DNA of 64,000 nucleotides from Nitrospirales bacterium (GTDB lineage Bacteria > Nitrospirota > Nitrospiria > Nitrospirales > UBA8639), in assembly GCA_029261295.1 (NCBI GenBank), contig JAJDBP010000002.1, positions 248,001-312,000 on the forward strand, in the 5' to 3' direction. The stretch's first letter is position 1; the number at the start of each line of letters is the position of its first letter. Under the pieces are notes generated by a model. It had not been told where the DNA came from. It ran no database searches and was given only the letters and a program-made list of their open reading frames with translations. Below, one piece after another: positions 1 to 64,000 of the stretch. The translations under genes were made by a program, and so were the position numbers.

Positions 1-1
1 T

Positions 2-661
2 AAGATTTCCGATTGCTCCCTTTGTCCTCGATTAACAACGTATCGTCGGGAGGTGGCAAAGGAAAAGGTAAAACGCTTCAAGGATTGGGAGTATTGGGGC
101 CGTCCGATCCCGGGGTTCGGTGATTCGCGAGCCAAGTTATATGTTCTTGGTCTTGCTCCAGCAGCTCATGGAGGGAACCGGACAGGACGGGTTTTTACGG
201 GAGATCGAAGCGGGGATTGGCTGTATGAAGCGCTTCATGTCTTTGGCTTTGCCAACCAGGCTGAATCGGTTCATCGCGAGGATGGTTTGATGCTGTGGAA
301 CTGTTATGTGGCTGCCGCTGTGCGGTGTGCACCGCCTGCGAATAAACCGACGAAAGAAGAATTCGAAAGATGCCGTTTCTTTGTGGTCGAAGAATTTGGG
401 CTGTTACGCCACATTCAGGTCGTAGTTGTCCTTGGCAAAATTGCCTTTGATGAGTATTTACGGACCTGCCAGTCCATGGGAAAGACGATCCCTTCTCCGC
501 GTCCAAAGTTCTCACACGGGGCTGAATATCTTTTGCCCTGGCACGTGACGCTTCTTGCCTCGTACCATCCGAGTCAGCAGAATACATTTACGGGAACACT
601 GACTCGGCCCATGTTTCATTCCGTCTTTCGCCGCGCCAAGAACCTGATTGAGCAAGGGTAG
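2..661 (+). CDS. Family-5 uracil-DNA glycosylase (UdgB-like), 5'-truncated by the window edge
   Basis: Removes uracil or deaminated bases from DNA in base excision repair. The N-terminal part carries the family motif GLAPAAHGGNRTGRVFTGD, and the HPS motif of the base-flipping loop is near the C-terminus (HPSQQ). A GTG at 53 could be read as the start, but the frame stays open to base 2 and encodes C-S-L-C-P-R before it. This is the usual N-terminal Cys pair of the 4Fe-4S cluster; the other pair would be AVRC and ERC further on. The gene therefore begins upstream of the window and the GTG is internal. The family assignment is strong; preference for uracil over hypoxanthine cannot be read from sequence. 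Confidence 0.9.
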   Translation, partial: KISDCSLCPRLTTYRREVAKEKVKRFKDWEYWGRPIPGFGDSRAKLYVLGLAPAAHGGNRTGRVFTGDRSGDWLYEALHVFGFANQAESVHREDGLMLWNCYVAAAVRCAPPANKPTKEEFERCRFFVVEEFGLLRHIQVVVVLGKIAFDEYLRTCQSMGKTIPSPRPKFSHGAEYLLPWHVTLLASYHPSQQNTFTGTLTRPMFHSVFRRAKNLIEQG

Positions 662-688
662 TCAGGTGTTGCTGAGCTAATAGGCGCT

Positions 689-1342
689 TTATTTGGTGGC
701 TGACTTCCGTGTTTCCCAATCAGCTAAGAATTTCTTCAACCCAATATCGGTTAACGGATGTTTGACGAGTTGCTGAAAGACGCTATAGGGCATGGTGCAA
801 ATATGTCCACCAAGTAGAGCGGCATCAACCACATGTTGAATATTGCGAACACTGGCTACCAAGACTTGTGTGGGGAAATCATAATTTTCATAGATGGTTA
901 AGATTTGTTCAATGAGATCCATGCCGTCGGCGCTAATATCGTCCAAGCGACCGATAAAGGGAGAAACGCACCAGGCGCCAGCTTTCGCAGCCATAAGGGC
1001 CTGTGTCGCAGAAAAGCAAAGGGTCACATTCACGCGAATGCCTTCACTGGCCATCAGTTTAGTGGCTTTGAGTCCTTCTGGAATGAGCGGAACTTTAACG
1101 ACGATATTTTTATGAATCTTGGCGAGTTCGCGCCCTTCTTTAGCCATGGCGTCGGCTTCGACACTTACGACCTCGGCGCTAATAGGCCCATCAATGAGGC
1201 CACAAATTTCCAAAAGTAGATCTTTGAAATCCCGGCCTTCTTTAGAGACGAGGGATGGATTCGTGGTAATCCCATCGACCATTCCATAGCTCGCAGCTTC
1301 TCGAATTTCGTTGACGTTTCCAGTATCCAAGTATAGTTTCAT
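689..1342 (-). CDS. tal: Transaldolase, short TalC/fructose-6-phosphate aldolase-like type
   Basis: Transfers dihydroxyacetone units between sugar phosphates in the non-oxidative pentose phosphate pathway; cytoplasmic. The protein has 217 residues, typical of the short TalC/MipB-type subfamily. It starts [13 protein letters not shown], contains the GITTNPSL motif and the Schiff-base lysine in IVVKVPL. The frame extends 28 codons upstream, but the ATG at 1342 is chosen because GGGAG lies 7 bases before it and the protein then begins exactly at the first beta strand. It lies close to 6-phosphogluconolactonase (1948-2724), but on the opposite strand. Whether it acts as transaldolase or as fructose-6-phosphate aldolase is not resolved by eye. 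Confidence 0.92.
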
Positions 1343-1539
1343 AAGAGTCTCCCTTGCTGGTGATATAGACGCGTTAAAGAAAGGATGGTCCATTGTAATC
1401 AACCAAATGATTTTGGACAAATGCATATGGCCATTTAAGAGCCAAATTTAATGGTTTGACTGATCGGTAAACGAGGGCTAGAATTTTTAAGTGGTGTATG
1501 GAGTGTCTTTATAACTGATATTGCGAGAAGGAGGTTCCT

Positions 1540-1851
1540 GTGAATCGACAATATATTTTTGCCATTCTCCTAGGATTAGTGTTCACCGGCTGTGGAGGCA
1601 ATCCGTATTTAGATGCCTCACTCGATCCTGCGAAATTTGAGGGAAAGGACCAAGCTTGGTTTGAAGAGAACTGGGGGAAGCCCAATGGGAAATCTGCCCG
1701 ATTTTTTGGAGGGGAAACGTGGATGTATTCCCGAATTGCGGGTGGAGGAACCCACTTCCCATTTTTTAATTTTACCCCCAATCAATGCCAAATCACGCTA
1801 GATTTTGACAAAGAAGGAAAACTCGATGATCACGACTATACCGATTGTTGA
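1540..1851 (+). CDS. Small predicted lipoprotein
   Basis: This 103-residue protein has a short basic N-terminus, a hydrophobic stretch and a lipobox (VFTGC) with the modifiable Cys near residue 18. It is probably a membrane-anchored, periplasm-facing lipoprotein. The mature part contains WFEENWGKP, the kind of segment seen in SmpA/BamE-like small lipoproteins, and two further cysteines (NQC and the terminal Cys) that could form a disulfide. The start is GTG at 1540, supported by AAGGAGG five bases upstream. It is a single gene between divergent neighbours. The function is not known; the BamE-like fold is only a guess. Confidence 0.8.
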   Translation: MNRQYIFAILLGLVFTGCGGNPYLDASLDPAKFEGKDQAWFEENWGKPNGKSARFFGGETWMYSRIAGGGTHFPFFNFTPNQCQITLDFDKEGKLDDHDYTDC

Positions 1852-1947
1852 AACACTATAAAATAGGTCTGTCCGTTGGTCATGAATCTTTCTTGATGAG
1901 GGTATGAATAATTCCATTTTGATATTCCTTAGGACTAGGGCCTCGTT

Positions 1948-2724
1948 GTGTCGCGGCGAATAGTTGTTTGTCCCACGAAGGAAGTCCTATTTGAGGCCGC
2001 TGCTCAATATGTTGTTCAGTCAATTATTCCTCCTTCTGACCCTGCCTCATTCTTTTCCCTTGCCCTTTCCGGAGGGTCTACACCTCGAGGGTTGTTTAAT
2101 CTATTAACGGCTGATTGCCTTCGTTCGCGGGTAGATTGGTCATCCCTTCGGTTTTTCTGGGGAGATGAACGTCCAGTGGCCCCAGACCATGCCGACAGCA
2201 ATTTTCTCATGGCCAAGGAATATCTTTTAGATCCTCTTCATATTTCTTCCAATCAGGTGTTTCGCATAGAGGGAGAACGTCCGCCACAGGAAGCTGCAGC
2301 TCATTACCAAAGTGTGTTGCAGGAGGCCTTTTTACTTGGGGCGACGGAAATCCCACGATTTAACTTGATGCTTCTAGGGATGGGGCCTGACGCCCATACC
2401 GCTTCCTTATTCCCGGGAACAGCAGTGTTAGAGGATGAAACTCATTTGGTTGACGCTCCTTGGGTGGAAAAATTTCAGACTCACCGTCTCACCTTGACTC
2501 CTATGGTTTTCAATGCCGCACAAAAAATCGTATTTGTGGTAAGTGGGTTAGACAAAGCACAGGCTGTAGAAATGGTGTTAGAAGGGCCATATCTTCCTCA
2601 CCAATATCCTGCGCAACTCATTCGTCCCGCCCAGGGAGAAATGGTCTGGTTGCTGGATCAAGACGCGGCCAGTCTACTGAAAAAGACCTCAGTTGAGGTA
2701 TGGAAGAAAGAAGAAGGGGAGTGA
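1948..2724 (+). CDS. pgl: 6-phosphogluconolactonase
   Basis: Hydrolyses 6-phosphogluconolactone in the oxidative pentose phosphate pathway (DevB/SOL family). Length is 258 residues. The family signatures are clear: LALSGGSTPRGLF near residue 42, FFWGDERPVAPDHADSNF near residue 69, and LLGMGPDAHTASLFPG near residue 142. The start is a GTG at 1948 with only a weak ribosome binding site, and no better in-frame start precedes the conserved region. The next gene begins one base after its stop, so the two are likely co-transcribed. Confidence 0.93.
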   Translation: MSRRIVVCPTKEVLFEAAAQYVVQSIIPPSDPASFFSLALSGGSTPRGLFNLLTADCLRSRVDWSSLRFFWGDERPVAPDHADSNFLMAKEYLLDPLHISSNQVFRIEGERPPQEAAAHYQSVLQEAFLLGATEIPRFNLMLLGMGPDAHTASLFPGTAVLEDETHLVDAPWVEKFQTHRLTLTPMVFNAAQKIVFVVSGLDKAQAVEMVLEGPYLPHQYPAQLIRPAQGEMVWLLDQDAASLLKKTSVEVWKKEEGE

Positions 2725-2725
2725 T

Positions 2726-3121
2726 GTGACGACAATCAAAGCTCCAGCTGCATTTGTTCAGGCGCTTCATAAACAACCGGTCCGATGTGAAGGCGTTAAT
2801 TGTTCAAGTATTGTGGAGGTCACAGATATTTCTCAAAGGGTGGATCAAGTAAAAAGTTTTCAGTTGCAATGTGCTTCTTGTTTTTGGGGAAAGGTTATTA
2901 CTGGATCTCTTCAAATTGATCCACCTTGGGATGAGGGATCGTTAATGGAGATCACGGAAGAGCATTTGTTGCATATGGAACCTGTGTGTCCTTATGACTT
3001 AGCACCAGTTCAATTCGAGTCTTTACCTAACCCTCGTCGTCGTGCCAGATACAGAATGACCTGCTGGTATTGTGGGCGACAAGAAGAATTAGATTGGCCA
3101 CCAGAAGAGGCAAAGCGGTAA
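2726..3121 (+). CDS. Cysteine-rich protein of unknown function, possible zinc-binding protein
   Basis: This 131-residue protein is not recognised. It contains several cysteine pairs: C-x4-C near the N-terminus (CEGVNC), C-x2-C at CASC, a single Cys at VCPYD and C-x2-C at CWYC. The spacing suggests one or two zinc-ribbon-like knuckles. No signal peptide is visible, so it is probably cytoplasmic. A TTG at 2693 would overlap pgl by 32 bases, but the GTG at 2726 has AAGGGGAG six bases upstream and starts just after the pgl stop, so it is preferred. Its position suggests translation coupled to pgl. Confidence 0.7.
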   Translation: MTTIKAPAAFVQALHKQPVRCEGVNCSSIVEVTDISQRVDQVKSFQLQCASCFWGKVITGSLQIDPPWDEGSLMEITEEHLLHMEPVCPYDLAPVQFESLPNPRRRARYRMTCWYCGRQEELDWPPEEAKR

Positions 3122-3219
3122 AGTGTAGGCTCCTTAGAGAGGTTTGAGTTCGTTTCACTATGGTCTTGTCTCTGATGGTCTATCTTCCTCTGAGGGAGGA
3201 GATGCTTTAGTGCCCTAGA

Positions 3220-3978
3220 ATGAAAAAAATAAAAAAGAAAAAGTCTGGTACTCAGGCGTTGCCGGCCTTCCTTATCGGCTGGACACATGGGGAGCCTCCG
3301 CCTCCAGGATATCTAGGTGCTTGGTTTGACAAACTTTACGGGGGGCCATTAGCGATTCGGTTTCTTTCAGCCAATGGGCATAACCATTTTGAGGCGGCGC
3401 ATACGAATTGGAAGGCGCAAGTGCAATTAGTGCCGTCGAAGGAGGTTGTCGCTCAATGGAAAGGAAGATTGCAGTGGGAGCATCGGCATCTAGCGCAAGT
3501 TTTCGCCGTGCCAAAACCCCAGGTGGATCGCCAGGATGAAGTACTTCATCTCGCTCGAATAGCTAGAGGGCTCACTTTGCTTTTGGAAGGGACGGCCTAT
3601 GATGTAGCCGCCGGGATCTATCAAAATCCCTCGGATTGGAATGATCGAGATTTAGCTGTATTTCAAATTGAGGATCATGTGCAAGTGGAACAGCAGGAGC
3701 AAATGTCGCATATGCGAATGTGGTTGCACACAAGGGGACTCAGCAAATTTGGATTAGATGAAGTGGAAAGCTTTCACCCGATCGGGGTATCAGGAAATGA
3801 CTGGGAAGCCATGCTTTATGACGTTGCAGGGCATTTGCTGAGAAACGGGAAAAACCCCAAAGTTGGTGAGCAAATACCATTTGGTAGAGAAACAGGGGAG
3901 CAAGTAGAGGTTGTTCGCCATCGAACGGATCCTCTCTATGGAATCCCATTAGCTTTTCGGGAAGTTCGAAAAACGTAA
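3220..3978 (+). CDS. Conserved-looking hypothetical protein, possibly DUF4261-like
   Basis: This 252-residue cytoplasmic protein begins with a very basic tail (MKKIKKKK). The C-terminal part (MWLHTRGLSKFGLDEVESF followed by a hydrophobic helix) resembles DUF4261-type proteins, but I cannot verify this. The start is the first ATG after an in-frame TAG. The purine-rich GAGGGAGGA lies about 18 bases upstream, farther than usual. It follows pgl and the Cys-rich gene on the same strand and may share their transcript. No function is proposed. Confidence 0.7.
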   Translation: MKKIKKKKSGTQALPAFLIGWTHGEPPPPGYLGAWFDKLYGGPLAIRFLSANGHNHFEAAHTNWKAQVQLVPSKEVVAQWKGRLQWEHRHLAQVFAVPKPQVDRQDEVLHLARIARGLTLLLEGTAYDVAAGIYQNPSDWNDRDLAVFQIEDHVQVEQQEQMSHMRMWLHTRGLSKFGLDEVESFHPIGVSGNDWEAMLYDVAGHLLRNGKNPKVGEQIPFGRETGEQVEVVRHRTDPLYGIPLAFREVRKT

Positions 3979-4016
3979 AGACCGAAGTATAAAAATAGAT
4001 AATTCAGTGAGACTGG

Positions 4017-4559
4017 CTACCGAGGAGCTGCAACGACTGTAATACGGGTTTTAGCTCCAGGTACAAGTTGTTGGTCGCAAGGCTTCAGGTTTGTCTCAAT
4101 GGCAAGATGGGGAGTATATCCTGGCTGAGTCATGAGGTGTTGGGTTAGTTCATCCGCGGAACCCATGGGTTTTGGCATTCGGTAGATATACGTTAACCCC
4201 TGGTCATTTATTTGATGCCAACCCCTTCCTAGTGCATTCTGGTAAAAGGCAACAATGGTTTTGGGAGAGTCCGGGCTGAGGAGCACAGCTGAGGGAAATG
4301 TTTGATAATTCTTCCCTTTAATGTGAGCTGTCCCGCTTGGGATCGCACTAGCCAATTTTGCCTGAGGGTAGGGTGGAACCATAAAAAAGTTTGCAGGTGG
4401 GGTCCAGCTTTTGAGAAATGATTCGTGCAAAGTGGTCAATTGGCATTTTGGGTTTTGTCGTACAGTTGAAAAATCTGCGAGAGGGGCATAGGGACCGGCT
4501 TGAGCCCAGCTTGGTATAAATAGAAGCCCTAGTATGTATAAAAAACAAAATTTCTTCAT
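4017..4559 (-). CDS. Secreted hypothetical protein
   Basis: This 180-residue protein has a classical signal peptide (MKKFCFLYILGLLFIPSWAQA, cleavage after AQA), so it should be periplasmic or secreted. The frame extends 18 codons further, but the ATG at 4559 is preceded by AAGGAG at good spacing and begins the signal peptide. The mature part has two cysteines (KCQL and KPCD) that may pair. It contains a segment (SPKTIVAFYQNALGRGWH) of the kind seen in small periplasmic proteins with a conserved FY..L...GW pattern. Function unknown. Confidence 0.75.
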   Translation of the reverse strand: MKKFCFLYILGLLFIPSWAQAGPYAPLADFSTVRQNPKCQLTTLHESFLKSWTPPANFFMVPPYPQAKLASAIPSGTAHIKGKNYQTFPSAVLLSPDSPKTIVAFYQNALGRGWHQINDQGLTYIYRMPKPMGSADELTQHLMTQPGYTPHLAIETNLKPCDQQLVPGAKTRITVVAAPR

Positions 4560-4660
4560 GGACAAACTCCTTACTCTTAATGGCAGAACTGATTCCGATG
4601 AAGAAAGTATCATTGCGAAAGTTTGTGCGGGCAGTCAACCAGCAGGCATGGGAAAAATTA

Positions 4661-5599
4661 TTATGAAATTGTTGGGGTTTTCCCAGGGTTTTTATTGATC
4701 ACATTCATGGCCAGAGCAATCATTGACCCGACATCTGAAACGGATGCCGGGAGTACCAGTGTATTGCTGGCTTTGGCCAATTCTCCAAATTCCCCAATAT
4801 ATTGTTCGGCTACACGAAGTTGTACGGCCTCGTAGCCGCCAGGGTCTTGAATGGCCTCGGCCACTTTCCTAATCCCTTCTGATGTAGCGGTCGCAATAGC
4901 TAAAATGGCGGAGGCTTCCCCTTCGGCTTCATTAATCTGTTGTTGCCGTTTGGCTTCTGAGGCTTTAATGACCTGTTGTTTTTCCCCTTCAGCTTCATTA
5001 ATCGCAGCATCCCGTTGACCCTCTGATGTGAGCACAACTGCACGCTTTTCTCTTTCAGCCCGCATCTGTTTTTCCATGGCGTTTACCACGTCTTGGGGGG
5101 GGTTGATATTTTTTATTTCATAACGCATGACCTTGACTCCCCAAGGCGATGAGGCTTTGTCTAATTCATTGACCACGGAAACATTTATCGTTCCTCGTTC
5201 CTCGAAGGTTCGGTCCAAATCAATTTTTCCAATTTCGCTCCGCAATGTGGTTTGAGCGAGTTGAGAAATCGCGAAGCGGAAATCCGTAATGCCATACGAG
5301 GCACGTTCCGCATCCAAGACTTTGATGTAGAGCACGCCATCAACTCCGACCTGTACATTGTCTCGCGTGATACAAATTTGTTCAGGGACATCCACCGCGA
5401 GTTCCTTCAACGAATGTCGATATCGGATCACATCAATAAATGGGACGAGTATATGAAGGCCGGCGTTGTGAGTGGATGAATATTTCCCTAATCGTTCCAC
5501 CACGTAGGCACTTTGTTGGGGGACCACCACGGCTGTTTTTTTCAAGATCAGTAAGGCCAGAGCAGCAAAGACCAGTGTGGCTAATAATTCACCCGACAT
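4661..5599 (-). CDS. SPFH/Band-7 (stomatin-like, QmcA-type) membrane protein
   Basis: A membrane scaffold of the stomatin/prohibitin superfamily with 312 residues. One N-terminal transmembrane helix (residues about 4-22) is followed by the Band-7 domain (VVVPQQSAYVVERLGKY to about residue 190). A long charged Ala/Glu-rich coiled coil carries repeated INEAEGE segments, followed by a short C-terminal tail. The start at 5599 has AGGAGG upstream. It overlaps the upstream nfeD-like gene by 11 bases, the usual SPFH-NfeD pairing, which implies joint action in membrane quality control or microdomain organisation. Confidence 0.93.
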   Translation of the reverse strand: MSGELLATLVFAALALLILKKTAVVVPQQSAYVVERLGKYSSTHNAGLHILVPFIDVIRYRHSLKELAVDVPEQICITRDNVQVGVDGVLYIKVLDAERASYGITDFRFAISQLAQTTLRSEIGKIDLDRTFEERGTINVSVVNELDKASSPWGVKVMRYEIKNINPPQDVVNAMEKQMRAEREKRAVVLTSEGQRDAAINEAEGEKQQVIKASEAKRQQQINEAEGEASAILAIATATSEGIRKVAEAIQDPGGYEAVQLRVAEQYIGEFGELAKASNTLVLPASVSDVGSMIALAMNVINKNPGKTPTIS

Positions 5600-6062
5600 G
5601 TTCGTCCTCCTGTGTGAGGGATTCTGCTTGAATCCATAGAGTCAGTCCATCCACCCGCACAATTTTGGCAATGGACTCCTTTGCTAGGAGGTATTTCCCA
5701 GCATTCCGTGCATTCCAGGTGGATCCACGTAGTTCAACTTTCCCAAGAGCCTGGGGTTCAAGAGGCTCTAGCACTTTCGCAATTTCTCCGATCATGGTGT
5801 CCACGTCAGGCTCATCTTTCCCATCGATGCTCCTTTTTGTTTGCAAGGGTTTTTTCATGACCAGAAGAGATATGATTCCTAAAATGGCGAAGAGGAACCA
5901 TTGGAGCCAGGCTACTTCCACTAAGCCAGACCAGGTAAGGCTACTGACGATTAAGGCAGCCATTCCAAAGAAAAGGAAATAGAAATTCCCCAACCCACCT
6001 AGGGTAAGAATTTCGACTCCGATGAGACCAAACCCTAAAATCGCCCAATGCCACCAAAGCAT
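5589..6062 (-). CDS. NfeD-family membrane protein
   Basis: Partner of the SPFH protein encoded just downstream. It has 157 residues: two to three hydrophobic helices in the first 70 residues (MLWWHWAILGFGLIGVEIL and later WFLFAILGIISLLVM) and a C-terminal OB-fold-like domain (IGEIAKVLEPL to WIQAESL). It lacks the N-terminal ClpP-like protease domain of long NfeD, so it is the short (NfeD1b-like) type. AAGGAG lies about 11 bases before the ATG. Overlap with the next gene indicates an operon. Confidence 0.88.
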   Translation of the reverse strand: MLWWHWAILGFGLIGVEILTLGGLGNFYFLFFGMAALIVSSLTWSGLVEVAWLQWFLFAILGIISLLVMKKPLQTKRSIDGKDEPDVDTMIGEIAKVLEPLEPQALGKVELRGSTWNARNAGKYLLAKESIAKIVRVDGLTLWIQAESLTQEDEHVG

Positions 6063-6658
6063 GGGGGGGATACTCCTTTGTAGTGTAGGTATTGCATGCG
6101 GTTATGTGCTGTTAGTAATGGTATCGGTTGATTAGAAGGGAAAACTAAGGAAAATTCCCCCCTGGGGTAAAACTCCCCATAGAAAATGATTTGTCTATTA
6201 AATGTAGCATATTTTTGTAGAAAATTCTTAATTTCCTTGATGAATCCAATGGAACGTGAGAGTCCAAGCCCCTTTTGCTGACGGCCAGATTATCTTGAGA
6301 TGAGAAGGAAAAGAGGCCTATTCACCTTTGGAAATGAGGGGTAGGTCTACATTCCAATAGACCGAGAAGCACTTATCTTTTCTGGTTGGACCCTAATAGC
6401 TAGGACAGGGTTGGTTGCTCTAAACCTAGAAGTATAAAGTTGAACAATTCCTAGGAATTGACGGTTTCTGCTCCAAAGCTGTCTGAAATGGGAGAAAGGG
6501 AATGAGGAGTTATAGTGAGTCAGGTAGGTTTGGTGTTTTCTGTAGGAGTATCTTGGCGGGTCCTCGTCCTTAATATTAAGAATCCGGGCTTAAGCTTTGT
6601 CAAGGATTATTGGGTGGTGCCGATTTGTAATAAGAGTTGTCATAAGAGGTAAGGCGCC
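6063..6658. other. Intergenic region between divergent genes
   Basis: About 600 bases with no convincing gene. The short frames here lack ribosome binding sites and are interrupted. It must hold the promoters for the nfeD/SPFH pair (leftward) and the TerB-like gene (rightward), but no clear element was recognised. A small inverted repeat (GGTCTA/TAGACC near 6342-6363) is probably chance. Confidence 0.5.
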
Positions 6659-7192
6659 ATGCACATCATTCTTGGTTTACTTGGCACGATTGTGTCAATT
6701 CTCATTTTATTCAGCCGACTTGCAGATGCTGGAATTGATCTCGGTGGGCTCAACCCCTTTTTGTGGTATCGCCGACGAAAATGGCGAAAAACGTGCCAAG
6801 GAAATCCTCTGTTTACCATTACCAGTCCCATGGATGCGACAGCCATATTGATGGTGGCAGTCGTAAAGGCCGATGGGGATATGACGAAAGAAGATAAGAG
6901 CAATCTTCTCAGTATTTTTGAAACTGACTTCAATCTTACAAATAAAGAAGCTGCAGGTCTTTTGGTCTCGAGTGTGTATTTATTAAGAGATGGGGCTGAA
7001 TTGCGACGGAAAGTATCTAAGTTTCTCGAGCCGAGCCGAGGAAGTTTTTCTGAAGAACAAGCCCAGTCCGCGATGACTCTTATTTCGTGTGCTGCCGGTT
7101 TGCCTGAAGAGAGACACGAAAATGCCACGGAGCTCCTAGAGCAAGTGGAAATGCTCCTTGCCCCGAAACCAGTAATGCAAAATGTATGGTGA
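6659..7192 (+). CDS. TerB-like protein with N-terminal membrane helix
   Basis: This 177-residue protein has an N-terminal hydrophobic helix (MHIILGLLGTIVSILILF) that anchors it to the inner membrane. A basic linker (WYRRRKWRK) follows, then an all-helical TerB/tellurite-resistance-type domain (residues about 58-165). The recognisable part is ILMVAVVKADGDMTKEDKS, the acidic helix-turn motif of TerB-like domains. AGAGGTAAGG stands upstream of the ATG. TerB-like domains are common in stress and membrane-associated systems; a metal or tellurite role is not implied here. Confidence 0.75.
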   Translation: MHIILGLLGTIVSILILFSRLADAGIDLGGLNPFLWYRRRKWRKTCQGNPLFTITSPMDATAILMVAVVKADGDMTKEDKSNLLSIFETDFNLTNKEAAGLLVSSVYLLRDGAELRRKVSKFLEPSRGSFSEEQAQSAMTLISCAAGLPEERHENATELLEQVEMLLAPKPVMQNVW

Positions 7193-7245
7193 TGTAGGAG
7201 GGGGCAAGGTCGGCGAATTCGTACGGCTTGTGGGGGCTGGGAATG

Positions 7246-7902
7246 TCAATTTTCTTTGGCGAGACATTGTTCAATTAAAGGTTGTAGGTTTTCTGTTTGC
7301 CCAAAGGAAACATCTTGGACATGGCCCTTTCGGTCAAATAGGATTGATGAAGGTGTGCCACGAAGAGCAAAGCGTTCAAAGGTCTCGGCTTTCATAGACT
7401 TCTGTCCCAAATAAGCCCTGACTTGGTTTGACGCGGTGTGTTTTTTATCTGCTGGTAATACATCAAATCCTGGAATTATTTCACGAGCGTAATTCAGCGT
7501 TCTTTCTTCTGTGACAGGTTCGGTGTCTGGCGCCACAGGATCCCTTCCTACCGGGAATGGTAGTCGCCAAGCAAGCTTGCCCTCAGGCAACATTCCTTGT
7601 CGGGTTAAAGCTTGCTGTGTTTCCCCAATGACTTCGCCGTTTTCCACCAATCGTCGTAAGTTCCCTATTGTGTTTTTATCGTAATCTTCAAATGCGGTTG
7701 CAAGTCCAATGACCACCAAGCCGTCATTTTGAAAAGTTTCATAGAAGTGAATAGCCTCCGGTAAGGCATAAAGGAAGCATCCCGGGCAGTTCACCTGAAA
7801 CACTTCGACTAAAACCACCGAGCCGATAAGGGTCTCTAGCGTTAGAGGGCCACCTTGTACCCATGTTTCAACTGTAATGTCAGATAAGGAATGGTGTTTC
7901 AT
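7246..7902 (-). CDS. Thioredoxin-fold (AhpC/TlpA-like) protein with CPGC motif
   Basis: This 218-residue protein has a thioredoxin-fold core (VVLVEVFQVNCPGCFLYALP) in which Cys-Pro-Gly-Cys occupies the active-site position near residue 39. The cis-Pro loop equivalent is RGTPSSILFDRKG near residue 183. No signal peptide is seen, so it is probably cytoplasmic. A long insert (about residues 75-165) between the redox motif and the cis-Pro strand is unusual for simple thioredoxins. The ATG at 7902 is the only plausible start, yet a strong hairpin ends six bases before it and no Shine-Dalgarno sequence is visible. Likely a thiol-disulfide oxidoreductase or peroxiredoxin-like protein; substrate unknown. 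Confidence 0.8.
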   Translation of the reverse strand: MKHHSLSDITVETWVQGGPLTLETLIGSVVLVEVFQVNCPGCFLYALPEAIHFYETFQNDGLVVIGLATAFEDYDKNTIGNLRRLVENGEVIGETQQALTRQGMLPEGKLAWRLPFPVGRDPVAPDTEPVTEERTLNYAREIIPGFDVLPADKKHTASNQVRAYLGQKSMKAETFERFALRGTPSSILFDRKGHVQDVSFGQTENLQPLIEQCLAKEN

Positions 7903-7909
7903 CGTGGAA

Positions 7910-7949
7910 AAAAAAGGTCGTTAGCACGTTTGCACTAACGACCTTTTTT
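7910..7949 (-). terminator. Rho-independent terminator after tusA
   Basis: A-rich and T-rich tracts flank a perfect inverted repeat. The stem GGTCGTTAG pairs with CTAACGACC across a ten-base loop, with six A upstream and six T downstream, so it can work on both strands. It lies 20 bases after the tusA stop and ends the dsrE-tusA transcript. Its left arm nearly touches the start codon of the thioredoxin-fold gene. Confidence 0.85.
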
Positions 7950-7969
7950 ATAATCTTTGAATATCTTTT

Positions 7970-8212
7970 TCAAGATTTTTTGACGTAGGCTTTGTAGATG
8001 GTTTTTTCGTCTCCAGGTTCTTCTTCGAGCCCGACCCACCCATGGCCAGTGGTTTCACACCAGGCGGGCATATCTTTTTTTATTCCCTCATCATCTGAGG
8101 CGACCTCTAGGACTTGGCCAGGGACGAGTTCTTTGATTTTCTTCGAGGTCAGAATAATGGGCATGGGACAGAAATATCCAAGCGTATCGAGTTTGACATC
8201 AGCTGGTATCAT
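7970..8212 (-). CDS. tusA: TusA-family sulfur carrier protein
   Basis: An 80-residue sulfurtransferase of the TusA/SirA family. The family hallmark Cys-Pro-x-Pro is present in LGYFCPMPIILTSKKIKEL near residue 14, where the Cys carries a persulfide. The upstream frame is longer, but the ATG at 8212 has GAAGGA at good spacing and gives the normal family length. It follows the dsrE-like gene with a 34-base gap. Pairing with DsrE suggests cytoplasmic sulfur trafficking (thiosulfate, persulfide or sulfur-oxidation metabolism) rather than tRNA thiolation, but this is inference from context. Confidence 0.92.
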   Translation of the reverse strand: MIPADVKLDTLGYFCPMPIILTSKKIKELVPGQVLEVASDDEGIKKDMPAWCETTGHGWVGLEEEPGDEKTIYKAYVKKS

Positions 8213-8246
8213 GGTGAGTCCTTCTCTCTTTGATTCTAGGGTTCGA

Positions 8247-8777
8247 TTAAATAAATAAGTTGACCGATCCATGGCGGGCTTCCGCCAGATAGGTGCTGAC
8301 GCCAGCGAGTTCGTCCACACCATCAATCAGGGAATCTTTTGGTATGCCCAACATCCCTAACGTGGTGGTGCAGGCGATCAGTTTCACATCAAGGTCTTGA
8401 GCGGTTTCTAAAAGTTCGGCAATGCCGGGCATGCGGTTGTTGTGCATGACCTTCTTCATCATGGTGGACCCGAGTCCTCCGAAATGGAACCGAGACAGAG
8501 GCAAATTGTTCGCTCCACCTTTATTGATCCACCCAAAGGCTTTGCGCATCCAATCTTTGGCCGAGCTGGTCGATTCGGGTTTGCGAATGATATTCAACCC
8601 CCAAAAGGTAAAAAACATGGTCACCTTCATGCCCATGGCAGCGGCGCCGGTAGCAATGATAAAGGCGGCCATCGCTTTATCCATGTCCCCGCTGAGGCAG
8701 ACAATAGTGACACTCTCTGGTTTTTTCTCTTTTAAATCTGCGAGGGCTGCAGTTGGTTCAATTTGCGTTGCATTCAT
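8247..8777 (-). CDS. DsrE/DsrF-like (DsrE2-type) sulfur-transfer protein
   Basis: This 176-residue protein of the DsrE/DsrF/DrsH-like family has the core VTIVCLSGDMDKAMAAFIIATGAAAMGMKVTMFFTFWG (two overlapping parts of the Rossmann-like fold). A conserved Cys sits in VKLIACTTTLGMLGI near residue 139, the probable persulfide carrier. The frame can start at a GTG (8786), but the ATG at 8777 is better placed after AAAGGTGA. It is the first gene of the dsrE-tusA pair. The combination is common in sulfur-metabolising bacteria. Confidence 0.88.
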   Translation of the reverse strand: MNATQIEPTAALADLKEKKPESVTIVCLSGDMDKAMAAFIIATGAAAMGMKVTMFFTFWGLNIIRKPESTSSAKDWMRKAFGWINKGGANNLPLSRFHFGGLGSTMMKKVMHNNRMPGIAELLETAQDLDVKLIACTTTLGMLGIPKDSLIDGVDELAGVSTYLAEARHGSVNLFI

Positions 8778-8998
8778 GGGAGTCACCTTTGTCTATGAGA
8801 GGATTATTTGAATCTATTATTATGGTCTCTCTTGCATTGAAATTGTGTCAAGATTATAGCAGGTTAGCTGTTCATTTATTGAAACATTCCAGATAACATG
8901 CTGGAAAACCTTTGGAAATCAGCTACTTCGACTATAATATGTGATTTTTGGAAGTGTCAAGGAATTCATGGTTTGGAGAAGGGTGGGGAGCGAAGAAG

Positions 8999-9913
8999 AT
9001 GATCCGCCGATTAGTTGAAAGTGTTCCGAACATTAGCGAAGGCTGTGATCACAAGGTAATCTCCAAGCTGGCTGCTGGAATCGATGCTGTTCAACAGGTG
9101 GTCTTGTTAGATGTGCATTTTGATCCGGACCATCATCGTTCGGTTTTTACGATTGTCGGGGAGCCGGAGGCGATGGGCAAGGCACTTTTTGGATTAGTTC
9201 GAGATGCTCCGCAACTTATTGATATCCGTCAGCATCAAGGTGAGCACCCCCGGATTGGAGTGGTAGATGTCGTCCCCTGGATTCCCCTGGAAGGAGTGAC
9301 CATGGAAGATTGCGTCAACTCTGCAAATAACCTTGGGTCACGAATTGGGCAAGAGCTTGAGATTCCCGTCTATTTATATGAACAGGCTGGAAAGGTTCCC
9401 GGAAGGGAAAAGTTGGAAATTGTTCGTCAGGGAGGGTTGCCGGCCTTAGCGAATCGCATGAAAATCGATCAAGATTGGCAGCCGGATTATGGGCCGTCAA
9501 TTATTCATCCGACCTCAGGAGCAATCGTCGTGGGAGCACGATTCTTTCTGATTGCATTCAATGTGGTGCTCCAGAGTAATGATCTCACAATGGCTCATCA
9601 GATTGCCCAATCCATTCGGACCTCGAATGGTGGTTTACCCTCGCTAAAGGCACTGAGTGTTCCCCTGACTTCTCGGAAGTTAGTACAAGTGTCCATGAAT
9701 CTCACCGATTTCCGAGAAACCTCTTTGCGACAGGCTTTTGAAGCCGTGAAGAGAGAGGCAAAGCGCTACCAGATAGAAATCTTGGAAAGCGAGATTGTGG
9801 GCTTAGTTCCTAAGGCAGCATGGGATAAAACCTTAGCGCATGATCTTAAGTTGCGGCCTCTGAAATCCGATCCAGTTATTGAAGAACGTCTAGCCCAATC
9901 GTCGTTTATGTAG
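8999..9913 (+). CDS. ftcD: Glutamate formimidoyltransferase (FTCD N-terminal type)
   Basis: Transfers the formimino group of formiminoglutamate to tetrahydrofolate; cytoplasmic. The 304-residue protein matches the stand-alone bacterial form: it begins RRLVESVPNISEG, has DVHFDPDHHRSVFTIVG near residue 37, and the H-P-R-I-G-V-D-V-V-P folate-region motif near residue 82. A TTG at 8948 would add 17 residues, but the ATG at 8999 has GGGGAG upstream and gives the normal N-terminus. No other histidine-degradation gene is in the window, so it may serve folate one-carbon metabolism instead. A cyclodeaminase domain is absent. Confidence 0.9.
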   Translation: MIRRLVESVPNISEGCDHKVISKLAAGIDAVQQVVLLDVHFDPDHHRSVFTIVGEPEAMGKALFGLVRDAPQLIDIRQHQGEHPRIGVVDVVPWIPLEGVTMEDCVNSANNLGSRIGQELEIPVYLYEQAGKVPGREKLEIVRQGGLPALANRMKIDQDWQPDYGPSIIHPTSGAIVVGARFFLIAFNVVLQSNDLTMAHQIAQSIRTSNGGLPSLKALSVPLTSRKLVQVSMNLTDFRETSLRQAFEAVKREAKRYQIEILESEIVGLVPKAAWDKTLAHDLKLRPLKSDPVIEERLAQSSFM

Positions 9914-9992
9914 ATTTGGAGGTTGGTAGACCGAGACGTCTGATTAGCGTGATTTTCAACAGATAACTCATTGATTTTTCAGGAGGTCAGAC

Positions 9993-10430
9993 ATGAATGC
10001 TGTAGCTGAAGGACGTACCGCATTGAGAGAAAGTAAGTTCGGACATTTGACCGTTGGCTCGATTATGGAAATGGACGTGCAAAGTGCAACCAAAGACACC
10101 AAAGCTGAAATGTTGGCCTCCTATATGATGGAGGGATTTGGGTCTGTGCCGATTGTGGATGAAACGAAAAAGCTGATTGGAATTGTGTCAGAGTTTGATT
10201 TGCTCGCTGCGCTTCGAAAAGGGAAAAAACTAGAGGATGTCACAGCTGGAGATATCTTGACGGCTAATCCGGTTTCGGCCACCAAAGATACCGATGTCAT
10301 GACTCTCGTTGATGTGTTACAAAATAATCATCTCATTCGTGTTCCGGTCTTGGATAATGTGGGTAATCTCATTGGTATTGTCGCTCGTCGAGACCTATTA
10401 CGCGGTTATTTGCAAACTTCGGGGAGTTGA
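9993..10430 (+). CDS. CBS-domain pair protein
   Basis: A 145-residue cytoplasmic protein made almost entirely of two CBS motifs (about residues 25-82 and 87-142), which together form one Bateman module that binds adenine nucleotides. Typical segments are SVPIVDETKKLIGIVSEFDL and IRVPVLDNVGNLIGIVARRDL. The start has AGGAGG seven bases before the ATG. The partner protein it would regulate is not obvious; the cation-channel gene follows on the same strand. Confidence 0.9.
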   Translation: MNAVAEGRTALRESKFGHLTVGSIMEMDVQSATKDTKAEMLASYMMEGFGSVPIVDETKKLIGIVSEFDLLAALRKGKKLEDVTAGDILTANPVSATKDTDVMTLVDVLQNNHLIRVPVLDNVGNLIGIVARRDLLRGYLQTSGS

Positions 10431-10440
10431 AGCTCCCCGA
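10419..10440 (+). terminator. Short GC-rich hairpin over the end of the CBS gene
   Basis: TCGGGGAG pairs with CTCCCCGA across a six-base loop, and the stop codon of the CBS gene lies inside it. No T-tract follows, so it is at best a weak terminator or an mRNA-stabilising stem between the CBS gene and the channel gene. Confidence 0.35.
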
Positions 10441-10563
10441 GGAGTTGTGCTACTCCTTCCTCACCGTGCACATTCTTTCCATTTTCTAACATTATTCTAT
10501 TGGTGCTCGTTCTTCTCCTCATTCTAGGATGAGCGCGTGCCATGAGTCTGTGAGTTGACGACG

Positions 10564-11364
10564 ATGAAAAATCGAGTGATTCAAATTGTCAGCGCTCCAT
10601 GGTTTGAGCGCCTTATTATTGTCTTCATCCTGATCAACGGGGTGATTTTGGGGATGGAAACGTCACCATCCCTGGTAGAACACTATGGGCACTTGATGCA
10701 TGTAGGTAATCATGTAATTCTGGGAATTTTTATTCTAGAAGCCTTGCTGAAAATGATTGCTGTGGCTCCACAAGTCAATCGTTACTTTCAGGATGGTTGG
10801 AATGTATTTGATTTTTCCGTGATTGTGTTTTCTTTGATCCCCGCCACAGGTGAGTTTGCCATGATTGCCCGATTAGCTCGCTTATTACGGGTAGTCCGTC
10901 TCGTTTCGACGATTCCAGAACTTCGATTGATTGTTTCGACGTTGGTTCGATCCATTCCCAGCATGATTCATGTCATGACCCTTATGGGAGTAATTTTTTA
11001 TATCTATGCCATTACTGGCTATCAGTTGTTCCATGAACATGACCCGACACATTGGCGATCATTAGGCATTTCCCTTTTGACTTTGTTTCGGGTAGTGACT
11101 CTGGAAGACTGGACAGATGTGATGTATGCGGCGATGGAATTTCATTATTTATCCTGGGTGTATTTTGTGAGCTTTGTCATATTGGGCACATTTGTTGTGG
11201 TCAATTTATTTATTGCTGTGGTTATCAATAATCTGGATGAAGCTAAAGCTGAACGACTGGCTGAACTTCAGGGACCGGTCACTCAAAAAGAGATCCTCAA
11301 AGATTTGCGAGATACCCAAAAAGCTCTCAAGCGTTTAGAGGAGCGCTTAGATAAAACGTCTTAA
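10564..11364 (+). CDS. Single-domain voltage-gated cation channel (BacNav/BacCav family)
   Basis: An inner-membrane tetrameric ion channel of the NaChBac family with 266 residues. Six transmembrane segments are visible. S4 is ARLARLLRVVRLV with arginines at every third position. The pore helix ends in the selectivity filter TLEDWTD (residues 179-185). S6 is FVILGTFVVVNLFIAVVINNL, followed by a C-terminal coiled coil (residues about 230-266). NavAb-type sodium channels have TLESWSM here. The additional acids D182 and D185 match the positions engineered to make NavAb calcium-selective, so calcium permeation is likely (inference). The ATG at 10564 is taken over a TTG at 10555. A broken second copy lies at 19304-19710. 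Confidence 0.92.
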   Translation: MKNRVIQIVSAPWFERLIIVFILINGVILGMETSPSLVEHYGHLMHVGNHVILGIFILEALLKMIAVAPQVNRYFQDGWNVFDFSVIVFSLIPATGEFAMIARLARLLRVVRLVSTIPELRLIVSTLVRSIPSMIHVMTLMGVIFYIYAITGYQLFHEHDPTHWRSLGISLLTLFRVVTLEDWTDVMYAAMEFHYLSWVYFVSFVILGTFVVVNLFIAVVINNLDEAKAERLAELQGPVTQKEILKDLRDTQKALKRLEERLDKTS

Positions 11365-11437
11365 GCAGTGTTGGCCAGTTCGTTGGGATTGGTTAGGGAG
11401 TCGAAAATGAAAGCCAGGTTCTTCAGGAAAGAAAAGA

Positions 11438-11464
11438 AGCGGCTAGGCAGAGTGCCTAGCCGCT
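11438..11464 (+). terminator. Bidirectional hairpin between convergent genes
   Basis: The 11-bp stem AGCGGCTAGGC pairs with GCCTAGCCGCT across a five-base loop. It lies between the channel gene and the leftward fecR-like gene. An A-run precedes it, so it fits best as a terminator for the leftward transcript. A very similar stem follows the channel pseudogene at 19769-19808. Confidence 0.75.
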
Positions 11465-11479
11465 AAAACTATCAAACAA

Positions 11480-12121
11480 TTACTGTCGAATACCGTTCGT
11501 CCAGGCAACGGTAGGTCCCACATTAAGGGGTTTGGGATTCGTGCACTTTTTCCCTCGATTGCCGTAACTAATACTCGAAGTTTTAATAGGGCAGGTTCCA
11601 AATGCAGTCCCGAACTCTACAATCCCTTTGATGACAGTCAATGTTGATTGACCATTGGGAGCCACGACAAGGTTAAATTCAGTTCCTTTGACGGCAGCTG
11701 TGGCAACTGGAGTTTCAATTTCTAGTGGTTTAGGCCCACCTTGAGTATCAACCCACACTTCTCCCTGTTTCAAGCGCAAGATTTGTGTAAAGCCGTTTGA
11801 TTTTTCCCAACGGGATAAAATTGTAAATTCCGTGTTTTCATTTAAAGCCACCTGAATGCCATTCCTGAATTCAATTAAAGCTTGACTGCCGGTCTGTGTT
11901 TTTAAAACATCTCCTTCGTATAACGGGAGACTCCCATTGCCTTGAAGCTTCTCTTCGATACCGTCTGCTCGAACAATAAAAAATTCTCCCATGCCCTTTT
12001 TAGTGGTACCGACAGATTCTAGTTCGGCTCGAACCTGGGTATTGAAGTCACCAGTTCCAATACACAGTGCAATAAGCCCGATGGCTAACAGAGATCGTTG
12101 CCCATATGTGGTTCGTCCCAT
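11480..12121 (-). CDS. Secreted FecR-domain protein
   Basis: A 213-residue exported protein. The N-terminus MGRTTYGQRSLLAIGLIALC is a signal peptide, and the FecR-type beta domain covers about residues 60-165 (LYEGDVLKTQTGSQALIEF; VATAAVKGTEFNLVV). No sigma factor or TonB receptor is adjacent, so it is not a FecR anti-sigma regulator. It resembles stand-alone secreted FecR proteins found beside caspase and DUF928 proteins. Two cysteines near the C-terminus could pair. The frame extends to 12247, overlapping the upstream gene, but the ATG at 12121 has AAAGGA and starts the signal peptide. It is last in the leftward series 16205-11480. Confidence 0.85.
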   Translation of the reverse strand: MGRTTYGQRSLLAIGLIALCIGTGDFNTQVRAELESVGTTKKGMGEFFIVRADGIEEKLQGNGSLPLYEGDVLKTQTGSQALIEFRNGIQVALNENTEFTILSRWEKSNGFTQILRLKQGEVWVDTQGGPKPLEIETPVATAAVKGTEFNLVVAPNGQSTLTVIKGIVEFGTAFGTCPIKTSSISYGNRGKKCTNPKPLNVGPTVAWTNGIRQ

Positions 12122-12209
12122 ATTGTTTGATCCTTTCTTCGTGTGCATACCGAATTTTATACTTTTCTGTGTTCTTGTTAATAAGAAAGGCAGTTTCAAG
12201 CCATGCCCG

Positions 12210-13208
12210 TTATTTTGAGGCAACCACTCGAATGGGTTTTCGGCCAACAGGCACAGTAGCTAGGATTTGATTCGTTCCGGTATCGAGAATGCGTACCTCG
12301 TTTGTTCGAGTATGTCCGACATACAACCGTGTTCCGACCGAATTGGCCCATATCCCATTCGGCCCTTCCCCAACATCAATTTGACCTCGGACGGAAGGTA
12401 CTTCGGTATTGGCACCGACAATGATGACTTTATTGAGGCCTGCGACAGTGACATAGGCATTGGGGCCTGAGGTTCCTTTGAATGCAAAGGCAATTTGTTG
12501 TGGGGCAGGGCCGACTTCAAGGGTTTGGACAACTTCATTGGAATTTGTATCAATGATGTACAAGTCTTGACTGCCGGTATTGGTCCCCCAAATCCTACCA
12601 TTTGGTCCAAGAACCAGAAAATGTGGGTTGGCTCCAACCGGAATACGTTTAATGACTTGTTGGGCTGCAGTATCAATAACATTCACCATTTTGTCTTGAG
12701 AGCTGACATATGCCAAGCGCCCATCTTTAGAAAAGGCAATGCCCATTGGGCCTTTGTGCACAGGAATGGTCCCTAGGATTCGGTAGTTATTCGTATCGAT
12801 GATGGAAATGGTGTCATTCCCAATATTGGCAACCCAAGCCTGTCGATTGTCATTGGTGAGCGTGACCACATGAGCCCGGTTCCCGGTATAGATAGAAGCA
12901 ATGGTTTCCATCTCACCGGTATCGATAACAGATATTCTACCTGAGGCTAAATTCGTAGCCCATAATTGTTTGCCATTTCGAGACAAGGAGAGGTCGTGAG
13001 TCCCATGGTTGAGGGTATCAATCTCCCCTATAGGCTTAAAGGTTTTTCCATCAAAGACACTTACTGAATTCGAGCTTTCATTGGCCACATAGACTTTGGT
13101 TTGTTCAATCAGTAATGGGGCTGGTGGCATGAGGTTCGCACAGCCCGATATCAATCCGATAGTAAGGAATCCTACGAGAGTTGAGAATCCCATGGACCTG
13201 TGGTTCAT
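12210..13208 (-). CDS. Lipoprotein with YVTN/NHL-type beta-propeller
   Basis: A 332-residue outer-surface or periplasmic lipoprotein with lipobox LISGC near residue 23. About seven repeats of the YVTN family follow (for example VYVANESSNSVSVFD, AWVANIGNDTISIIDT, AYVSSQDKMVNVIDT), enough to close a seven-bladed propeller. The start is the ATG at 13208, with AGGAGG about seven bases upstream. The gene lies 66 bases after the caspase-like gene and 88 before the fecR-like gene, likely one transcript. Such propellers usually serve protein or ligand binding; no enzymatic residues were seen. Confidence 0.88.
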   Translation of the reverse strand: MNHRSMGFSTLVGFLTIGLISGCANLMPPAPLLIEQTKVYVANESSNSVSVFDGKTFKPIGEIDTLNHGTHDLSLSRNGKQLWATNLASGRISVIDTGEMETIASIYTGNRAHVVTLTNDNRQAWVANIGNDTISIIDTNNYRILGTIPVHKGPMGIAFSKDGRLAYVSSQDKMVNVIDTAAQQVIKRIPVGANPHFLVLGPNGRIWGTNTGSQDLYIIDTNSNEVVQTLEVGPAPQQIAFAFKGTSGPNAYVTVAGLNKVIIVGANTEVPSVRGQIDVGEGPNGIWANSVGTRLYVGHTRTNEVRILDTGTNQILATVPVGRKPIRVVASK

Positions 13209-13274
13209 ATACAACCTCCTTCTTGAAAAATGACTTTCAGTGACTAGGTCAAAAAAATTATTCTGTAGCTCTAT

Positions 13275-16205
13275 CTATGGTGATTGAACTCGGCCCAATA
13301 TTAATTGCCCTTCAAATACTCCTTTTTTAACCGGGTGCTGATTTTGTCCGGTGACTTGTGGCACATGAGTCGAAACATACGAATAGACTTCATCTACTGT
13401 TACTAGTCCATCCGCATCATAGTCGGCTGCGCCTTTCAAGCCTTGCAAAAGGTAATAGGTAAAGACTCCATGTTGCAGGTTGTCACGCTCTTCACTCACT
13501 TCGCCGGCTCGGCTGGCAGTGAGGATAACCCGGCCTTTGCCTTTTGCGAGTCGACCAAGAAATTTATCAGAGACCACGGCTCGTCGGTTAGCTGTGGAAA
13601 AGGTGCGACCTGCGGTGGCCCCACTATAACAAGAATCGGTGATGAGAATGACTCGATCAGCCGACAAGCGACGGAAAATCGTCTCAACCTCTCGCATGGG
13701 CAGTCCCGTGGAGTAGAGGTCTTTGGGATCGGCATCAAAGGGAATAAGGTATTTTTCCAATCCGTCTCCATCAGGGCTCATGGAATCGGTTTCTGGAGCA
13801 CCATGCCCTGCATAATAAATAATTACGGTGTCTTGAGGGCCTGCTTTTCTTTTCAATTCGGTCCCGAGGGATCGTTTTAGGTTGAATAGTGTGGCTTGGT
13901 TATTGGCTAACAGAGTAATCTGATCTTTTGGAACTCCAACTTGTGTATGGAGATAATCATAAAAGGCTATGGCATCTTTGTCCGCATACTTTAATGGGGG
14001 AACCTGTTCATACTGTGAAATCCCTATGACGACTGCCCAAATTTTCCCCTTATCGACGAGGCGAGTCAGATTGAGAGTTCGTATCGTCGAGAGTTGTTTG
14101 TCATCGAAGGCAGTAACGGTAATTTCGTTTTTGCCTTCGCGTAGGTGAACGGATTCAGAAAATTCCATGGTCAGGTGCACAGAGGGTTCATTGCCTACCA
14201 CTTGGACCCCACGGACTTGCCGTCTGACCAGAAGCTCATTATTCACTCTGATCTCAATGCGCGAAATGCCCATTTCGCTCGCAGCGGCCCCAGTCAATTG
14301 GATGCGATCAACTTTGACTTTTTTCCCATCTAAGTGAGTAGCAAGGGCAATAGCTGGAGGGGCCTGTTTGATGGCTTTTGCACTGGTATATTCATCGAGT
14401 TGAGAGCGCAGCTGTTGAAGTTCGCCACGAAATTGGAGGAGAGCTTCTTCGGCCTGTTCACGCTCCGACTGTTCTCGTTCGAGTTCCTCTTGCATGGTGG
14501 AAATCTCGGTAGACTGAGAATGGGCCATGGAATCCAGTTTTGCGCGGAGTTGTTCCATTTCTTGTTCTTGTTCTTTGAGGGCTTTCGCGGCCTGTTTTCG
14601 TTCCCGATATTCTTGTTCAGACTCTTGTTGACTGGGAGAGACCTTCGCTGCTTGGGAAGCGGTGAGTGTCTTGACTTTCTCGCGAAGCTCATCGACTTCT
14701 TCTCTGCGTTGCTCAAGATTTTCTTCCATTTGGGCTTGAGCGATTTCAGACGCCTTAAGTTTTCCGGTTAAGGTGATGAACTGTGCTTCCTTGGAATGTT
14801 CCAAGTCTTGAATGGTGGGTACCGGCAGAGCGTTTTTTTTAGCCAATGTGGCTGCTGAGACCTGGGCTTTGGCAATCCATCCAGTTTCTTGATCTGATAA
14901 TTGGACTCGATACCAGTCGCCCAATTCACCAGTGATGGAAAGTGTTTGTCCTTGAGAGATCGATGCAATGACGGACGTATCTGATCCAGCGCCACTTAAT
15001 ACTGTGGCGGATTCATCTGTGACAGTCGTTTGTTTATCAACCGCTATGATGGACTGTGCGGGTTGACCATCAAGGGGAAGTTGAAGGTTTTCATTGAGGA
15101 AAACCTGCTGAGTTTTTTCTTGGATCAATAATTTAAATTGTAGGTGGTCCGTCTCAAGATTGGGCTCCACCGTAAAGTTTATGCGGACCTGCTTGGATTC
15201 ATGAGGTTTGAGTGCTCCAAACCGAACCATATGTGGTCGAATCTTGAGATGCTGCCCTTCCGCATTCGTCAGCTCTGCCCAGGTATTTGGAGCCGGGACT
15301 ATCCCCACATTCCGGAGGGTCAGGAGCAGATCGACAGCCTCTCCTTTTTGCATGCGCCCGTCACCATTTCCAACTGATTTGCCACTTCCATCATCTAAAA
15401 TTTTATAATTGTATGCTAATCGTGGGCGTTGAGCGCCGCTGATGGTCAGAGTGGCATGTAAGAGATCAGGATTAAATCCATTAAATTCTTTAAAGGAGAC
15501 GTCCATCTCAGTTTGAGAAGAAGAAAAATCATCAGGAACCATAATGGTGATGGATTCTGACTTTCTTTGCCCAGCATCAATCTTTCCAAAATACAATAAT
15601 TGTTTATCAAACAAAGGATCAGGACTGTGTGTAAGGGCTTGGAAGCGATACAAGGGACCCATTCCGGTATTTTTTACAATCAAATGTACCTTCAAGCGCT
15701 GACCAGGTTTGACTTCATGGGGCTGAATGACCATTCGGACTTTCGGAATAGGAGGGGGAGATGGTGGTGGGCCCGTCTCACCGTCTCGTTCTTGAACCTC
15801 GGGTTGGCGTTTTACTCTTCGAGACGTAGTTTTTGAGGTGGTTTCGGGTGTTCGAATGCGAACTATGCGGTCGCGGCCTACAGAGCCGAAGGTATGATCA
15901 TGAGCTGTCAAGGCAAGAGGCCAGATGGGCTTATGATGTTCGGTGAAGACAGCTAATTTCTTCTCACTTTTTTTATCCCAAATGCGAACGGAGCCATCTT
16001 TCCCAGCTGAAAGTACATGGTACCCATCCGGGGAAAAGGACAGAGCAAAAATTTCACCATGGTTTCCTGTGAGAGTTGGTGAAGGAGTATCCTGCGCAAA
16101 AAGAGCCTGTGGGGAAAAGTTAAAAAACAGAGCGAAGATAACAAGTGGGAAAATGGGCCATCTACTATAGATGCTGGGAGAGAAAGGAATATTCTGTCTA
16201 ACCAT
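13275..16205 (-). CDS. Exported multi-domain caspase-like (peptidase C14) protein
   Basis: About 976 residues. In order: signal peptide (to about residue 38), two WD40 repeats (about 46-125), two CARDB/Ig-like domains (about 160-385), an SH3-like domain (about 395-455, ending DWYRVQLSDQETGWI), a long Gln/Glu coiled coil (about 480-610), another Ig-like segment, and a C-terminal C14 caspase domain from about 700. The catalytic His is in YYAGHGAPE (around 13,805) and the catalytic Cys in TDSCYSGA (around 13,628). It should act outside the cytoplasm as an Arg/Lys-type cysteine protease. Two WD40 blades are too few for a propeller. A GTG at 16241 is possible, but the ATG at 16205 gives a better signal peptide. 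Confidence 0.9.
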   Translation of the reverse strand: MVRQNIPFSPSIYSRWPIFPLVIFALFFNFSPQALFAQDTPSPTLTGNHGEIFALSFSPDGYHVLSAGKDGSVRIWDKKSEKKLAVFTEHHKPIWPLALTAHDHTFGSVGRDRIVRIRTPETTSKTTSRRVKRQPEVQERDGETGPPPSPPPIPKVRMVIQPHEVKPGQRLKVHLIVKNTGMGPLYRFQALTHSPDPLFDKQLLYFGKIDAGQRKSESITIMVPDDFSSSQTEMDVSFKEFNGFNPDLLHATLTISGAQRPRLAYNYKILDDGSGKSVGNGDGRMQKGEAVDLLLTLRNVGIVPAPNTWAELTNAEGQHLKIRPHMVRFGALKPHESKQVRINFTVEPNLETDHLQFKLLIQEKTQQVFLNENLQLPLDGQPAQSIIAVDKQTTVTDESATVLSGAGSDTSVIASISQGQTLSITGELGDWYRVQLSDQETGWIAKAQVSAATLAKKNALPVPTIQDLEHSKEAQFITLTGKLKASEIAQAQMEENLEQRREEVDELREKVKTLTASQAAKVSPSQQESEQEYRERKQAAKALKEQEQEMEQLRAKLDSMAHSQSTEISTMQEELEREQSEREQAEEALLQFRGELQQLRSQLDEYTSAKAIKQAPPAIALATHLDGKKVKVDRIQLTGAAASEMGISRIEIRVNNELLVRRQVRGVQVVGNEPSVHLTMEFSESVHLREGKNEITVTAFDDKQLSTIRTLNLTRLVDKGKIWAVVIGISQYEQVPPLKYADKDAIAFYDYLHTQVGVPKDQITLLANNQATLFNLKRSLGTELKRKAGPQDTVIIYYAGHGAPETDSMSPDGDGLEKYLIPFDADPKDLYSTGLPMREVETIFRRLSADRVILITDSCYSGATAGRTFSTANRRAVVSDKFLGRLAKGKGRVILTASRAGEVSEERDNLQHGVFTYYLLQGLKGAADYDADGLVTVDEVYSYVSTHVPQVTGQNQHPVKKGVFEGQLILGRVQSP

Positions 16206-17128
16206 GGGAAATAGGTTTCCTAAAAGGTGATTCTTCTCCACTTACCCAATCAGTCTTGAGAAGTGGGGGCATGGTTCAACTATAAGGCCCAAAAAAAAAT
16301 CCAAAAAACAAGACAATTATTGTCGGTCAAAATATGCAAATTAATCTAGAAAGATCGTACCCTACCACACCAGATGCAAGAATAAATCCTAATAAATTGG
16401 AGTTTTCTCTCATCATATTGAATCATTTGTTAAAGAGCTAGGGGTTCGGTGTTTCAGTTTTCTAGCGAAAAGTATAAGAGAGTGGCCATTTTTGATCTAG
16501 ATTTGAAACTTTTGAAATATTGAAATTGAAATTAATGAATTTTTTTCGACCAAGGGTGCAAAGTAGGGCATTAGTTTTGATTCAAATATTTGCACGAACC
16601 CTACAGACCTTACATAAAGAGACTGGAGAGGAATGCCTCGAATTTCCCTTCATGAAAAAAAATAAAATATGGGGTTTCGGCAAAAAAACCCTAGATGTTA
16701 TCGGTCATTGGCTTTCGAATTAAACATATAAGAAGAAGAGGTTTATGGTGAGAACAACAAAGAGGGTGCCAATCTTTCTGTTATTTTCTAGGATTGAAAT
16801 ATAAGGATCGCGGTGATTAATGATTGGTCGTTTCAAGTCTGTTGCATGAACTTCGATGTTGATTTTATTCGGTTGACTTGCAAGGGGATTATTAGGTTTC
16901 GGGTAGGGTCTAGTGTACTTTGGCTGGAAAATAATGCGGAGTAATTCCAATCTTTAGAGAAGGTTTTGTGATGGTAAGTCGGGGATGCCTAGGTAAATAT
17001 ATATACTATTTGAAATACCCAAGAAATATGAGAAGGGAGGCGAGATATTGAGCCAAAAAATAGTTTAGCTCATCAAAAGATTTTTTTGAGAACAAAAAGT
17101 TTGTGAGAAGGCGTTATCGGTTTTGGGC
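16206..17128. other. AT-rich intergenic region
   Basis: About 920 bases without a supported gene. Short frames on both strands (for example 16520-16723) have no ribosome binding site. It must contain the promoter of the caspase-YVTN-FecR series. A weak leftward sigma-54-like element (AGGATT-N5-TTGCA, 16374-16393 read on the minus strand) can be drawn but misses the TGG core. Confidence 0.4.
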
Positions 17129-18298
17129 TTACTGAACAAATGCAGCTGCTTCAGAGAGTCCGACCTGTTTCAATAAGGCAGCCCGTTGGGCGAGAAGTAG
17201 AGTGTTTCCGGGCTTGCTTTGAATGAGATTTGCGAGAGCTGTAAGGGCATCATACCATTGCCCTTTTTGTGCGTAATTTTCCGGGGAATAGACGAGAGAT
17301 TTAGAAGATCCTACTGGAACCGTATTTCGCTTGATTGCTCCACTGGCTGTAAGGCCTTTTGATGGTGGCACTGTGATCATTTTTACCGTCCAACGATATA
17401 CCACATCGGGACGTAGGCCGATGCCATAATCTCCTAATCGGAGTTCGTGAATGCCTGCTTGGAGCGGGGGTAACAACCGTATATCTAACAACGCTTCGAG
17501 ATTACCTTCTTTGGCAATCATGATATCTAAGGGATCATGGGTCTCTTGAGAAAGAAACCAAAAGAGCACTGGGTGTTCTTGACTGGTATGTCCAACATGA
17601 TTTGGTGCTAATACGAAGATTGATGGGAATTGCGAGTCGGAGCTTGTTCCGTCAATGCGCAGGCCTGGTTGGTCACGAGCGGGTGATTGATAAATCATGC
17701 CAAATGTTTTTCCAGGGATGCCTGGGAGGGATGAGGGAGAACCGGGGATGGGTGAGGATTTCGGAAGGGCAGGTGATTTTGGATCTGGTGTAATGGACGC
17801 AACCTTGGGGGTATCAACAGGCGGTTTAGCTTCCGACTGTTGGACAGGGATTTTTACCAATGGTGTAAATGGAGGTGGCCCTTGGCCGGAGATGGGTTTT
17901 GCGAGTTCTTTTGAACTGCCTCTAGCTTGGAGCCGAATCCCTCCAGGCAAAAAAAGATTAATCAAAAAATCATGGTTTTTGCTATAGCGGGTTAAAGCCA
18001 TGGGCGCAAACAATTCATATTGTTCATGCGTCAGTGCTTCGGCCTTGATGAGGAATTCTTGTTTATCTTTTACCGTAGTCACACGTAATTCCTCTGGGCC
18101 AGCCTGTTCCACAAGATATTTTCCTGGTGAGAGAGAAACGGGATTTCCGCTAATCGTAGGGAAATGAGTGCCTCGATTGATGACAACATTAGGAGGCCCA
18201 GCAAGAAGAATGGGAGGGACACTACAAAGAATAAGTCCCAATATAAAAAAGATGAAGCCGATCCTTGGCCATTTTTTTAATCGTACTGCGTTGTTCAA
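17129..18298 (-). CDS. Secreted DUF928-like protein
   Basis: About 389 residues. An N-terminal transmembrane signal (RIGFIFFILGLILCSVPPILLA) precedes a FecR-like/beta-rich segment (VSLSPGKYLVEQAGPEELRV), a Pro/Ser-rich linker (about 190-240) and a C-terminal DUF928 domain. In the last, HPVLFWFLSQETHDPLDIMI, VVYRWTVKM and ENYAQKGQWYDALTALANL follow the family pattern. A TTG at 18298 behind AAAGGTGG is the best start; a TTG at 18349 is possible. DUF928, FecR and caspase genes often occur together, which fits the neighbours at 11480-16205 and 21293-23548. Molecular role unknown. Confidence 0.75.
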   Translation of the reverse strand: MNNAVRLKKWPRIGFIFFILGLILCSVPPILLAGPPNVVINRGTHFPTISGNPVSLSPGKYLVEQAGPEELRVTTVKDKQEFLIKAEALTHEQYELFAPMALTRYSKNHDFLINLFLPGGIRLQARGSSKELAKPISGQGPPPFTPLVKIPVQQSEAKPPVDTPKVASITPDPKSPALPKSSPIPGSPSSLPGIPGKTFGMIYQSPARDQPGLRIDGTSSDSQFPSIFVLAPNHVGHTSQEHPVLFWFLSQETHDPLDIMIAKEGNLEALLDIRLLPPLQAGIHELRLGDYGIGLRPDVVYRWTVKMITVPPSKGLTASGAIKRNTVPVGSSKSLVYSPENYAQKGQWYDALTALANLIQSKPGNTLLLAQRAALLKQVGLSEAAAFVQ

Positions 18299-19303
18299 GC
18301 ATCCACCTTTCTGGATGATATGACTGCTGCCTTTTTGTATTTGAAGCAATCTTAATACCTTACGGGATTTTTAGGGTCTGTGCAATCGTAGGTATAGCGA
18401 AAAATATGAGGATTTCATTGAATTCTTTTGTCCCATTACAGTGCAGTAGGTTTGGGGACGAGGAGGCTATTCAGTCTCTTAAATCCGGCTTCTTGCAATA
18501 GGGTTTCGCCAGGGGATGAGTTAGGGCAAGCTTGGGCACGAGTCGCAGGTTCGGAGTAATGAACCGAGAAAGAGAAAGGATATTAAAGAGTTAATTACGA
18601 ATGAGGCCAAGAAAAAACAGAGTCAAGAGCGGGGTGGCCCTGTCTTCGGAGAGGAGGTGTTTGTGGGTGGATCGGACCGCCAGCGATCTTGTCGGCGAGT
18701 AATCTCTTCTTCAGAGACTCGAGTTTCCCATTCTTCAACCAGTCCAGACGGGCCTCGGTGCCACCAAGTTGGGGTAATAGTTGGTAAGCGTTTTGAAATG
18801 TGGTCAACCATAGTTAGTCTACCTGTTTTCTTAAAATTGTGTTTCATTCCCTCATCACTAGTGTGGAAATGTCTACAATAAAGGCATTTTTAAATGTAAA
18901 AATAGACAACTTTGAATGATTAAGCAAAAATAATGCCATTAATAGTCTTTAATGCTTTTAGTGACCCTCGATTATCGAGTTTAAGAAAGGAGCAACATTT
19001 TGAATGAGAATTCAATCTTTCTGGATATTGGGAAGGAAAAACGAAAAAGAAAAAAATGAGTAGCATTTAAGGACGGTGTATCCTTATCGATTACTTTTGT
19101 ATCAAAATTTATATTGAGCTTTGGAAATGTTTAAAATTATTTCCCCCCTTACGGCTTTCTAAGCGATTTCCTCTAAAAACACTTTGAGTGTAGGGGTTTT
19201 CCTTGGCAACCTTCCTGCGTCGTTACACATAAACTTCTATCAGGTGTTGCACTCAATTGCTTTTGAGGATGAGAGAAGGCCTTGAATCTGAGAGTCTAGA
19301 AGA
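18299..19303. other. Intergenic region with one doubtful minus-strand ORF
   Basis: About 1 kb of mostly AT-rich sequence. A minus-strand frame at 18623-18847 (74 codons) and an overlapping one at 18595-18807 look somewhat protein-like, but neither has a ribosome binding site and they exclude each other. They may be remnants. Nothing else was recognised. Confidence 0.35.
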
Positions 19304-19710
19304 ATGAAACAGCAAGCGAATCAGATTGCTCGTGCTCATCGTGTTTATCCTGATCAATAGGGCCTGTATGGAAACATTACCGGCACTGATGCGGCGGTAT
19401 GGCGACCTCATGCATGTTGGGGATTTCGCTGCTCACGTTGTTTCGATTGATGACGCTGGAAGATTGGATGTATGTGATGTATTCCGCCATGGAATCCCAT
19501 CGGTTGTCTGTGGTCTATTTCGTGAGATTTGTCATCTTAGGCACATTTGTGGTCATCAATTTGTTTATTTCCACGGTGATCAAGAATCTTAATGAAGCTA
19601 AAGTTGAACGACTCACAAAACTTCAAGGACCGGCCACACAAAAAGAATTTCTCAAAGCTTTAGGAGAAACGCACAAAGCACCAATATGTTTAGAAGCGCA
19701 TTTGGCCTGA
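19304..19710 (+). pseudogene. Decayed second copy of the voltage-gated cation channel
   Basis: This is a broken paralogue of the intact channel at 10564-11364. It starts ATGAAA, soon changes frame, and aligns with S1 (VLIVFILIN and METLPALMRRYGDLMHVG). It then jumps, with another frame change, straight to the pore: LGISLLTLFRLMTLEDWMYVMYSAMES. The match continues through S6 (FVILGTFVVINLFISTVIKNLNEAK) to LQGPATQKEFLKAL. S2-S4 and S5 are missing (roughly 360 bases). The remaining filter reads TLEDWMY. Without the voltage sensor and in two frames it cannot make a working channel. Confidence 0.88.
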
Positions 19711-19768
19711 GTGTTTTGATGATAAGAAAGGAAAGACTGGTAATATTTCTGAAGGGTATTTCAAGTAA

Positions 19769-19808
19769 AAAAAAAGCGGCTAGCCTGTGGTGGCTAGCCG
19801 CTTTTTTT
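19769..19808. terminator. Strong bidirectional terminator
   Basis: The perfect 10-bp stem GCGGCTAGCC/GGCTAGCCGC has a six-base loop and is flanked by an A-tract on the left and seven T on the right. It separates the channel pseudogene from the convergent outer-membrane protein gene. The stem resembles that at 11438-11464 after the intact channel, so it may have been duplicated with the channel. Confidence 0.9.
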
Positions 19809-19830
19809 ACAACAAAATTTGATCTAGTTT

Positions 19831-21111
19831 TTAACTACCTTCAATTCTTACCCCAATTGTTCCGGCAAAGTTATCAAATTGGCTATGTCCAGCCAATGCT
19901 CTAAAATTGACAAATGGCTGAATTCCATTAGGTAGAACTAACACCGTTCCAATGCCAAAATTGAAAAAGTTTCGATCGGGTTTATCATTGTTAAAGCTAA
20001 ATTTTGTCGCGTTAGCCCGATTATCTCCTGCAAATTGAACGTCTATGGATCGTCGATCATTCTCAAACTCATGAACATAGTCTGCAGTTGCCTGTGGAAC
20101 CCAAACGCCATAAGAAGTATTGATGGCCATTGATCCTTGAAGACCAACTGTGGTCTGAAGGGACTTCACCGTCTGATCGTCATAGGAAAGAGCAAGGCCG
20201 GCTCCGCCCTTTTCCGAGTAGTCATCAATTCGTAGCCGGGAATAGTTCACTCCGACCCGGGGTCCAACGGTCACCATTCCGATGGTGTGATCATAGCCAG
20301 TCAATGCTCTGACAAGGAATTCATTACCATCAGAGTCACTCTTGGCATTGGACCCAAACGGAGTCCCGCCAAGATTGGTGTAGAGTACTGGCCTTTTCAC
20401 ATCATAATTATGCCTGGTATAGCCCAAGCTGACATCCAGGAAGATGGCTGAGATGGGCATGAAGGATCCATATGCCAGAACGCCGTAGGAATTAGTATCA
20501 AAATTTCCACCACCATCAAAGTCACCATCTCGATTGACATAATTAAAGGCCGCACCTGCTAAAAACATCTGACTAAATCGAAAATCGGCTCCGGCTGTCG
20601 CTCCTAATACCGTTGAATCAAAGCCATCACCAAATGTGGTCCGATCTCTATCCAAGGATTCGAAGTTTCCCGAAAGAAAGAGTCCCAATCCACTAGGTAG
20701 GGTGAGAGTTGCTTGATTTCCTGTGGGTCTTCCTTCCAACCGATCTTGCCGCCGATTTTCAACGGTGGCTCCTAGAGATTGAGCAGACCCGGTGCTTCCG
20801 CCATTAGCACCTCCAACTCCGCCACCACCTGCGGCAGCACAAATGGTATTGAGTTCGGTACTTAATCCGGCAGCGGCTCCGCCCCCCGTAAGGTTCAGGC
20901 AATTTAAATCAAGTTGGTTGGCTATCGCTTGATCTAGAGTTGTTGCTGCGAGGGCCTGACTCGGGAGACAAAAAGCTGTGGCTAATAGAGCCGAACCGAG
21001 AAGGGCACGATTAAAAGTAATGGAATTCAAAAAGGTACGTGTTTGGCTTGAAACAGGTGATTCCTTCCCTGTATAAAATTTGATGCCTAACTTGTTATTT
21101 TCACTGTCCAT
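19831..21111 (-). CDS. Outer-membrane beta-barrel protein with autotransporter-type domain
   Basis: A 426-residue outer-membrane protein. The long basic N-terminus and hydrophobic core (RALLGSALLATAFCLPSQALA) form an extended signal peptide with cleavage near residue 54. The short passenger is Gly/Ala-rich (AAAGGGGVGGANGGSTGS). From about residue 140 to the end, alternating beta strands fit an autotransporter beta-domain, finishing with NFAGTIGVRIEGS. The passenger is far too small for a typical enzyme or adhesin. GAGGAGG lies seven bases before the ATG. The divergent neighbour is the caspase-like lipoprotein. Confidence 0.83.
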   Translation of the reverse strand: MDSENNKLGIKFYTGKESPVSSQTRTFLNSITFNRALLGSALLATAFCLPSQALAATTLDQAIANQLDLNCLNLTGGGAAAGLSTELNTICAAAGGGGVGGANGGSTGSAQSLGATVENRRQDRLEGRPTGNQATLTLPSGLGLFLSGNFESLDRDRTTFGDGFDSTVLGATAGADFRFSQMFLAGAAFNYVNRDGDFDGGGNFDTNSYGVLAYGSFMPISAIFLDVSLGYTRHNYDVKRPVLYTNLGGTPFGSNAKSDSDGNEFLVRALTGYDHTIGMVTVGPRVGVNYSRLRIDDYSEKGGAGLALSYDDQTVKSLQTTVGLQGSMAINTSYGVWVPQATADYVHEFENDRRSIDVQFAGDNRANATKFSFNNDKPDRNFFNFGIGTVLVLPNGIQPFVNFRALAGHSQFDNFAGTIGVRIEGS

Positions 21112-21292
21112 ATACCGACCTCCTCAAATTATTAATCTGACAAAATTAGTACTCTTTCCCGAGTTTAAAAAACCACCGATTATAAGGGCTAGAGGACAAT
21201 TTTTCAACTTAGAGTCACTAGATGTTATGTTGATCCAAATAGAGTGGACCCAGTACACTGTAATGACCATCGCAAACCCAAGGATTCTCAAT

Positions 21293-23548
21293 ATGTTTGA
21301 TTATCTCTATGTTTTGAAGAAAACCAGGACCACTTGTCTCATATTGGTGGTATTGAGTATCGGGTTGTTTTCTTCATGTAAGTCGAATTCCAAGCAAGAT
21401 TCCCAAACGGCAGGTGGCGATACGGGGCTTTCTTCCTCTGAGGCTGGATCTAGCGATGATTTTGTCACTGTCGATTGTTTGCTTCCGGGGCAAATGCGGC
21501 GTCTTGGGACACATGTGACGTTTGTGACTGCACGGCGGCCGGCTCGGGTTACCGCCCAAGATTGTGCCATTCGTGGTGGTGAATACACTCTTTCCGATCG
21601 TGCTGATTACCAAACATCTTTGAAGCTATGGCTTGATGCTGCGCAGGAGGGAGATCCTAAATCTCAGTATTACGTGGGTACCCTATACGAGAAGGGGCCG
21701 AAAGGAACACCGGATTATGCTCTGGCTGCGGTCTGGTATCAAAAAGCTGCTGAGCAGGGGCATCATCAGGCGGCTATGAATCTTGGACGGTTGTATGAAA
21801 AAGGATTGGGTGTGCCCAAAAATGGATCCACGGCATTTAAATGGTATAGGCAGGCTTCAGGATTGGGTCAAGCAGGGTTATCAATGTTGATGAATGGTGA
21901 AGCCAGTAGTCGCATCCAAGACCTGGAAAAAGCCATGGGGGATAAGGAGAAAGAGATTTATCAATTGCGAACGCATATTAATGAGATTACTCAAGAACTT
22001 TCGCAATTGCGCAATCAGTTTCGTCAGCAATCATCAGAGGCAGAAACGGAACATCAGAAGTTGTCTACGATAGAAGGGAAATATGAAGGAATTCAAACAC
22101 AAATTAAGGGAGAGCAGGCTCAACATGAGCGAGATCAAGCAGAACTTCAAAAACTAAAAAGTCTTCTGACGCAAAAGTCCACGGTCACAAAGAGCATGCA
22201 TCAACGAATCCAAGAATTGGAAACGTCTTTATCGCAATCGATGCGGAATGCTAGGCAGGAACAACTGCAAAGGGAGATGCAGACCATCCAAGTGAAGCTG
22301 GACAATCAGAAGAAGGTCGTGACTGAACGAAATCAAGAAGTCCAGCAGCTTCACCAACAGATTGCTTCATTGGAGAAAGAGGCGGCTGAACGAAACAGTG
22401 AATTGGAAAAAACTCCGAGCATTGATTTAGGGTTTGAGGGACCAACCATAGAAATTGTTGATCCACCTATGCCGTCCACTCGTGGCATCATCGTAGTGGG
22501 TGATGTTCCAAGCATTCCCGCTCAGGTGGGGGTCTCACGACATTTGGCTGGACGGGTCATCGCACCTGCTGGACTGCGAATGTTCAAGATAAATGGCCAT
22601 TCAGTTCAAGTTGATGACCAGGGCATGTTTGCGATGGACTTTCCGCCTATTCAGGAATCCCATGAAACCTTACTCGTTCAAATAATGGCCGTTGATATTC
22701 AAAATAAACACGCGGCAAAAAAAATTAGACTTGTGGCAGGCCAGTCGGTAGTGCCACCTCCTTCGGTGTCTGAGGAAGACATGGATGTGTTTGGAAACTA
22801 TTACGCCTTGGTGATAGGGAATGATAAATATCAGCATTGGAATCCTTTGCAAAATGCCGTTGCCGATGCTCAAGCAGTAGCTGATATCCTTGAAACCCGT
22901 TATGGATTTGAGGTGACCTTCCTGAAAGATGCCACGCGACTCGATATCTTAAAGGGGCTCAATAACTTTAGGAAAAGCCTTACAGAAAATGACAACCTCT
23001 TGGTCTACTATGCAGGGCATGGTCACTTGGAAAAAGATATCGATCGAGGCTACTGGATTCCGGTGGATGCTGAAATTGATGACACCTCTCAATGGATCCT
23101 CACTCCCAGTATTACGGACCTTCTTGAATTGATTTCAGCCAAACACATTTTAGTTGTTGCGGATTCATGCTTTGCAGGAAAAATGACACGGTCGGGCTTG
23201 GCACAATTGCGCCCAGGGCTTTCAGAAGAAAAACGAATGAAAATGTTAAGGACGGTTGCGAAAAAGCGAGTAAGAACCGCGATGACATCGGGAGGCGAAC
23301 AGCCGGTTTTGGATTCAGGGAAAGGGGGCCATTCAATATTTACGGGCGCTTTCCTAGCCCTCTTAGGAGAAAATCAAACGATTCTAGAAACCGAACGCCT
23401 CTTCTTAGCCATTCGTACCAGGGTAGTTAGTGCGGCCGGACAATATCAAATGGAGCAAATTCCTACCTATTGGCCTATCCAATTTGCGGGCCATGAAAGT
23501 CTGGGAGACTTTATCTTTATCCCTCAGAATTCAAAAGTTCCTTCCTAG
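21293..23548 (+). CDS. Caspase-like (C14) lipoprotein with Sel1 repeats and coiled coil
   Basis: A 751-residue exported lipoprotein with lipobox LFSSC near residue 25-29. Sel1-like TPR repeats follow (about 110-195: DPKSQYYVGTLYEKG, HHQAAMNLGRLYEKGLGV). A long coiled coil (about 205-385), a beta-rich segment, and a C-terminal caspase domain (about 505-740) complete it. The catalytic His is in YYAGHGHLE (around 23,015) and the Cys in VVADSCFAGKM (around 23,165). The open frame continues 71 codons upstream, but the ATG at 21293 has AAGGA eight bases before and begins the signal peptide. It shares its last domain with the protein at 13275-16205 but differs upstream. Substrate unknown. Confidence 0.88.
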   Translation: MFDYLYVLKKTRTTCLILVVLSIGLFSSCKSNSKQDSQTAGGDTGLSSSEAGSSDDFVTVDCLLPGQMRRLGTHVTFVTARRPARVTAQDCAIRGGEYTLSDRADYQTSLKLWLDAAQEGDPKSQYYVGTLYEKGPKGTPDYALAAVWYQKAAEQGHHQAAMNLGRLYEKGLGVPKNGSTAFKWYRQASGLGQAGLSMLMNGEASSRIQDLEKAMGDKEKEIYQLRTHINEITQELSQLRNQFRQQSSEAETEHQKLSTIEGKYEGIQTQIKGEQAQHERDQAELQKLKSLLTQKSTVTKSMHQRIQELETSLSQSMRNARQEQLQREMQTIQVKLDNQKKVVTERNQEVQQLHQQIASLEKEAAERNSELEKTPSIDLGFEGPTIEIVDPPMPSTRGIIVVGDVPSIPAQVGVSRHLAGRVIAPAGLRMFKINGHSVQVDDQGMFAMDFPPIQESHETLLVQIMAVDIQNKHAAKKIRLVAGQSVVPPPSVSEEDMDVFGNYYALVIGNDKYQHWNPLQNAVADAQAVADILETRYGFEVTFLKDATRLDILKGLNNFRKSLTENDNLLVYYAGHGHLEKDIDRGYWIPVDAEIDDTSQWILTPSITDLLELISAKHILVVADSCFAGKMTRSGLAQLRPGLSEEKRMKMLRTVAKKRVRTAMTSGGEQPVLDSGKGGHSIFTGAFLALLGENQTILETERLFLAIRTRVVSAAGQYQMEQIPTYWPIQFAGHESLGDFIFIPQNSKVPS

Positions 23549-23640
23549 TAATAATTTTCGCCAGCCCAAGCTATTGATTTCTGAGGCTATATGTGTTTTC
23601 CAAGATGAATGTACATATTTCTACAATTGTGGATGTGGTT

Positions 23641-23660
23641 AGCTTGCTCTCGAGCAAGCT
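23641..23660. repeat. Short palindrome after the caspase gene
   Basis: AGCTTGCT and AGCAAGCT form an 8-bp stem with a four-base loop about 95 bases after the stop of the caspase-like lipoprotein. No T-tract follows on either side, so a terminator role is doubtful. Confidence 0.4.
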
Positions 23661-23749
23661 GGAGCTAGATTCTGTTTCGTATTTGTTGTGCTTGGAATGA
23701 TCCTTTGAAAGGAATGCCAGAGGGGAAGCGGGCTAGAAATATAGGAATA

Positions 23750-25087
23750 TTACCGTGGAATATTAATCCCATATTTTTTAATCTTATAATACACGGTTCC
23801 TCGACTCACTTTTAAAACGTCTGCTGCTTTTTGGGTATCCCATTTCTGCTCGGTCAGCACTTTGATGAGGGTTTGCCGGTTCACATCTGCCAACAGGGAC
23901 GGTTTTTCTTCAGATACATTCTCACCGCTGAGATCAGGGGGAAGTTCGTTGTAAATAACCTCATCATCAACCACATAGGTGGGGCGAGAACGAAGGATGA
24001 CGCTATAGAGTGTATTTTCTAATTGCCGAACATTTCCCGGCCATGGGGCCGATAATAGTAATTGCATGCCTTTTTCCGTAATAACCGGCAAAGTTTCTAA
24101 ATGAAGCTCTTTCCCAAGTTTTCGTAAAAAATGATCAATAAGAAATTGAAGGTCTTCCATTCGTTCCCGTAAGGGGGGAACAACAATTTGCACGACTCGC
24201 AGCCGGTAGTATAAATCTTCGCGAAAGCTCCCTTCTTGAATATCCTGTTCTAAATTCCTGTTTGTCGCGGTAATAAACCGGACATCTATTGGAATTTCTT
24301 GGGACCCCCCAACCCGCATGACGGCATGCTGTTGCAACACTCTCAGTAATTTAGCTTGAGCGGTCAAAGATAGTTCTCCGATTTCATCCAAAAATACTGT
24401 GCCGTCCTTGGCTTGCTCGATTTTTCCCATTTTCAAATTTACGGCACCGGTAAAGGCACCTTTTTCATAACCAAATAATTCACTTTCCATCAGATCGATG
24501 GGTAGAGCCGCACAATTGATTGGCAAAAACACTTTCCCACTTCGCGAGCTGCTCTGGTGAAGGGCTTGAGCCACTAATTCCTTCCCTGTCCCATGCTCTC
24601 CTCTGATAAGAACGGTGGCTGGGCTGTCGCCGACATCAAGAATCAGTTTATATAAATCCTTCATGGTAGAGCTTTCCCCGATTAACCCTCCAAAATGAAT
24701 GGTGTTTGAAGTAGAAGGCTGATTCTTTGAAGAAATATGAATAGAGTCTTCTTTGGATACTGGTTGAGAGAGAGCCGGCATGGGCCTGGTTTCGTCTTCA
24801 TCTAATTGTGCGTAGTCTATTTCAAAGGGGTAAACCGTTAGACGACAACGGTTGGGGAGTGGGGCTGGACCAGTCAAGGGTAGATTATCTAGGAAAATAC
24901 CATTTTTATTCTTATTCACAATTTCATACCCATTCCCCTTCCATTCAACCACAGCGGCAAACCGAGAAATATGGGCATCATTTAACACGACATCATTGGT
25001 GTCAGATCTCCCAATTGAAAGGCAATCTTTATTGAAGGACACTCGCATGATCAGAGCGCCTCTTAAATGAACAGTAAATTTAATCAT
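23750..25087 (-). CDS. FHA-domain sigma-54-dependent transcriptional activator
   Basis: A 445-residue enhancer-binding protein. An N-terminal FHA domain (about 1-95; CLSIGRSDTNDVVLNDAHISR with the phosphopeptide-binding Gly-Arg-Ser and Ser-Arg residues) replaces the usual receiver. The AAA+ domain (about 130-360) has Walker A GEHGTGKE, the sigma-54 contact loop GAFTGA and Walker B GTVFLDEIGE. A Fis-type helix-turn-helix closes the protein (QKAADVLKVSRGTVYYKIKKYGI). FHA domains bind phosphothreonine, so input from a Ser/Thr kinase is expected; one is encoded at 37411-39606. The ATG at 25087 is preferred to a GTG at 25120. It is divergent from the repeat-protein genes, whose sigma-54 promoters are likely targets. 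Confidence 0.93.
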   Translation of the reverse strand: MIKFTVHLRGALIMRVSFNKDCLSIGRSDTNDVVLNDAHISRFAAVVEWKGNGYEIVNKNKNGIFLDNLPLTGPAPLPNRCRLTVYPFEIDYAQLDEDETRPMPALSQPVSKEDSIHISSKNQPSTSNTIHFGGLIGESSTMKDLYKLILDVGDSPATVLIRGEHGTGKELVAQALHQSSSRSGKVFLPINCAALPIDLMESELFGYEKGAFTGAVNLKMGKIEQAKDGTVFLDEIGELSLTAQAKLLRVLQQHAVMRVGGSQEIPIDVRFITATNRNLEQDIQEGSFREDLYYRLRVVQIVVPPLRERMEDLQFLIDHFLRKLGKELHLETLPVITEKGMQLLLSAPWPGNVRQLENTLYSVILRSRPTYVVDDEVIYNELPPDLSGENVSEEKPSLLADVNRQTLIKVLTEQKWDTQKAADVLKVSRGTVYYKIKKYGINIPR

Positions 25088-25763
25088 TCGAGTCTTGTTT
25101 CCTTTTGTAGAACTATCCACCTAGGCCGTTTCCATAATCATACGGAAGCATTGCCTAAGAAGTTAGAGAATTCTGAAGAAATTTCAAAAATTAATCAAGA
25201 AGCCCTCAGGAACAAAGGGACGAAGTCATTCAAAAAAATAGGTAATGCGAATTGGAGATCTTATTAGACTTCAAGTTAGCAACAAAGGATGCTCCCTTTT
25301 ATATGCGTATGAATGAGAAAATGCCACTTTTTTCGCAATGCCCAAGAATTCAAGAACCCGGAAGATTGGTTGTAGAAATTGTCCCCAACGCGTATTTGTC
25401 GAAATTTGCGAACCTTCCCAAAAGAGAAGGCAAGATAATTCCTTTGCTCATATCTCTTCTGAAAATGAAAATAAGAACAGGCCCCCTATCCTATTCGTAT
25501 CTCTGAGTGGCTCATTTCAAAAGGACTGAAAAGTCGACTGTTGGTGATCGGAAGCGCTTCTTAGTTTTCTCATACAAACTTGCTGAATGATTCATTTTTT
25601 ATCTATTTAGATACGTTTTTAAAATTAAGATCAATTTTCCTAAAGTTTGAAACCATTTTGATTTTCCTGAGAGCTGCAATATTTTATAGAACATACTTAA
25701 TAACATATTGAAAATAAATGAAATTTAGCTCAATAATTTATTTTTTGTCCACACATGCGTTAT
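25088..25763. other. Intergenic region upstream of the repeat-protein locus
   Basis: About 680 bases separating the sigma-54 activator from its probable target promoter. Overlapping plus-strand frames (25252-25506, 25338-25529) lack ribosome binding sites and are not credited. Activator binding sites would be expected here, within a few hundred bases of the promoter at 25764, but no clear inverted repeat was recognised. Confidence 0.45.
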
Positions 25764-25780
25764 ATGGCACTATTATTGCA
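25764..25780 (+). promoter_or_regulatory. Sigma-54 (-24/-12) promoter of repeat gene A
   Basis: TGGCAC-TATTA-TTGCA matches the sigma-54 consensus, with GG (25766-25767) and GC (25778-25779) exactly ten bases apart. Transcription should start near 25791, giving a leader of about 200 bases before the repeat gene at 25991. The dedicated activator gene is divergent, 680 bases away. Confidence 0.85.
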
Positions 25781-25804
25781 ATTTTAATAAAAAGGGGATA
25801 TTTC

Positions 25805-25963
25805 GTGGAATTCATAACATCTAAAGAGTACACTTTACTTCAAACCAAAAAGGTTTCTTTAAAATGTCAAATAGAAGTGATCGAAGACCTTGTTATGCAA
25901 CATGGGGCCGATTGTGGCCGTAGGTACGTAAATGCGAAAGGGTCAGTGAGCATTTTTCTCTAG
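25805..25963 (+). CDS. Short leader ORF downstream of the sigma-54 promoter
   Basis: A GTG-initiated frame of 52 codons begins about 14 bases after the predicted transcription start, with AAGGGGA eight bases before the GTG, and ends 28 bases before the repeat gene. It encodes a hydrophilic peptide (VEFITSKEYTLLQTKKVSL to KGSVSIFL) with two Cys and no signal peptide. It could be a small protein in its own right or a translational leader for the repeat gene. No family is recognised; the case rests on position and ribosome binding site. Confidence 0.45.
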   Translation: MEFITSKEYTLLQTKKVSLKCQIEVIEDLVMQHGADCGRRYVNAKGSVSIFL

Positions 25964-25990
25964 CATAGAGTGAAAAAGGAGATGATTAAC

Positions 25991-28168
25991 ATGACGAACA
26001 CCAAAGAGACAAAAATGATTTTACTAATGGTTGGTGGTTTCCTGCTGTTAGGGCCTTCTGTGGTCTTGAGTGAGTCCGAAGTGAAGGGGGCCGTTCTTAA
26101 TTTCTCGGGCCCTAAAAGTTCCGTAAATGTTGGAATAGGAAAGAAGAGTGAGGCAAATCTCAATTCGACAAAGATTGTAGATAGTGACATTCAGGGAGTT
26201 ACTGTCAATGCACCAAAGGCGAAAAACAGCGTCAATGTAGGTATCGGCGAACAAGCCGAAGCCAATCTTGGATCGATCAAGATCGAAAATAGCCAGACAA
26301 CTGGGGTGGTTTCCAATACGCCACAAGGCACCAATATGGTGAATGTTGCCATTGGCAAGGAGAGTGAAGCTAATCTGGGTTCGGTACAAGTAAAGGGCAG
26401 TGACGTAAAGGGAGCGGTGATCAATGCTCCGGTTAGTAAAACAATGACCAACGTATCAATTGGAGAAAAGACTGAGGCTAACCTGGGGTCGGTCAAAATT
26501 GAAGAAAGCAATGTCGCAGGTGTCATTGCCAATACCGCCATTGGAAAGGCCGCGACCAATGTGGCCATTGGCAAAGAGACCAAGGCTAATCTGGGGTCTG
26601 TAGTTCTAAAGGGCAGTGATGTGAAGGGCGCAGTCATTAATGCACCAGTAGGGAAGGCTCTCACTAACGTCGCCATTGGCAAAGACAGTACGGCCAACTT
26701 GGGCTCAGCGAGTTTAAAAGACAGTACGGTGAAGGGTGCCGTAGTAAATACGGCCATTGGGCAAGCTGTCACCAATGTGGCGATTGGGAAGGGAACGACC
26801 GCCAACTTGGGCTCGGCCGATCTTAAAGGGAGTGAGGTCAGCGGGGCGATCATTAACGCGCCCGTGGGTCAAGCTCTGACCAACGTCGCCATTGGCAAAG
26901 ACAGTACGGCCAACTTGGGCTCAGCGAGTTTAAAAGACAGTACGGTGAAGGGTGCCGTAGTAAATACGGCCATTGGGCAAGCTGTTACCAATGTGGCGAT
27001 TGGGAAGGGAACGACCGCCAACTTGGGCTCCACAGAGTTGAAAGGGAGTGAGGTTAGCGGGGCGATCATTAACGCCCCCGTGGGGCAAGCTCTGACCAAC
27101 GTCGCCATTGGCAAAGACAGTACGGCCAATCTGGGGTCCACGAGTCTTGAGAACAGCAAAGTAAAAGGCGCGGTGGTCAATATAGCAGGAGGAGTTGCAG
27201 TGACCAATGTCGCGATCGGAAAAGGAACCAAAGCAAATCTGGGATCGACCAGCCTCAAAAACAGTGAGGTAAAAGGTGCAATCGTGAACACAGCTGTTGG
27301 TGCCGCTGTTACGAATGTGGCCATTGGGAAAGATAGTACAGCCAATCTCGGTGCCGTGAATATGGAAGGCAGTAAATTGAAAGGGACCGTGGTCAATACC
27401 GCGGCTGGGGGTGCAGTGACCAATGTGGCCATCGGCAAGAAAGCCAAAGCCAATTTGGCAGCTGTAAACATGGAAAACAGTGATCTGAAGGGAACCGTGG
27501 TTAACACTGCGGCAGGTGCCGCGGTGACCAATGTGGCCATTGGCAAAGAAGCCAAAGCCAATCTTGCGGCGGTGAATATGGAAGACAGTAAACTGAAAGG
27601 GTCGGTGGTCAATACGGCGGCAGGCGGAGCGGTGACCAATGTGGCCATTGGCAAAAAAGCCAAAGCCAATCTTTCAGCCGTAAACATGGAAAATAGCACC
27701 ATGGATGGAAAAATTGTGAATACTACTGCCGCTGGAGTCGCAACAAACGTCGCGATTGGGAATAATGCCAAAGCCAATTTAAGTTCTGTCAATCTGGAAA
27801 ACAGCACCATGAAAGGTTCTATTGTAAATAAGACAACCACCGGAGCGGCTACGAATGTGGCAATTGGTAAAAATGCCACGGCCAATTTAGGGTCTGTGAG
27901 CTTGGAAAATAGCAACTATAACGGGACAATTGTTAATAAGGTGACGGGTATGACAGCGACCAACGTGGCTGTAGGTTCTGGAAGTGAGGCAAATTCCGGG
28001 TCGGTTGTAATGAAAAACCAAAACAGTAGCGGTGGGGCCAATAATCGTTCCGGATCAGGAGTGGTCATTAATGATGTCAAAATCCCATTTAGTGGGCTGT
28101 CTGGCCAAAATGCCAATATAGCTGTTGGTGGGAAGACCTCAAATAAAAATTCCGTGATCTTTAAATAA
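25991..28168 (+). CDS. Secreted 36-residue-repeat protein A (putative fibre subunit)
   Basis: This 725-residue exported protein has a signal peptide (ILLMVGGFLLLGPSVVLS, cleavage near residue 27). It is then almost wholly made of 18 tandem 36-residue repeats plus a degenerate nineteenth. Each has N-V-A-I-G, then A-N-L-G-S about four residues later, then S-x-V/L-K-G-x-V-V-N. Small, Asn/Gly/Thr/Ala-rich, strand-forming repeats without Cys suggest a beta-solenoid or amyloid-like fibre subunit, analogous to curlins but with a different repeat. The C-terminus (SGVVINDVKIPFSGL) is non-repetitive. AAGGAG precedes the ATG at 25991 by nine bases. It is the first gene behind a sigma-54 promoter. The fibre role is inference. 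Confidence 0.85.
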   Translation: MTNTKETKMILLMVGGFLLLGPSVVLSESEVKGAVLNFSGPKSSVNVGIGKKSEANLNSTKIVDSDIQGVTVNAPKAKNSVNVGIGEQAEANLGSIKIENSQTTGVVSNTPQGTNMVNVAIGKESEANLGSVQVKGSDVKGAVINAPVSKTMTNVSIGEKTEANLGSVKIEESNVAGVIANTAIGKAATNVAIGKETKANLGSVVLKGSDVKGAVINAPVGKALTNVAIGKDSTANLGSASLKDSTVKGAVVNTAIGQAVTNVAIGKGTTANLGSADLKGSEVSGAIINAPVGQALTNVAIGKDSTANLGSASLKDSTVKGAVVNTAIGQAVTNVAIGKGTTANLGSTELKGSEVSGAIINAPVGQALTNVAIGKDSTANLGSTSLENSKVKGAVVNIAGGVAVTNVAIGKGTKANLGSTSLKNSEVKGAIVNTAVGAAVTNVAIGKDSTANLGAVNMEGSKLKGTVVNTAAGGAVTNVAIGKKAKANLAAVNMENSDLKGTVVNTAAGAAVTNVAIGKEAKANLAAVNMEDSKLKGSVVNTAAGGAVTNVAIGKKAKANLSAVNMENSTMDGKIVNTTAAGVATNVAIGNNAKANLSSVNLENSTMKGSIVNKTTTGAATNVAIGKNATANLGSVSLENSNYNGTIVNKVTGMTATNVAVGSGSEANSGSVVMKNQNSSGGANNRSGSGVVINDVKIPFSGLSGQNANIAVGGKTSNKNSVIFK
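26118..28150 (+). repeat. Tandem 108-bp repeats of gene A
   Basis: Eighteen in-frame 108-bp units encode the 36-residue repeats. The units around 26664-26880 and 26880-27096 are nearly identical over 216 bases (two repeats), showing a recent duplication of a 72-residue pair. The outer units are more diverged. Such sequence is prone to copy-number change. Confidence 0.9.
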
Positions 28169-28334
28169 TCAGAAACCTATTGAGCCAATTAAGTAAATAA
28201 AAAAGTATTTCTATTAATTTTTAAAAACTCAAATTTCATTTCAAAATTTTAAATGGTTGCGAATTGAATGAAAATTTTCAAGAAAAAACAATCCATATTT
28301 CAATGGTATATACATAACTCTAAGGCACTTGAGA

Positions 28335-28352
28335 GCTGGTATGGCTTTTGCT
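28335..28352 (+). promoter_or_regulatory. Sigma-54 (-24/-12) promoter of repeat gene B
   Basis: CTGGTATGGCTTTTGCTT has GG (28338-28339) and GC (28350-28351) ten bases apart with the TTGCT -12 box. The -24 box is TGGTAT instead of TGGCAC. The same element with nearly the same flanks (TTGAG upstream, TTTA downstream) stands before the small gene at 44163, which strengthens both calls. Confidence 0.75.
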
Positions 28353-28483
28353 TTAAGTTAAAAGTATTGCATTGATGACAGGCATTCAAAAGAAAGGTGG
28401 CTGAAATGAACATACATCTTAAACATTCAACTAAGGAGGAAATCATGCAAGCAGAAATTAATCATTCACAAAAGGAGAGCAAA

Positions 28484-29305
28484 ATGAAAACAGTATTATC
28501 ATTTGTCGTCGCATTATTATTGGTCAGTACGCCTGTAGCTTTTGGGCAATCAAAAATTGATGGGAAAGTCATCAATAAATCCAAAGTCAACAAGTCAGCG
28601 AACCTGGCAATTGGTAAAGGTGCGGAAGCTAACATGGGGTCTGTGAAGATTAAGGGCTCAAATGTTAAAGGCACGGTTCTTAATAAATCCAAAGTGAATA
28701 AGTCAGCGAACTTAGCCATTGGTAAAGGGGCCACCGCCAACATGGGCTCGACCACCTTGGATGGGTCAAAGGTCAAAGGTAAAGTGATCAATAAGTCGAA
28801 AGTGAATAAGTCAGCGAACTTAGCCATTGGCGAAGGGGCTACGGCTAACATGGGGTCCATTACGGCAAAAGATTCTAAAATTAAAGGTACGGTGGTCAAT
28901 AAATCCAAAGTCAATAAGTCAGCGAACTTAGCCATTGGTAAAGGGGCCACCGCCAACATGGGTTCGGTCACCTTGGATGGGTCAAAGGTCAAAGGTAAAG
29001 TGATCAATAAGTCGAAAGTGAATAAGTCAGCGAACTTAGCCATTGGCGAAGGGGCTACGGCTAACATGGGGTCCATTACGGCAAAGGATTCTAAGATCAA
29101 GGGCAAAGTGATCAATAAGTCGAAAGTGAATAAATCGGCGAACTTAGCCATTGGCAAAGGGGCTACCGCCAACATGGGGTCTGTCACATTGGATAATGCT
29201 AAGGTCAAGGGCACGATTGTGAATAAAGCGAAGGTCAACAAATCTGCAAACTTGGCTATTGGTGAAGACAGTGAAGCCAATATGGGATCAGTCGTTGTTG
29301 AATAG
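28484..29305 (+). CDS. Secreted 36-residue-repeat protein B (putative fibre subunit)
   Basis: A 273-residue exported protein. The signal peptide MKTVLSFVVALLLVSTPVAFG is followed by seven 36-residue repeats with N-L-A-I-G, A-N-M-G-S and V-K-G-x-V-x-N positions equal to those of protein A, and K-S-K-V-N-K-S in the linker. It is Lys-rich, whereas A is Ala/Thr-rich, so the two could be major and minor subunits or co-assemble. The ATG at 28484 has AAAGGAG and starts the signal peptide. In-frame ATGs at 28445 and 28406 also have good ribosome binding sites and would add a hydrophilic N-terminal extension. No Cys is seen in the mature protein. Confidence 0.85.
   Translation: MKTVLSFVVALLLVSTPVAFGQSKIDGKVINKSKVNKSANLAIGKGAEANMGSVKIKGSNVKGTVLNKSKVNKSANLAIGKGATANMGSTTLDGSKVKGKVINKSKVNKSANLAIGEGATANMGSITAKDSKIKGTVVNKSKVNKSANLAIGKGATANMGSVTLDGSKVKGKVINKSKVNKSANLAIGEGATANMGSITAKDSKIKGKVINKSKVNKSANLAIGKGATANMGSVTLDNAKVKGTIVNKAKVNKSANLAIGEDSEANMGSVVVE
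28595..29302 (+). repeat. Tandem 108-bp repeats of gene B
   Basis: Seven in-frame 108-bp units. Blocks at about 28781-28878 and 28997-29094 are almost identical and 216 bases apart, so the units alternate between two types (GKGATANMGS with LDGSKVKG, and GEGATANMGS with AKDSKIKG), as in gene A. Confidence 0.9.
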
Positions 29306-29324
29306 TTGAAAAGGCATCGGGTGC

Positions 29325-29364
29325 GATCCGCCTCTACAGAGTTCTTACTCCGTAGAGGCGGATC
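29325..29364 (+). promoter_or_regulatory. Stable intercistronic hairpin between gene B and the secretion genes
   Basis: The perfect 13-bp stem GATCCGCCTCTAC/GTAGAGGCGGATC has a 14-base loop that can itself pair GAGT with ACTC. It stands between repeat gene B and the next gene, with no T-run directly after it. It may limit read-through or stabilise the 3' end of the subunit mRNA, giving more subunit than pore. Confidence 0.65.
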
Positions 29365-29403
29365 AGCCAAAAACTTTTCAAAAAAGCTGAGGAGGGAATA
29401 GCA

Positions 29404-29727
29404 ATGTTAGTTAGAGGGTATCTTTCAGGGGTTGTAGTCTTAATGGCGCTCAGTTTTCTTCCGGTTTCTAATGTCGTCTATTCTAGTGATTTGGATGATG
29501 GGATATCTAAATACAGGGATGAAGCGATTAGGGGAGAGGATCAGGCGCTGAAAACGGACAAAAATATCAATTTCATCGTTTTAGAAGCCATTTCTAATGC
29601 TAAAAAGAACAAGGAATCTTCTACCTCAAATTTCAACAACGGTGAAGGTGACAATAACGAAAACAGTATTGTTGTTGGTCCAGGGTCTCAGGTTGGCGAT
29701 GTGATTAATGTGATTGTTGGGCCATAG
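29404..29727 (+). CDS. Small secreted protein of the fibre locus
   Basis: A 107-residue protein with a signal peptide (GYLSGVVVLMALSFLPVSNVVYS). The mature part has an acidic helical segment followed by an Asn/Gly-rich end (NNENSIVVGPGSQVGDVINVIVGP in two overlapping parts). The Asn-Gly-Val tail is like a single repeat strand and could act as a nucleator or minor subunit. AGGAGG stands eight bases before the ATG. It lies between the repeat genes and the CsgG-like gene; function is inferred only from this. Confidence 0.65.
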   Translation: MLVRGYLSGVVVLMALSFLPVSNVVYSSDLDDGISKYRDEAIRGEDQALKTDKNINFIVLEAISNAKKNKESSTSNFNNGEGDNNENSIVVGPGSQVGDVINVIVGP

Positions 29728-29950
29728 CCTCCAGCGAAGAATTTCGAGCGGTAGTTGGTTAGAACAAAACTGGACAAGAAAACCAAATGAAGCGGATTTT
29801 GGGTCGGAACTGAGCCCATTGCGTTCAAGTGCAAGTTTAGTTTCTAACAATAGCAGTGACATCTTTCTAGGAGAGATTGAACGAACAAGAGATGAGGGTC
29901 TGTAGAGAGACATCAATTTAATTCAGAGAGCTGTTGCGGAAAGAGGTACT

Positions 29951-31426
29951 ATGAAAACCATTGGGAATACACAAGATAAGAGAAAATGGAGAAGAGATGT
30001 GACAACATCAAGATTCTTTCAGGCAACTATGGCATGCGCTCTGGCAGTTTCATTTGTATCTTGTTCATCAATTGATCCTCGGGAAGTTGATCTCGAGCTT
30101 GCTGAGACGGCGCCAGCGGTAAAGGTTACCAATTATACCCAAGCTTTACCCGAGCTGGGCTTGATGACTGAGATCTATTCTACGGATATTTTAAGGATCC
30201 AAAGTAATCCCATTGGAGATGTTACTGGGGCCTCTCAGTCAACAGGGAGTGAGATCCCTAGAGACATTACTGAAATGATCAAAACTACCTTGAATTCAAT
30301 GGGTGGGCATGTACTTTTTATCCCATATGACCCGGCTTTTATTCAAAATCAACAGGTAACGGGGTATTCAAATTTTGAAAACAAAGAGATCCCGGAAGTT
30401 GTGCTGAGTGGAGGTATAACAGAATTTGATCGTGGACTTATTACTAGGGGTGAAAATACGGACCTCAGTCTTGAAGCAGAAATAAAAAGCCTTCCTGGAG
30501 ATTTCTTGCCCTCCAAGAATATTGGTCTTCGACATTCTGATGAAGGAAAAGCTGGACTGGCAAGAATCACACTTGATTTTAATATGCTTAATTTTCAGAC
30601 CTTAGCGGGCATTCCAAAAATCAATGCCGTGAATACGATGGAGGTTCTCAAGGGCGTGGCAGGTAAGGAGCTAGGCATTAGTTTATTTGGGCAGAATTTT
30701 GGATTGAAAGGTACCATTAAAAAGGTTCAGGGTCGTCATCATGCGGTCCGACTCTTAGTTGAGCTCAGTATGATTCAGATTGTGGGGAAATATCTTGCGA
30801 TTCCCTATTGGCGGTTGCTTGGGGAAGATGCTCTTCCTGATCCTGTGGTGACTCATGCATTGGCCAGAGCATATGCTTCACAGGAAGAAGTCGATATCAC
30901 GAAAATGGTTCAAAGGTGGCTATATATATACGGGCATGACGTGCCTCTTAACGGCGTGCTTGACGAGAAAACTAAAACAGCATTGGTTGCGGTCGATCCG
31001 GATTTCAACTTATCAGATAACAGGATAAGTTCAGATACCTTTGTGAAGGTATATGTCAATATACCAATTTCATACGAAGCAGGAGCAAGACAGCAGGAGA
31101 TGGTCAACCTTGTCAATGCTCAAGAGTCTGTGGAAGAAGTGGCTTCAGAATCAACTGATTTGGTTCCAGTGACGGAAGCAACGCCAGCATTGGCTGACAG
31201 TCAGACAACTTCTGAGCAAGAGAATCTAGAGAATGGTGCAACTGCAGCCTCTGGGGAAGGGTCGTCTACATCTCCTCAGGCAGAAGCTCAATCGACATAT
31301 GCTCAGCAAGATACTGTACTGCGAACCTCACCTGCGGAAGAAATGCCGAAATCGCAAAAGCCAACCTATGTGGCGGGACCAAAACGAACGGGCATTGGAA
31401 AATTCCTAACTGAAGAGGAATGGTAA
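29951..31426 (+). CDS. CsgG-like outer-membrane lipoprotein with peptidoglycan-binding-like segment
   Basis: A 491-residue exported protein with a lipobox-like site (SFVSC, Cys near residue 38). The central part follows the CsgG order: a helix after EIPRDITEMIKTTL, then the strand VVLSGGITEFDRG, a long polar insert where CsgG has its transmembrane hairpins, then ARITLDFNMLNFQTLAGIP and a helix HAVRLLVELSMIQIVGKYL. Residues about 314-349 resemble a PG_binding_1 unit (VPLNGVLDEKTKTALVAV). The C-terminal 100 residues are Ser/Thr/Glu/Ala-rich, disordered. CsgG forms the curli secretion pore, and HfaB the holdfast anchor; a similar pore for the repeat proteins is proposed. Similarity is remote and judged by eye. 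AGAGG precedes the start. Confidence 0.65.
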   Translation: MKTIGNTQDKRKWRRDVTTSRFFQATMACALAVSFVSCSSIDPREVDLELAETAPAVKVTNYTQALPELGLMTEIYSTDILRIQSNPIGDVTGASQSTGSEIPRDITEMIKTTLNSMGGHVLFIPYDPAFIQNQQVTGYSNFENKEIPEVVLSGGITEFDRGLITRGENTDLSLEAEIKSLPGDFLPSKNIGLRHSDEGKAGLARITLDFNMLNFQTLAGIPKINAVNTMEVLKGVAGKELGISLFGQNFGLKGTIKKVQGRHHAVRLLVELSMIQIVGKYLAIPYWRLLGEDALPDPVVTHALARAYASQEEVDITKMVQRWLYIYGHDVPLNGVLDEKTKTALVAVDPDFNLSDNRISSDTFVKVYVNIPISYEAGARQQEMVNLVNAQESVEEVASESTDLVPVTEATPALADSQTTSEQENLENGATAASGEGSSTSPQAEAQSTYAQQDTVLRTSPAEEMPKSQKPTYVAGPKRTGIGKFLTEEEW

Positions 31427-31761
31427 TGACTTTCAGCCGGTCAGTTGTAAGCAGCCGGGTCGCCTTTATAGGCGGAGGTCTTTTGATGCTAGGGCTATTC
31501 GGATACTCTGCCATGGCGGGTAATTTGGAAATGGTGGAGGAAAATGTTCAAGAATTGAAGGAATTAAATGAGAAGGCGGTGAAACAAATTCCGAACCTTC
31601 CAGAAACGGGTACAGTGGATTTAAAAGCTAAGGTGTTCTATAACGATGGGTCTCCAGTGATAGATATCTACAAAAAAAAGATCACGACCGAGAAAGATGA
31701 TGAGATAAATTTTAATCAAGGATATACGGTAGAAACCGAACAAGGAGACATAGGAAAATGA
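31426..31761 (+). CDS. Small secreted protein of the fibre locus, coupled to the CsgG-like gene
   Basis: A 111-residue protein with a signal peptide (VAFIGGGLLMLGLFGYSAMA, cleavage after AMA). It has an acidic/lysine-rich helix (ENVQELKELNEKAVKQI) and a short beta-rich end (TVDLKAKVFYNDGSPVIDI). The TAATG overlap with the CsgG-like gene, with GAGGA six bases before the ATG, implies translational coupling. CsgE or CsgF similarity is not visible. Likely a periplasmic accessory of the pore. Confidence 0.7.
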   Translation: MTFSRSVVSSRVAFIGGGLLMLGLFGYSAMAGNLEMVEENVQELKELNEKAVKQIPNLPETGTVDLKAKVFYNDGSPVIDIYKKKITTEKDDEINFNQGYTVETEQGDIGK

Positions 31762-32495
31762 AAATAAAATTATGGCATAAAATACTGTTGACCTTTGTGG
31801 TTTCGGGTCTTTTGGTCCAGGCAGGATTGGCTGGAAATAAACGAATTATGACCACACGTGCGGCTAAAGTGATGGCGGAGCGATCTTTAGTGGAATCAGT
31901 TTATGGCCTAAAAGTTCGGGCGACAGAAGCGGTTGAGGATTTAATTGCCTCGAGCTTTGTCGGGCAGACGGAAACTAAAACAAAAGCCACCATTTCTGGG
32001 ATTAAGTTTGAAGAAGTGGTTTATGATGAGACCAAAGATATCGCGAAAGTAACTGCGTCGATACAGCTAGATAACATCGTGAATATTGATGGTTCAACTA
32101 CAGATTTAAAAAATAAAGTGTTCAGAAGGGTTGCCTTTGCAACATCTACCCCTTCCCAAGCTAGTCCACTAAGAGCCATGAGGGCAGCAGAGCTTGATGC
32201 TTACAAGCAATTGGTCAAGCAGGTGGTAGGGTTTACCCTTGAGAGCCAAACTTCCGTTAAAAATTACATGTTAGTGTCTGATTCTGTCAAAACGAAGGTA
32301 TTGGCGACTATATATTTAGCGGAGGTGACTGAATTTGGATGGCATGAAAATGGAGATGCGTACGTCAAAATGGTTTTAAGGGTCAATGAGGCTGGGGAGC
32401 TGATGGGCGACAAGGTTGTCGGGGAAGGTGATGTTATCGAGGTGGAAGGCGCTGGTGCCCAAGTTGATGACTTCAGTGCTGCAAAGGCGAATTAA
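31758..32495 (+). CDS. Secreted protein with two LPP20-like domains
   Basis: A 245-residue exported protein (signal peptide ILLTFVVSGLLVQAGLA). Two similar segments follow, each an Ala/Arg-rich helix plus beta strands: TTRAAKVMAERSLVESVYGL to VTASIQLDNI, and RAMRAAELDAYKQLVKQVVGF to YVKMVLRVNEAG. These match the LPP20/FlgP-type fold, here duplicated within one protein. Its ATG overlaps the preceding stop by four bases (ATGA). A related single-domain protein is at 41210-42097. Probably periplasmic or outer-membrane associated. Confidence 0.75.
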   Translation: MKIKLWHKILLTFVVSGLLVQAGLAGNKRIMTTRAAKVMAERSLVESVYGLKVRATEAVEDLIASSFVGQTETKTKATISGIKFEEVVYDETKDIAKVTASIQLDNIVNIDGSTTDLKNKVFRRVAFATSTPSQASPLRAMRAAELDAYKQLVKQVVGFTLESQTSVKNYMLVSDSVKTKVLATIYLAEVTEFGWHENGDAYVKMVLRVNEAGELMGDKVVGEGDVIEVEGAGAQVDDFSAAKAN

Positions 32496-32632
32496 GAATT
32501 TCGCTTGAGATTAAGTGGTGCTGGAGTTCCTGATCTATTCGACTTGTAATTATAGGGTTATTTTATGAGTTGTCAGAAATGCAGAAAAGTAGAGTCTAGC
32601 GTTTGCATGTACTGGAAAAAGTGAGGTGGAAC

Positions 32633-32923
32633 ATGGCTGATAAACATTACAGAGAGCGAATAAAGTTTTTCTTTCTAGGAGTTTTTGTTGTCGTGGCGGT
32701 TTTATCACTTATGGGTGCACGTTTATTAGACCAGGAAGAAGTTGTTCTACTTAATAGTGACCGTTATCGGATCGCAGCATGGGGAGATGGTAGTGCTCAT
32801 GGGGCTTTTGTCATGGATTCCATTACCGGAGAAACGAAGATTGTGTATCGATATAAAGAAGTGGGTGAGGAAAAAATGCTTGAGCGAAGCCATCTCAATT
32901 TGCGATTTCCTGAAATACCGTAG
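32633..32923 (+). CDS. Single-pass membrane protein of unknown function
   Basis: A 96-residue protein with a basic N-terminus, one transmembrane helix (FFFLGVFVVVAVLSLMGARLL) and a short hydrophilic, presumably periplasmic part (YRIAAWGDGSAHGAFVMDS). The ATG at 32633 has GAGGTGG just before it; an upstream start at 32603 is possible but less well placed. It belongs to the same rightward series, but no family is recognised. Confidence 0.65.
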   Translation: MADKHYRERIKFFFLGVFVVVAVLSLMGARLLDQEEVVLLNSDRYRIAAWGDGSAHGAFVMDSITGETKIVYRYKEVGEEKMLERSHLNLRFPEIP

Positions 32924-33013
32924 TGCCGGTTGTTCGCCGATCCTTTCTTTAGTTAATTTCATTTTCCATTTCAAATAGAAATCTGCCAATCTTTTGAGAG
33001 GGGGAGTGGTCGT

Positions 33014-33757
33014 ATGAAGGAATCCCTTGGTAAAGTATCTTGTCTCATTGGCGGTTTAATGCTGATCATGACACTAATTGGTCATGCGGAGATCTTTATT
33101 AATCATGATGAAACAAACGGAAATATTGAAATTACAAGTGAAGGCGGCGTCAGTCGAGTGGGTCAGGTGACAGGTTGCGTTGAAGGAAGCGGAATAAAGC
33201 AGTCAGACATTCGCGCCATATCAGCATTTTCTGAAATTTCGATTGATGGCATTTTTGAGGTTATGATTGATTTTCAGAACTCCCCCAGTCTAATCATCAC
33301 GGGGGACGACAATATCCTGCCCTATGTCAGAACAGAAGTTCAAGGGCAGACTTTAACGATTCAAGCCACCGAATCCATCTGTCCTAAAAGAAATCTGGTG
33401 GTGCAGGTCTCCACCAAGTACCTTGATCATTTGAAAGCAGATGGTGCAACGAATATTACTATATCAAAAATGAACAATCAGGAGTTTTCCGCCCTAGTAA
33501 ACGGTGCAGGTGATCTTCGTGTATCTGGGGAGACTCGAAAGTTTTCAGCGAAGGTCAATGGCACAGGAAATATTCTTGCCAAAAATCTTCATGCAGAAGA
33601 AACAATAGTTTTAATTGACGGCGCAGGGGAGGCTGTGGTGCATGCCTCTAAGAGGCTCATTGCCGAAATAGATGGGGCAGGTGATATTCGCTATTATGGC
33701 AACCCATCTGAAGTGACAAAGAAGATTGATGGAGTTGGTGAAATTGAACCTCAGTAA
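33014..33757 (+). CDS. GIN-domain (DUF2807) secreted protein
   Basis: A 247-residue protein with a signal peptide (SCLIGGLMLIMTLIGHA). From about residue 65 it has the beta-helix-like pattern of DUF2807 (head GIN domain): ISAFSEISIDGIFEVMIDF, LVVQVSTKYLDHLKADGATN, then repeated Asn/Asp-Gly-Ala/Thr-Gly turns (VNGAGDLRV, VNGTGNILA, IDGAGEAVV, IDGAGDIRY). These turns stack a right-handed beta helix and suit an adhesin or scaffold. GGGGGAG lies before the start. It overlaps the protease gene by about 29 bases. Confidence 0.88.
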   Translation: MKESLGKVSCLIGGLMLIMTLIGHAEIFINHDETNGNIEITSEGGVSRVGQVTGCVEGSGIKQSDIRAISAFSEISIDGIFEVMIDFQNSPSLIITGDDNILPYVRTEVQGQTLTIQATESICPKRNLVVQVSTKYLDHLKADGATNITISKMNNQEFSALVNGAGDLRVSGETRKFSAKVNGTGNILAKNLHAEETIVLIDGAGEAVVHASKRLIAEIDGAGDIRYYGNPSEVTKKIDGVGEIEPQ

Positions 33758-35270
33758 TATTCATTTCAAAACGTTTCTGCTCAGTTTGGGGTTAACCGCA
33801 CATTTTTTGTTTTCTTCTTTCGCCATTGCTGGTGAGAGCATCAAGGATTCCATCGTCAAAATCTATTCGGTAAACAATAGGTATAATTACCATGAACCCT
33901 GGGCGATGAAGGGGCAAAGTACTTCTCATGGATCAGGGAGTATTATTGGTGGTGGGAGAATATTGACGAATGCTCATGTGGTGAGCGACCACATGTTTAT
34001 TCAAGTGAGGCGTGCAGGGCAAGCTAAAAAATACACCGGAAGAGTAGAACTGATTGGCCATGAAACAGACTTGGCCATTGTGAGGGTTGAAGATGATTCA
34101 TTTTTCTTCGGTGCGACTCCGCTTGAAATAGGAGATCTTCCTGAGCTGAAGGATTCTGTTAGCGTGTACGGGTTCCCAGATGGAGGGGACAAATTATCTT
34201 TGACCGATGGAATCGTCTCAAGGGTTGAGCATGCTAGTTATGCGCATAGTGGAGCCTATCTTCTTGCATGTCAGATCGATGCGTCGATAAATTCAGGCAA
34301 TAGTGGAGGGCCAGTCATTAAAGATGGGAAGATAGTCGGTGTGGCTTTTCAAAGTCTGCAGAGTGCTAATTACAATAATATTGGATATATGGTTCCTGCG
34401 CCAGTCGTTAAGCACTTCCTGAAGGATATTGAAGATACGAGGCATGATGGTACTCCTGACTTAGGAGTGTCTATGCAGCAGATGGAAAATCCTGATTTAC
34501 GAAAAAGTTTCCGCATGAAAAAAAATCAGACTGGCGTGCTCGTCAGCAAAATATACCCGGATTCTCCGGCAGAGGGGATTCTGCAAAGGGGAGATGTCAT
34601 TCTTTCGATTGAGGATGTGCGGGTAGAAAATGATGGGACTATTGAATTTCGAAAAGGGGAACGGACATTTTTCGCATACGCCTTGCAGAGAAAACAAAGG
34701 GACGACGTTGTGAGTCTGAAGGTTCTTCGAGCTGGTCAAGAAGAAACATTACTGATTCAATTATCGCAATCGATTGATTATGAACGTCTTGTTCCACACA
34801 GACAATATGATGTTCCTCCAGCCTATTACATTATTGGAGGGTTGGTCTTTGAGCCACTGACGGCAAGCTATCTATTAGAATATGGAGGAAATTGGAATGT
34901 TAATGCACCGACTGATCTCGTCAATTATTACTTCAATGGAGAACCGCTGAATGCTAGAAGAGAGGTCATAGTCTTGGTGAAAGTTCTTGCTGATGAACTC
35001 AATATTGGCTATCACGCCTCCCAGAATGTGGTGATTACTTCCGTCAACGGAAAACATATATCCACTATGAATGATTTGGTACATGCCTTCGAATCCTACC
35101 AAGGCGATTACCATACTATCGAAGATACTAACGGGTTTCTGATAACCATTGACAGGAAAAAAGCAGAAGAAGCCACCCCAGGAATTCTTGCGAAATACAA
35201 AATCAATGCAGATAGATCAGACAATTTACAGAAAGAGCAAATTAACAAAAAAACGGCTTTTTCCCAGTAA
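33729..35270 (+). CDS. Exported Deg/HtrA-type serine protease (Deg9/Deg10-like)
   Basis: A 513-residue S1C protease with a signal peptide (LLSLGLTAHFLFSSFAIA). Catalytic residues are His83 (TNAHVV), Asp114 (TDLAIV) and Ser192 (NSGNSGGPV). PDZ1 follows from about residue 250 (PDLGVSMQQMENPDLRKSF), then an extra domain with SYLLEYGGNWN and PLNARREVIVLVKVLADELN. The arrangement is like plant-type Deg9/Deg10 proteins, not DegP, and the second PDZ is divergent. ATG 33729 is a reasonable start, but GTG 33738 after GGAG is possible. It probably handles misfolded or processed proteins in the periplasm, where the fibre subunits must pass. Confidence 0.9.
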   Translation: MELVKLNLSNIHFKTFLLSLGLTAHFLFSSFAIAGESIKDSIVKIYSVNNRYNYHEPWAMKGQSTSHGSGSIIGGGRILTNAHVVSDHMFIQVRRAGQAKKYTGRVELIGHETDLAIVRVEDDSFFFGATPLEIGDLPELKDSVSVYGFPDGGDKLSLTDGIVSRVEHASYAHSGAYLLACQIDASINSGNSGGPVIKDGKIVGVAFQSLQSANYNNIGYMVPAPVVKHFLKDIEDTRHDGTPDLGVSMQQMENPDLRKSFRMKKNQTGVLVSKIYPDSPAEGILQRGDVILSIEDVRVENDGTIEFRKGERTFFAYALQRKQRDDVVSLKVLRAGQEETLLIQLSQSIDYERLVPHRQYDVPPAYYIIGGLVFEPLTASYLLEYGGNWNVNAPTDLVNYYFNGEPLNARREVIVLVKVLADELNIGYHASQNVVITSVNGKHISTMNDLVHAFESYQGDYHTIEDTNGFLITIDRKKAEEATPGILAKYKINADRSDNLQKEQINKKTAFSQ

Positions 35271-35563
35271 ACTTATTCTTCCTCCTTCTTTCTTTTCTCT
35301 TTTTCACAGGTGAGTACCATTCGCTCCTTTATGGAAAGATTGAGATTTCTCTCCAGGCCCAACTTTTCTTCTTCGAACAATCCAAAGTCCAATCGTGTTG
35401 AGTTCCAATATAGTAAATTTCGCGCGATTTTTTTTGAAGTCGAATGCAGGTGAAAATTTAAAATCATGGCAATACTAGGCTCTCTCGGTCAGCGAACATT
35501 CTCCGATGAATTTGAAGAAGAATGGTTATGGTTTTATGTGAAAGAGGCGAAGAGGCCAAAAGT

Positions 35564-36970
35564 ATGAACTATCTTCGCCATGGGAATGCCTTACTGTGCC
35601 TATTTTTACTTTTGGCCACTCTGCACCTCTTTCATGTTCACCTTCAGGAAAGTACTGCTGAGCCTCTTTTACAAAAAAGATGTCAACCTCAATTAGAATC
35701 TGGGCCAAGCATTTGCGATCTAGAGGAAGCCATTATCGCAATACATCATACTGATGATTATGGACCGCTGATAGAAAAATCTGGGAAGGCTCACTTTGTC
35801 TTAATTGGCGATTCCACTCATGGTACTCACGAATTTTATCTGGAACGTATGAATATCAGTAAGCGGTTAATTGAAGAGAAAAAATTTAGGTTGATTTCTA
35901 TAGAAGGGAGTTGGCCAAGCGTTTATCTCTTGAACCAATATATTCATTCCCGTATTCCTCAAAATGCAATACAGGTTCTGGAAGTTTTCAATGAATACCC
36001 TGAGTGGGTGTGGAACAATAAAGAGATGCGAGATTTTATTCGATGGTTAAAGGAGTACAATAGCCGTGCAGAACACAGTAATCAAAGAGTGAGCTTATAC
36101 GGTATGGATATATATGACAGCTTTCGTTCTCAGGGACGAGTCCTTGAATATTTCAAAAAAGCAGCCCCTGAAGCTGTTTTGCCAGCGAAGCAACGGTATG
36201 CATGCTTTGCGCAATTCAATAATGATATGGATCAATATGGCCAGGCAGTTAAGAATGATCCTTCACGTTCTTGCGAATCTAAGGTCACACAGGAATACCG
36301 TGCCTTTATTGATTGTCAAATCCGATGCCCAGATTCAAACACCTCTGTGAATCGTGAGGAGTTTTTTCAAGCGAAACAAAATGCATTAAATGTCAAAAAT
36401 ACCGAACGATACTATCGTGATTTATATCAATCGGATAGTGATGTTCTGTCTTGGAATGGGCGAGATCGGCATATGCAAGAAAGTATTGATGTCATGCAAC
36501 AACATTTAAAACATCCAAAAACCATTATCTGGGGACATAGTTCTCACCTGGGCAATGCTCTGGCGACAGATATGGCCAAGCAAGGAAAATTAAATTTAGG
36601 GCAATTGATCCGTCAACAATATCCTAACAACGTATTTTCAATTGGTATGATGACCTATGCCGGCGATGTTGTTGCTTCAGATCGTTGGGATTCTCCTGCC
36701 AAGATCATGCCTCTCCGGCCAGTTCTGCCGCAGAGTAATTCTGCACTGTTTCATCAATTGGGCGTTTCCCGTTTTTTCCTGTTTTTACAACAGCCTTTTG
36801 AAATTAGGCAATGGTTGAATTCTTCAAGATTACAACGGCACGTGGGTGTGATCTATCTTTCAGCCAATGAGTTGGAAGCCCACTATAGTCAAACGCATTT
36901 GGTAGACCAATTTGATGCTCTAGTGTTTATAGACATCACCACAATGTTGGGTCTGTTATCTGTAGATTAA
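35564..36970 (+). CDS. Exported erythromycin-esterase-like protein
   Basis: A 468-residue protein with an N-terminal signal or anchor (GNALLCLFLLLATLHLFHV). It has the fold marks of the erythromycin esterase/EreA-like (ChaN-TIKI) group: LIGDSTHGTHEFYLERMNI with the His-x-x-His-Glu motif, LISIEGSWPSVYLLN, YGMDIYD, and the late His in TIIWGHSSHLGNA. AGAGG lies upstream of the ATG at 35564. Most family members have unknown substrates and are not antibiotic-resistance proteins; export here argues against macrolide inactivation. Role in the fibre locus unclear. Confidence 0.85.
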   Translation: MNYLRHGNALLCLFLLLATLHLFHVHLQESTAEPLLQKRCQPQLESGPSICDLEEAIIAIHHTDDYGPLIEKSGKAHFVLIGDSTHGTHEFYLERMNISKRLIEEKKFRLISIEGSWPSVYLLNQYIHSRIPQNAIQVLEVFNEYPEWVWNNKEMRDFIRWLKEYNSRAEHSNQRVSLYGMDIYDSFRSQGRVLEYFKKAAPEAVLPAKQRYACFAQFNNDMDQYGQAVKNDPSRSCESKVTQEYRAFIDCQIRCPDSNTSVNREEFFQAKQNALNVKNTERYYRDLYQSDSDVLSWNGRDRHMQESIDVMQQHLKHPKTIIWGHSSHLGNALATDMAKQGKLNLGQLIRQQYPNNVFSIGMMTYAGDVVASDRWDSPAKIMPLRPVLPQSNSALFHQLGVSRFFLFLQQPFEIRQWLNSSRLQRHVGVIYLSANELEAHYSQTHLVDQFDALVFIDITTMLGLLSVD

Positions 36971-37410
36971 GATCTACTATTCGCTAGATTGTGAGGGAGA
37001 TGCGTCCTCCACAGATGGCGCATGCAGATGAACCTGTCTTTCAATTTTCTGTGGATCTACTAAGTGCGTTTCAGGTGATTTTATCTAGGTATTTTATGCT
37101 ATACACTGAATCTGCCTAGTCCCTCGTTTTGGATGACCAAATTCATCCGTTTTTCTGCTACACAGACTTTTTTAAGTGCTGGGTGACCTTCGAGTGTCCT
37201 CTACTGTTAACCGTTAGAGGAAACCCACTTTTCAAGGTAAAAGTACATATTCAAAAGCACTTATAGCTACCTAACCCTAGCTTTTTCTCCGTAGGAGGTT
37301 CACATTGAATATAGTCACTACATCCATCTATTATGGAGTGGATTATAGGTGCAACACGATTCGTGGGTTCATTAACACACCTGTTTTCAATTAGAAAACA
37401 TAGGATTTCT
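36971..37410. other. Intergenic region before the kinase gene
   Basis: About 440 bases with no gene. The frame of the kinase is open from 37333, but the upstream part lacks a ribosome binding site. No sigma-54 element was found, so this gene probably has its own sigma-70-type promoter. Confidence 0.4.
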
Positions 37411-39606
37411 ATGACCGTCACGGTGTATTCAAATAAATATGAAATTCAGGAAGAGATCGCTCAGGGCGGGATGGGGATCGTCTATAAAGCTTGGGATCGC
37501 ATGCTTGAACGGGTGGTGGCGTTGAAAGTCATTCATCAAAATTTAGCCAAGGACTCTAACTTTTTGGATCGCTTTCTCGACGAAGCACGGAAAATGGCTC
37601 TTCTGCATCATACCAATATCATCCAGATCTATTCTGTTGAGAATGATCAAGGTATGCCATTTCTCGTCATGGAATATTTTCCAGGGGTCAATCTTAAGAC
37701 ATATCTCAGAAAAAATAATCCTCTTAGCCTCAATGAATCCGTGAAGATTGTTTCCCAAATTGCTCTCGCACTTATCTTTACCCACAGAAAGGGAATTATT
37801 CATCGAGACATTAAACCAGCGAATATTATCCTTGATGACTCATTGACCGTAAAATTAACCGATTTTGGTATTGCTCGTGCACTTGGTCAAACGGCCCACA
37901 CTGCCACAGGCCAATTATTAGGCACCGTTAAATATATGTCCCCAGAACAAGCGCGTGATATGCCTTTGGATGGTCGATCTGACCTGTATTCGCTTGGGAT
38001 GCTGTTTTACGAGTTAGTGACAGGCGAAAATCCAAGGAATGATTTGACGGCTGTTGGCATCCTCAGCAGACTTGTCACTGAAGGTCATATGCCTTCATTG
38101 AGATTCTCTGAAACCCTAAATATCCCCTCTGAGATTCAACAAATTATTATTGACCTTCTTCAGTTTCACCCAGAGAATAGAATTCCCAACGCGGAAAACT
38201 TCATAGATCGACTAGAGCAATCCTTTCCCAGTAGTACTACTGCTAAAACTAAATTTCACGCTGAGAATACCAGTGAAACAAAAACCTTGAGTCTGGACCA
38301 TAGTCTTAAATCTAAGGCGAATGAGGCGACGGGTTCTCAAGGCTCCGGCGCTTTCCAATCCAAAAACATTGATGAGGGTTCAGCGTTTGAACATCAAGGG
38401 TCAATGGCGGCACTCCAGAATCAACAAGCTCTTCCATTGGGTCAGGCTTTGGCAACTGAGCCAAAACCAAAATCGTTTTTGAGACTAAGGTATGGCATTC
38501 TTGTTCCTACCATTTCTCTTCTTTTGGCCATTGGTGGATATGCCTGGCACTATTTTGGAAGCACAGCCCCAGGCTTGCCCAAAGACAATCAATTAGCAAT
38601 GACACCGAAGCTCAGAATTATAAAAGAAGAAAAAACCACGCCTGTGGATTCTGATTCCAAACCAAACGTACAAGTGAACAAAGGACCTCAACTCAAGAAA
38701 TTTGACTCCCCTGACCCAGAGGTATTGCCGACTCTTTCTACTCAAATATCTCCACCAGCCATTGCTCGTCCATCCCCCTCATCTGATCTTTCTGTTGAAA
38801 TACCTCTCGAAGCGGAGGAAATCCAAGCGGAGTCTCCTCACGAAATCGTGCCTCCCTCCCAGGGCCAACCAGGGATAGAATCTACTATTCAACAATTAAA
38901 AACTGCGCCTGTGGTTTCTGATTCCAAACCAAACGTACAAGAGAACAAAGGACCTCAACCCAAGGAATTTGACTCCCCTGGCCCAGAGGTATTACCGACT
39001 CTTTCTACTCAAATGTCTCCACCAGCCATTGCTCGTCCATCCCCCTCATCTGATCTCTCTACTGAACCTCTCGAAGCGGAGGAAATCCAAGCGGAGTCTG
39101 CTCACGATATCGTGTCTTCCTCTCAGGGTCAGCCAGAGTCAAAATCTACTATTATAAACTTGTCCCAAGTTCCCAACTCAGACTTGTCCTCTTTAGAGGT
39201 CCCTCCGATGGTACCGGTAATGTCAGACTTTCCTAAAGAAACGATAGAAAATGGCTTAGACATTGTCCTCAATCAAGCATCACAAGAGAGCATGGAAGCC
39301 ATTCTTCATAATCAGGTTGAGAAACTTCAACGGGCTATCATTGAAAAAAATTGGGATGCCCTTGAACGGTTGAGTACTATGTCTGAATCTCGACGATTTT
39401 GGCTAGAAACCCTTTATACAAAATATCAATCCGTCCAAATCGATATTGCCCAAGTCGCTACTGAGCCCACAGAAGGTAAGGCGACCATTTATTTCACCAA
39501 AGGAATTCGGTCAAATGGTGAGGTCGTGATTCCCAACGCTATTGGTAGAACCATTAAAATTACTATTCCCAAAAACGGAGATGAATGGGGGCGAATCATT
39601 TGGTGA
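37411..39606 (+). CDS. Transmembrane Ser/Thr protein kinase (PknB-like)
   Basis: A 731-residue kinase. The N-terminal cytoplasmic domain has the glycine loop AQGGMGIVYKA, the ATP lysine K39 (VALKV), HRDIKPAN (131-138), DFGIARA (151-157) and the PEQARD segment, so it should be active. A linker, one transmembrane helix (about 359-382) and an extracytoplasmic part follow. The latter begins with two near-identical Pro/Ser-rich repeats and ends with a small NTF2-like domain (VEKLQRAIIEKNWDALERL to WGRIIW). The ATG at 37411 follows AGGA at five bases. The FHA-sigma-54 activator at 23750-25087 is a plausible substrate-reader of this kinase. Confidence 0.93.
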   Translation: MTVTVYSNKYEIQEEIAQGGMGIVYKAWDRMLERVVALKVIHQNLAKDSNFLDRFLDEARKMALLHHTNIIQIYSVENDQGMPFLVMEYFPGVNLKTYLRKNNPLSLNESVKIVSQIALALIFTHRKGIIHRDIKPANIILDDSLTVKLTDFGIARALGQTAHTATGQLLGTVKYMSPEQARDMPLDGRSDLYSLGMLFYELVTGENPRNDLTAVGILSRLVTEGHMPSLRFSETLNIPSEIQQIIIDLLQFHPENRIPNAENFIDRLEQSFPSSTTAKTKFHAENTSETKTLSLDHSLKSKANEATGSQGSGAFQSKNIDEGSAFEHQGSMAALQNQQALPLGQALATEPKPKSFLRLRYGILVPTISLLLAIGGYAWHYFGSTAPGLPKDNQLAMTPKLRIIKEEKTTPVDSDSKPNVQVNKGPQLKKFDSPDPEVLPTLSTQISPPAIARPSPSSDLSVEIPLEAEEIQAESPHEIVPPSQGQPGIESTIQQLKTAPVVSDSKPNVQENKGPQPKEFDSPGPEVLPTLSTQMSPPAIARPSPSSDLSTEPLEAEEIQAESAHDIVSSSQGQPESKSTIINLSQVPNSDLSSLEVPPMVPVMSDFPKETIENGLDIVLNQASQESMEAILHNQVEKLQRAIIEKNWDALERLSTMSESRRFWLETLYTKYQSVQIDIAQVATEPTEGKATIYFTKGIRSNGEVVIPNAIGRTIKITIPKNGDEWGRIIW
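38641..39160 (+). repeat. Tandem 267-bp duplication inside the kinase gene
   Basis: The segment starting CCTGTGGATTCTGATTCC at 38641 recurs at 38908 (CCTGTGGTTTCTGATTCC). The two copies encode nearly the same 89-residue Pro/Ser-rich linker (SDSKPNVQ, PPAIARPSPSSDL, EAEEIQAES). They differ by small changes and one codon. This lengthens the extracytoplasmic stalk. Confidence 0.9.
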
Positions 39607-39772
39607 TGCTCATCCCAAGAAAATTTCTACGAGATCTCTGTGAAATACGAAATAACTTCCTTCTCAATAAGACAAGGCATGGTTTGTGCACTTAATTTTC
39701 ATTGTCTTTCGAAAATTTGGACGAGAAATTTTCAAACGATCATTTCATTTTTTTTGTTTCGGGAGGTAGATT

Positions 39773-40723
39773 ATGAGATTCCATGCTTTGTGTGCACTTT
39801 ACGTCATAGTTGTGCTTGGTGGATGTTCGCAAACTCTTTCCCAGATATCCAATGAACATGGATTTCAGCGAATTCAAGGACCATCAAAAACTCTGGGGCC
39901 AGGAACACTTATTGTGTTGGAGGAGTCTGGTGACAGTTTGGCAGTACTGACTCCAGTATGCTGGCAACCCCAAGCCTTTCCTGGGTTACCTCCTGCACGG
40001 GCAGTTCCAGGAGCAGAATCGGCCTTGAAGGGAAAGTTTGGAGACTGGCATGACTTTGAACCTCCGTATTTGAAAGCCCTTCGGGAAGAATTTCCTAAAG
40101 TTGAAGAAATCCAACTTCGTTTCCGTAACACGTCAGTCTTCCAGTATTCAGAGACGGATCTGTATAAAGGTATTCCTGCCCGTTTGCAGTCATGTCGTGA
40201 TGCAGTAGCCGCCAGAGAAGCCAAGGGTGAAACGGTGTATACCATTCTCAAGGCGTTAAAGGCAGATGTAACATACAAAGTGATCGGTGTGGACCGAAGC
40301 CGTTTGGTTGGAAAGCTTCCACAAAAAACCCTTGAACGATTAAAAACGAAACTCGGAGGTTCTTCGATTAACACGTTCACCCAAACCATTGCGGGAGCAA
40401 CTCATCAAGTGGCTTTCCAAGCAGATATTATTGGTCTTGAGAATTTTTCTCTACCTCTTGCTGACCCAGAAGGCGACCCTATAATGGACACCCAACCAAA
40501 ACCTTTAACTGACAAAGAATCGGTCTCTCCAGGAGAGCCACAAGCGATGTCTAGTGATGAAGCCAATTCGGTATCTACAATGAAGAATGCGGAAATATCA
40601 AATATGGAATCAGGGGAGTTTTCGAGGCGTTCTCGATTAACACAGGCTCAACGCCAACTGATTATCCAAAAAATGGCCATATTACGTAATGAAATCTCTG
40701 ATGCAGATCGACTTCAACAATAG
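39773..40723 (+). CDS. Lipoprotein of unknown function
   Basis: A 316-residue lipoprotein: lipobox VVLGGC at residues about 13-18 after a short hydrophobic core. The mature part has a central mixed alpha/beta region (about 40-230; LRFRNTSVFQYSETDLYKG, TYKVIGVDRSRLVGKLP) and a low-complexity, helical C-terminus (LTQAQRQLIIQKMAILRNEI). GGGAGG precedes the ATG by about six bases. No domain was recognised. It lies between the kinase and the LPP20-like gene and may belong to the same envelope system. Confidence 0.75.
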   Translation: MRFHALCALYVIVVLGGCSQTLSQISNEHGFQRIQGPSKTLGPGTLIVLEESGDSLAVLTPVCWQPQAFPGLPPARAVPGAESALKGKFGDWHDFEPPYLKALREEFPKVEEIQLRFRNTSVFQYSETDLYKGIPARLQSCRDAVAAREAKGETVYTILKALKADVTYKVIGVDRSRLVGKLPQKTLERLKTKLGGSSINTFTQTIAGATHQVAFQADIIGLENFSLPLADPEGDPIMDTQPKPLTDKESVSPGEPQAMSSDEANSVSTMKNAEISNMESGEFSRRSRLTQAQRQLIIQKMAILRNEISDADRLQQ

Positions 40724-40896
40724 CGAAAAACTGAAAGCTGACGCTCCAGTGCTTTTTTCATCATGATACCGACGCAATCTTCCGCCAAAGTCTTAAGAGG
40801 TATTTTCTCGATAGAAAGTGGAGACTGCTGAGTCATTGCTGAAATGTGGAGGTACTTTTGCTTTGCCACAATTTCAAAGTGTTGCATGATCATCAT
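40714..40896 (-). CDS. Possible small protein (doubtful)
   Basis: A 60-codon minus-strand frame with protein-like composition (IEKIPLKTLAEDCVGIMMKKALERQL). It overlaps the end of the lipoprotein gene by 10 bases and has no visible ribosome binding site. It may be chance. The rest of the gap 40724-41209 shows nothing recognisable. Confidence 0.25.
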   Translation of the reverse strand: MMIMQHFEIVAKQKYLHISAMTQQSPLSIEKIPLKTLAEDCVGIMMKKALERQLSVFRYC

Positions 40897-41209
40897 ATTC
40901 TGTTAGTTCAGATGCTGATTTTAGATTGTCATAGATTTTTGGGTAATAGGGCTGATTCAAGAATTTTTTAAATTTTAGAAATCCTTTTTTAAATTTAAGA
41001 ATCTGAGACATAGCGAGAGGTTTCTAACAATCAGATGCGTGATGACAATGATTCCCTCAAATTAGAATTTTGACCTGGACGGGAGTCACTAAGGAGAAAA
41101 TGCCTAAATTGATGGTGCCTTGATAGGACAGGACAAGAAAAGAATAATTTGAAATGTTTTTCTCTCATAGAGAATAGCCAAAGGTATTTTCTGATAAGGA
41201 GGTGGAATG

Positions 41210-42097
41210 ATGAATGGAAACAATAGATGTGACACACGAAATTCTGTCGACACAATCCCCACATGGCGGTGGTTGGGCAGAGTGATGGTGGGTATCGGCT
41301 TCTTGGTTTTTCTCTCTTGGGTTTTTATTCCCATTGTGACGGCAGCCAATGGGGGACAGGGAAGGGTTGATTGGTCAATGGGTGCGGTTCAAGCGACTGG
41401 TATAGGTGTTCCACCTGATCACATCAAGAATGTCGCCCAAGCTCGCGCCATGGCCAAACGTGCAGCGCACGTCGTCGCCCTGGGGCGTTTATTGGAAGTC
41501 ATTGAAGGTATTCAGGTTGACTCTACCACGGTGGTCAAAAACTTTATTTTAGAAAGTGATATTATTAAAACTAATGTCAGAGGCATGGTGAGCGGAGCAC
41601 GAGTGGTCAAGGAAACTCCTTATCCTGATGGATCCTATGAAATTACCTTAGAGATTGATATGGCTACTGTCCAACAACCCTTTAGGCCAACCTCTGCTCA
41701 GCCGCCCCCTGAGATTGAATGGAAAGCCCCATTTCCAACGGTTCCTGCTTCCAACGATGGGAATTACACCGGCCTCATTATTGATGCCGAGGGATTAAAC
41801 GTCCAAGAATGTTTGCATCCCAAAATCGTTATGGAGGATGGGCAAGTTGTCTATTCTCAGCAACACGTGGATACCAAGGTGTTATCCAAACGTCATGTAG
41901 TTGGTTATGTGAAAGGGTTGGATGAGGCTAAAGCCCATGAACGGGTTACGGCCAAGCCTATCATGGTCAAAGCCGTGGCGTTGGCCCAAGGCAGTAGCAC
42001 TGACCTAGTGATTCAAGATGCTGATGCTCAGTTGCTTCATATGGATCCCAAACATTTGGATTTTCTCAAACATGCTAAGGTTGTCATTGTGTATTGA
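41210..42097 (+). CDS. LPP20-family envelope protein
   Basis: A 295-residue protein with a transmembrane signal (MVGIGFLVFLSWVFIPIVTAA). The family core follows: QARAMAKRAAHVVALGRLLEVI, then VDSTTVVKNFILESDIIKTN and GMVSGARVVKETPYPDGSYEITLEI, the pattern of LPP20/FlgP-like proteins. The C-terminal half has GLIIDAEGLNVQECLHPKIV and a strand-rich end. AAGGAGGT stands six bases before the second of two adjacent ATGs (41210), preferred over 41207. It is related to the two-domain protein at 31758-32495. The DUF4384 gene follows by 60 bases. Confidence 0.85.
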   Translation: MNGNNRCDTRNSVDTIPTWRWLGRVMVGIGFLVFLSWVFIPIVTAANGGQGRVDWSMGAVQATGIGVPPDHIKNVAQARAMAKRAAHVVALGRLLEVIEGIQVDSTTVVKNFILESDIIKTNVRGMVSGARVVKETPYPDGSYEITLEIDMATVQQPFRPTSAQPPPEIEWKAPFPTVPASNDGNYTGLIIDAEGLNVQECLHPKIVMEDGQVVYSQQHVDTKVLSKRHVVGYVKGLDEAKAHERVTAKPIMVKAVALAQGSSTDLVIQDADAQLLHMDPKHLDFLKHAKVVIVY

Positions 42098-42157
42098 GGA
42101 GAGTTAAGTGAAAAATGCAAAAACTTTTAGAGTCCTTCACACATTAAAATTTTTTAA

Positions 42158-43063
42158 ATGGATAAAACAATGAGTCGAGACATCTATCAAATAGCCTGTA
42201 AAAATTTAGTTCTCATCTTTCTTTTTTTCATTCCTCAGCTGGCCTTCGGGGAGGGCCTGGTGCCAGTTGAAGGACAGCATTGCTATCAATATGGTGATGA
42301 TGAATCCGTGAATGTGGCAAAAAAAAAGGCACTGGCCTTGGCCCGTGAAGTGGCTGTGAGTAACTTTAAGGTCTGGGTGGAAGTCAATACGACTGTGAAA
42401 GATTATAAGTTGGAAAAGGATTGGGTGGAAACAATTGCTGTGGGAATGTTACAGAGTGAAAAACGGCAGGTCACCAAAAAAGTTCAGGAAATTTGTACGA
42501 CTGTGAATGCCGAGATAAATCCGCAAGAAGTGGATGCTCTTATTGCTGAACGGAAAAAGCAGAGTTCCATTAAACAACGAGTAACCACTCAGACACCTGA
42601 CTCCAAATTTGACATAAAGGTTTGGCTCAATAATCCTGATGGTCAATATATTGAAGGAGATTATTTGGTAATCAACGTCAAATCTGACCAGGATGCCTAT
42701 TTAAAGCTTGATTACTTCCAGGCTGATTGTAAGGTGGTTCATTTAGTTCCTAATCTTTTTCGCCAACAGGCATTTATTAAAAAAGATAAGGTCTATACAT
42801 TTGGGAATGAAAATGCTCCTGAACGTTTTAGAATTCAAGGTCCATTTGGAGATGAAGTGATTAAGGTTATAGCCAGCGACAAACCGTTTCCTGCCTCGCA
42901 AATCTCACAGGAATCCATCAGTAATTGCGAGCCCTACGTCGAAACACTTGAGCAAGGGCGAACTCGAGGGATTTCCTTAGAACATAACCGGGCAAGTACA
43001 GGCGCATCCCTATTTACGTCTAGCCTAAAAGAGTTTGAACATAAGAATGCGAAAAATAAGTAA
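42158..43063 (+). CDS. Exported DUF4384 protein
   Basis: A 301-residue exported protein (signal peptide NLVLIFLFFIPQLAFG). The N-terminal part (VAKKKALALAREVAVSNFKVW, TTVKDYKLEKDWVE) looks like another LPP20-type helix-strand module. The C-terminal DUF4384 domain is clear from FDIKVWLNNPDGQYIEGDYL, LKLDYFQADCKVVHLVPN and IKVIASDKPF. No strong ribosome binding site precedes the ATG at 42158 or the one at 42170. DUF4384 proteins often accompany caspase-like and CsgG-like envelope proteins, as here. Confidence 0.8.
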   Translation: MDKTMSRDIYQIACKNLVLIFLFFIPQLAFGEGLVPVEGQHCYQYGDDESVNVAKKKALALAREVAVSNFKVWVEVNTTVKDYKLEKDWVETIAVGMLQSEKRQVTKKVQEICTTVNAEINPQEVDALIAERKKQSSIKQRVTTQTPDSKFDIKVWLNNPDGQYIEGDYLVINVKSDQDAYLKLDYFQADCKVVHLVPNLFRQQAFIKKDKVYTFGNENAPERFRIQGPFGDEVIKVIASDKPFPASQISQESISNCEPYVETLEQGRTRGISLEHNRASTGASLFTSSLKEFEHKNAKNK

Positions 43064-44087
43064 ATGGTGTGTTGAATGGAAATTCATGTATAGGGCTGTA
43101 TCATGACCAAAAATTGTTCGTGATGGGAGCCACAAAGTAGCAAAAGTTGCATCACTTTAAGACTTCAACGAAGCACGTTGCATGAATAGTTGGCCAAGCA
43201 AAAGGTAGATCATTGAAGGCCGGAGCCACCGCTAGATCATGACCCGCCTCAAATGACTTTTTTGTTGGTGCATGAAGTGCAGATATAACTAATATCCTGA
43301 GATACATTCGATTCAAATTATGCCCTTTGATAAGTCCTAAATGAAAGATCAACTGACGCTATTTAGGAATTGGACGAGCATACACAGCCTTTGTTCTTAA
43401 TGGGGAAAATAAACTGCCTGTCCGTTTCCGCATTTCTTTTAATTCCGGGAGAAGACTGGAGCAGAGGGTTGCCAAACTGAACTTCATTTATTTATACAAA
43501 ATGATAGAAAAAGTACATATCAAAAACACGTCCCTTACGAAGTAGCAGCTACTACACGGAACTTCCCTCATTGGAAAAGTTTGCATTAATCTTTTCAGAA
43601 TGAGAAACGTTTCTTCGTTCAGAAGCATCACACCGAATTTCCCAAATAATTTTTCTAGCTAGCCAGATCTAATATTCCCAGCTATTCTTCCCACATGCCG
43701 CTCGGCATGAACTTTCCTTGTTCCGTGCTCCTAATGGTATTTCCCATATCGCCGATTAATTCAATAATTAGAATTCCCGGCTCAGGGTTGGCCCTTCAGG
43801 AGATATGTTGGTTTTTCCCTTTCATGACCTTCAGCAAACGATTTCTAAGATTTTGGAAATAGTCTGAAGAGGCAACTCCAATTTTCCTTGGGGTAGCCTC
43901 TGAGTCCGATGCGCTAATTGAAAATGGAGTCATAAATGTTTTCGCTGAAATACAATGTATTGCCATTATTTTCAATAACAAGAATATCCTTTTAAAATTT
44001 TAAATATTTGTAAGTTTACTGAGGTGGCATAAAACAAAAACTATAGAAATTTCAATGACATATAAATTGTCCCGTGGTAGTTGAGCC
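43064..44087. other. Long intergenic region, AT-rich
   Basis: About 1 kb without a supported gene. Minus-strand frames at 43152-43352 and 43796-43981 lack ribosome binding sites. A 7-bp palindrome (CATGCCG-CT-CGGCATG, 43694-43709) is the only structure noticed. The last part is the upstream flank of the sigma-54 promoter at 44088. Confidence 0.4.
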
Positions 44088-44104
44088 CTGGTATGGCCTT
44101 TGCT
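44088..44104 (+). promoter_or_regulatory. Sigma-54 (-24/-12) promoter of a small gene
   Basis: CTGGTATGGCCTTTGCT has GG (44090-44091) and GC (44102-44103) ten bases apart. It is almost the same as the promoter before repeat gene B, and the similarity extends both ways (TTTCAATG and ATATA upstream, TTGAG just before, TTTA after). Transcription would start near 44115. Confidence 0.75.
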
Positions 44105-44162
44105 TTAGGTAATAGATAAGCAGCCATTTTTTGATTAACTTAATTACCTGGAGGGCAACATC

Positions 44163-44339
44163 ATGAGTTATTTCTTTCATCCAAATCAATTGCAAGGAAC
44201 GTTAGCTGAACAAGATGACTTTGATGAAAATATGGATATCCGAAGCATCAGTCGCGCGTTACGATTTTTGGAAGGGGTTGATTATCAAGAGGAACCTTTG
44301 CGATTTCGTCGTGGTCGTCGGGCACAATGGACTTCGTAG
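44163..44339 (+). CDS. Small 58-residue basic protein under sigma-54 control
   Basis: A complete 58-codon gene with CTGGAGGGC ending five bases before the ATG and a TAG stop. It starts MSYFFHPNQLQGTLAEQDDF, has a helical part (IRSISRALRFLEGVDY) and a very basic end (RFRRGRRAQW). No signal peptide or Cys is present, so it is cytoplasmic or RNA/DNA-binding. It shares a promoter type and flank with repeat gene B, so it is probably co-expressed with the fibre subunits, but no family is recognised. Its size, ribosome binding site and promoter together make it convincing. Confidence 0.7.
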   Translation: MSYFFHPNQLQGTLAEQDDFDENMDIRSISRALRFLEGVDYQEEPLRFRRGRRAQWTS

Positions 44340-45397
44340 TCGCATACTCTTGGACAAAGACTTCGTACACTCAATATGATGGTTTTCATAGTTTTGAAAC
44401 CTGAGATTGAAGCCAATGGAAACGGATCTAATGATTCGAATGTTCTAGAAGAATTTTGTAATGGATACTTTTTAGGCTTTCATAAGAGTATGAGCCGAGG
44501 ATATTCTGATTAAACTTTTTCTGTTGAACGAAATATACGGAGAGAAAGATTCTCTTTCAAAGAAGGATAAAGGAAGGATTCCCAAGATTGGGGTTCTGTG
44601 TTATGACCATTGGCATGAACTGTTCAGGTTTTGGTTTTTGTAAGTAAACTAAAAGTTATCTGGGTAATATGGGCCATCACATTCACAAGGATCAAAGTTT
44701 CTAGGCTTGGGAATGCTGGTTCCCATAAAAATTTGAAGACTCGATCTTAGAGGTGTATGCCTGTAGCTCTTTATCTAAAAAGATAAGTTTTGTATATTTT
44801 CCTGTACTGGTTCATTTTCTCTGATTTTATTCAGCCCACCAAAATCGAATAATTTTTTATCTCAAGGCTCCGAGTACAATGCCTTCTATTTCCCGTTCAA
44901 GCTAACCTTTCCCGTCAACCTAGTTTGTGCGCTGGTTCCAATCTGTGGGGTTCAATGCCGATAAACTGGGAATTAGCCTAAGGGCTCAATTCTTGTTTTG
45001 TTGCATTTTCTCTTCATACTCCTTTTTTTGCAATGCTATTTAACTGCTAATTTTTTCTATTAAGGTTGCCTTTCTGTAAGGGCGAATGGGTACTGAACAG
45101 GTAGGAGGATTTCTGACAATCTTGCTAGAGGATTAGTCAAACATTCTATAGCCATAACTACACAGAATTGTCGATGAGGATTGAAAGGCTAGCAATCCAG
45201 TTGCCAACTAAACAGCCAATAAATTATGGATAATCTAAATCGACCTGATTGGTTTGATAGTCAAAGAGGAGAAATGCAAAGGAGTAAGGCTATGAGGAAA
45301 ATTAGATATCTGTCAGGTCAGAATTGATGGAAATGATGAAAATAAGAATAAAATGTTGGAAGGAACCGCATGCCTTTTTGATAATTGGCCATTGATG
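44340..45397. other. Intergenic region, nothing recognised
   Basis: About 1 kb between the small gene and the convergent EgtE-like gene. Only very short frames occur and no tRNA, terminator with T-tract or repeat was recognised. This looks like decayed or regulatory sequence at the boundary of the fibre and ergothioneine regions. Confidence 0.4.
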
Positions 45398-46471
45398 TCA
45401 ACGGAAGCTTTGAAGCAGTTTTGCAAACAACTCTACCTCTGTTTTTGGAGTGTTGGAAGACCAGGAAAGGCGAATGCCAGTTTGATTATGATTATTCTGT
45501 AATTGAAACGTCTTATAAGATAAATTGAGCGACTTAGATTGGACTTGTGCTTCTGTTTGTTTGTTGAGACAAGTAAACGACAAAATCCCAGGGGAATGTG
45601 CTCCATTCCATTCTAAGATTTTGATTTGAGGAATCTTTGATAATTTTCGTAGAAGCTCTTCTCTGATGTGTTCCAACTTATCAGGCTTGAGTCCGTTTTG
45701 TTGTTTGATCAGACAGGCTTTGGCCAAGCCAGCTATCAATCCAATATTCTGTGTTCCTAGTTCAAAGTTTGTCCAAAGTGGCTGACGAAGTTCATTCTTA
45801 TTAGCACAACTCAAATTAGTATGTTCTGCAAATTGTTTTCCTAAGATAAGTGCGCCGGTTCCCATCGGTCCTCCGCACCATTTATGCCCAGGGAAAAAAT
45901 AGGCGTCCGGTTGCCATTCCTGAAAACTAACAGGAATATGTCCAACTGCTTGTGCGCCATCAATAATAATAATGGCCTGATGGGTGCGAGCAAGTTTGGC
46001 GAGTTGGGCGATAGGGAAAATGCGACCATCGATATGTGACACATGACTCATGACGATGGCACGAACCTGGGAACATTTTAAATGGCCTTCAATCTGAATT
46101 TTCAATTCTTGAGGAGAACTCGGGTCTAATGTTCGAACAACAACCCCTCGAGATTCTAATGCCAAGATCTCTTTGAGTACCGTGGAATTTTCATGCGTCG
46201 TTGTGAGGATTTGGTCTTCAGATTTCCATGCGATGCGAGATAGCACTAGTGAGCTGGCTGTGGTGGCATTGGGCACAAAGGCCACAGAATTTTCATCCTG
46301 AACCCCAAGCCAATTTGCCAATGCATATCGACAGCGTTGAAGAGTCTCACGATAATAGCGAATGCCTTCATCTGAGTAGAGCAGCCGGCTAAATTGCTCA
46401 AGTGTAGTGGTGACCTCCCGTTGCACCTCCTGGTTAAATGGAGAAAGGCCTGCGACATTAAAATAGATCAT
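45398..46471 (-). CDS. egtE: Class V aminotransferase-fold PLP enzyme, probable EgtE (hercynylcysteine sulfoxide lyase)
   Basis: A 357-residue cysteine-desulfurase-like enzyme. The PLP-binding Lys is in FFPGHKWCGGPMG, the cofactor Asp/His in IIIDGAQAVGH, and FVPNATTASSLVLSRI near residue 66 is typical. The N-terminus MIYFNVAGLSP is typical of isopenicillin-epimerase/EgtE-type members, not SufS. The next gene upstream (93 bases) is egtD, and egtB is near, so C-S lysis of hercynylcysteine sulfoxide to ergothioneine is the likely reaction. By sequence alone it could be another class V enzyme. The ribosome binding site is weak. Confidence 0.75.
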   Translation of the reverse strand: MIYFNVAGLSPFNQEVQREVTTTLEQFSRLLYSDEGIRYYRETLQRCRYALANWLGVQDENSVAFVPNATTASSLVLSRIAWKSEDQILTTTHENSTVLKEILALESRGVVVRTLDPSSPQELKIQIEGHLKCSQVRAIVMSHVSHIDGRIFPIAQLAKLARTHQAIIIIDGAQAVGHIPVSFQEWQPDAYFFPGHKWCGGPMGTGALILGKQFAEHTNLSCANKNELRQPLWTNFELGTQNIGLIAGLAKACLIKQQNGLKPDKLEHIREELLRKLSKIPQIKILEWNGAHSPGILSFTCLNKQTEAQVQSKSLNLSYKTFQLQNNHNQTGIRLSWSSNTPKTEVELFAKLLQSFR

Positions 46472-46564
46472 AAGCGTGTTTCGCCTGATTGAGCGAGGCC
46501 CTTGGGGTAAAGAAGAAACAATTGAGCCAAGGGACGTGCTAAATGAGAGGGGGTTGTCCGAAGG

Positions 46565-47548
46565 CTATGGTTTTCTGGCTAGCGCGAGGCTGATGAGTTG
46601 ATCGGGGTCAGTATACCATTTAACCAATTCAAATCCTGCACATATTAGAAGGTCTTCTGCTAGTGGATGATCATATTTCGTGCTGAGTTCTGTGCGAATT
46701 TCTTCGTCCTTTTTCAGCTGAATTGAAAGATCCAAATTGGGAATGTCTAATGTTTGATCCTGACAAGATCGTAGCCACATTTCAATGCGATGGGAGTCTG
46801 AATTATAGCGTGCGACATGTTCGAAATTATCTGAATCGCATTGTGCCCCTAATTGATTGCGAAGCACTCGGAGAATATTTTTATTAAACTTCGCGGTGAT
46901 ACCTTTTTGGTCGTTATAGGCGGCTTCTAAGCGTTTTTGGCTGGTGATGAGTTGGACGCCTAATAAGAAGAAATCCCCTGAGGCCATTTCGGTATTGACT
47001 GCTGTTAAAAAGTCTTCAGCCGCTATTGGCGGCAAGTTGCCGATGGTTCCTCCAAGAATGACGACTAGGCGTTTCCCGCCTTCAGGAATGTGCTCGAGAT
47101 GGACGAGAAAATCTCCTGCCACACCATGGATTTGAAGGCCGGGATATTCTTGAACGAGTTCTTCTGAGACTCGGCGAACGATGGCTTCATCTACATCAAA
47201 GGGGACGAAATACCGTAATTGATCCGCCTGGGCCATGGCATCTAATAAGACGCGAGTCTTCGTAGCTGCGCCTGACCCGAGCTCAACCAGTTCCTCAGCC
47301 CCACTCAGCGCGACAATTTCATCAGCCCAGGTGAGAAGCAGCTGATGCTCAGTCCGTGTTTGGTAATATTCTGGCAATTCACAGATTTGCTCGAAGAGGG
47401 TTGAGCCACGTTCGTCATAAAATAATTTAGAAGGCAACGTTCTCGGATTAGCAAGGAGGCCGACCTTCACGATTTTTCCCAATGTATCGGGATCTTCTCG
47501 TGTTATCGGTACGTCAATGGTAATTGATGCCTCAGTTTTCGAATCCAT
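46565..47548 (-). CDS. egtD: L-histidine N-alpha-methyltransferase
   Basis: Trimethylates histidine to hercynine with S-adenosylmethionine, the first step of ergothioneine synthesis; cytoplasmic. It has 327 residues, close to the family length. Typical parts are PSKLFYDERGSTLFEQICELPEYY near residue 40 (two overlapping segments), the SAM motif LVELGSGAATKTRVLL, FVPFDVDEAIV, and ILGGTIGNLPP near residue 164. GGAGGAAGG lies just before the ATG. The egtE-like gene follows on the same strand. Confidence 0.95.
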   Translation of the reverse strand: MDSKTEASITIDVPITREDPDTLGKIVKVGLLANPRTLPSKLFYDERGSTLFEQICELPEYYQTRTEHQLLLTWADEIVALSGAEELVELGSGAATKTRVLLDAMAQADQLRYFVPFDVDEAIVRRVSEELVQEYPGLQIHGVAGDFLVHLEHIPEGGKRLVVILGGTIGNLPPIAAEDFLTAVNTEMASGDFFLLGVQLITSQKRLEAAYNDQKGITAKFNKNILRVLRNQLGAQCDSDNFEHVARYNSDSHRIEMWLRSCQDQTLDIPNLDLSIQLKKDEEIRTELSTKYDHPLAEDLLICAGFELVKWYTDPDQLISLALARKP

Positions 47549-47816
47549 GCCTTCCTCCCTGGGTTAAGAACGTACAAATAGCCTCGGCTTAAAACATCTA
47601 TGGATTAGCATTTTGAACAAGTCCAATAGATGAAAATACAAATAGATGAATTTAGTATGAGAAGGGAAAACTAATTGGATAGGACTAGGGAAGTTATGAA
47701 GTGTTGTATAAGTATAACCACTATACCGATCCTCTTCAATCTATGCAACCGAAAGCGATGGTGCCATAGATTTGTCAATGTAATTGAAACGACGGTGAGA
47801 AGATTCCATAGTTGAT

Positions 47817-49436
47817 TTATTGTGAAGGTTCCATGCCCTTTGGTTGGATAAGCCGTTCAACCCAACCTAAAAAGCCATCAACGATCAATGCTAATAATGT
47901 CGCGGGTAATGCTCCAGAAAGAATGACATCGACATCGGCTAATTGCAGGCCAGACACGATGGGGACTCCCAGACCCCCGGCTCCTATGAACGCGGCGAGG
48001 GTAGCAGTACCTACCGTCCAAATCGCAGCGGTTCGAATCCCGGCCATGATGGTGGGTGCTGCCAAAGGTAGGCGAACCGATCGCAAGATTTGCCATTCGG
48101 TCATTCCCAGTGCCCGTCCAGTTTCGACGACCGTTGGTGCGGCATCCCGGAGGCCTGAAAAGGTATTGCGCACAATGGGGTACAACGAATAAATCCATAA
48201 CGCCATTATCGCGGGTAGTACCCCGACTCCAAAAACCGGAATCATAAAGGCCAGTAAGGCGATAGAAGGAATCGTTTGGGACATGCCGATGAGGCGAATC
48301 ATCGTTTCCGCGCCGGTTCGCCAACGCTCCAACATGAAAGCCAAAGGAAGGGCTACGATAATACCCAGTGACAACCCTATCCCGGCCAATCCTAAATGTT
48401 CCCCAGTCCGAACCAATAATGGTCCTCTCCGTTCCCACATATACGAAAGGAATGAGGTAGGTTTTTTGATGGTTATAGAGGAAGGTGCCTGGGGTTCTTT
48501 CACAAGATGTAAGTTTCGTAATGCGTCATGAGCCACTTGAGGAATCGCGTCACCTTTTTCTTGAATGCGGAGATTTAATTCTCGCATGCGTTCAGGACTC
48601 AGAGCTTGTGTGAGAAGACCCAGGACCTTGCTCAATTCAGGATGTTGTTCCAGCGTTTCGCCTCGTACGAGTGCTGCAGCGTCATATGGCGGGAAAAAAC
48701 TTTGGTCGTCTTCCAACACGACAAAGTCGTATACCGCTAAGCGGCCATCGGTGGTATACACGTCTAGTACATCAATATCACCCCTCTCGGTTGCTTGATA
48801 TTTTAAAGATTGTTGCATGCCAACCACATCACGAAATTTCAGACCATATATATGTTTGAGGCCCGGAAGCCCATCAGCCCGTTCGATAAATTCGTAGCCA
48901 AATCCAGCTTTGAGTGTTGGGGCGGCTTCAGCCAAGTCTGAAATGGTACGAATTTTTAATGACTGTGCGTGATCCCGCCGGAGCGCTAGAGCATAGGAAT
49001 TATCAAAGCCCAGTGGTGAAAGCCACCACAGATTCCATCGTTCTCGAAATTCGTAGCGAACTTGGTTCAAAACGGCACGTGGATCCTGCTTGGCAGATTC
49101 ACCAAGAATGGTGACCAAACCCGTTCCGGTATATTCGGGATAGAGGTCAATGGCTCCCGTGGTTAAGGCTTGAAAACATATTTGTGTGCCGGCAAGGCCA
49201 AAACGACGCTTGACCGTTAGTGTGGTTTGGGATTCGATCAGTTGGGCGAACATTTCAGCCAATAGTCGATTTTCTAGAAAATTTTTTGAGCCCACAATGA
49301 CTGTGGAATTGGTTGAAGCCATAATTGGACCTGCCAAGATCAGAGGCACTAATAGGTTCAACAGGATGATCTTCACCAAGAGCCGAGGCCTGTTTCTGAT
49401 GCGATGGGTGTTCGGGAAATATGGTCTAATGGCCAT
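47817..49436 (-). CDS. Fused substrate-binding protein/permease of an OpuC/EgtU-like ABC importer
   Basis: A 539-residue inner-membrane protein. Signal-like helix (LLVKIILLNLLVPLILAGPIMA), then an osmoprotectant-type binding domain (about 40-300: VIVGSKNFLENRLLAEMF, LYPEYTGTGL), then a permease domain (about 330-530) with the coupling loop TGRALGMTEWQILRSVRLPL. Such proteins import quaternary amines. EgtU, an ergothioneine importer, is a similar fusion, but with the permease first; here the binding domain is first. Lying between egtD and egtB, it probably takes up ergothioneine, hercynine or betaine-like compounds. The ATPase gene ends four bases upstream. Confidence 0.88.
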   Translation of the reverse strand: MAIRPYFPNTHRIRNRPRLLVKIILLNLLVPLILAGPIMASTNSTVIVGSKNFLENRLLAEMFAQLIESQTTLTVKRRFGLAGTQICFQALTTGAIDLYPEYTGTGLVTILGESAKQDPRAVLNQVRYEFRERWNLWWLSPLGFDNSYALALRRDHAQSLKIRTISDLAEAAPTLKAGFGYEFIERADGLPGLKHIYGLKFRDVVGMQQSLKYQATERGDIDVLDVYTTDGRLAVYDFVVLEDDQSFFPPYDAAALVRGETLEQHPELSKVLGLLTQALSPERMRELNLRIQEKGDAIPQVAHDALRNLHLVKEPQAPSSITIKKPTSFLSYMWERRGPLLVRTGEHLGLAGIGLSLGIIVALPLAFMLERWRTGAETMIRLIGMSQTIPSIALLAFMIPVFGVGVLPAIMALWIYSLYPIVRNTFSGLRDAAPTVVETGRALGMTEWQILRSVRLPLAAPTIMAGIRTAAIWTVGTATLAAFIGAGGLGVPIVSGLQLADVDVILSGALPATLLALIVDGFLGWVERLIQPKGMEPSQ

Positions 49437-49440
49437 GTGG

Positions 49441-50184
49441 TTATGCCAAGTGATGTTGAATAAGCGAGTTCACATATGGGGTGGCTGGTGTATCTATGAG
49501 CTCCTGCGGGGTCCCTATTTGATGAATGTGCCCATCTTTTAACACCGTGATACGATCCCCTAGACGAAAGGCCTCCGCCATGTCATGCGTGACCAGGACC
49601 ATGGTTTTTTGGATCGTGGTTTTGAGGGTGAGAAATTGCTCATGCAATTCGTGCCGAGTCAATGGGTCTAACGCGCTAAATGGTTCATCGAATAAGACAA
49701 TAGGAGGGTCAGCAGCTAACGCTCTGGCAACGGCTACCCGTTGGCGTTGACCGCCGGATAATTCTATTGGGTATCGGGAAGCGATCTGGATGGGATCTAA
49801 ATTGACTAGGGGTAGAAGGGAGTTGAAACGTTCATCTTGTTGAGCGATGGGCCATTCTAATAATTGGAGTACTAAGCAGACATTGTCATGGATCGTCCAA
49901 TGTGGAAAGAGCCCCCCATCTTGAGAGACGTATCCCAATCGGCGTCGTAACGCGATAGGATCTTGTTTAGCTGCGGGATGACCTTGGATGAATATTTCGC
50001 CTGATGAAGGTTCGGCAAGACGATTCAATAATCGCAGGAGGGTGGTTTTCCCTGACCCGCTTTCACCAATAAGGACCATGGTTTCGCCTTGCTTAACATT
50101 CCAATCGATCTCTTCAAGAGCAGTTGTCCCGTCGGGAAAACGTTTGCTGAGTTTCCTAGCTTCAAGTTCAGAGGAGTGTGTCAC
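49441..50184 (-). CDS. ABC-transporter ATPase, ProV/EgtV-like
   Basis: A 247-residue ATPase partner of the fused permease. Walker A is GESGSGKTT, the Q-loop is GYVSQDGGLFPHWT, the signature is LSGGQRQRVAVARAL and Walker B is PIVLFDEPFSALDP; the His switch is VLVTHDMAEAF. It lacks the C-terminal CBS pair common in ProV/OpuCA. The start is GTG at 50184 without a clear ribosome binding site. It is the first gene of the leftward transporter pair, divergent from egtB. Confidence 0.9.
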   Translation of the reverse strand: MTHSSELEARKLSKRFPDGTTALEEIDWNVKQGETMVLIGESGSGKTTLLRLLNRLAEPSSGEIFIQGHPAAKQDPIALRRRLGYVSQDGGLFPHWTIHDNVCLVLQLLEWPIAQQDERFNSLLPLVNLDPIQIASRYPIELSGGQRQRVAVARALAADPPIVLFDEPFSALDPLTRHELHEQFLTLKTTIQKTMVLVTHDMAEAFRLGDRITVLKDGHIHQIGTPQELIDTPATPYVNSLIQHHLA

Positions 50185-50497
50185 AGGTATTTCATTGTCA
50201 GTAGTGGACGCATTCCTTCATTCTCAAAGGAAATTCTCTATGGAGGGTTGGCAGTTTATCCCAATAGTATATTTTGAGAATAGCAAGGAACGGTAATCGT
50301 GGCTAGCCGAGAATACGAATGGTTCAATGTAGGATTTTTTACATAAGAAATAGGCTGGATTTTCTGATGGAAAAGTTCAGGTGAACTTTTCGAAAATGTG
50401 CAAGTACGGTATAGTAGCGACAGCCAATAGACCACTTTTTCATTGATGCCCATACTGTTCATTATTTTGTGGATCGCAATCATGCCTGAGGTTTTGT
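50185..50497. promoter_or_regulatory. Divergent promoter region between the transporter and egtB
   Basis: About 310 bases that must hold promoters for both the leftward transporter genes and the rightward egtB. A GTATAGT stretch near 50411 could be a -10 box for egtB. No operator was identified with confidence. Confidence 0.35.
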
Positions 50498-51715
50498 ATG
50501 ACTACATTATGTTCTAGCCTTCAACAGGAATTGGAAGAAGCCCGGCGACGAACGGATAGTTTGTTTGAGTTGATAAGTCCAGACGCAATGTATGCGCGCC
50601 CGATTCCTGAGCGTCATCGGTTGATTTTTTATTTAGGGCATATCGAAGCGTTCGACTGGAATCAATTATGTCGGTGGACGTTGGGGAGGCCGGCATTTCA
50701 TTCATCGTTTGATCAATTATTTGAGGCGGGCATTGATCCGACGGTTGGAACTGCTACGGCCGACACCCCTTCTGATTGGCCCACAATCCGTGAAGTGGGA
50801 GATTACAATACTCGCGTTCGGCAAGAAGTTGATCAGGCCTTAGAGCAAGTCTCAGAAGAGATGGTGCATGTGGCGATTGAACATCGTCTCATGCATATCG
50901 AGACTACCGCGTATTTAATTCATCATTTGGACCTTCGAGAGAAACAGACACCTCATTCTGCACGACTTTCTTTAAATGGGACAGCCCCTTCCGAAGAAAT
51001 GGTAGAGATCCCTGAAGGGCCGACTCGGTTAGGTCGTCGTCATGGGGAGGGTTTTGGGTGGGATAATGAATTTGGGGAACATGAAATCATTGTACCTTCT
51101 TTTGCCATGAGCCGTTATAAAATAACCAATGGCCAGTATTTACAATTTGTGAATCAGGGGGGAACCCCACCTGCTCTTTGGGAGCGTCAGGAGGAGCAGT
51201 GGATGTTGAGGACGATGTTCCAACTCGTGCCCTTACCCTATTCTTGGCCTGTGTACGTGACGCATACACAGGCTCAGGCTTATGCAGAATGGAAAAAGTT
51301 GACTTTGCCAACTGAAGCACAATTTCACCGCGCAGCGTATGGTAGGCCCTCGGGTGATGATCAACCGTTTCCCTGGTCTGCAAATTCTGTCCCTCAACAT
51401 TGCGGCAATTTTAATTTTCAGGCTTGGGATCCTACGTCAGTGACAGCCGATTCCCAGGGAAGGAGTGCGTTTGGTGTGGCTCAATTGGTTGGCAATGGCT
51501 GGGAATGGACATCGACTCCTTTCCACCCATTTGAAGGCTTTCAACCATTCTCAACCTATCCAGGCTATTCGGCTCGATTTTTTGATCAAGATCATTACGT
51601 TGTGAAAGGCGGAGGACCGTTGACTGCTGGGCGATTATTAAGGCGGTCATTCCGAAATTGGTTTCGCCAAGGCTATTCTTATGCCCACACCGGTTTTCGT
51701 TGTATTAAGGCTTGA
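50498..51715 (+). CDS. egtB: Ergothioneine-type sulfoxide synthase EgtB
   Basis: Couples hercynine with a thiol (cysteine or gamma-glutamylcysteine) and oxygen at a non-haem iron centre. It has 405 residues, in two parts: an N-terminal DinB-type helical bundle with the metal motif His129-x3-His133-x-Glu135 (HRLMHIET), and a C-terminal formylglycine-enzyme/sulfatase-modifying domain (about 170-405; VAQLVGNGWEWTSTPF and FRNWFRQGYSYAHTGFRC). TGAGG precedes the ATG. No egtA or egtC is in the window, so the thiol could be cysteine, but other loci cannot be excluded. Confidence 0.93.
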   Translation: MTTLCSSLQQELEEARRRTDSLFELISPDAMYARPIPERHRLIFYLGHIEAFDWNQLCRWTLGRPAFHSSFDQLFEAGIDPTVGTATADTPSDWPTIREVGDYNTRVRQEVDQALEQVSEEMVHVAIEHRLMHIETTAYLIHHLDLREKQTPHSARLSLNGTAPSEEMVEIPEGPTRLGRRHGEGFGWDNEFGEHEIIVPSFAMSRYKITNGQYLQFVNQGGTPPALWERQEEQWMLRTMFQLVPLPYSWPVYVTHTQAQAYAEWKKLTLPTEAQFHRAAYGRPSGDDQPFPWSANSVPQHCGNFNFQAWDPTSVTADSQGRSAFGVAQLVGNGWEWTSTPFHPFEGFQPFSTYPGYSARFFDQDHYVVKGGGPLTAGRLLRRSFRNWFRQGYSYAHTGFRCIKA

Positions 51716-51813
51716 GGCTCTTTCGCAAGGATAGTATTTTCTTCATTCTTCTCTATGGGGATCACCTTTCAGGTCAATGATTTTCAAAATCTTTCAAAAT
51801 CTTCCACGTTTTG

Positions 51814-54234
51814 ATGATCGTTTCTTGCGCTTTGTTTGACCCTCGCCGCTGGTGGAGAGACCTGACTGGGGTTTGGGCCGATACTAGGCTCATTGTCATC
51901 ATTGCCCAAATTGCGGCAATTTACGCTGCGATTCTTATCCCCTTTAAAGCTGGTATTCCTCTCATTCCGGGTTTTGTGGAATTACGTCCCGCCAATGCTA
52001 TTCCCATTGTCGCCTCATTGTTATTCGGCCCGGCCGCTGCGTGGGGTTCGGGCATTGGCAATATTATTGGGGATTGTTTCGGAACGTTGGGTCCTGCAAG
52101 TGTCTTTGGATTTTTGGGTAATTTCTTTTTTGGATATTTTCCTTATTTGATGTGGGGACATTTGGGATGGTTGTCGTCCGGTCGACCACCCATGGTGAAA
52201 TCATGGCGGCAAGGCTTGGAATATGGTCTGATTTGTGTGGTGGCTTCTGGAGTGTGTGCAGGGATTATTGGATGGGGAGTGGAGCTATTGGGTTTGCTGC
52301 CTTTTCTCGTTCTAGCTCCCGCAATTTTTTTTAATAATATTGTGATGGGGTTGTTTCTGGGTCCCCCACTGCTTGGTTTTCTTTATCCCCGTGTTCAACG
52401 ATGGCATTTACGATATGAAGATATCCTTCCTTATCTGATCCCCCGTGTAGACTCTTGTGAGTCTTCCAATACTCCCACCCCAAATAATAATTCGCTTTCT
52501 CTCCCACAAGAAGGAACTAATTCACCCCTCTTGACCTGCCGAGATTTTTCTTTTTCGTATTCTCGCAATACAACACCGGCTCTTCACAATATGACATTTA
52601 CTATTGCTGTTGGGGAATTCGTCATGTTGTTGGGTCGAAGTGGATCAGGCAAGTCCACTCTATGTTATGCCTGTAATGGCCTGATTCCACAAATGATTCC
52701 GGGTAAATTTTCTGGGAAGGTTCATGTGTGTGGGAATGACACCCAAACCTTTCCTGTGTGGAAAGGGGCGAAATACGTAGGGTTAGTCTTTCAGGATTTT
52801 GAAACTCAACTAATTGGCACCACAGTGGGAGCCGAACTTCGGCATCCCTTGGAATATCGTGAAGTTCCTCTGTCTCTTCATGAAATCAATCGGCGTATTG
52901 AGCAGGTTTTGAGCACTCTCGGTTTGGAAGTTGAGCTTGACCGAGATCCGTTGAGGATGTCAGGTGGACAACGTCAACGACTTGTCATGGCTTCTGTTTT
53001 GGTGCAAGAGCCCAGGGTTTTGATTCTTGATGAGCCCAGTTCGGATTTGGATCCTGCCAGTCGGAAGCGACTTCAGCTGACTTTGGAGGAGTTGAAAAGC
53101 AAAGGATTGAGTGTATTGATGACGGAGCAAGATCATGGTGATTTTCAATTAGTTGATCGTGTCATTCTTCTTGATGAGGGGAGGGTGATCTGGGATGGTC
53201 AGCCAAATGCTTTGTTGGCAAATCCTGAATTAATGAGGCAGGGAGGTATCAGACCATTACCGATAACAGAATGTTTTGAGGATTTTGATTGCGAACCATT
53301 GCCCCTCACTCTAGAACAAGCCTGGGCATATTCGGAAAAATTGCAGTTAATGGTCGATCCTCCGGCGGAGGTCCTGAATGATACCGTCCGTTTTGGAATA
53401 CCAGTGTTTCCCAGAGAGAACCAAATCGCTCCGATTATTCAGGTCGAGGATGTGAGCTTTGGGTACGATGAATTCCCTGTGCTTCAGGATATTTATTGTG
53501 ACATATATCCTGGTGAGTTCTTGGCCTTGGTCGGGGCCAATGGGTCGGGGAAAAGTACGTTGGCGCGCCTGCTGAACGGACTATTAGTCCCGACAGATGG
53601 GCGGATACTGGTAGATGGCTTGGATACTTTGACCACTTCTATGAAGGAAATGGCGAGACGAGTAGGTTTGGTCTTTCAAAACCCCGATCATCAAATTTTT
53701 GCGGACACGGTGTGGGAGGAAGTGGCATTTGGTGCTAAAAATCTTGGCTGTTCTCAGGAAGAGATTGGGGATCGTGTCCAACAATCATTAAAAGCTGTGG
53801 GCCTTCCATTTGAAGAAAAAAGTGATCTTGATCCATTTTCCTTACGCAAGGGTGAGCGGCAACGAGTGGCTGTTGCTTCGATCCTTGCGACACAACCAAC
53901 CGTGTTAATTTTTGATGAACCAACGACAGGCCTAGATGCTTCAGAGACCGATCGGATGATGGGCATGATCAGGGAGTTACACCGAGAAGGTCATACCATT
54001 GTAATGATCACCCACTCTATGAGCTTAGTAGCTGCGCATGCTCAGCGGTGCCTCTTAATGGCAAAAGGGGAAATTATTGGTGATGGGTCACCTCGTGATA
54101 TTTTTCGTGATTCTGTGCTTGTCCGAAGGGCTTCTTTGGAGGTTCCCGCGATTCCCCAGTTTAGTCAACGATGGGGATATACGTTATTGACGGTGAATGA
54201 GGTCAAAGCTTCGCTGAGGGCAAAGGTGTTATGA
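51814..54234 (+). CDS. ECF transporter: S component fused to two EcfA ATPase domains
   Basis: An 806-residue fusion. Residues about 25-205 are a hydrophobic S-component-like domain (FVELRPANAIPIVASLLFG, GIGNIIGDCFG). The first ATPase has Walker A GRSGSGKST, signature MSGGQRQR and Walker B VLILDEPSSDLDP; the second has GANGSGKST, an altered signature LRKGERQR and VLIFDEPTTGLDA. Normally these are three separate subunits. The T component follows with an ATGA overlap. The substrate is not clear from sequence; proximity to egt genes suggests, without proving, a sulfur or histidine-derived compound or a vitamin. The ribosome binding site is weak; the ATG at 51814 is preferred to TTG 51811. Confidence 0.88.
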   Translation: MIVSCALFDPRRWWRDLTGVWADTRLIVIIAQIAAIYAAILIPFKAGIPLIPGFVELRPANAIPIVASLLFGPAAAWGSGIGNIIGDCFGTLGPASVFGFLGNFFFGYFPYLMWGHLGWLSSGRPPMVKSWRQGLEYGLICVVASGVCAGIIGWGVELLGLLPFLVLAPAIFFNNIVMGLFLGPPLLGFLYPRVQRWHLRYEDILPYLIPRVDSCESSNTPTPNNNSLSLPQEGTNSPLLTCRDFSFSYSRNTTPALHNMTFTIAVGEFVMLLGRSGSGKSTLCYACNGLIPQMIPGKFSGKVHVCGNDTQTFPVWKGAKYVGLVFQDFETQLIGTTVGAELRHPLEYREVPLSLHEINRRIEQVLSTLGLEVELDRDPLRMSGGQRQRLVMASVLVQEPRVLILDEPSSDLDPASRKRLQLTLEELKSKGLSVLMTEQDHGDFQLVDRVILLDEGRVIWDGQPNALLANPELMRQGGIRPLPITECFEDFDCEPLPLTLEQAWAYSEKLQLMVDPPAEVLNDTVRFGIPVFPRENQIAPIIQVEDVSFGYDEFPVLQDIYCDIYPGEFLALVGANGSGKSTLARLLNGLLVPTDGRILVDGLDTLTTSMKEMARRVGLVFQNPDHQIFADTVWEEVAFGAKNLGCSQEEIGDRVQQSLKAVGLPFEEKSDLDPFSLRKGERQRVAVASILATQPTVLIFDEPTTGLDASETDRMMGMIRELHREGHTIVMITHSMSLVAAHAQRCLLMAKGEIIGDGSPRDIFRDSVLVRRASLEVPAIPQFSQRWGYTLLTVNEVKASLRAKVL

Positions 54235-55019
54235 CGGTTTCTTTGTATGTAAACCGGAAAACGTGGGTTCATCAGTTAGACGGACGGACCAAACTCTTAA
54301 TGGTGTTGGGCATCTTTGTGTTAGCGATGTGTTTTTCACACCCGGGCTATTTGCTTGGAGTTTTGGCCGTGGTCATAGCAGGATTAGCTGTCGCCCAAGC
54401 CGGGGCGAATGTAAAGAAAATAGGAATTCTGGCAGCACTCCTTGTGTGTTATAGCATTGTGTTGTGGCCATTTTTTGTAAATGGAAAGACTCCTGTTCTA
54501 GGACTTCAGCTTCTAGGGGTGACTTGGGAAGGCTGTGTGTTTGGTTTGGGAATGGGAATGCGCTTGCTAATTATGGTTTGGGGAGGAGTCTGGCTGCTAT
54601 CAACAACGACAATTGAAGAATTGGCTCAAGCATCTCAGCGCCTGGGATTGGCCTCTCGAGTTGGTTTTGTATTTTCATTGGCCTTCCGTTGGGTTGGAGT
54701 TCTTTTAGGGGCTGGAATCGGGGTGATTCAAGCCCAACGTGCAAGAGGGCTTGATCTTTCTTCTGGAAACATCCTGGAGCGTATCAGTAGGTATGTGCCT
54801 TTAATTGTCCCGTTAATAGGACATACTCTTCGTCAAACGAATCTGGTCGCAATGGCGTTGGAATGTAAAGGGTTTCATCCAATAGCCTCACGTTCTTTTT
54901 ATCACAGAGAAAAGTTGAAAAGGCGAGATTATGCTGTTTTGTGTTTTTTAGGTATTGCCTTAGGAATGGGTGCTTGGTTGAAATGGCAGGGTATTGGGAC
55001 GTTGAATATAAGATTCTGA
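54231..55019 (+). CDS. ecfT: ECF transporter T component (EcfT)
   Basis: A 262-residue membrane protein that couples the ATPases to the S component. Several transmembrane helices are visible (LMVLGIFVLAMCFSHPGYLLG; ILAALLVCYSIVLWPFFV). The coupling helix carries the Ala-Arg-Gly motif QAQRARGLDL and a second, altered one (ALECKGFHP). Four-base overlap with the fused gene means translational coupling. The convergent terminator at 55049 ends the transcript. Confidence 0.92.
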   Translation: MTVSLYVNRKTWVHQLDGRTKLLMVLGIFVLAMCFSHPGYLLGVLAVVIAGLAVAQAGANVKKIGILAALLVCYSIVLWPFFVNGKTPVLGLQLLGVTWEGCVFGLGMGMRLLIMVWGGVWLLSTTTIEELAQASQRLGLASRVGFVFSLAFRWVGVLLGAGIGVIQAQRARGLDLSSGNILERISRYVPLIVPLIGHTLRQTNLVAMALECKGFHPIASRSFYHREKLKRRDYAVLCFLGIALGMGAWLKWQGIGTLNIRF

Positions 55020-55048
55020 GGATTGAGTGTTCTTCAGAGAATAAAAAA

Positions 55049-55077
55049 TAGCCCATTCAAGATTCTTGAATGGGCTA
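55049..55077. terminator. Bidirectional terminator between ecfT and the PEP-CTERM gene
   Basis: TAGCCCATTCAAG pairs with CTTGAATGGGCTA across a tiny loop, with an A-run on the left (T-run for the leftward gene). It lies between two convergent genes and serves at least the leftward one. Confidence 0.85.
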
Positions 55078-55106
55078 CTTATATTGAGCAGAGTTGTCTA
55101 AGAAAG

Positions 55107-55664
55107 TTATGCTTGTTTTTTTCGAAGTCGCCAGGCTCCTAAGCCTAACAATCCTGATCCGAACAGGAGGATAGTCCCTGGTTCCGGGTTTTGGACTAAT
55201 TTGGTTTCTGTATTCGTGTTGGAAAATGAAAACATCACGTCGTTGTAGTCTTGATCCCCACCACCGTACAAGTCTTCAAAGCCAACAGAAGTTCCAACCC
55301 CGGTATTCTCAACGGATGCATGGGCGACTCCATCTGCGTTAAGATCACCTGACCCAGTGTAATAGGTTTGACCGGTATTTTGTACGAAAATGGAAAAGGT
55401 CAGTACTTGCCCGGCCTGAAAGCCACCAAGCTCAATGGTCGTACCTGATGCCACATTGGAGGAGAAAAGTTCTCCATATCCCTGCAAGAATAATGTGCTG
55501 GTATAGCTTGCACTACTTCCGGCAAATGTTACAGCAACCGTTCCGCTTTCTTTAACAAAAATTTGTCCACCCAATGTTCCTGCTGCATGAGCAAAAGACG
55601 GGAGAACTAAGAGTCCTATCAATGTAACGCCTAACAGGCTGTTCTTTTTTAAAAAGTTTTTCAT
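55107..55664 (-). CDS. PEP-CTERM exported protein with DUF4114-like segment
   Basis: A 185-residue exported protein: signal peptide (SLLGVTLIGLLVLPSFAHA), a beta-rich domain, then GFEDLYGGGDQDYNDVMF, an acidic motif typical of DUF4114 that could bind calcium. The C-terminal sorting tag is complete: Pro-Glu-Pro, a transmembrane stretch (ILLFGSGLLGLGAWRL) and a basic end (RKK). The tag is recognised by EpsH/XrtA-type exosortases, which attach or release proteins at the surface in exopolysaccharide-producing bacteria. No exosortase gene is in the window. GAGGAG precedes the ATG. Confidence 0.92.
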   Translation of the reverse strand: MKNFLKKNSLLGVTLIGLLVLPSFAHAAGTLGGQIFVKESGTVAVTFAGSSASYTSTLFLQGYGELFSSNVASGTTIELGGFQAGQVLTFSIFVQNTGQTYYTGSGDLNADGVAHASVENTGVGTSVGFEDLYGGGDQDYNDVMFSFSNTNTETKLVQNPEPGTILLFGSGLLGLGAWRLRKKQA

Positions 55665-56065
55665 ATTTTTCTCCTCATTGTTTTTGTACTAGCCATTTCA
55701 AGGGGGTTTATTTTGTATGTTCTCGTATTCATTATCTATACTTAAATTTTAGACCTGAGTGCAACCCGACTTCAAGTTATAATTAATTTTTTTAATTACT
55801 CCAAAAAATTCTTGCTTTCAACCTATTTTAACGTGGAATAATGCAATTTCTACACCATCTTAAAAAAATGCAAATATTATTAAAAAAATTGATGAATTAA
55901 GACCAAATTCATGCATATTCTTGATAATTTTGTTGAGTTTGTTGAATTCACCCTTCAATTACACAAGACACATAATAAAACTAGGTGGGGAAAATGTAAA
56001 AATATTTGACACTGTGTCTCATAAATATAATAAATGTCAGATTAATCTGACAAAAACCCCTAAAA
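55665..56065 (-). promoter_or_regulatory. Upstream region of the PEP-CTERM gene with a possible sigma-54 element
   Basis: AT-rich non-coding stretch. On the minus strand TGGTGTAGAAATTGCA (55842-55857) has the GG-N10-GC spacing and TTGCA -12 box, about 180 bases before the ATG, but the -24 box is poor (TGGTGT). It is a weak candidate for co-regulation with the fibre genes. Nothing else was recognised. Confidence 0.3.
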
Positions 56066-56101
56066 AATAGGGTAAATGTTAGTCAGGAAACTTACCCTAT
56101 T
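56066..56101 (-). terminator. Terminator after bfd
   Basis: AATAGGGTAA and TTACCCTATT form a 10-bp stem with a 16-base loop; on the minus strand a run of T follows. It is about 130 bases downstream of the bfd stop. Confidence 0.6.
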
Positions 56102-56232
56102 AACTAAAAGTTTTTAGAAAATGAGATTTAAGGAATGATTAAAGACCGTATTGGCGAGGAAAACACTGATTGTCCTTCATAGGACGAGGTAGTGTAGTGT
56201 CAACCAATTCCTTAAAGGAAGATATAAGGGCA

Positions 56233-56439
56233 CTATTTTAGAACTGGAGATTGAGAGCAGGAGAATTCTTCTTCGGCAAGTTCAACAAATTTTGAAATAT
56301 TTTTAATGCAGCGGCCACAACAGTTTTTCTTATCATTCAATTCCAATGCAGAAGCGAGTTTTTTTGGGCAGGTTACCCCTGCTTTTCCAAGCTCCTGAAC
56401 ATCGGATTCCTTGATACCTTTACAGATGCAAATGTACAT
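56233..56439 (-). CDS. bfd: Bacterioferritin-associated ferredoxin (BFD-like)
   Basis: A 68-residue 2Fe-2S protein with the four cysteines of the family: Cys-x-Cys at CICKG and Cys-x2-Cys at CGRC (KKNCCGRCIKN). Bfd reduces iron stored in bacterioferritin and releases it under iron limitation. A good Fur box lies 28 bases upstream (56468-56486), consistent with iron control. The ATG has no obvious ribosome binding site. The tail (EEEFSCSQSPVLK) is slightly longer than usual. Confidence 0.88.
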   Translation of the reverse strand: MYICICKGIKESDVQELGKAGVTCPKKLASALELNDKKNCCGRCIKNISKFVELAEEEFSCSQSPVLK

Positions 56440-56467
56440 AGTTTTATGTTCGTTGAATGATCAATTC

Positions 56468-56486
56468 GATAATGATAATAATTCTC
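56468..56486 (-). promoter_or_regulatory. Fur box upstream of bfd
   Basis: GATAATGATAATAATTCTC agrees with the Fur consensus GATAATGATAATCATTATC at 17 of 19 positions. It lies 28 bases before the bfd start, so Fur-iron would repress bfd when iron is sufficient. Confidence 0.8.
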
Positions 56487-56675
56487 AACTTTAAATAATT
56501 TTACTATGAAGCTCTTGGCCTGTCAAGGGAATGTTTTATCTATTTAACTCGTTGAAATTTAATAAGTTATTCTTATTTCTATGAAGTTGTTCTAGGTTCT
56601 TTTTCATGAGTTATTCTCCTTGTTCTATGGGATAAACAGAGAGAATTGTGAGATAAAAAAAGAAATAAGGGTTTA

Positions 56676-56981
56676 GTGAAAATTCCCCCTTTCATTAAAG
56701 AGCGATCCAGTAATGTGGAAATGGCTATTCATTGTCAGGCGCCTGCGTCTAAAACCGAAATCGTTGGTATCTATGGAGACCTGTTGAAAATTCGGCTGGC
56801 CGCGGCTCCTGTTGAAGGGGCAGCTAATTTAGAGTTATGCCAATTCCTGTCAAAATATTTTGGTGTTTCACGTGCAGAAGTTCAAATTCTTTCAGGTAAA
56901 AGCGCTCGGAAGAAGAAGGTGTTAATTAGGGGAAAGACAACACAAGACATTCAAGAACATCTTCCACAAATCCTAAAATAA
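56676..56981 (+). CDS. DUF167 (YggU-like) protein
   Basis: A 101-residue cytoplasmic protein of the DUF167/YggU family. The typical end of the domain is VEGAANLELCQFLSKYFGV followed by VQILSGKSARKKKVLI. It starts at GTG 56676 with AAGGG before it. The family is widespread but its biochemical role is not established. Confidence 0.87.
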   Translation: MKIPPFIKERSSNVEMAIHCQAPASKTEIVGIYGDLLKIRLAAAPVEGAANLELCQFLSKYFGVSRAEVQILSGKSARKKKVLIRGKTTQDIQEHLPQILK

Positions 56982-57219
56982 CTCTTTTAAAACCAATTTC
57001 TAAAAAAATCGGTCATGATACTGATTTCTTAATACTAGTCATATTTGATCGATTGGACAAAGCAAATCCTGCTCGAGTTATTGTTTACAAGGCTCTGGGG
57101 CACTTTTATAATGCCCTGTTTTCTATGGAATTAGAAATGAAATTCGCTATTTTCCCAGCATTTCTGTTTAGAAGAAATCAGATAGTTCCCGGCCACATGA
57201 GACCTGTCAGCAATTTGTA

Positions 57220-60200
57220 ATGTCACAAACCTCTCAATCTCATAAGCTTGAAGAACTCTTGCGTGATCAGCTTGATCTGAAGACGACCCAGAATTTGGTT
57301 GCTCAATTGGGTGCAATAAAGGGCCAGGTTCCTGTTTTGGAATTATTACATGAATTAGGGGAGGTTTCCTCAAAAATTCAGAGTGAAGCAATTTCCGCTT
57401 TAGGGGAGGTAGGGCGTAGGGAATGTTTGGCTAGTGTCGTTCCATGGCTTGATTTGGGAATTACCCTTGCTCAAGCCACAGGTGCCCTAGGTCTTCGATA
57501 TTTTAAAGAGAGTCCCATAGTCCTAGGATTTTTACAACCGGCACATCAGAGAGACGAACTCCTCGCACATGTTTTGGAATTAGCAGATGGGCCGACCGAG
57601 GCTGCTCCCCAATGTGCGTATGAGTGGTTTAAGGTTTTGCCACAGTTGGCTCACGACCATTCCTTAGAAGACTTGCAACAATGGGCTGACTTGGGAATGG
57701 AGTTGGCTGGCTGGAACTATGTTTTAGGAAACGAATTTTTCCGAGAGAGCCCGGCGATTATGAAGGCTATTCCACTGGAAGGAGCGAAAGGTTGGACTGG
57801 GTTTGGAATGAAGTTGGTCGTTCAAAATAGTTTTGGAAAGCCTGACTATGTTGGCACCTTAGAGTTTTTTCGAAATAGTCCTCAATTATTTGCCGAACTG
57901 CCAAATCTCGAAGTGAAGCAACGTGTGATTGATCTAGGATCCACTCTTGCTGGCCACTCTCCTGATCAAGCCGTCCTATTTTTAGCCGAAATCCCAGCCA
58001 TTCTTTCAAAATTATCATCACAAGAATGGAAAATCCGAGTACTGCAATTTGGCCTATTGATTGTGGACAAAGATCCTGAGACAGCCATGACGTATTTTCG
58101 CCAAGTCCCGGAAGTTTTGGGTTTGCAGGGGCAATCTGATGATACAACGGTGTTTGATGCCTGGTTTGGGCAAGGAATGGAGGCCTTGGAGTATAGCATT
58201 GAGGCCGGCCGCGCCTTTTTTGCGTTGGAGTCACGGCAAGCCTGTGCTGTGGTAGAAGAGGCACTTACCGGGGTGCCACTCCGACAAGTAGCTCGTTCCT
58301 TGAAGATGTTTGCTATGGCCTTGTGTGGACAGGAAATCATCTTGGCACCAATTTCTGAAACGGGAGTAGGCGGTGCCTCGTTGGATCAAAAATTGCCGTT
58401 TGTAGATTCAGAGCCAGCACCGGCAGGCAGGGAGAGCTTAACGATTTCTCTTCCTCTCATAATGAAACGATCTCCAACGCAAGAAGGAAATCGTCGCTGG
58501 TATTCCGTCATGGTGGCCCATGAAGTGGGTCATGTTGAGTTTGGAACTTTTCGTGTATCACATGAGGTCTTAGAGCGTGTGGCTTTGGATGTGACCAACC
58601 GGTATGAACAAACAGTGAACCCTCAGCATGGGAATATCAAAACCTTAGGGGACTTGTTCCGTCGGTATCCCCAATCCAGAATTATTCGGGATTTATGGGA
58701 AATTATCGAAGATGCTCGCATCGATTTTTTGCTCAAACAAGAATATCCTGGCTTACAGCAAGACCTGGAAATTCTGACAAAAGAGGCCATTCAAACGCGC
58801 TCCTTGTCACATGGGATGACGGCAAGAGAAATTGTGTTAGACGCATTGCTGCTGTACTTTTCAGGACTTACCAAAGAGGATTTTTCGCGCCCCGGCCTTC
58901 AAGAGGTGATTGATGAGGTGTGGACAATTGCCCAAACCATCCTCTCGCCAACTGCCACGGTTAATGATGGGGTGGAGCTGGCAGATCGTCTTTATCAAGA
59001 ATTAGAGGCACGAATTGGAACCTTAGCCAAAGATCCAGATGAGGAACAACAGGAAGATCTTTCTGAGGAACAATCAGTTTCCGATGCAGGGCAACACCAT
59101 GAAGCCACTGAGCATTTGGAAGACAATTATCAACCAGTCCTGAATTGGGAGTTCCGAGGCGTATTAAATCCTGATCATGTGCAAGCCGATGACCAGCCCA
59201 CATCGGATAAACAATCTCAAGGACAACAAGCAGGAAGCGCTGGTGTAGAAGGTCAAGGAGGGAGCTCACCACTGAGTCGTCAACAACCTTCCCTCTCTTC
59301 TTCATCACAAACTCCACCAGAGAGTCAGAAGCCAAAGTTTGGGGCTTCTCCCTTGCAACAATGGTTTCAACCCAATCTTCACCCACAAGATGGACAGCAT
59401 GGTGCCTCATTGGGAAAGGGGAAATATATCTACGAAGAGTGGGATGGAATGATTCGTGATTATCGCCCCCAATGGTGTCGAGTTCTTGAGCAGGTGGGTG
59501 CGGAAGGTTCCCCGGACTTTGTTGATGACACGTTCCGTACCTATGGGCCTATGGTCCGATTGATTCGACGATACTTTGAAACCATTCGACCCCAGGCCTT
59601 TCGACGACTCAGTCGGCAGTCCAATGGAGAGGATATTGATCTTGATGCGTTAGTAAATTGGATGGTAGACCGGCGCCAAGGAATGGAACCATCAGATCAG
59701 GTCTATTCGACTCGCCAGAAACATGAACGTCAGGTAGCCGTCGCGTTTTTAGTGGATATGAGTGGCTCGACTGGTCGACAAATCGGGGCTCGGTCTCGCC
59801 CCGTGATTGACATTGAAAAGGAAGGGTTATTATTACTGTCCGAGGCACTTTCGGCCATTGGCGATCAATATGCCATCTATGGGTTTTCTGGGCAAAGTCG
59901 GGAAGCTGTGGATATTCATGTTGTGAAAGATTTTGATCAACGATCCGGTGGACGAGTTGGGTTAAAAATTAGTGGAGTTAAACCTCGGCAACAAAACCGG
60001 GATGGGGCGGCTATCCGTCATGCCACTTATCGACTCTTGCAGCAGGCGGCAAAAGTACGGCTCTTAATATTAATTAGTGATGGGAAGCCATTGGATGATG
60101 ATTATGCCGATGAATATTCTTTGGAAGATACCAAGATGGCGCTTCGTGAAGCGCGAATGAAGGGCATCCATCCGTATTGTATTACCATCGACCAAGCCGC

Positions 60201-60312
60201 CACGGATTATGTTAAACGTATGTATGGGGATATTGGGTTTTTGGTTGTGGACGATGTCGAATCGCTTCCGACTCGATTGCCAAAAATCTATCAACGATTG
60301 ACGGCGCAGTGA
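57220..60312 (+). CDS. Large NorD/CbbO-like protein with helical repeats, HEVGH motif and VWA domain
   Basis: A 1030-residue cytoplasmic protein. The first part (about 1-340) is helical repeat-like, with recurring FFRESP/FFRNSP segments. A HEVGH motif (residues 434-438) of the metal-binding HExxH type follows. A Pro/Gln/Ser-rich acidic linker (about 600-740) leads to a C-terminal VWA domain with MIDAS DMSGST (about 845-850) and ISDGKPLDD. NorD/CbbO proteins act with a MoxR/CbbQ-type AAA+ ATPase as activators of metalloenzymes such as NO reductase or Rubisco. No such ATPase is in the window. Metalloprotease activity is only suggested by the HEVGH motif. Confidence 0.82.
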   Translation: MSQTSQSHKLEELLRDQLDLKTTQNLVAQLGAIKGQVPVLELLHELGEVSSKIQSEAISALGEVGRRECLASVVPWLDLGITLAQATGALGLRYFKESPIVLGFLQPAHQRDELLAHVLELADGPTEAAPQCAYEWFKVLPQLAHDHSLEDLQQWADLGMELAGWNYVLGNEFFRESPAIMKAIPLEGAKGWTGFGMKLVVQNSFGKPDYVGTLEFFRNSPQLFAELPNLEVKQRVIDLGSTLAGHSPDQAVLFLAEIPAILSKLSSQEWKIRVLQFGLLIVDKDPETAMTYFRQVPEVLGLQGQSDDTTVFDAWFGQGMEALEYSIEAGRAFFALESRQACAVVEEALTGVPLRQVARSLKMFAMALCGQEIILAPISETGVGGASLDQKLPFVDSEPAPAGRESLTISLPLIMKRSPTQEGNRRWYSVMVAHEVGHVEFGTFRVSHEVLERVALDVTNRYEQTVNPQHGNIKTLGDLFRRYPQSRIIRDLWEIIEDARIDFLLKQEYPGLQQDLEILTKEAIQTRSLSHGMTAREIVLDALLLYFSGLTKEDFSRPGLQEVIDEVWTIAQTILSPTATVNDGVELADRLYQELEARIGTLAKDPDEEQQEDLSEEQSVSDAGQHHEATEHLEDNYQPVLNWEFRGVLNPDHVQADDQPTSDKQSQGQQAGSAGVEGQGGSSPLSRQQPSLSSSSQTPPESQKPKFGASPLQQWFQPNLHPQDGQHGASLGKGKYIYEEWDGMIRDYRPQWCRVLEQVGAEGSPDFVDDTFRTYGPMVRLIRRYFETIRPQAFRRLSRQSNGEDIDLDALVNWMVDRRQGMEPSDQVYSTRQKHERQVAVAFLVDMSGSTGRQIGARSRPVIDIEKEGLLLLSEALSAIGDQYAIYGFSGQSREAVDIHVVKDFDQRSGGRVGLKISGVKPRQQNRDGAAIRHATYRLLQQAAKVRLLILISDGKPLDDDYADEYSLEDTKMALREARMKGIHPYCITIDQAATDYVKRMYGDIGFLVVDDVESLPTRLPKIYQRLTAQ

Positions 60313-60336
60313 TCCTTTAGTGGATCAAAAAATACC

Positions 60337-60741
60337 ATGACGAACTCTACGCGACCAGAAGTGCCTCCCTGGCTCTATAAACTCTTTACCGGACATCAGT
60401 ATCCCTATGTTCGGCGTCAGGCCAAGTTTGCAAAGCCGCGCACAGCCGAGGGAGAACGTCCGGAGCCAACGCAAGACGAAATTCGGGAAAAGTTTTGGGA
60501 AATTTATCCACGCTGCACAACCTTAATGTTGCAAGAAATCAAAACAGGAATGATCGTCGCGTTTAAAGAATTGGGTGGGTATGCAGCAGGAACATACCAG
60601 GAATTTGTCGAAAACCCAGATAGTTTTCTGTCACGTGAATACGGCAAGAAAAAGATAAAAGTAAATTTTTACGATGGGGATAATTTTGTATGTACCATCA
60701 ACTTTAAAGTCGCAGGTTGGGCGAGCCATGACGATGATTAA
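60337..60741 (+). CDS. Conserved-looking hypothetical protein between the VWA gene and mdh
   Basis: A 134-residue soluble protein, not recognised. It has a Pro/Arg-rich start (TRPEVPPWLYKLFTGHQYPYV), a helical middle (LMLQEIKTGMIVAFKELGGY) and a beta-rich end (KVNFYDGDNFVCTINFKVAGW). It follows the VWA gene by 24 bases and precedes mdh by a short gap, probably one transcript. No clear family. Confidence 0.72.
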   Translation: MTNSTRPEVPPWLYKLFTGHQYPYVRRQAKFAKPRTAEGERPEPTQDEIREKFWEIYPRCTTLMLQEIKTGMIVAFKELGGYAAGTYQEFVENPDSFLSREYGKKKIKVNFYDGDNFVCTINFKVAGWASHDDD

Positions 60742-60777
60742 ATCGGCATGGCTGAGATCCTCAAAGGGATGGGTGGC

Positions 60778-61728
60778 ATGATGAGACGAGTGAAAGTGAC
60801 CGTGGTAGGGGCAGGCAATGTTGGTGGATCGATTGCTCAACGCCTGGCTGAAAAAAATTGTTACGACATTGTATTAGTAGATATTGTTGAAGGCATGCCA
60901 CAGGGCAAAGCTCTAGACCTTGTCGAAGCTGGGCCCGTTTGCTCGTATGACTCCGCGGTGACTGGTGCGAATACCTATGAGGCGACCAAAGATTCAGACA
61001 TTATCGTTATAACTTCGGGTATTCCGCGACGACCAGGAATGAGTCGGGATGAATTACTCGAGACGAACACCAAGATTGTGTCTTCGGTTGTTCAAGAAAC
61101 GGCCAAGCGGTCTCCGGAAGCAATTCTTATTATTGTCTCCAATCCATTAGATGTCATGACGTATGTGGCTCACCGCGTCAGTGGATTTCCGAGAAGCCGC
61201 GTGTTGGGTATGGCAGGTGTCCTGGATTCGGCACGATTTCGTTCCTTTATTGCAGAAGCCTTACAAGTTTCTGTCGAAAATATTCATGCCATGGTGCTGG
61301 GAGGACATGGGGACTCCATGGTGCCTCTCATTCGGTATACCACGGTTGCCGGTCGTCCGATTGATGAATGGTTTTCGCCTGAGAAGCTGGAGGCTTTGAT
61401 AAAACGCACCCGTGAAGGAGGCGCAGAGATCGTGAATTTATTGAAGACGGGAAGTGCATACTATGCTCCAGCAGCCTCTGTTGTAGAAATGGTAGAAGCC
61501 ATTTCAAAAGATCAAAAGAAAATTCTTCCCTGTGCCACCTTATGTGAAGGTGAGTATGGGTTTGATGGCTTGGTGCTAGGCGTGCCGGTGAAATTGGGGT
61601 CTGGCGGAGCTGAGGCTATTGTTGAATATGCGCTCACCGTCGAGGAAAAAGCTGCTCTAGAAAACTCTGCGCAGGTGGTTCGGGACTTATGTGAACTGGT
61701 TAATCAGATGTCCATCAAGATGGACTAA
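60778..61728 (+). CDS. mdh: Malate dehydrogenase (MdhC-type)
   Basis: Interconverts malate and oxaloacetate with NAD in the TCA or reductive TCA cycle. The mature frame has about 316 residues: the NAD motif [20 protein letters not shown], the active-site loop [18 protein letters not shown] (arginines binding the carboxylate), the catalytic Asp in [10 protein letters not shown] and His in [11 protein letters not shown]. The lactate-dehydrogenase-like type is clear. The frame is open from 60748, but ATG 60778 (or 60781) is nearer to the GGGTGG ribosome binding site and the family N-terminus. Confidence 0.94.
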
Positions 61729-61929
61729 CTCTTTGCCCGCGTGTGCTTTCGCTTATCAGTGTGTTTGTTTCTCACGTCAAGATGCCCTTGGTTTTTCAAG
61801 CCATTCCTTGACGTCATTTGAGACCCATTCGTATAGTGAGGGGCGAAGAAGGGCTCGTGAAATATCTATGTCCAATCCATCTGGATACTATTAAAATGAA
61901 TATTTTTCCCGTTCCAACAGAGGATCCTA

Positions 61930-63225
61930 ATGGTTGAGGAAATGACTCCGCGTGTATTACGAGAAGTTCCTGGAGACGCTTGGGATAGTGAAGCCTATTG
62001 CAAGCAGGGTGGGTATGAGGTTTGGAAGGAATGCCTGACGAAGTCTGATCCGCAGGGCATTATTGCGAAATTGAAGGAAGCTCATCTTCGAGGGCGTGGT
62101 GGCGCGGGGTTTCCAACCGGTTTGAAGTGGGACAAAGTTCTCAATCATCGTATCGAAGAGCATTATTTTGTGTGCAACGCCGGTGAGCATGAACCAGGTA
62201 CCTTTAAGGACCGCTATTTACTCCGACATCATCCCCATCAACTCTTAGAGGGGTGCCTGATTGCCGCATATACCGTAGGAGCCAAAAAAGCCTACATTTA
62301 TCTCAATCACGAATTTTCTGAGGAGAAAGCTATCTTTGAGCGAGCTAAGGAAGAAGCGAAAGCTAAGGGTCTAGTGGGTGAAAATATTTTAGGGACAGGT
62401 CTCAATTTAGATATTGAAGTATTTGATGGCTATGGAAGCTATGTTGCCGGCGAAGAAACGGCCATGTTGGAGTCCATGCAAGGGCGTCCAGCGCAACCCA
62501 AACAAAAGCCGCCATTCTATCCGACCGAATTTGGGCTCTATGGCAAACCGACATTGGTGAATAATGTAGAGACATTATCGAATATTCCACAATTACTTCA
62601 GAAAGGTCCCGAATGGTTTAGAGAAGTGGGAACCAGTACGACGCCGGGAACCATGTTGTTTTCTTTGAGTGGGGCCGTCAATCGGACGGGAGTGTATGAG
62701 TTGCCGTTAGGAACAACCATCCGGCATTTGATTGAAGTGTGTGGGCAAGGCGTACCGCAGGGCCGTGGGGTGAAAGCCGTGTTCCCTGGTGGGCCCTCCT
62801 TCTCCATGGTGGGTGCGGATCAGTTAGATCTGCCGATGGATTTTGATTCCTTAAAAAAGGCGGGAACCGGATTGGGGTCTGCGGGTGTGATTGTGGTGGA
62901 TGATGCAACGTGTATGGTGGAACAAACTCTCAAGTTTTCACATTTCTTTGAGCGAGAGACCTGTGGCCAATGCCCTCCCTGCAAAATTGGCACGGAAGAA
63001 TTGGCAACGTTGGTTCGGAAAATTGAAGACGGACAGGGCGAAGAAAAAGATTTGGCAAAATTGTTGCAAATTTGTGGGTTTGTCAAAGGTACGGGATTTT
63101 GTACGTTGGTGACCGGTGCGGCGGTTCTCGTGCAAAATAGTTTGCGACTGTTCAGGCCTGAGTTTGAAGAGCATATCCGATTAGGACGGTGCCCACAAAA
63201 AACAGCAACGGTGGCAGCAGGATAA
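61930..63225 (+). CDS. NuoF-like flavoprotein (NADH-binding subunit), stand-alone
   Basis: A 431-residue protein of the NuoF/HoxF family. The FMN site is RGRGGAGFPTGLKW (about residue 55), followed by FVCNAGEHEPGTFKDRYLL and the glycine-rich GYGSYVAGEETAMLESMQG. The 4Fe-4S motif is CGQCPPCKIG with a later Cys in GFCTL. NuoE, NuoG and the other complex I subunits are not here; instead a 2Fe-2S ferredoxin gene begins 12 bases after its stop. The pair may form an NADH:ferredoxin-type module. AGAGGA precedes the ATG. Confidence 0.93.
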   Translation: MVEEMTPRVLREVPGDAWDSEAYCKQGGYEVWKECLTKSDPQGIIAKLKEAHLRGRGGAGFPTGLKWDKVLNHRIEEHYFVCNAGEHEPGTFKDRYLLRHHPHQLLEGCLIAAYTVGAKKAYIYLNHEFSEEKAIFERAKEEAKAKGLVGENILGTGLNLDIEVFDGYGSYVAGEETAMLESMQGRPAQPKQKPPFYPTEFGLYGKPTLVNNVETLSNIPQLLQKGPEWFREVGTSTTPGTMLFSLSGAVNRTGVYELPLGTTIRHLIEVCGQGVPQGRGVKAVFPGGPSFSMVGADQLDLPMDFDSLKKAGTGLGSAGVIVVDDATCMVEQTLKFSHFFERETCGQCPPCKIGTEELATLVRKIEDGQGEEKDLAKLLQICGFVKGTGFCTLVTGAAVLVQNSLRLFRPEFEEHIRLGRCPQKTATVAAG

Positions 63226-63237
63226 AGGACGAGAAGA

Positions 63238-63585
63238 ATGCCTCGTGTGACGTTTATTCATCCTGAAGGAAAAAGTGGAGAAGTGCCAGCCGATCTTTCT
63301 CTTTTAGAGGCGGCAGAGCAATTAGGCTTTCCTCTCAATCATGACTGTGGCGGCAATGCCTCGTGTACAACCTGTCGCGTGGATGTGGTGGCCGGGTTGG
63401 AAAACTTGTCTGACATAGATTTTGATGAGCAAGATTTATTGGATCGCGAAGCTCTAATCGAACCATATCGACGATTAGGCTGTCAGGCTCGAGTGACGGG
63501 GGATGTGATTGTTCAAGTCCCTGAAGAGAAATGGGATAAATCATCATTAGATGAATCTCAAGAAGTCGAATCCTCTCCGCAATAA
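63238..63585 (+). CDS. 2Fe-2S ferredoxin
   Basis: A 115-residue plant/adrenodoxin-type ferredoxin. Ligands: C-x5-C-x2-C in DCGGNASCTTCRVDVV and the fourth Cys in RLGCQARVTG. It follows the NuoF-like gene by 12 bases and should be its electron partner. GGACGAGAAG stands before the ATG. The C-terminus is a short acidic tail. Confidence 0.92.
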   Translation: MPRVTFIHPEGKSGEVPADLSLLEAAEQLGFPLNHDCGGNASCTTCRVDVVAGLENLSDIDFDEQDLLDREALIEPYRRLGCQARVTGDVIVQVPEEKWDKSSLDESQEVESSPQ

Positions 63586-63660
63586 CACGCAATCTCATGC
63601 TCAGAGACGAGAGCGACGTCTCATGACCCCAATGAATCCATTCTGCTCCATCTAGTCTCA

Positions 63661-64000
63661 ATGCCTCCAATTTCTTCAATTACCCGAACGTATTTCTTTT
63701 GTGCCGCGCATCGGTTGCATACCGATCAATTATCAGAGGATGTCAATCAGAAAATATTTGGCAAATGCAATAACCTGAACGGCCACGGCCATAATTATAC
63801 GATTCAAGTTACTGTTCAAGGAGAACTGGATACAACAACCGGATTGATTACGGATGTGAATCAACTTGATCAAGTAGTGCAAGAAGACATCGTTGCTCGA
63901 TTCGATCACCAACATTTAAATTTCGATCCGGCATTCGACAATCTCACCACAACAGGGGAAAATTTGGCCCGTGTCATCTGGGGTCTATTGGTGAATCGAA
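63661..64000 (+). CDS. QueD/6-pyruvoyl-tetrahydropterin synthase-family protein, 3'-truncated by the window edge
   Basis: The first 113 codons are present. Zinc-binding histidines are at FCAAHRLH and NGHGHNY, the catalytic Cys in GKCNNLNG, and DHQHLN and TTTGENLARVIW follow. QueD converts dihydroneopterin triphosphate to carboxytetrahydropterin in queuosine synthesis; PTPS members make related pterins. The ATG at 63661 has no clear ribosome binding site. The gene runs off the right end, so the subtype (QueD or PTPS) cannot be decided. Confidence 0.85.
   Translation, partial: MPPISSITRTYFFCAAHRLHTDQLSEDVNQKIFGKCNNLNGHGHNYTIQVTVQGELDTTTGLITDVNQLDQVVQEDIVARFDHQHLNFDPAFDNLTTTGENLARVIWGLLVNR

Follow-up and report, generated by a model that had tools for sequence, protein, structure and literature searches.

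P58, a predicted orphan small-protein gene of a Nitrospirales bacterium, and its sigma-54 promoter region related to that of a fibre-repeat gene

P58 is an open reading frame (ORF) preceded by a perfect sigma-54 promoter element in the window, which is the whole 64,000-nucleotide stretch of Nitrospirales DNA analysed here and to which all coordinates refer unless otherwise indicated (Table 1). Judged from their sequences, the promoter regions of P58 and of the fibre-repeat protein gene at 28397 are of common descent; this promoter ancestry is the new finding of the analysis and its one clear new fact. The interpretation that we favour, with reasonable though not high confidence, is that P58 is a real orphan small-protein gene whose product is made alongside the fibre, with expression driven by a sigma-54 promoter of common ancestry.

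Table 1. Coordinates of P58, its upstream elements and the related fibre locus.
Feature	Position	Strand	Remarks
P58 5' region, homologous to 28189-28366	43941-44118	+	BLAST core 43954-44110
AT palindrome TTTTAAAATTTTAAAT	43990-44005	.	Candidate activator site; holds the longest identical block (12 nt) common with the fibre promoter
Perfect sigma-54 -24/-12 promoter TGGTATGGCCTTTGCT of P58	44089-44104	+	Exact match; genome control
Shine-Dalgarno (SD) GGAGG of P58	44150-44154	+	8 nt before ATG; read directly, with shuffle control
P58 ORF (58 aa, stop included)	44163-44339	+	Acidic middle, one predicted helix, Arg-rich C-terminal tail
FHA / sigma-54 activator / Fis-HTH protein	23750-25120	-	Candidate activator of both promoters
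Matching 5' region of fibre-repeat gene 28397-29305	28189-28366	+	Holds sigma-54 site 28337-28352
Fibre-repeat protein gene	28397-29305	+	302 aa as listed; same promoter type as P58

Promoter region common to P58 and the fibre gene

Sigma-54 elements were sought with the pattern TGGYAYRN4TTGCW on the coding strand, 5' of a start codon. The preliminary description had proposed a sigma-54 promoter in front of P58, and this was confirmed: the element has zero mismatches, lies on the same strand as the frame and has its first base 74 nt from the ATG. Transcription would start at about 44114. Exact TGGYAYRNNNNTTGCW sites occur at two positions in the window (28337 and 44089), and elements with at most one mismatch number nine, compared with 3.85 +/- 1.77 in shuffled sequence. 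Across the genome (4.06 Mb), 16 exact sites were found versus 3 for the pattern read backwards.

A blastn comparison within the window aligned the 5' regions of P58 and the fibre gene at 69% identity over 158 nt (E 4e-10). A longer alignment, of 43941-44118 to 28189-28366, has identical bases in 119 of its 179 columns. The score of the local alignment is 57, in comparison to 12.4 +/- 1.9 (maximum 21) in 500 dinucleotide shuffles, and neither region has a second partner on either strand of the window (outside the two regions, the P58 region scores no higher than 16 and the fibre region no higher than 20). The correspondence is thus closer than the promoter type matching the fibre genes that had been claimed for P58: its 5' region is a diverged relative of that of the fibre gene.

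Identity between the two copies is uneven. It peaks across the sigma-54 box, where 11-13 of 14 positions agree, and at the palindrome TTTTAAAATTTTAAAT, with 12 of 14, and falls to 5 of 14 where the copies differ most. The bases that a comparison of these two diverged copies predicts to be important are those of the sigma-54 box and the AT palindrome. The latter is found about 90 nt 5' of the box (-24) of P58, which is the usual distance for an activator site, and is a candidate for such a site. A possible activator is encoded by gene 23750-25120, which adjoins the fibre genes and combines an FHA domain, a sigma-54 activator domain and a Fis-type helix-turn-helix (HTH); this protein may act on both promoters.

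The homology ends at the promoter. A comparison of the P58 transcript, the ORF and the downstream DNA with the fibre gene gave no match, and the DNA further upstream of the promoter region did not resemble the fibre locus. When the promoter region was used as a DNA query against 40 genomes (its own and 39 relatives), short chance matches were returned besides the region itself; this search lacks the sensitivity to rule out diverged copies in other places, since the copy at 28 kb did not appear among the matches listed. With a homologous 5' region and common boxes, P58 probably belongs to the sigma-54 regulon of the fibre gene by promoter descent, and co-regulation of the two genes is considered likely.

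Reading frame and predicted protein

Direct reading of the ORF places the ATG at 44163 and a TAG stop codon at 44337-44339, in agreement with the defined stop and good ribosome binding site of the preliminary description (GGAGG, 8 nt 5' of the ATG). The length of the frame is by itself of no significance, because an ORF of at least 58 aa is present in 979 of 1000 sequences obtained by dinucleotide shuffling of 43064-45397 (the observed number in this region is three). An ORF of at least 58 aa together with a GGAGG-type SD 5-10 nt from the start is found in 15 of the 1000 shuffles.

The codon usage of P58 is gene-like. Codon log-odds were trained on 43 genes of the window, with P58 outside both the training set and the background. 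In frame, P58 scores 0.19 per codon. Of 263 pieces of the same length cut from window genes, 59% score lower, and each of the five alternative readings of this DNA gives a negative value. The G+C content by codon position is 57/40/31%, versus 55/40/43% in genes. P58 therefore has the SD, open frame and gene-like codon use of a translated small protein, and we regard its translation as very likely. An overlapping antisense ORF (44248-44370) was rejected as a coding frame: despite a codon log-odds of 0.21, it was taken as a shadow since it lacks an SD.

The P58 product has a computed pI of 5.2 and a net charge of -2.4. The acidic-then-basic composition described earlier is borne out (six acids in residues 15-26 and five bases in residues 46-58, an Arg-rich tail; permutation p = 0.02 for charge segregation), whereas the accompanying label of a basic protein applies to the tail alone. 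A single-sequence AlphaFold model has a poor mean pLDDT (59) and contains one helix, at residues 26-37; apart from likely disorder at the ends of the protein, this prediction is hardly informative. Because direct reading of the sequence identified no hydrophobic N-terminal signal, P58 is probably cytoplasmic.

Relatives and genomic surroundings

P58 is present in a single copy in its own genome. In 59 genomes (own included), all matches at E up to 1 other than P58 itself had E-values of 0.08 or worse, and in 395 genomes of the phylum (own included) there were four other matches at E 0.05 or better, the best of which (0.003) has an in-frame stop. No homologue was found in a set of 84,980 species, in viral contigs or in plasmid and phage collections. 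The PDB yielded at best chance-level matches, Pfam, NCBIfam and PHROGs yielded no family at E 10, and the literature search found nothing that ties to the locus. Within the sets searched, P58 is by these comparisons a lineage-specific orphan small protein. The conservation that was expected to be telling for this frame was thus not found in the 59 genomes, the 395 of the phylum and the 84,980-species and viral sets. The preliminary description would have abandoned the gene if a conserved homologue and a translation signal were both lacking: no homologue was found in the sets searched, but the signal is present in the form of the SD and codon use.

A search of 40 genomes located the fibre gene at 28397, which has no Pfam family, in its own genome alone. 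Three contigs elsewhere also encode it (L083, L084 and L085, labelled Proteobacteria, Nitrospira and Desulfobacteraceae). Neither P58, nor a matching promoter, nor a similar small ORF was seen near the fibre homologue in any of these three stretches (each 11-21 kb; P58 could lie further off), and presence of P58 beside fibre genes is accordingly not conserved in them. A conserved fibre cluster is suggested by L083 and L084, where homologues of 29951 and 31758 form a run of neighbours also present in the window. A second fibre-repeat locus is located on contig C4 of the same genome (L082, 9812-10642), without a matching promoter.

The DNA around P58 had been described as 1 kb of empty sequence on each side, which is half right. 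Upstream, 43185-43475 (- strand) is a relic of the N-terminal residues 1-97 of gene 50498-51715, which we take to be EgtB-like, with 46% identity and an in-frame stop; this relic accounts for the nucleotide matches that the P58 gap has in four congeneric genomes. Downstream, where 32 stop-to-stop pieces of 28 aa or more were listed, six such pieces have no Pfam match, and no clear terminator was seen after the ORF, a point that also weighs against a P58 gene. A further decayed duplicate, at 19332-19704 (+ strand), is a copy of the ion-channel-like gene 10555-11364 (75% nucleotide identity over 285 nt). Given these two decayed duplicates, this stretch of the genome collects copies, of which the P58 promoter may be another; with such a neighbourhood, P58 itself could be a young or failing gene. 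Two adjoining copies of approximately 259 nt, 90% identical, are also found at 38631-39153 within the protein-kinase-like gene 37333-39606.

Proposed role and alternative explanations

In the proposed mechanism, sigma-54 RNA polymerase would transcribe P58 from the promoter that shares ancestry with that of fibre gene 28397, and P58 would be produced alongside the fibre, with the FHA-type activator as the most likely controlling protein. Our guess is that the product is a short, mostly disordered adaptor with a helix and an Arg tail, which might tune fibre expression or export. The size, place and tail of P58 make a regulator possible, and the RNA/DNA-binding partner also suggested in the preliminary description would have the Arg-rich tail in its favour; that P58 tunes the fibre system is nonetheless a doubtful proposition. 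Equally tentative is the suggestion that P58 is a newly recruited regulator or adaptor of the repeat-fibre system, acquired by copying of the whole fibre enhancer-promoter region (promoter capture). If the promoter copy explains P58 expression, the locus is a readable case of a new small gene entering a regulon in one step; if not, P58 is one more orphan small protein.

The copied promoter could instead be a leftover of duplication, and P58 an ORF that arose recently or by accident behind it and is expressed but functionless. This explanation is consistent with the lack of a P58 homologue in the sets searched, with the two other decayed duplicates in the window (EgtB and ion channel) and with the halt of the fibre-locus homology at the promoter, short of the gene. 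However, the SD is strong and well spaced (15/1000 shuffles), the codon use is gene-like, and the sigma-54 box has kept an exact match although identity across the whole copied region has fallen to about two thirds; we consider a functionless leftover unlikely, though by no means negligible. The SD and codon use also favour translation over a real product that is a sigma-54-dependent small RNA, with the P58 ORF incidental or dual. What makes such an RNA conceivable is that the sigma-54 promoter precedes a short transcription unit and that any larger gene is more than 1 kb away, but there is no Rfam match in the window and no clear or strong terminator was seen after the P58 stop. In addition, the computed fold of P58 RNA is weaker than that of its shuffles (z +1.8), which fits an mRNA better than a structured small RNA, and the small-RNA explanation is improbable.

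The least credible explanation makes P58 a piece of some known gene. Of 25 weak-match loci inspected, 12 contain the same stretch of what is presumably a PhoH-like ATPase (38-41% identity over 34 residues), and the remainder are unrelated frames, some with stops. The E-values of the PhoH-like matches (0.08-0.6 per genome) are at chance level, and the recurrence represents one family counted 12 times. In those genomes the stretch lies within an open frame of 338-394 aa. P58 itself matches no Pfam model at E 10, and no intermediate sequence linking it to PhoH was found in the sets searched.

An expressed small-protein gene, our preferred reading, has parallels in several known systems. The curli accessory proteins CsgC, CsgE and CsgF are small proteins whose expression accompanies that of the secreted repeat fibre they assist, and P58 is similarly a small candidate partner of a repeat fibre with predicted co-expression; unlike them, it has no matched sequence family or signal peptide, and fibre protein 28397 has no Pfam family. 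P58 resembles the orphan small-protein genes of bacteria in being shorter than 60 aa, with a good SD, no homologue and a mostly low-confidence model, but differs from them in lying behind a promoter region that can be traced to a named related promoter in the window. Like the sigma-54 (RpoN)-dependent genes of the bacterial exterior (Francke et al. 2011; PMC3162934), P58 lies behind a -24/-12 element without mismatch, has an enhancer-binding activator encoded in its cluster and is paired in its putative regulon with a surface-type gene. It differs in having neither an export signal nor a family, and its sigma-54 dependence is predicted from sequence.

Homologues of gene 42158-43063 (DUF4384) occur at three loci of the same genus (L033, L034 and L035), and no P58 look-alike was recognized by eye among the SD-bearing small ORFs near these and the related activator genes. 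The DUF4384 homologue adjoins a homologue of the FHA/sigma-54 activator in L033 and L035, and is located beside type VI secretion-like genes in L034 (neighbour names at the three loci are from reading of the ORFs). Elsewhere in the P58 genome, further exact sigma-54 sites precede secreted-looking proteins (L040, L049 and L054), those of L049 and L054 being alike by eye.

Follow-up and report, generated by a model that had tools for sequence, protein, structure and literature searches.

To our knowledge, the two bacterial ergothioneine importers that have been characterised, the EgtU proteins of S. pneumoniae and H. pylori, belong to organisms that scavenge the compound and do not produce it. 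H. pylori makes no ergothioneine. In S. pneumoniae EgtU and in Listeria BilEB, a pneumococcal-type EgtU, one ATPase serves a binding domain that is fused to an OpuC-type permease. The ergothioneine determinants of this binding domain are Gly244 and a Phe293/Tyr337 switch according to Zhang et al. 2022 (PMC9732360), who also report that the substitution G244F weakens S. pneumoniae EgtU (SpEgtU) about 100-fold and that SpEgtU discriminates against hercynine. Ergothioneine synthesis of the EgtB-IV kind is encoded by three genes, egtD, egtB and a PLP lyase, without egtA or egtC beside them. In the window, by which we mean the whole stretch of 64,000 nucleotides that was analysed, the same three kinds of gene are clustered with an importer built like EgtU and BilEB, which places this importer in ergothioneine producers, while EgtU and BilEB are found in non-producers.

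The locus comprises five genes between positions 45398 and 51715 (Table 1). An earlier note on this DNA had described egtE-like, egtD and egtB genes around an OpuC-like fusion and its ATPase, and the open reading frames and Pfam matches agree with that content. The ATPase and fusion genes are 4 bases apart, and the two adjoin in essentially all loci fetched; the ATPase matches the NCBIfam model TIGR01186 (proV) at 1.2e-82, under that model's cut-off. The divergent intergenic region parts the transporter-egtD-egtE set from egtB, and a consensus promoter scan of this region gave a score no better than shuffles. The closest relatives of the source genome are Nitrospirales MAGs.

Table 1. Features of the ergothioneine locus, in window positions
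Feature	Position	Strand	Size and basis
Putative C-S lyase (egtE-like, class-V PLP)	45398..46471	-	357 aa; Aminotran_5
egtD, histidine N-alpha-methyltransferase	46565..47548	-	327 aa; Methyltransf_33, TIGR03438
Binding-domain/permease fusion	47817..49436	-	539 aa; OpuAC then BPD_transp_1
Cognate ABC ATPase, ProV/OpuCA-like	49441..50184	-	247 aa; ABC_tran
Divergent intergenic region, presumed promoters	50185..50497	.	313 bp; sequence
egtB, type-IV-like sulfoxide synthase	50498..51715	+	405 aa; DinB_2 + FGE-sulfatase

We consider it rather likely that the locus combines a short ergothioneine pathway with its own importer, which would retain or salvage ergothioneine, and possibly hercynine, in a producer. 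EgtD would trimethylate histidine to hercynine, the EgtB-IV-like enzyme would add cysteine to the imidazole and the PLP lyase would release ergothioneine. The ATPase and the fusion would form an OpuC/EgtU-type importer, most likely for ergothioneine and less likely for hercynine. Its exported binding domain would close on a ligand with a trimethylammonium group and a carboxylate, the former within a cage of Y293, Y341, Y419, Y443 and N339 and the latter held by K242, T296 and R379, with E375 available for the imidazole (SpEgtU numbering here and below); the ligand would then be handed to the permease dimer for ATPase-driven transport. The ergothioneine taken up could come from the cell's own leakage or from neighbouring cells, and the producer would keep its thiol pool. 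In an engineered producer, extracellular ergothioneine rose slightly when a betaine importer was deleted (PMC12689799), so re-uptake of leaked product is plausible. The titles and abstracts of the papers found on ergothioneine in Nitrospira contained nothing on such an importer.

The enzyme names given in the earlier note stand for egtD and need qualification for the other two genes. EgtD exceeds the curated NCBIfam equivalog cut-off (TIGR03438, 327 vs 290.9 bits) and matches M. smegmatis EgtD at 9.1e-85, while the egtE-like protein (TIGR04343, 65 vs 400 bits) and EgtB (TIGR03440, 186 vs 360 bits) miss their equivalogs. The nearest solved relative of the egtE-like enzyme is the cystine C-S lyase C-DES (1elq, 3.5e-24), with Egt2 (5uts) at 5e-10, and in most Nitrospirales loci its gene keeps its place downstream of egtD; judged by these matches it is a predicted class-V C-S lyase of uncertain subfamily. 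For EgtB the nearest solved relative is “Sulfoxide synthase EgtB-IV” (8vih, 3.4e-58), followed by OvoA (8khq, 1.2e-53), and the HxxxHxE motif reads HRLMHIE in its translation. The selenoneine synthase SenA was rejected as an identity for this protein, the match being weaker (1e-15 vs 3.4e-58 for EgtB-IV). The set resembles the EgtB-IV three-gene pathways in its composition, and differs from them in being clustered with an importer and in having a lyase that lies outside the EgtE equivalog.

The difference in architecture between this importer and pneumococcal EgtU lies in the order of the two fused domains, which the earlier note had described correctly as reversed. Pfam places OpuAC at residues 45–307 of the fusion and BPD_transp_1 at 355–530, and we delimit the binding domain at 45–313 and the permease at 337–530, while in BilEB (locus L043) the permease comes first and one further hydrophobic segment lies directly ahead of the binding domain. 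An AlphaFold model of the fusion (mean pLDDT 86.5) has an N-terminal hydrophobic helix (17–34), a two-lobed binding domain (45–313) and a short loose linker (316–326), followed by long membrane helices with five apparent membrane segments and an EAA coupling helix at 434–442. On this model the reversed order appears topologically simple: the N-terminus of the permease is predicted to face outward, therefore a binding domain placed ahead of it should need an export signal and no extra membrane helix, whereas a C-terminal fusion as in EgtU would need an extra final membrane helix. Permease-first transporters, which are the usual kind, also occur beside egtB/egtD (L237, L238), and the binding protein is a separate ORF in the egtB/egtD clusters of L174/L240, although these loci were fetched for their egtD or OpuAC matches and are not an unbiased sample. 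The domain order is thus a marker of a clade and not a requirement.

The binding domain has the same fold as that of S. pneumoniae EgtU (7txl, TM-score 0.93 on target). Its pocket consists of K242, N243, F244, A273, G274, T275, Y293, T296, F337, N339, Y341, E375, R379, Y419 and Y443, so that T275 and all cage and carboxylate residues of SpEgtU as well as E375 are kept, save position 293, which is Tyr and not Phe. The window protein and its relatives have Phe244, Tyr293 and Phe337, and both Gly244 and the Phe293/Tyr337 switch are absent. In a tree of binding domains all binding-domain-first fusions form a single clade (SH-aLRT 90), and SpEgtU and BilEB form a clade apart from it, the deeper branching order being without resolution. 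The absence of Gly244 and Phe293 and the tree together rule out filing the fusion as EgtU proper, and the protein is not simply an EgtU with swapped domains.

At each position reported for AfProX in PMC9732360, on whose stated features our comparison rests, the window pocket is of the AfProX glycine/proline-betaine type; it shares with AfProX and OpuF-type betaine-binding proteins the four-Tyr cage, Phe244, Phe337 and Glu375. The earlier note had named, as grounds against its own reading, a binding domain that groups with glycine-betaine or choline proteins and lacks the EgtU ligand residues, and this applies in part, since the two determinants are in the glycine-betaine state, but H. pylori EgtU (8dp6/8dp7) also lacks both, with Tyr293/Phe337 and with Ser244 in place of Gly244. 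As 8dp7 was solved with ergothioneine, the absence of both determinants here is not decisive. H. pylori EgtU also has K242, T275, T296 and R379 in common with the window domain, and differs from it in having Asp375 and Phe419, where the window has Glu and Tyr, and in not grouping with the binding-domain-first clade. By sequence, the nearest solved relatives of the binding domain are engineered choline/nicotine-sensor proteins and not EgtU. The residues of the pocket appear to fit a trimethylammonium carboxylate, and alone they cannot separate ergothioneine, hercynine and glycine betaine.

The pocket thus leaves room for an ordinary glycine/proline-betaine osmoprotectant importer that has come to lie beside the egt genes by accident in one lineage. 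When the concentration of ligand is high, osmoprotection can be rescued by EgtU-like transporters (PMC9732360), and the fusion is the only strong OpuAC protein of the source genome, where a second OpuAC match (C22) is weak (25.7 bits), partial and absent from the phylum-wide search. We nevertheless regard this explanation as quite unlikely, on account of the genomic context set out below: the association is seen in three or more phyla, where the EgtD/EgtB enzymes are not orthologous and the transporter has several architectures.

A synteny search with the transporter alone as query returned 40 loci, and egtD adjoins the fusion in 26 of them, most of which also match the window in the sides on which egtB and egtE lie. 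Because these 26 loci were found with the transporter alone, the gene arrangement is not due to chance. About 25 Nitrospirales loci, whose identity ranges from 79% to about 60%, share the order egtB / ATPase-fusion-egtD-egtE, and the fusion-egtD pair is also present in one Eisenbacteria MAG. Most sampled genomes of the Nitrospira family have neither egtD nor the transporter, and all four that have egtD carry a split transporter, 38–41% identical, in one cluster with egtB/egtD. Vertical inheritance of gene order within one lineage is ruled out as the only cause, as the association recurs with other enzymes, transporter architectures and phyla. Five egtBD clusters examined on proteobacterial and Bacteroidota plasmids contained no such importer.

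Co-occurrence at the level of whole genomes extends the link between importer and ergothioneine synthesis in one organism, proposed earlier from this locus, to several phyla. A strong OpuAC protein is found in 19 of 198 Nitrospirota genomes: 17 of these 19 have EgtD, and only 2 of the 177 EgtD-negative genomes carry one; most genomes of the phylum are thus without a strong OpuAC, yet its carriers almost all have EgtD. Among 198 Planctomycetota genomes EgtD is present in 24 of the 25 with a binding-domain-first fusion vs 25 of the 173 without it, and in a Krumholzibacteriota-type phylum in 7/7 carriers (a fragment only in G484) vs 5/73. The corresponding Fisher p values (6e-19, 3e-16 and 2e-7) are descriptive, since they ignore relatedness within phyla and overstate independence; at the family level p is about 0.003–0.007 in Nitrospirota. 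EgtD is still in the genome where it is unlinked to the transporter (Krumholzibacteriota, Planctomycetota and Gemmatirosa genomes), and across the binding-domain-first clade G283 is the one carrier with no clear EgtD. A general correlation of betaine transporters with lifestyle was tested on all Planctomycetota OpuAC proteins and rejected: the 22 genomes whose OpuAC proteins are all non-fused or of other kinds show no enrichment of EgtD (4/22 vs 21/151). It is in this respect that the window importer differs from AfProX and OpuF-type proteins, as its context is ergothioneine synthesis and no association with egtD is seen for OpuAC relatives that lie in other contexts. The context evidence for a link between importer and ergothioneine is strong. 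Uptake of ergothioneine or a precursor is probably the best reading, and it is from co-occurrence that we infer the ligand, the direction of transport and the role in retention.

The enzymes that accompany the importer are not always the same. In Planctomycetota its neighbours are a distantly related EgtD (36–40% identical) and an EgtB that resembles type I. Nearly all carriers without a recognisable EgtB have a full-length metallopterin-dependent ergothioneine synthase, the class defined in PMC9516567 (G300, G318, G380, G406, G483 and G484), and these are 62–74% identical to a Nitrospirota homologue that adjoins egtD. The importer therefore accompanies three routes, through EgtB type I, EgtB type IV and the anaerobic metallopterin synthase, and so follows the product or a shared intermediate and not a single enzyme. 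The shared intermediate could be hercynine (trimethylhistidine), which is the one intermediate common to all three routes, and the transporter could scavenge this precursor for the cell's sulfur-insertion enzyme to turn into ergothioneine. The pocket would accept any trimethylammonium carboxylate with room beyond it, E. coli efficiently takes up external trimethylhistidine for ergothioneine synthesis (PMC9516567), and in two genomes with EgtD and the fusion (G157, G068) no sulfur-insertion enzyme was recognised. However, EgtD is nearly always present, which leaves little need to import hercynine, and the known relative SpEgtU selects against this ligand; we hold hercynine as the main substrate to be unlikely.

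Ergothioneine itself remains the substrate we prefer, and we give a little better than even chances to the wider proposal that these proteins constitute a cross-phylum family of dedicated importers, with which producers retain or exchange ergothioneine whatever enzyme inserts the sulfur, and which would bind it in a betaine-type pocket without the residues regarded as necessary for this in pneumococcal EgtU. If the importer is dedicated, producers that include nitrite-oxidising Nitrospirales and anaerobic Planctomycetota would actively retain or trade ergothioneine, and the pocket would represent a second solution for its recognition. The proteins form a directly testable set with known pocket differences, and could be of use for engineering producer strains, whose yield may be limited by leakage and re-uptake (PMC12689799).

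In two Planctomycetota genomes (L221, L224) the transporter lies directly next to a divergent paralogue of EgtD, which in one of the two is fused to another methyltransferase, and the binding proteins of the Nitrospira family have an altered cage with F341 and N419. Both observations would suit an importer of some other histidine-derived or quaternary-amine metabolite of EgtD-like enzymes, for example an unknown betaine, to which ergothioneine synthesis is only a neighbouring pathway. We judge this to be very improbable for the family, as most loci have canonical egtD and egtB, or a metallopterin ergothioneine synthase in the genome.

The ECF-type vitamin transporter genes adjoining egtB encode a QueT-like S component and two EcfA ATPases fused in a single open reading frame, followed by a CbiQ-like T component, and this synteny is kept in several Nitrospirales loci. 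The small secreted protein beyond them is likewise retained in several of the syntenic loci. The genome of the window also carries a second EgtD-like methyltransferase, which scores 272 bits and thus falls below the EgtD cut-off (TIGR03438, 290.9 bits); neither egtB nor a transporter was found beside it, and such a second protein is present in four other genomes (G191, G125, G133 and G212).

Further genes in the window, in its genome and elsewhere

Feature	Position	Location
ECF-type vitamin transporter genes	51811-55019 of window	next to egtB
Small secreted protein, DUF4114 and PEP-CTERM sorting signal	55107-55664 of window	beyond ECF genes
Second EgtD-like methyltransferase (L115)	G000:C26:129018-129926	window's own genome

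In two Planctomycetota loci (L221 in G278, L224 in G391) an EgtD-like paralogue, 28-30% identical to a Nitrospira EgtD, lies immediately upstream of the ATPase and the fusion with the binding domain ahead of the permease. The G278 paralogue is joined to another methyltransferase domain in one protein, a hint that the methylated amino acid may be another one.

Adjoining egtD in three Nitrospirota loci (L112, L113 and L114) are proteins of 1126-1131 amino acids whose N-terminus is of metallopterin type and which show an EgtE-like/desulfurase match close to the C-terminal end; they are likely to be metallopterin-dependent ergothioneine synthases. The egt-linked split binding proteins of Nitrospira-family genomes (L058-L061) have an altered cage, with F341 and N419 (SpEgtU numbering), and form a separate long branch in the tree; their ligand may differ from that of the window's binding protein.
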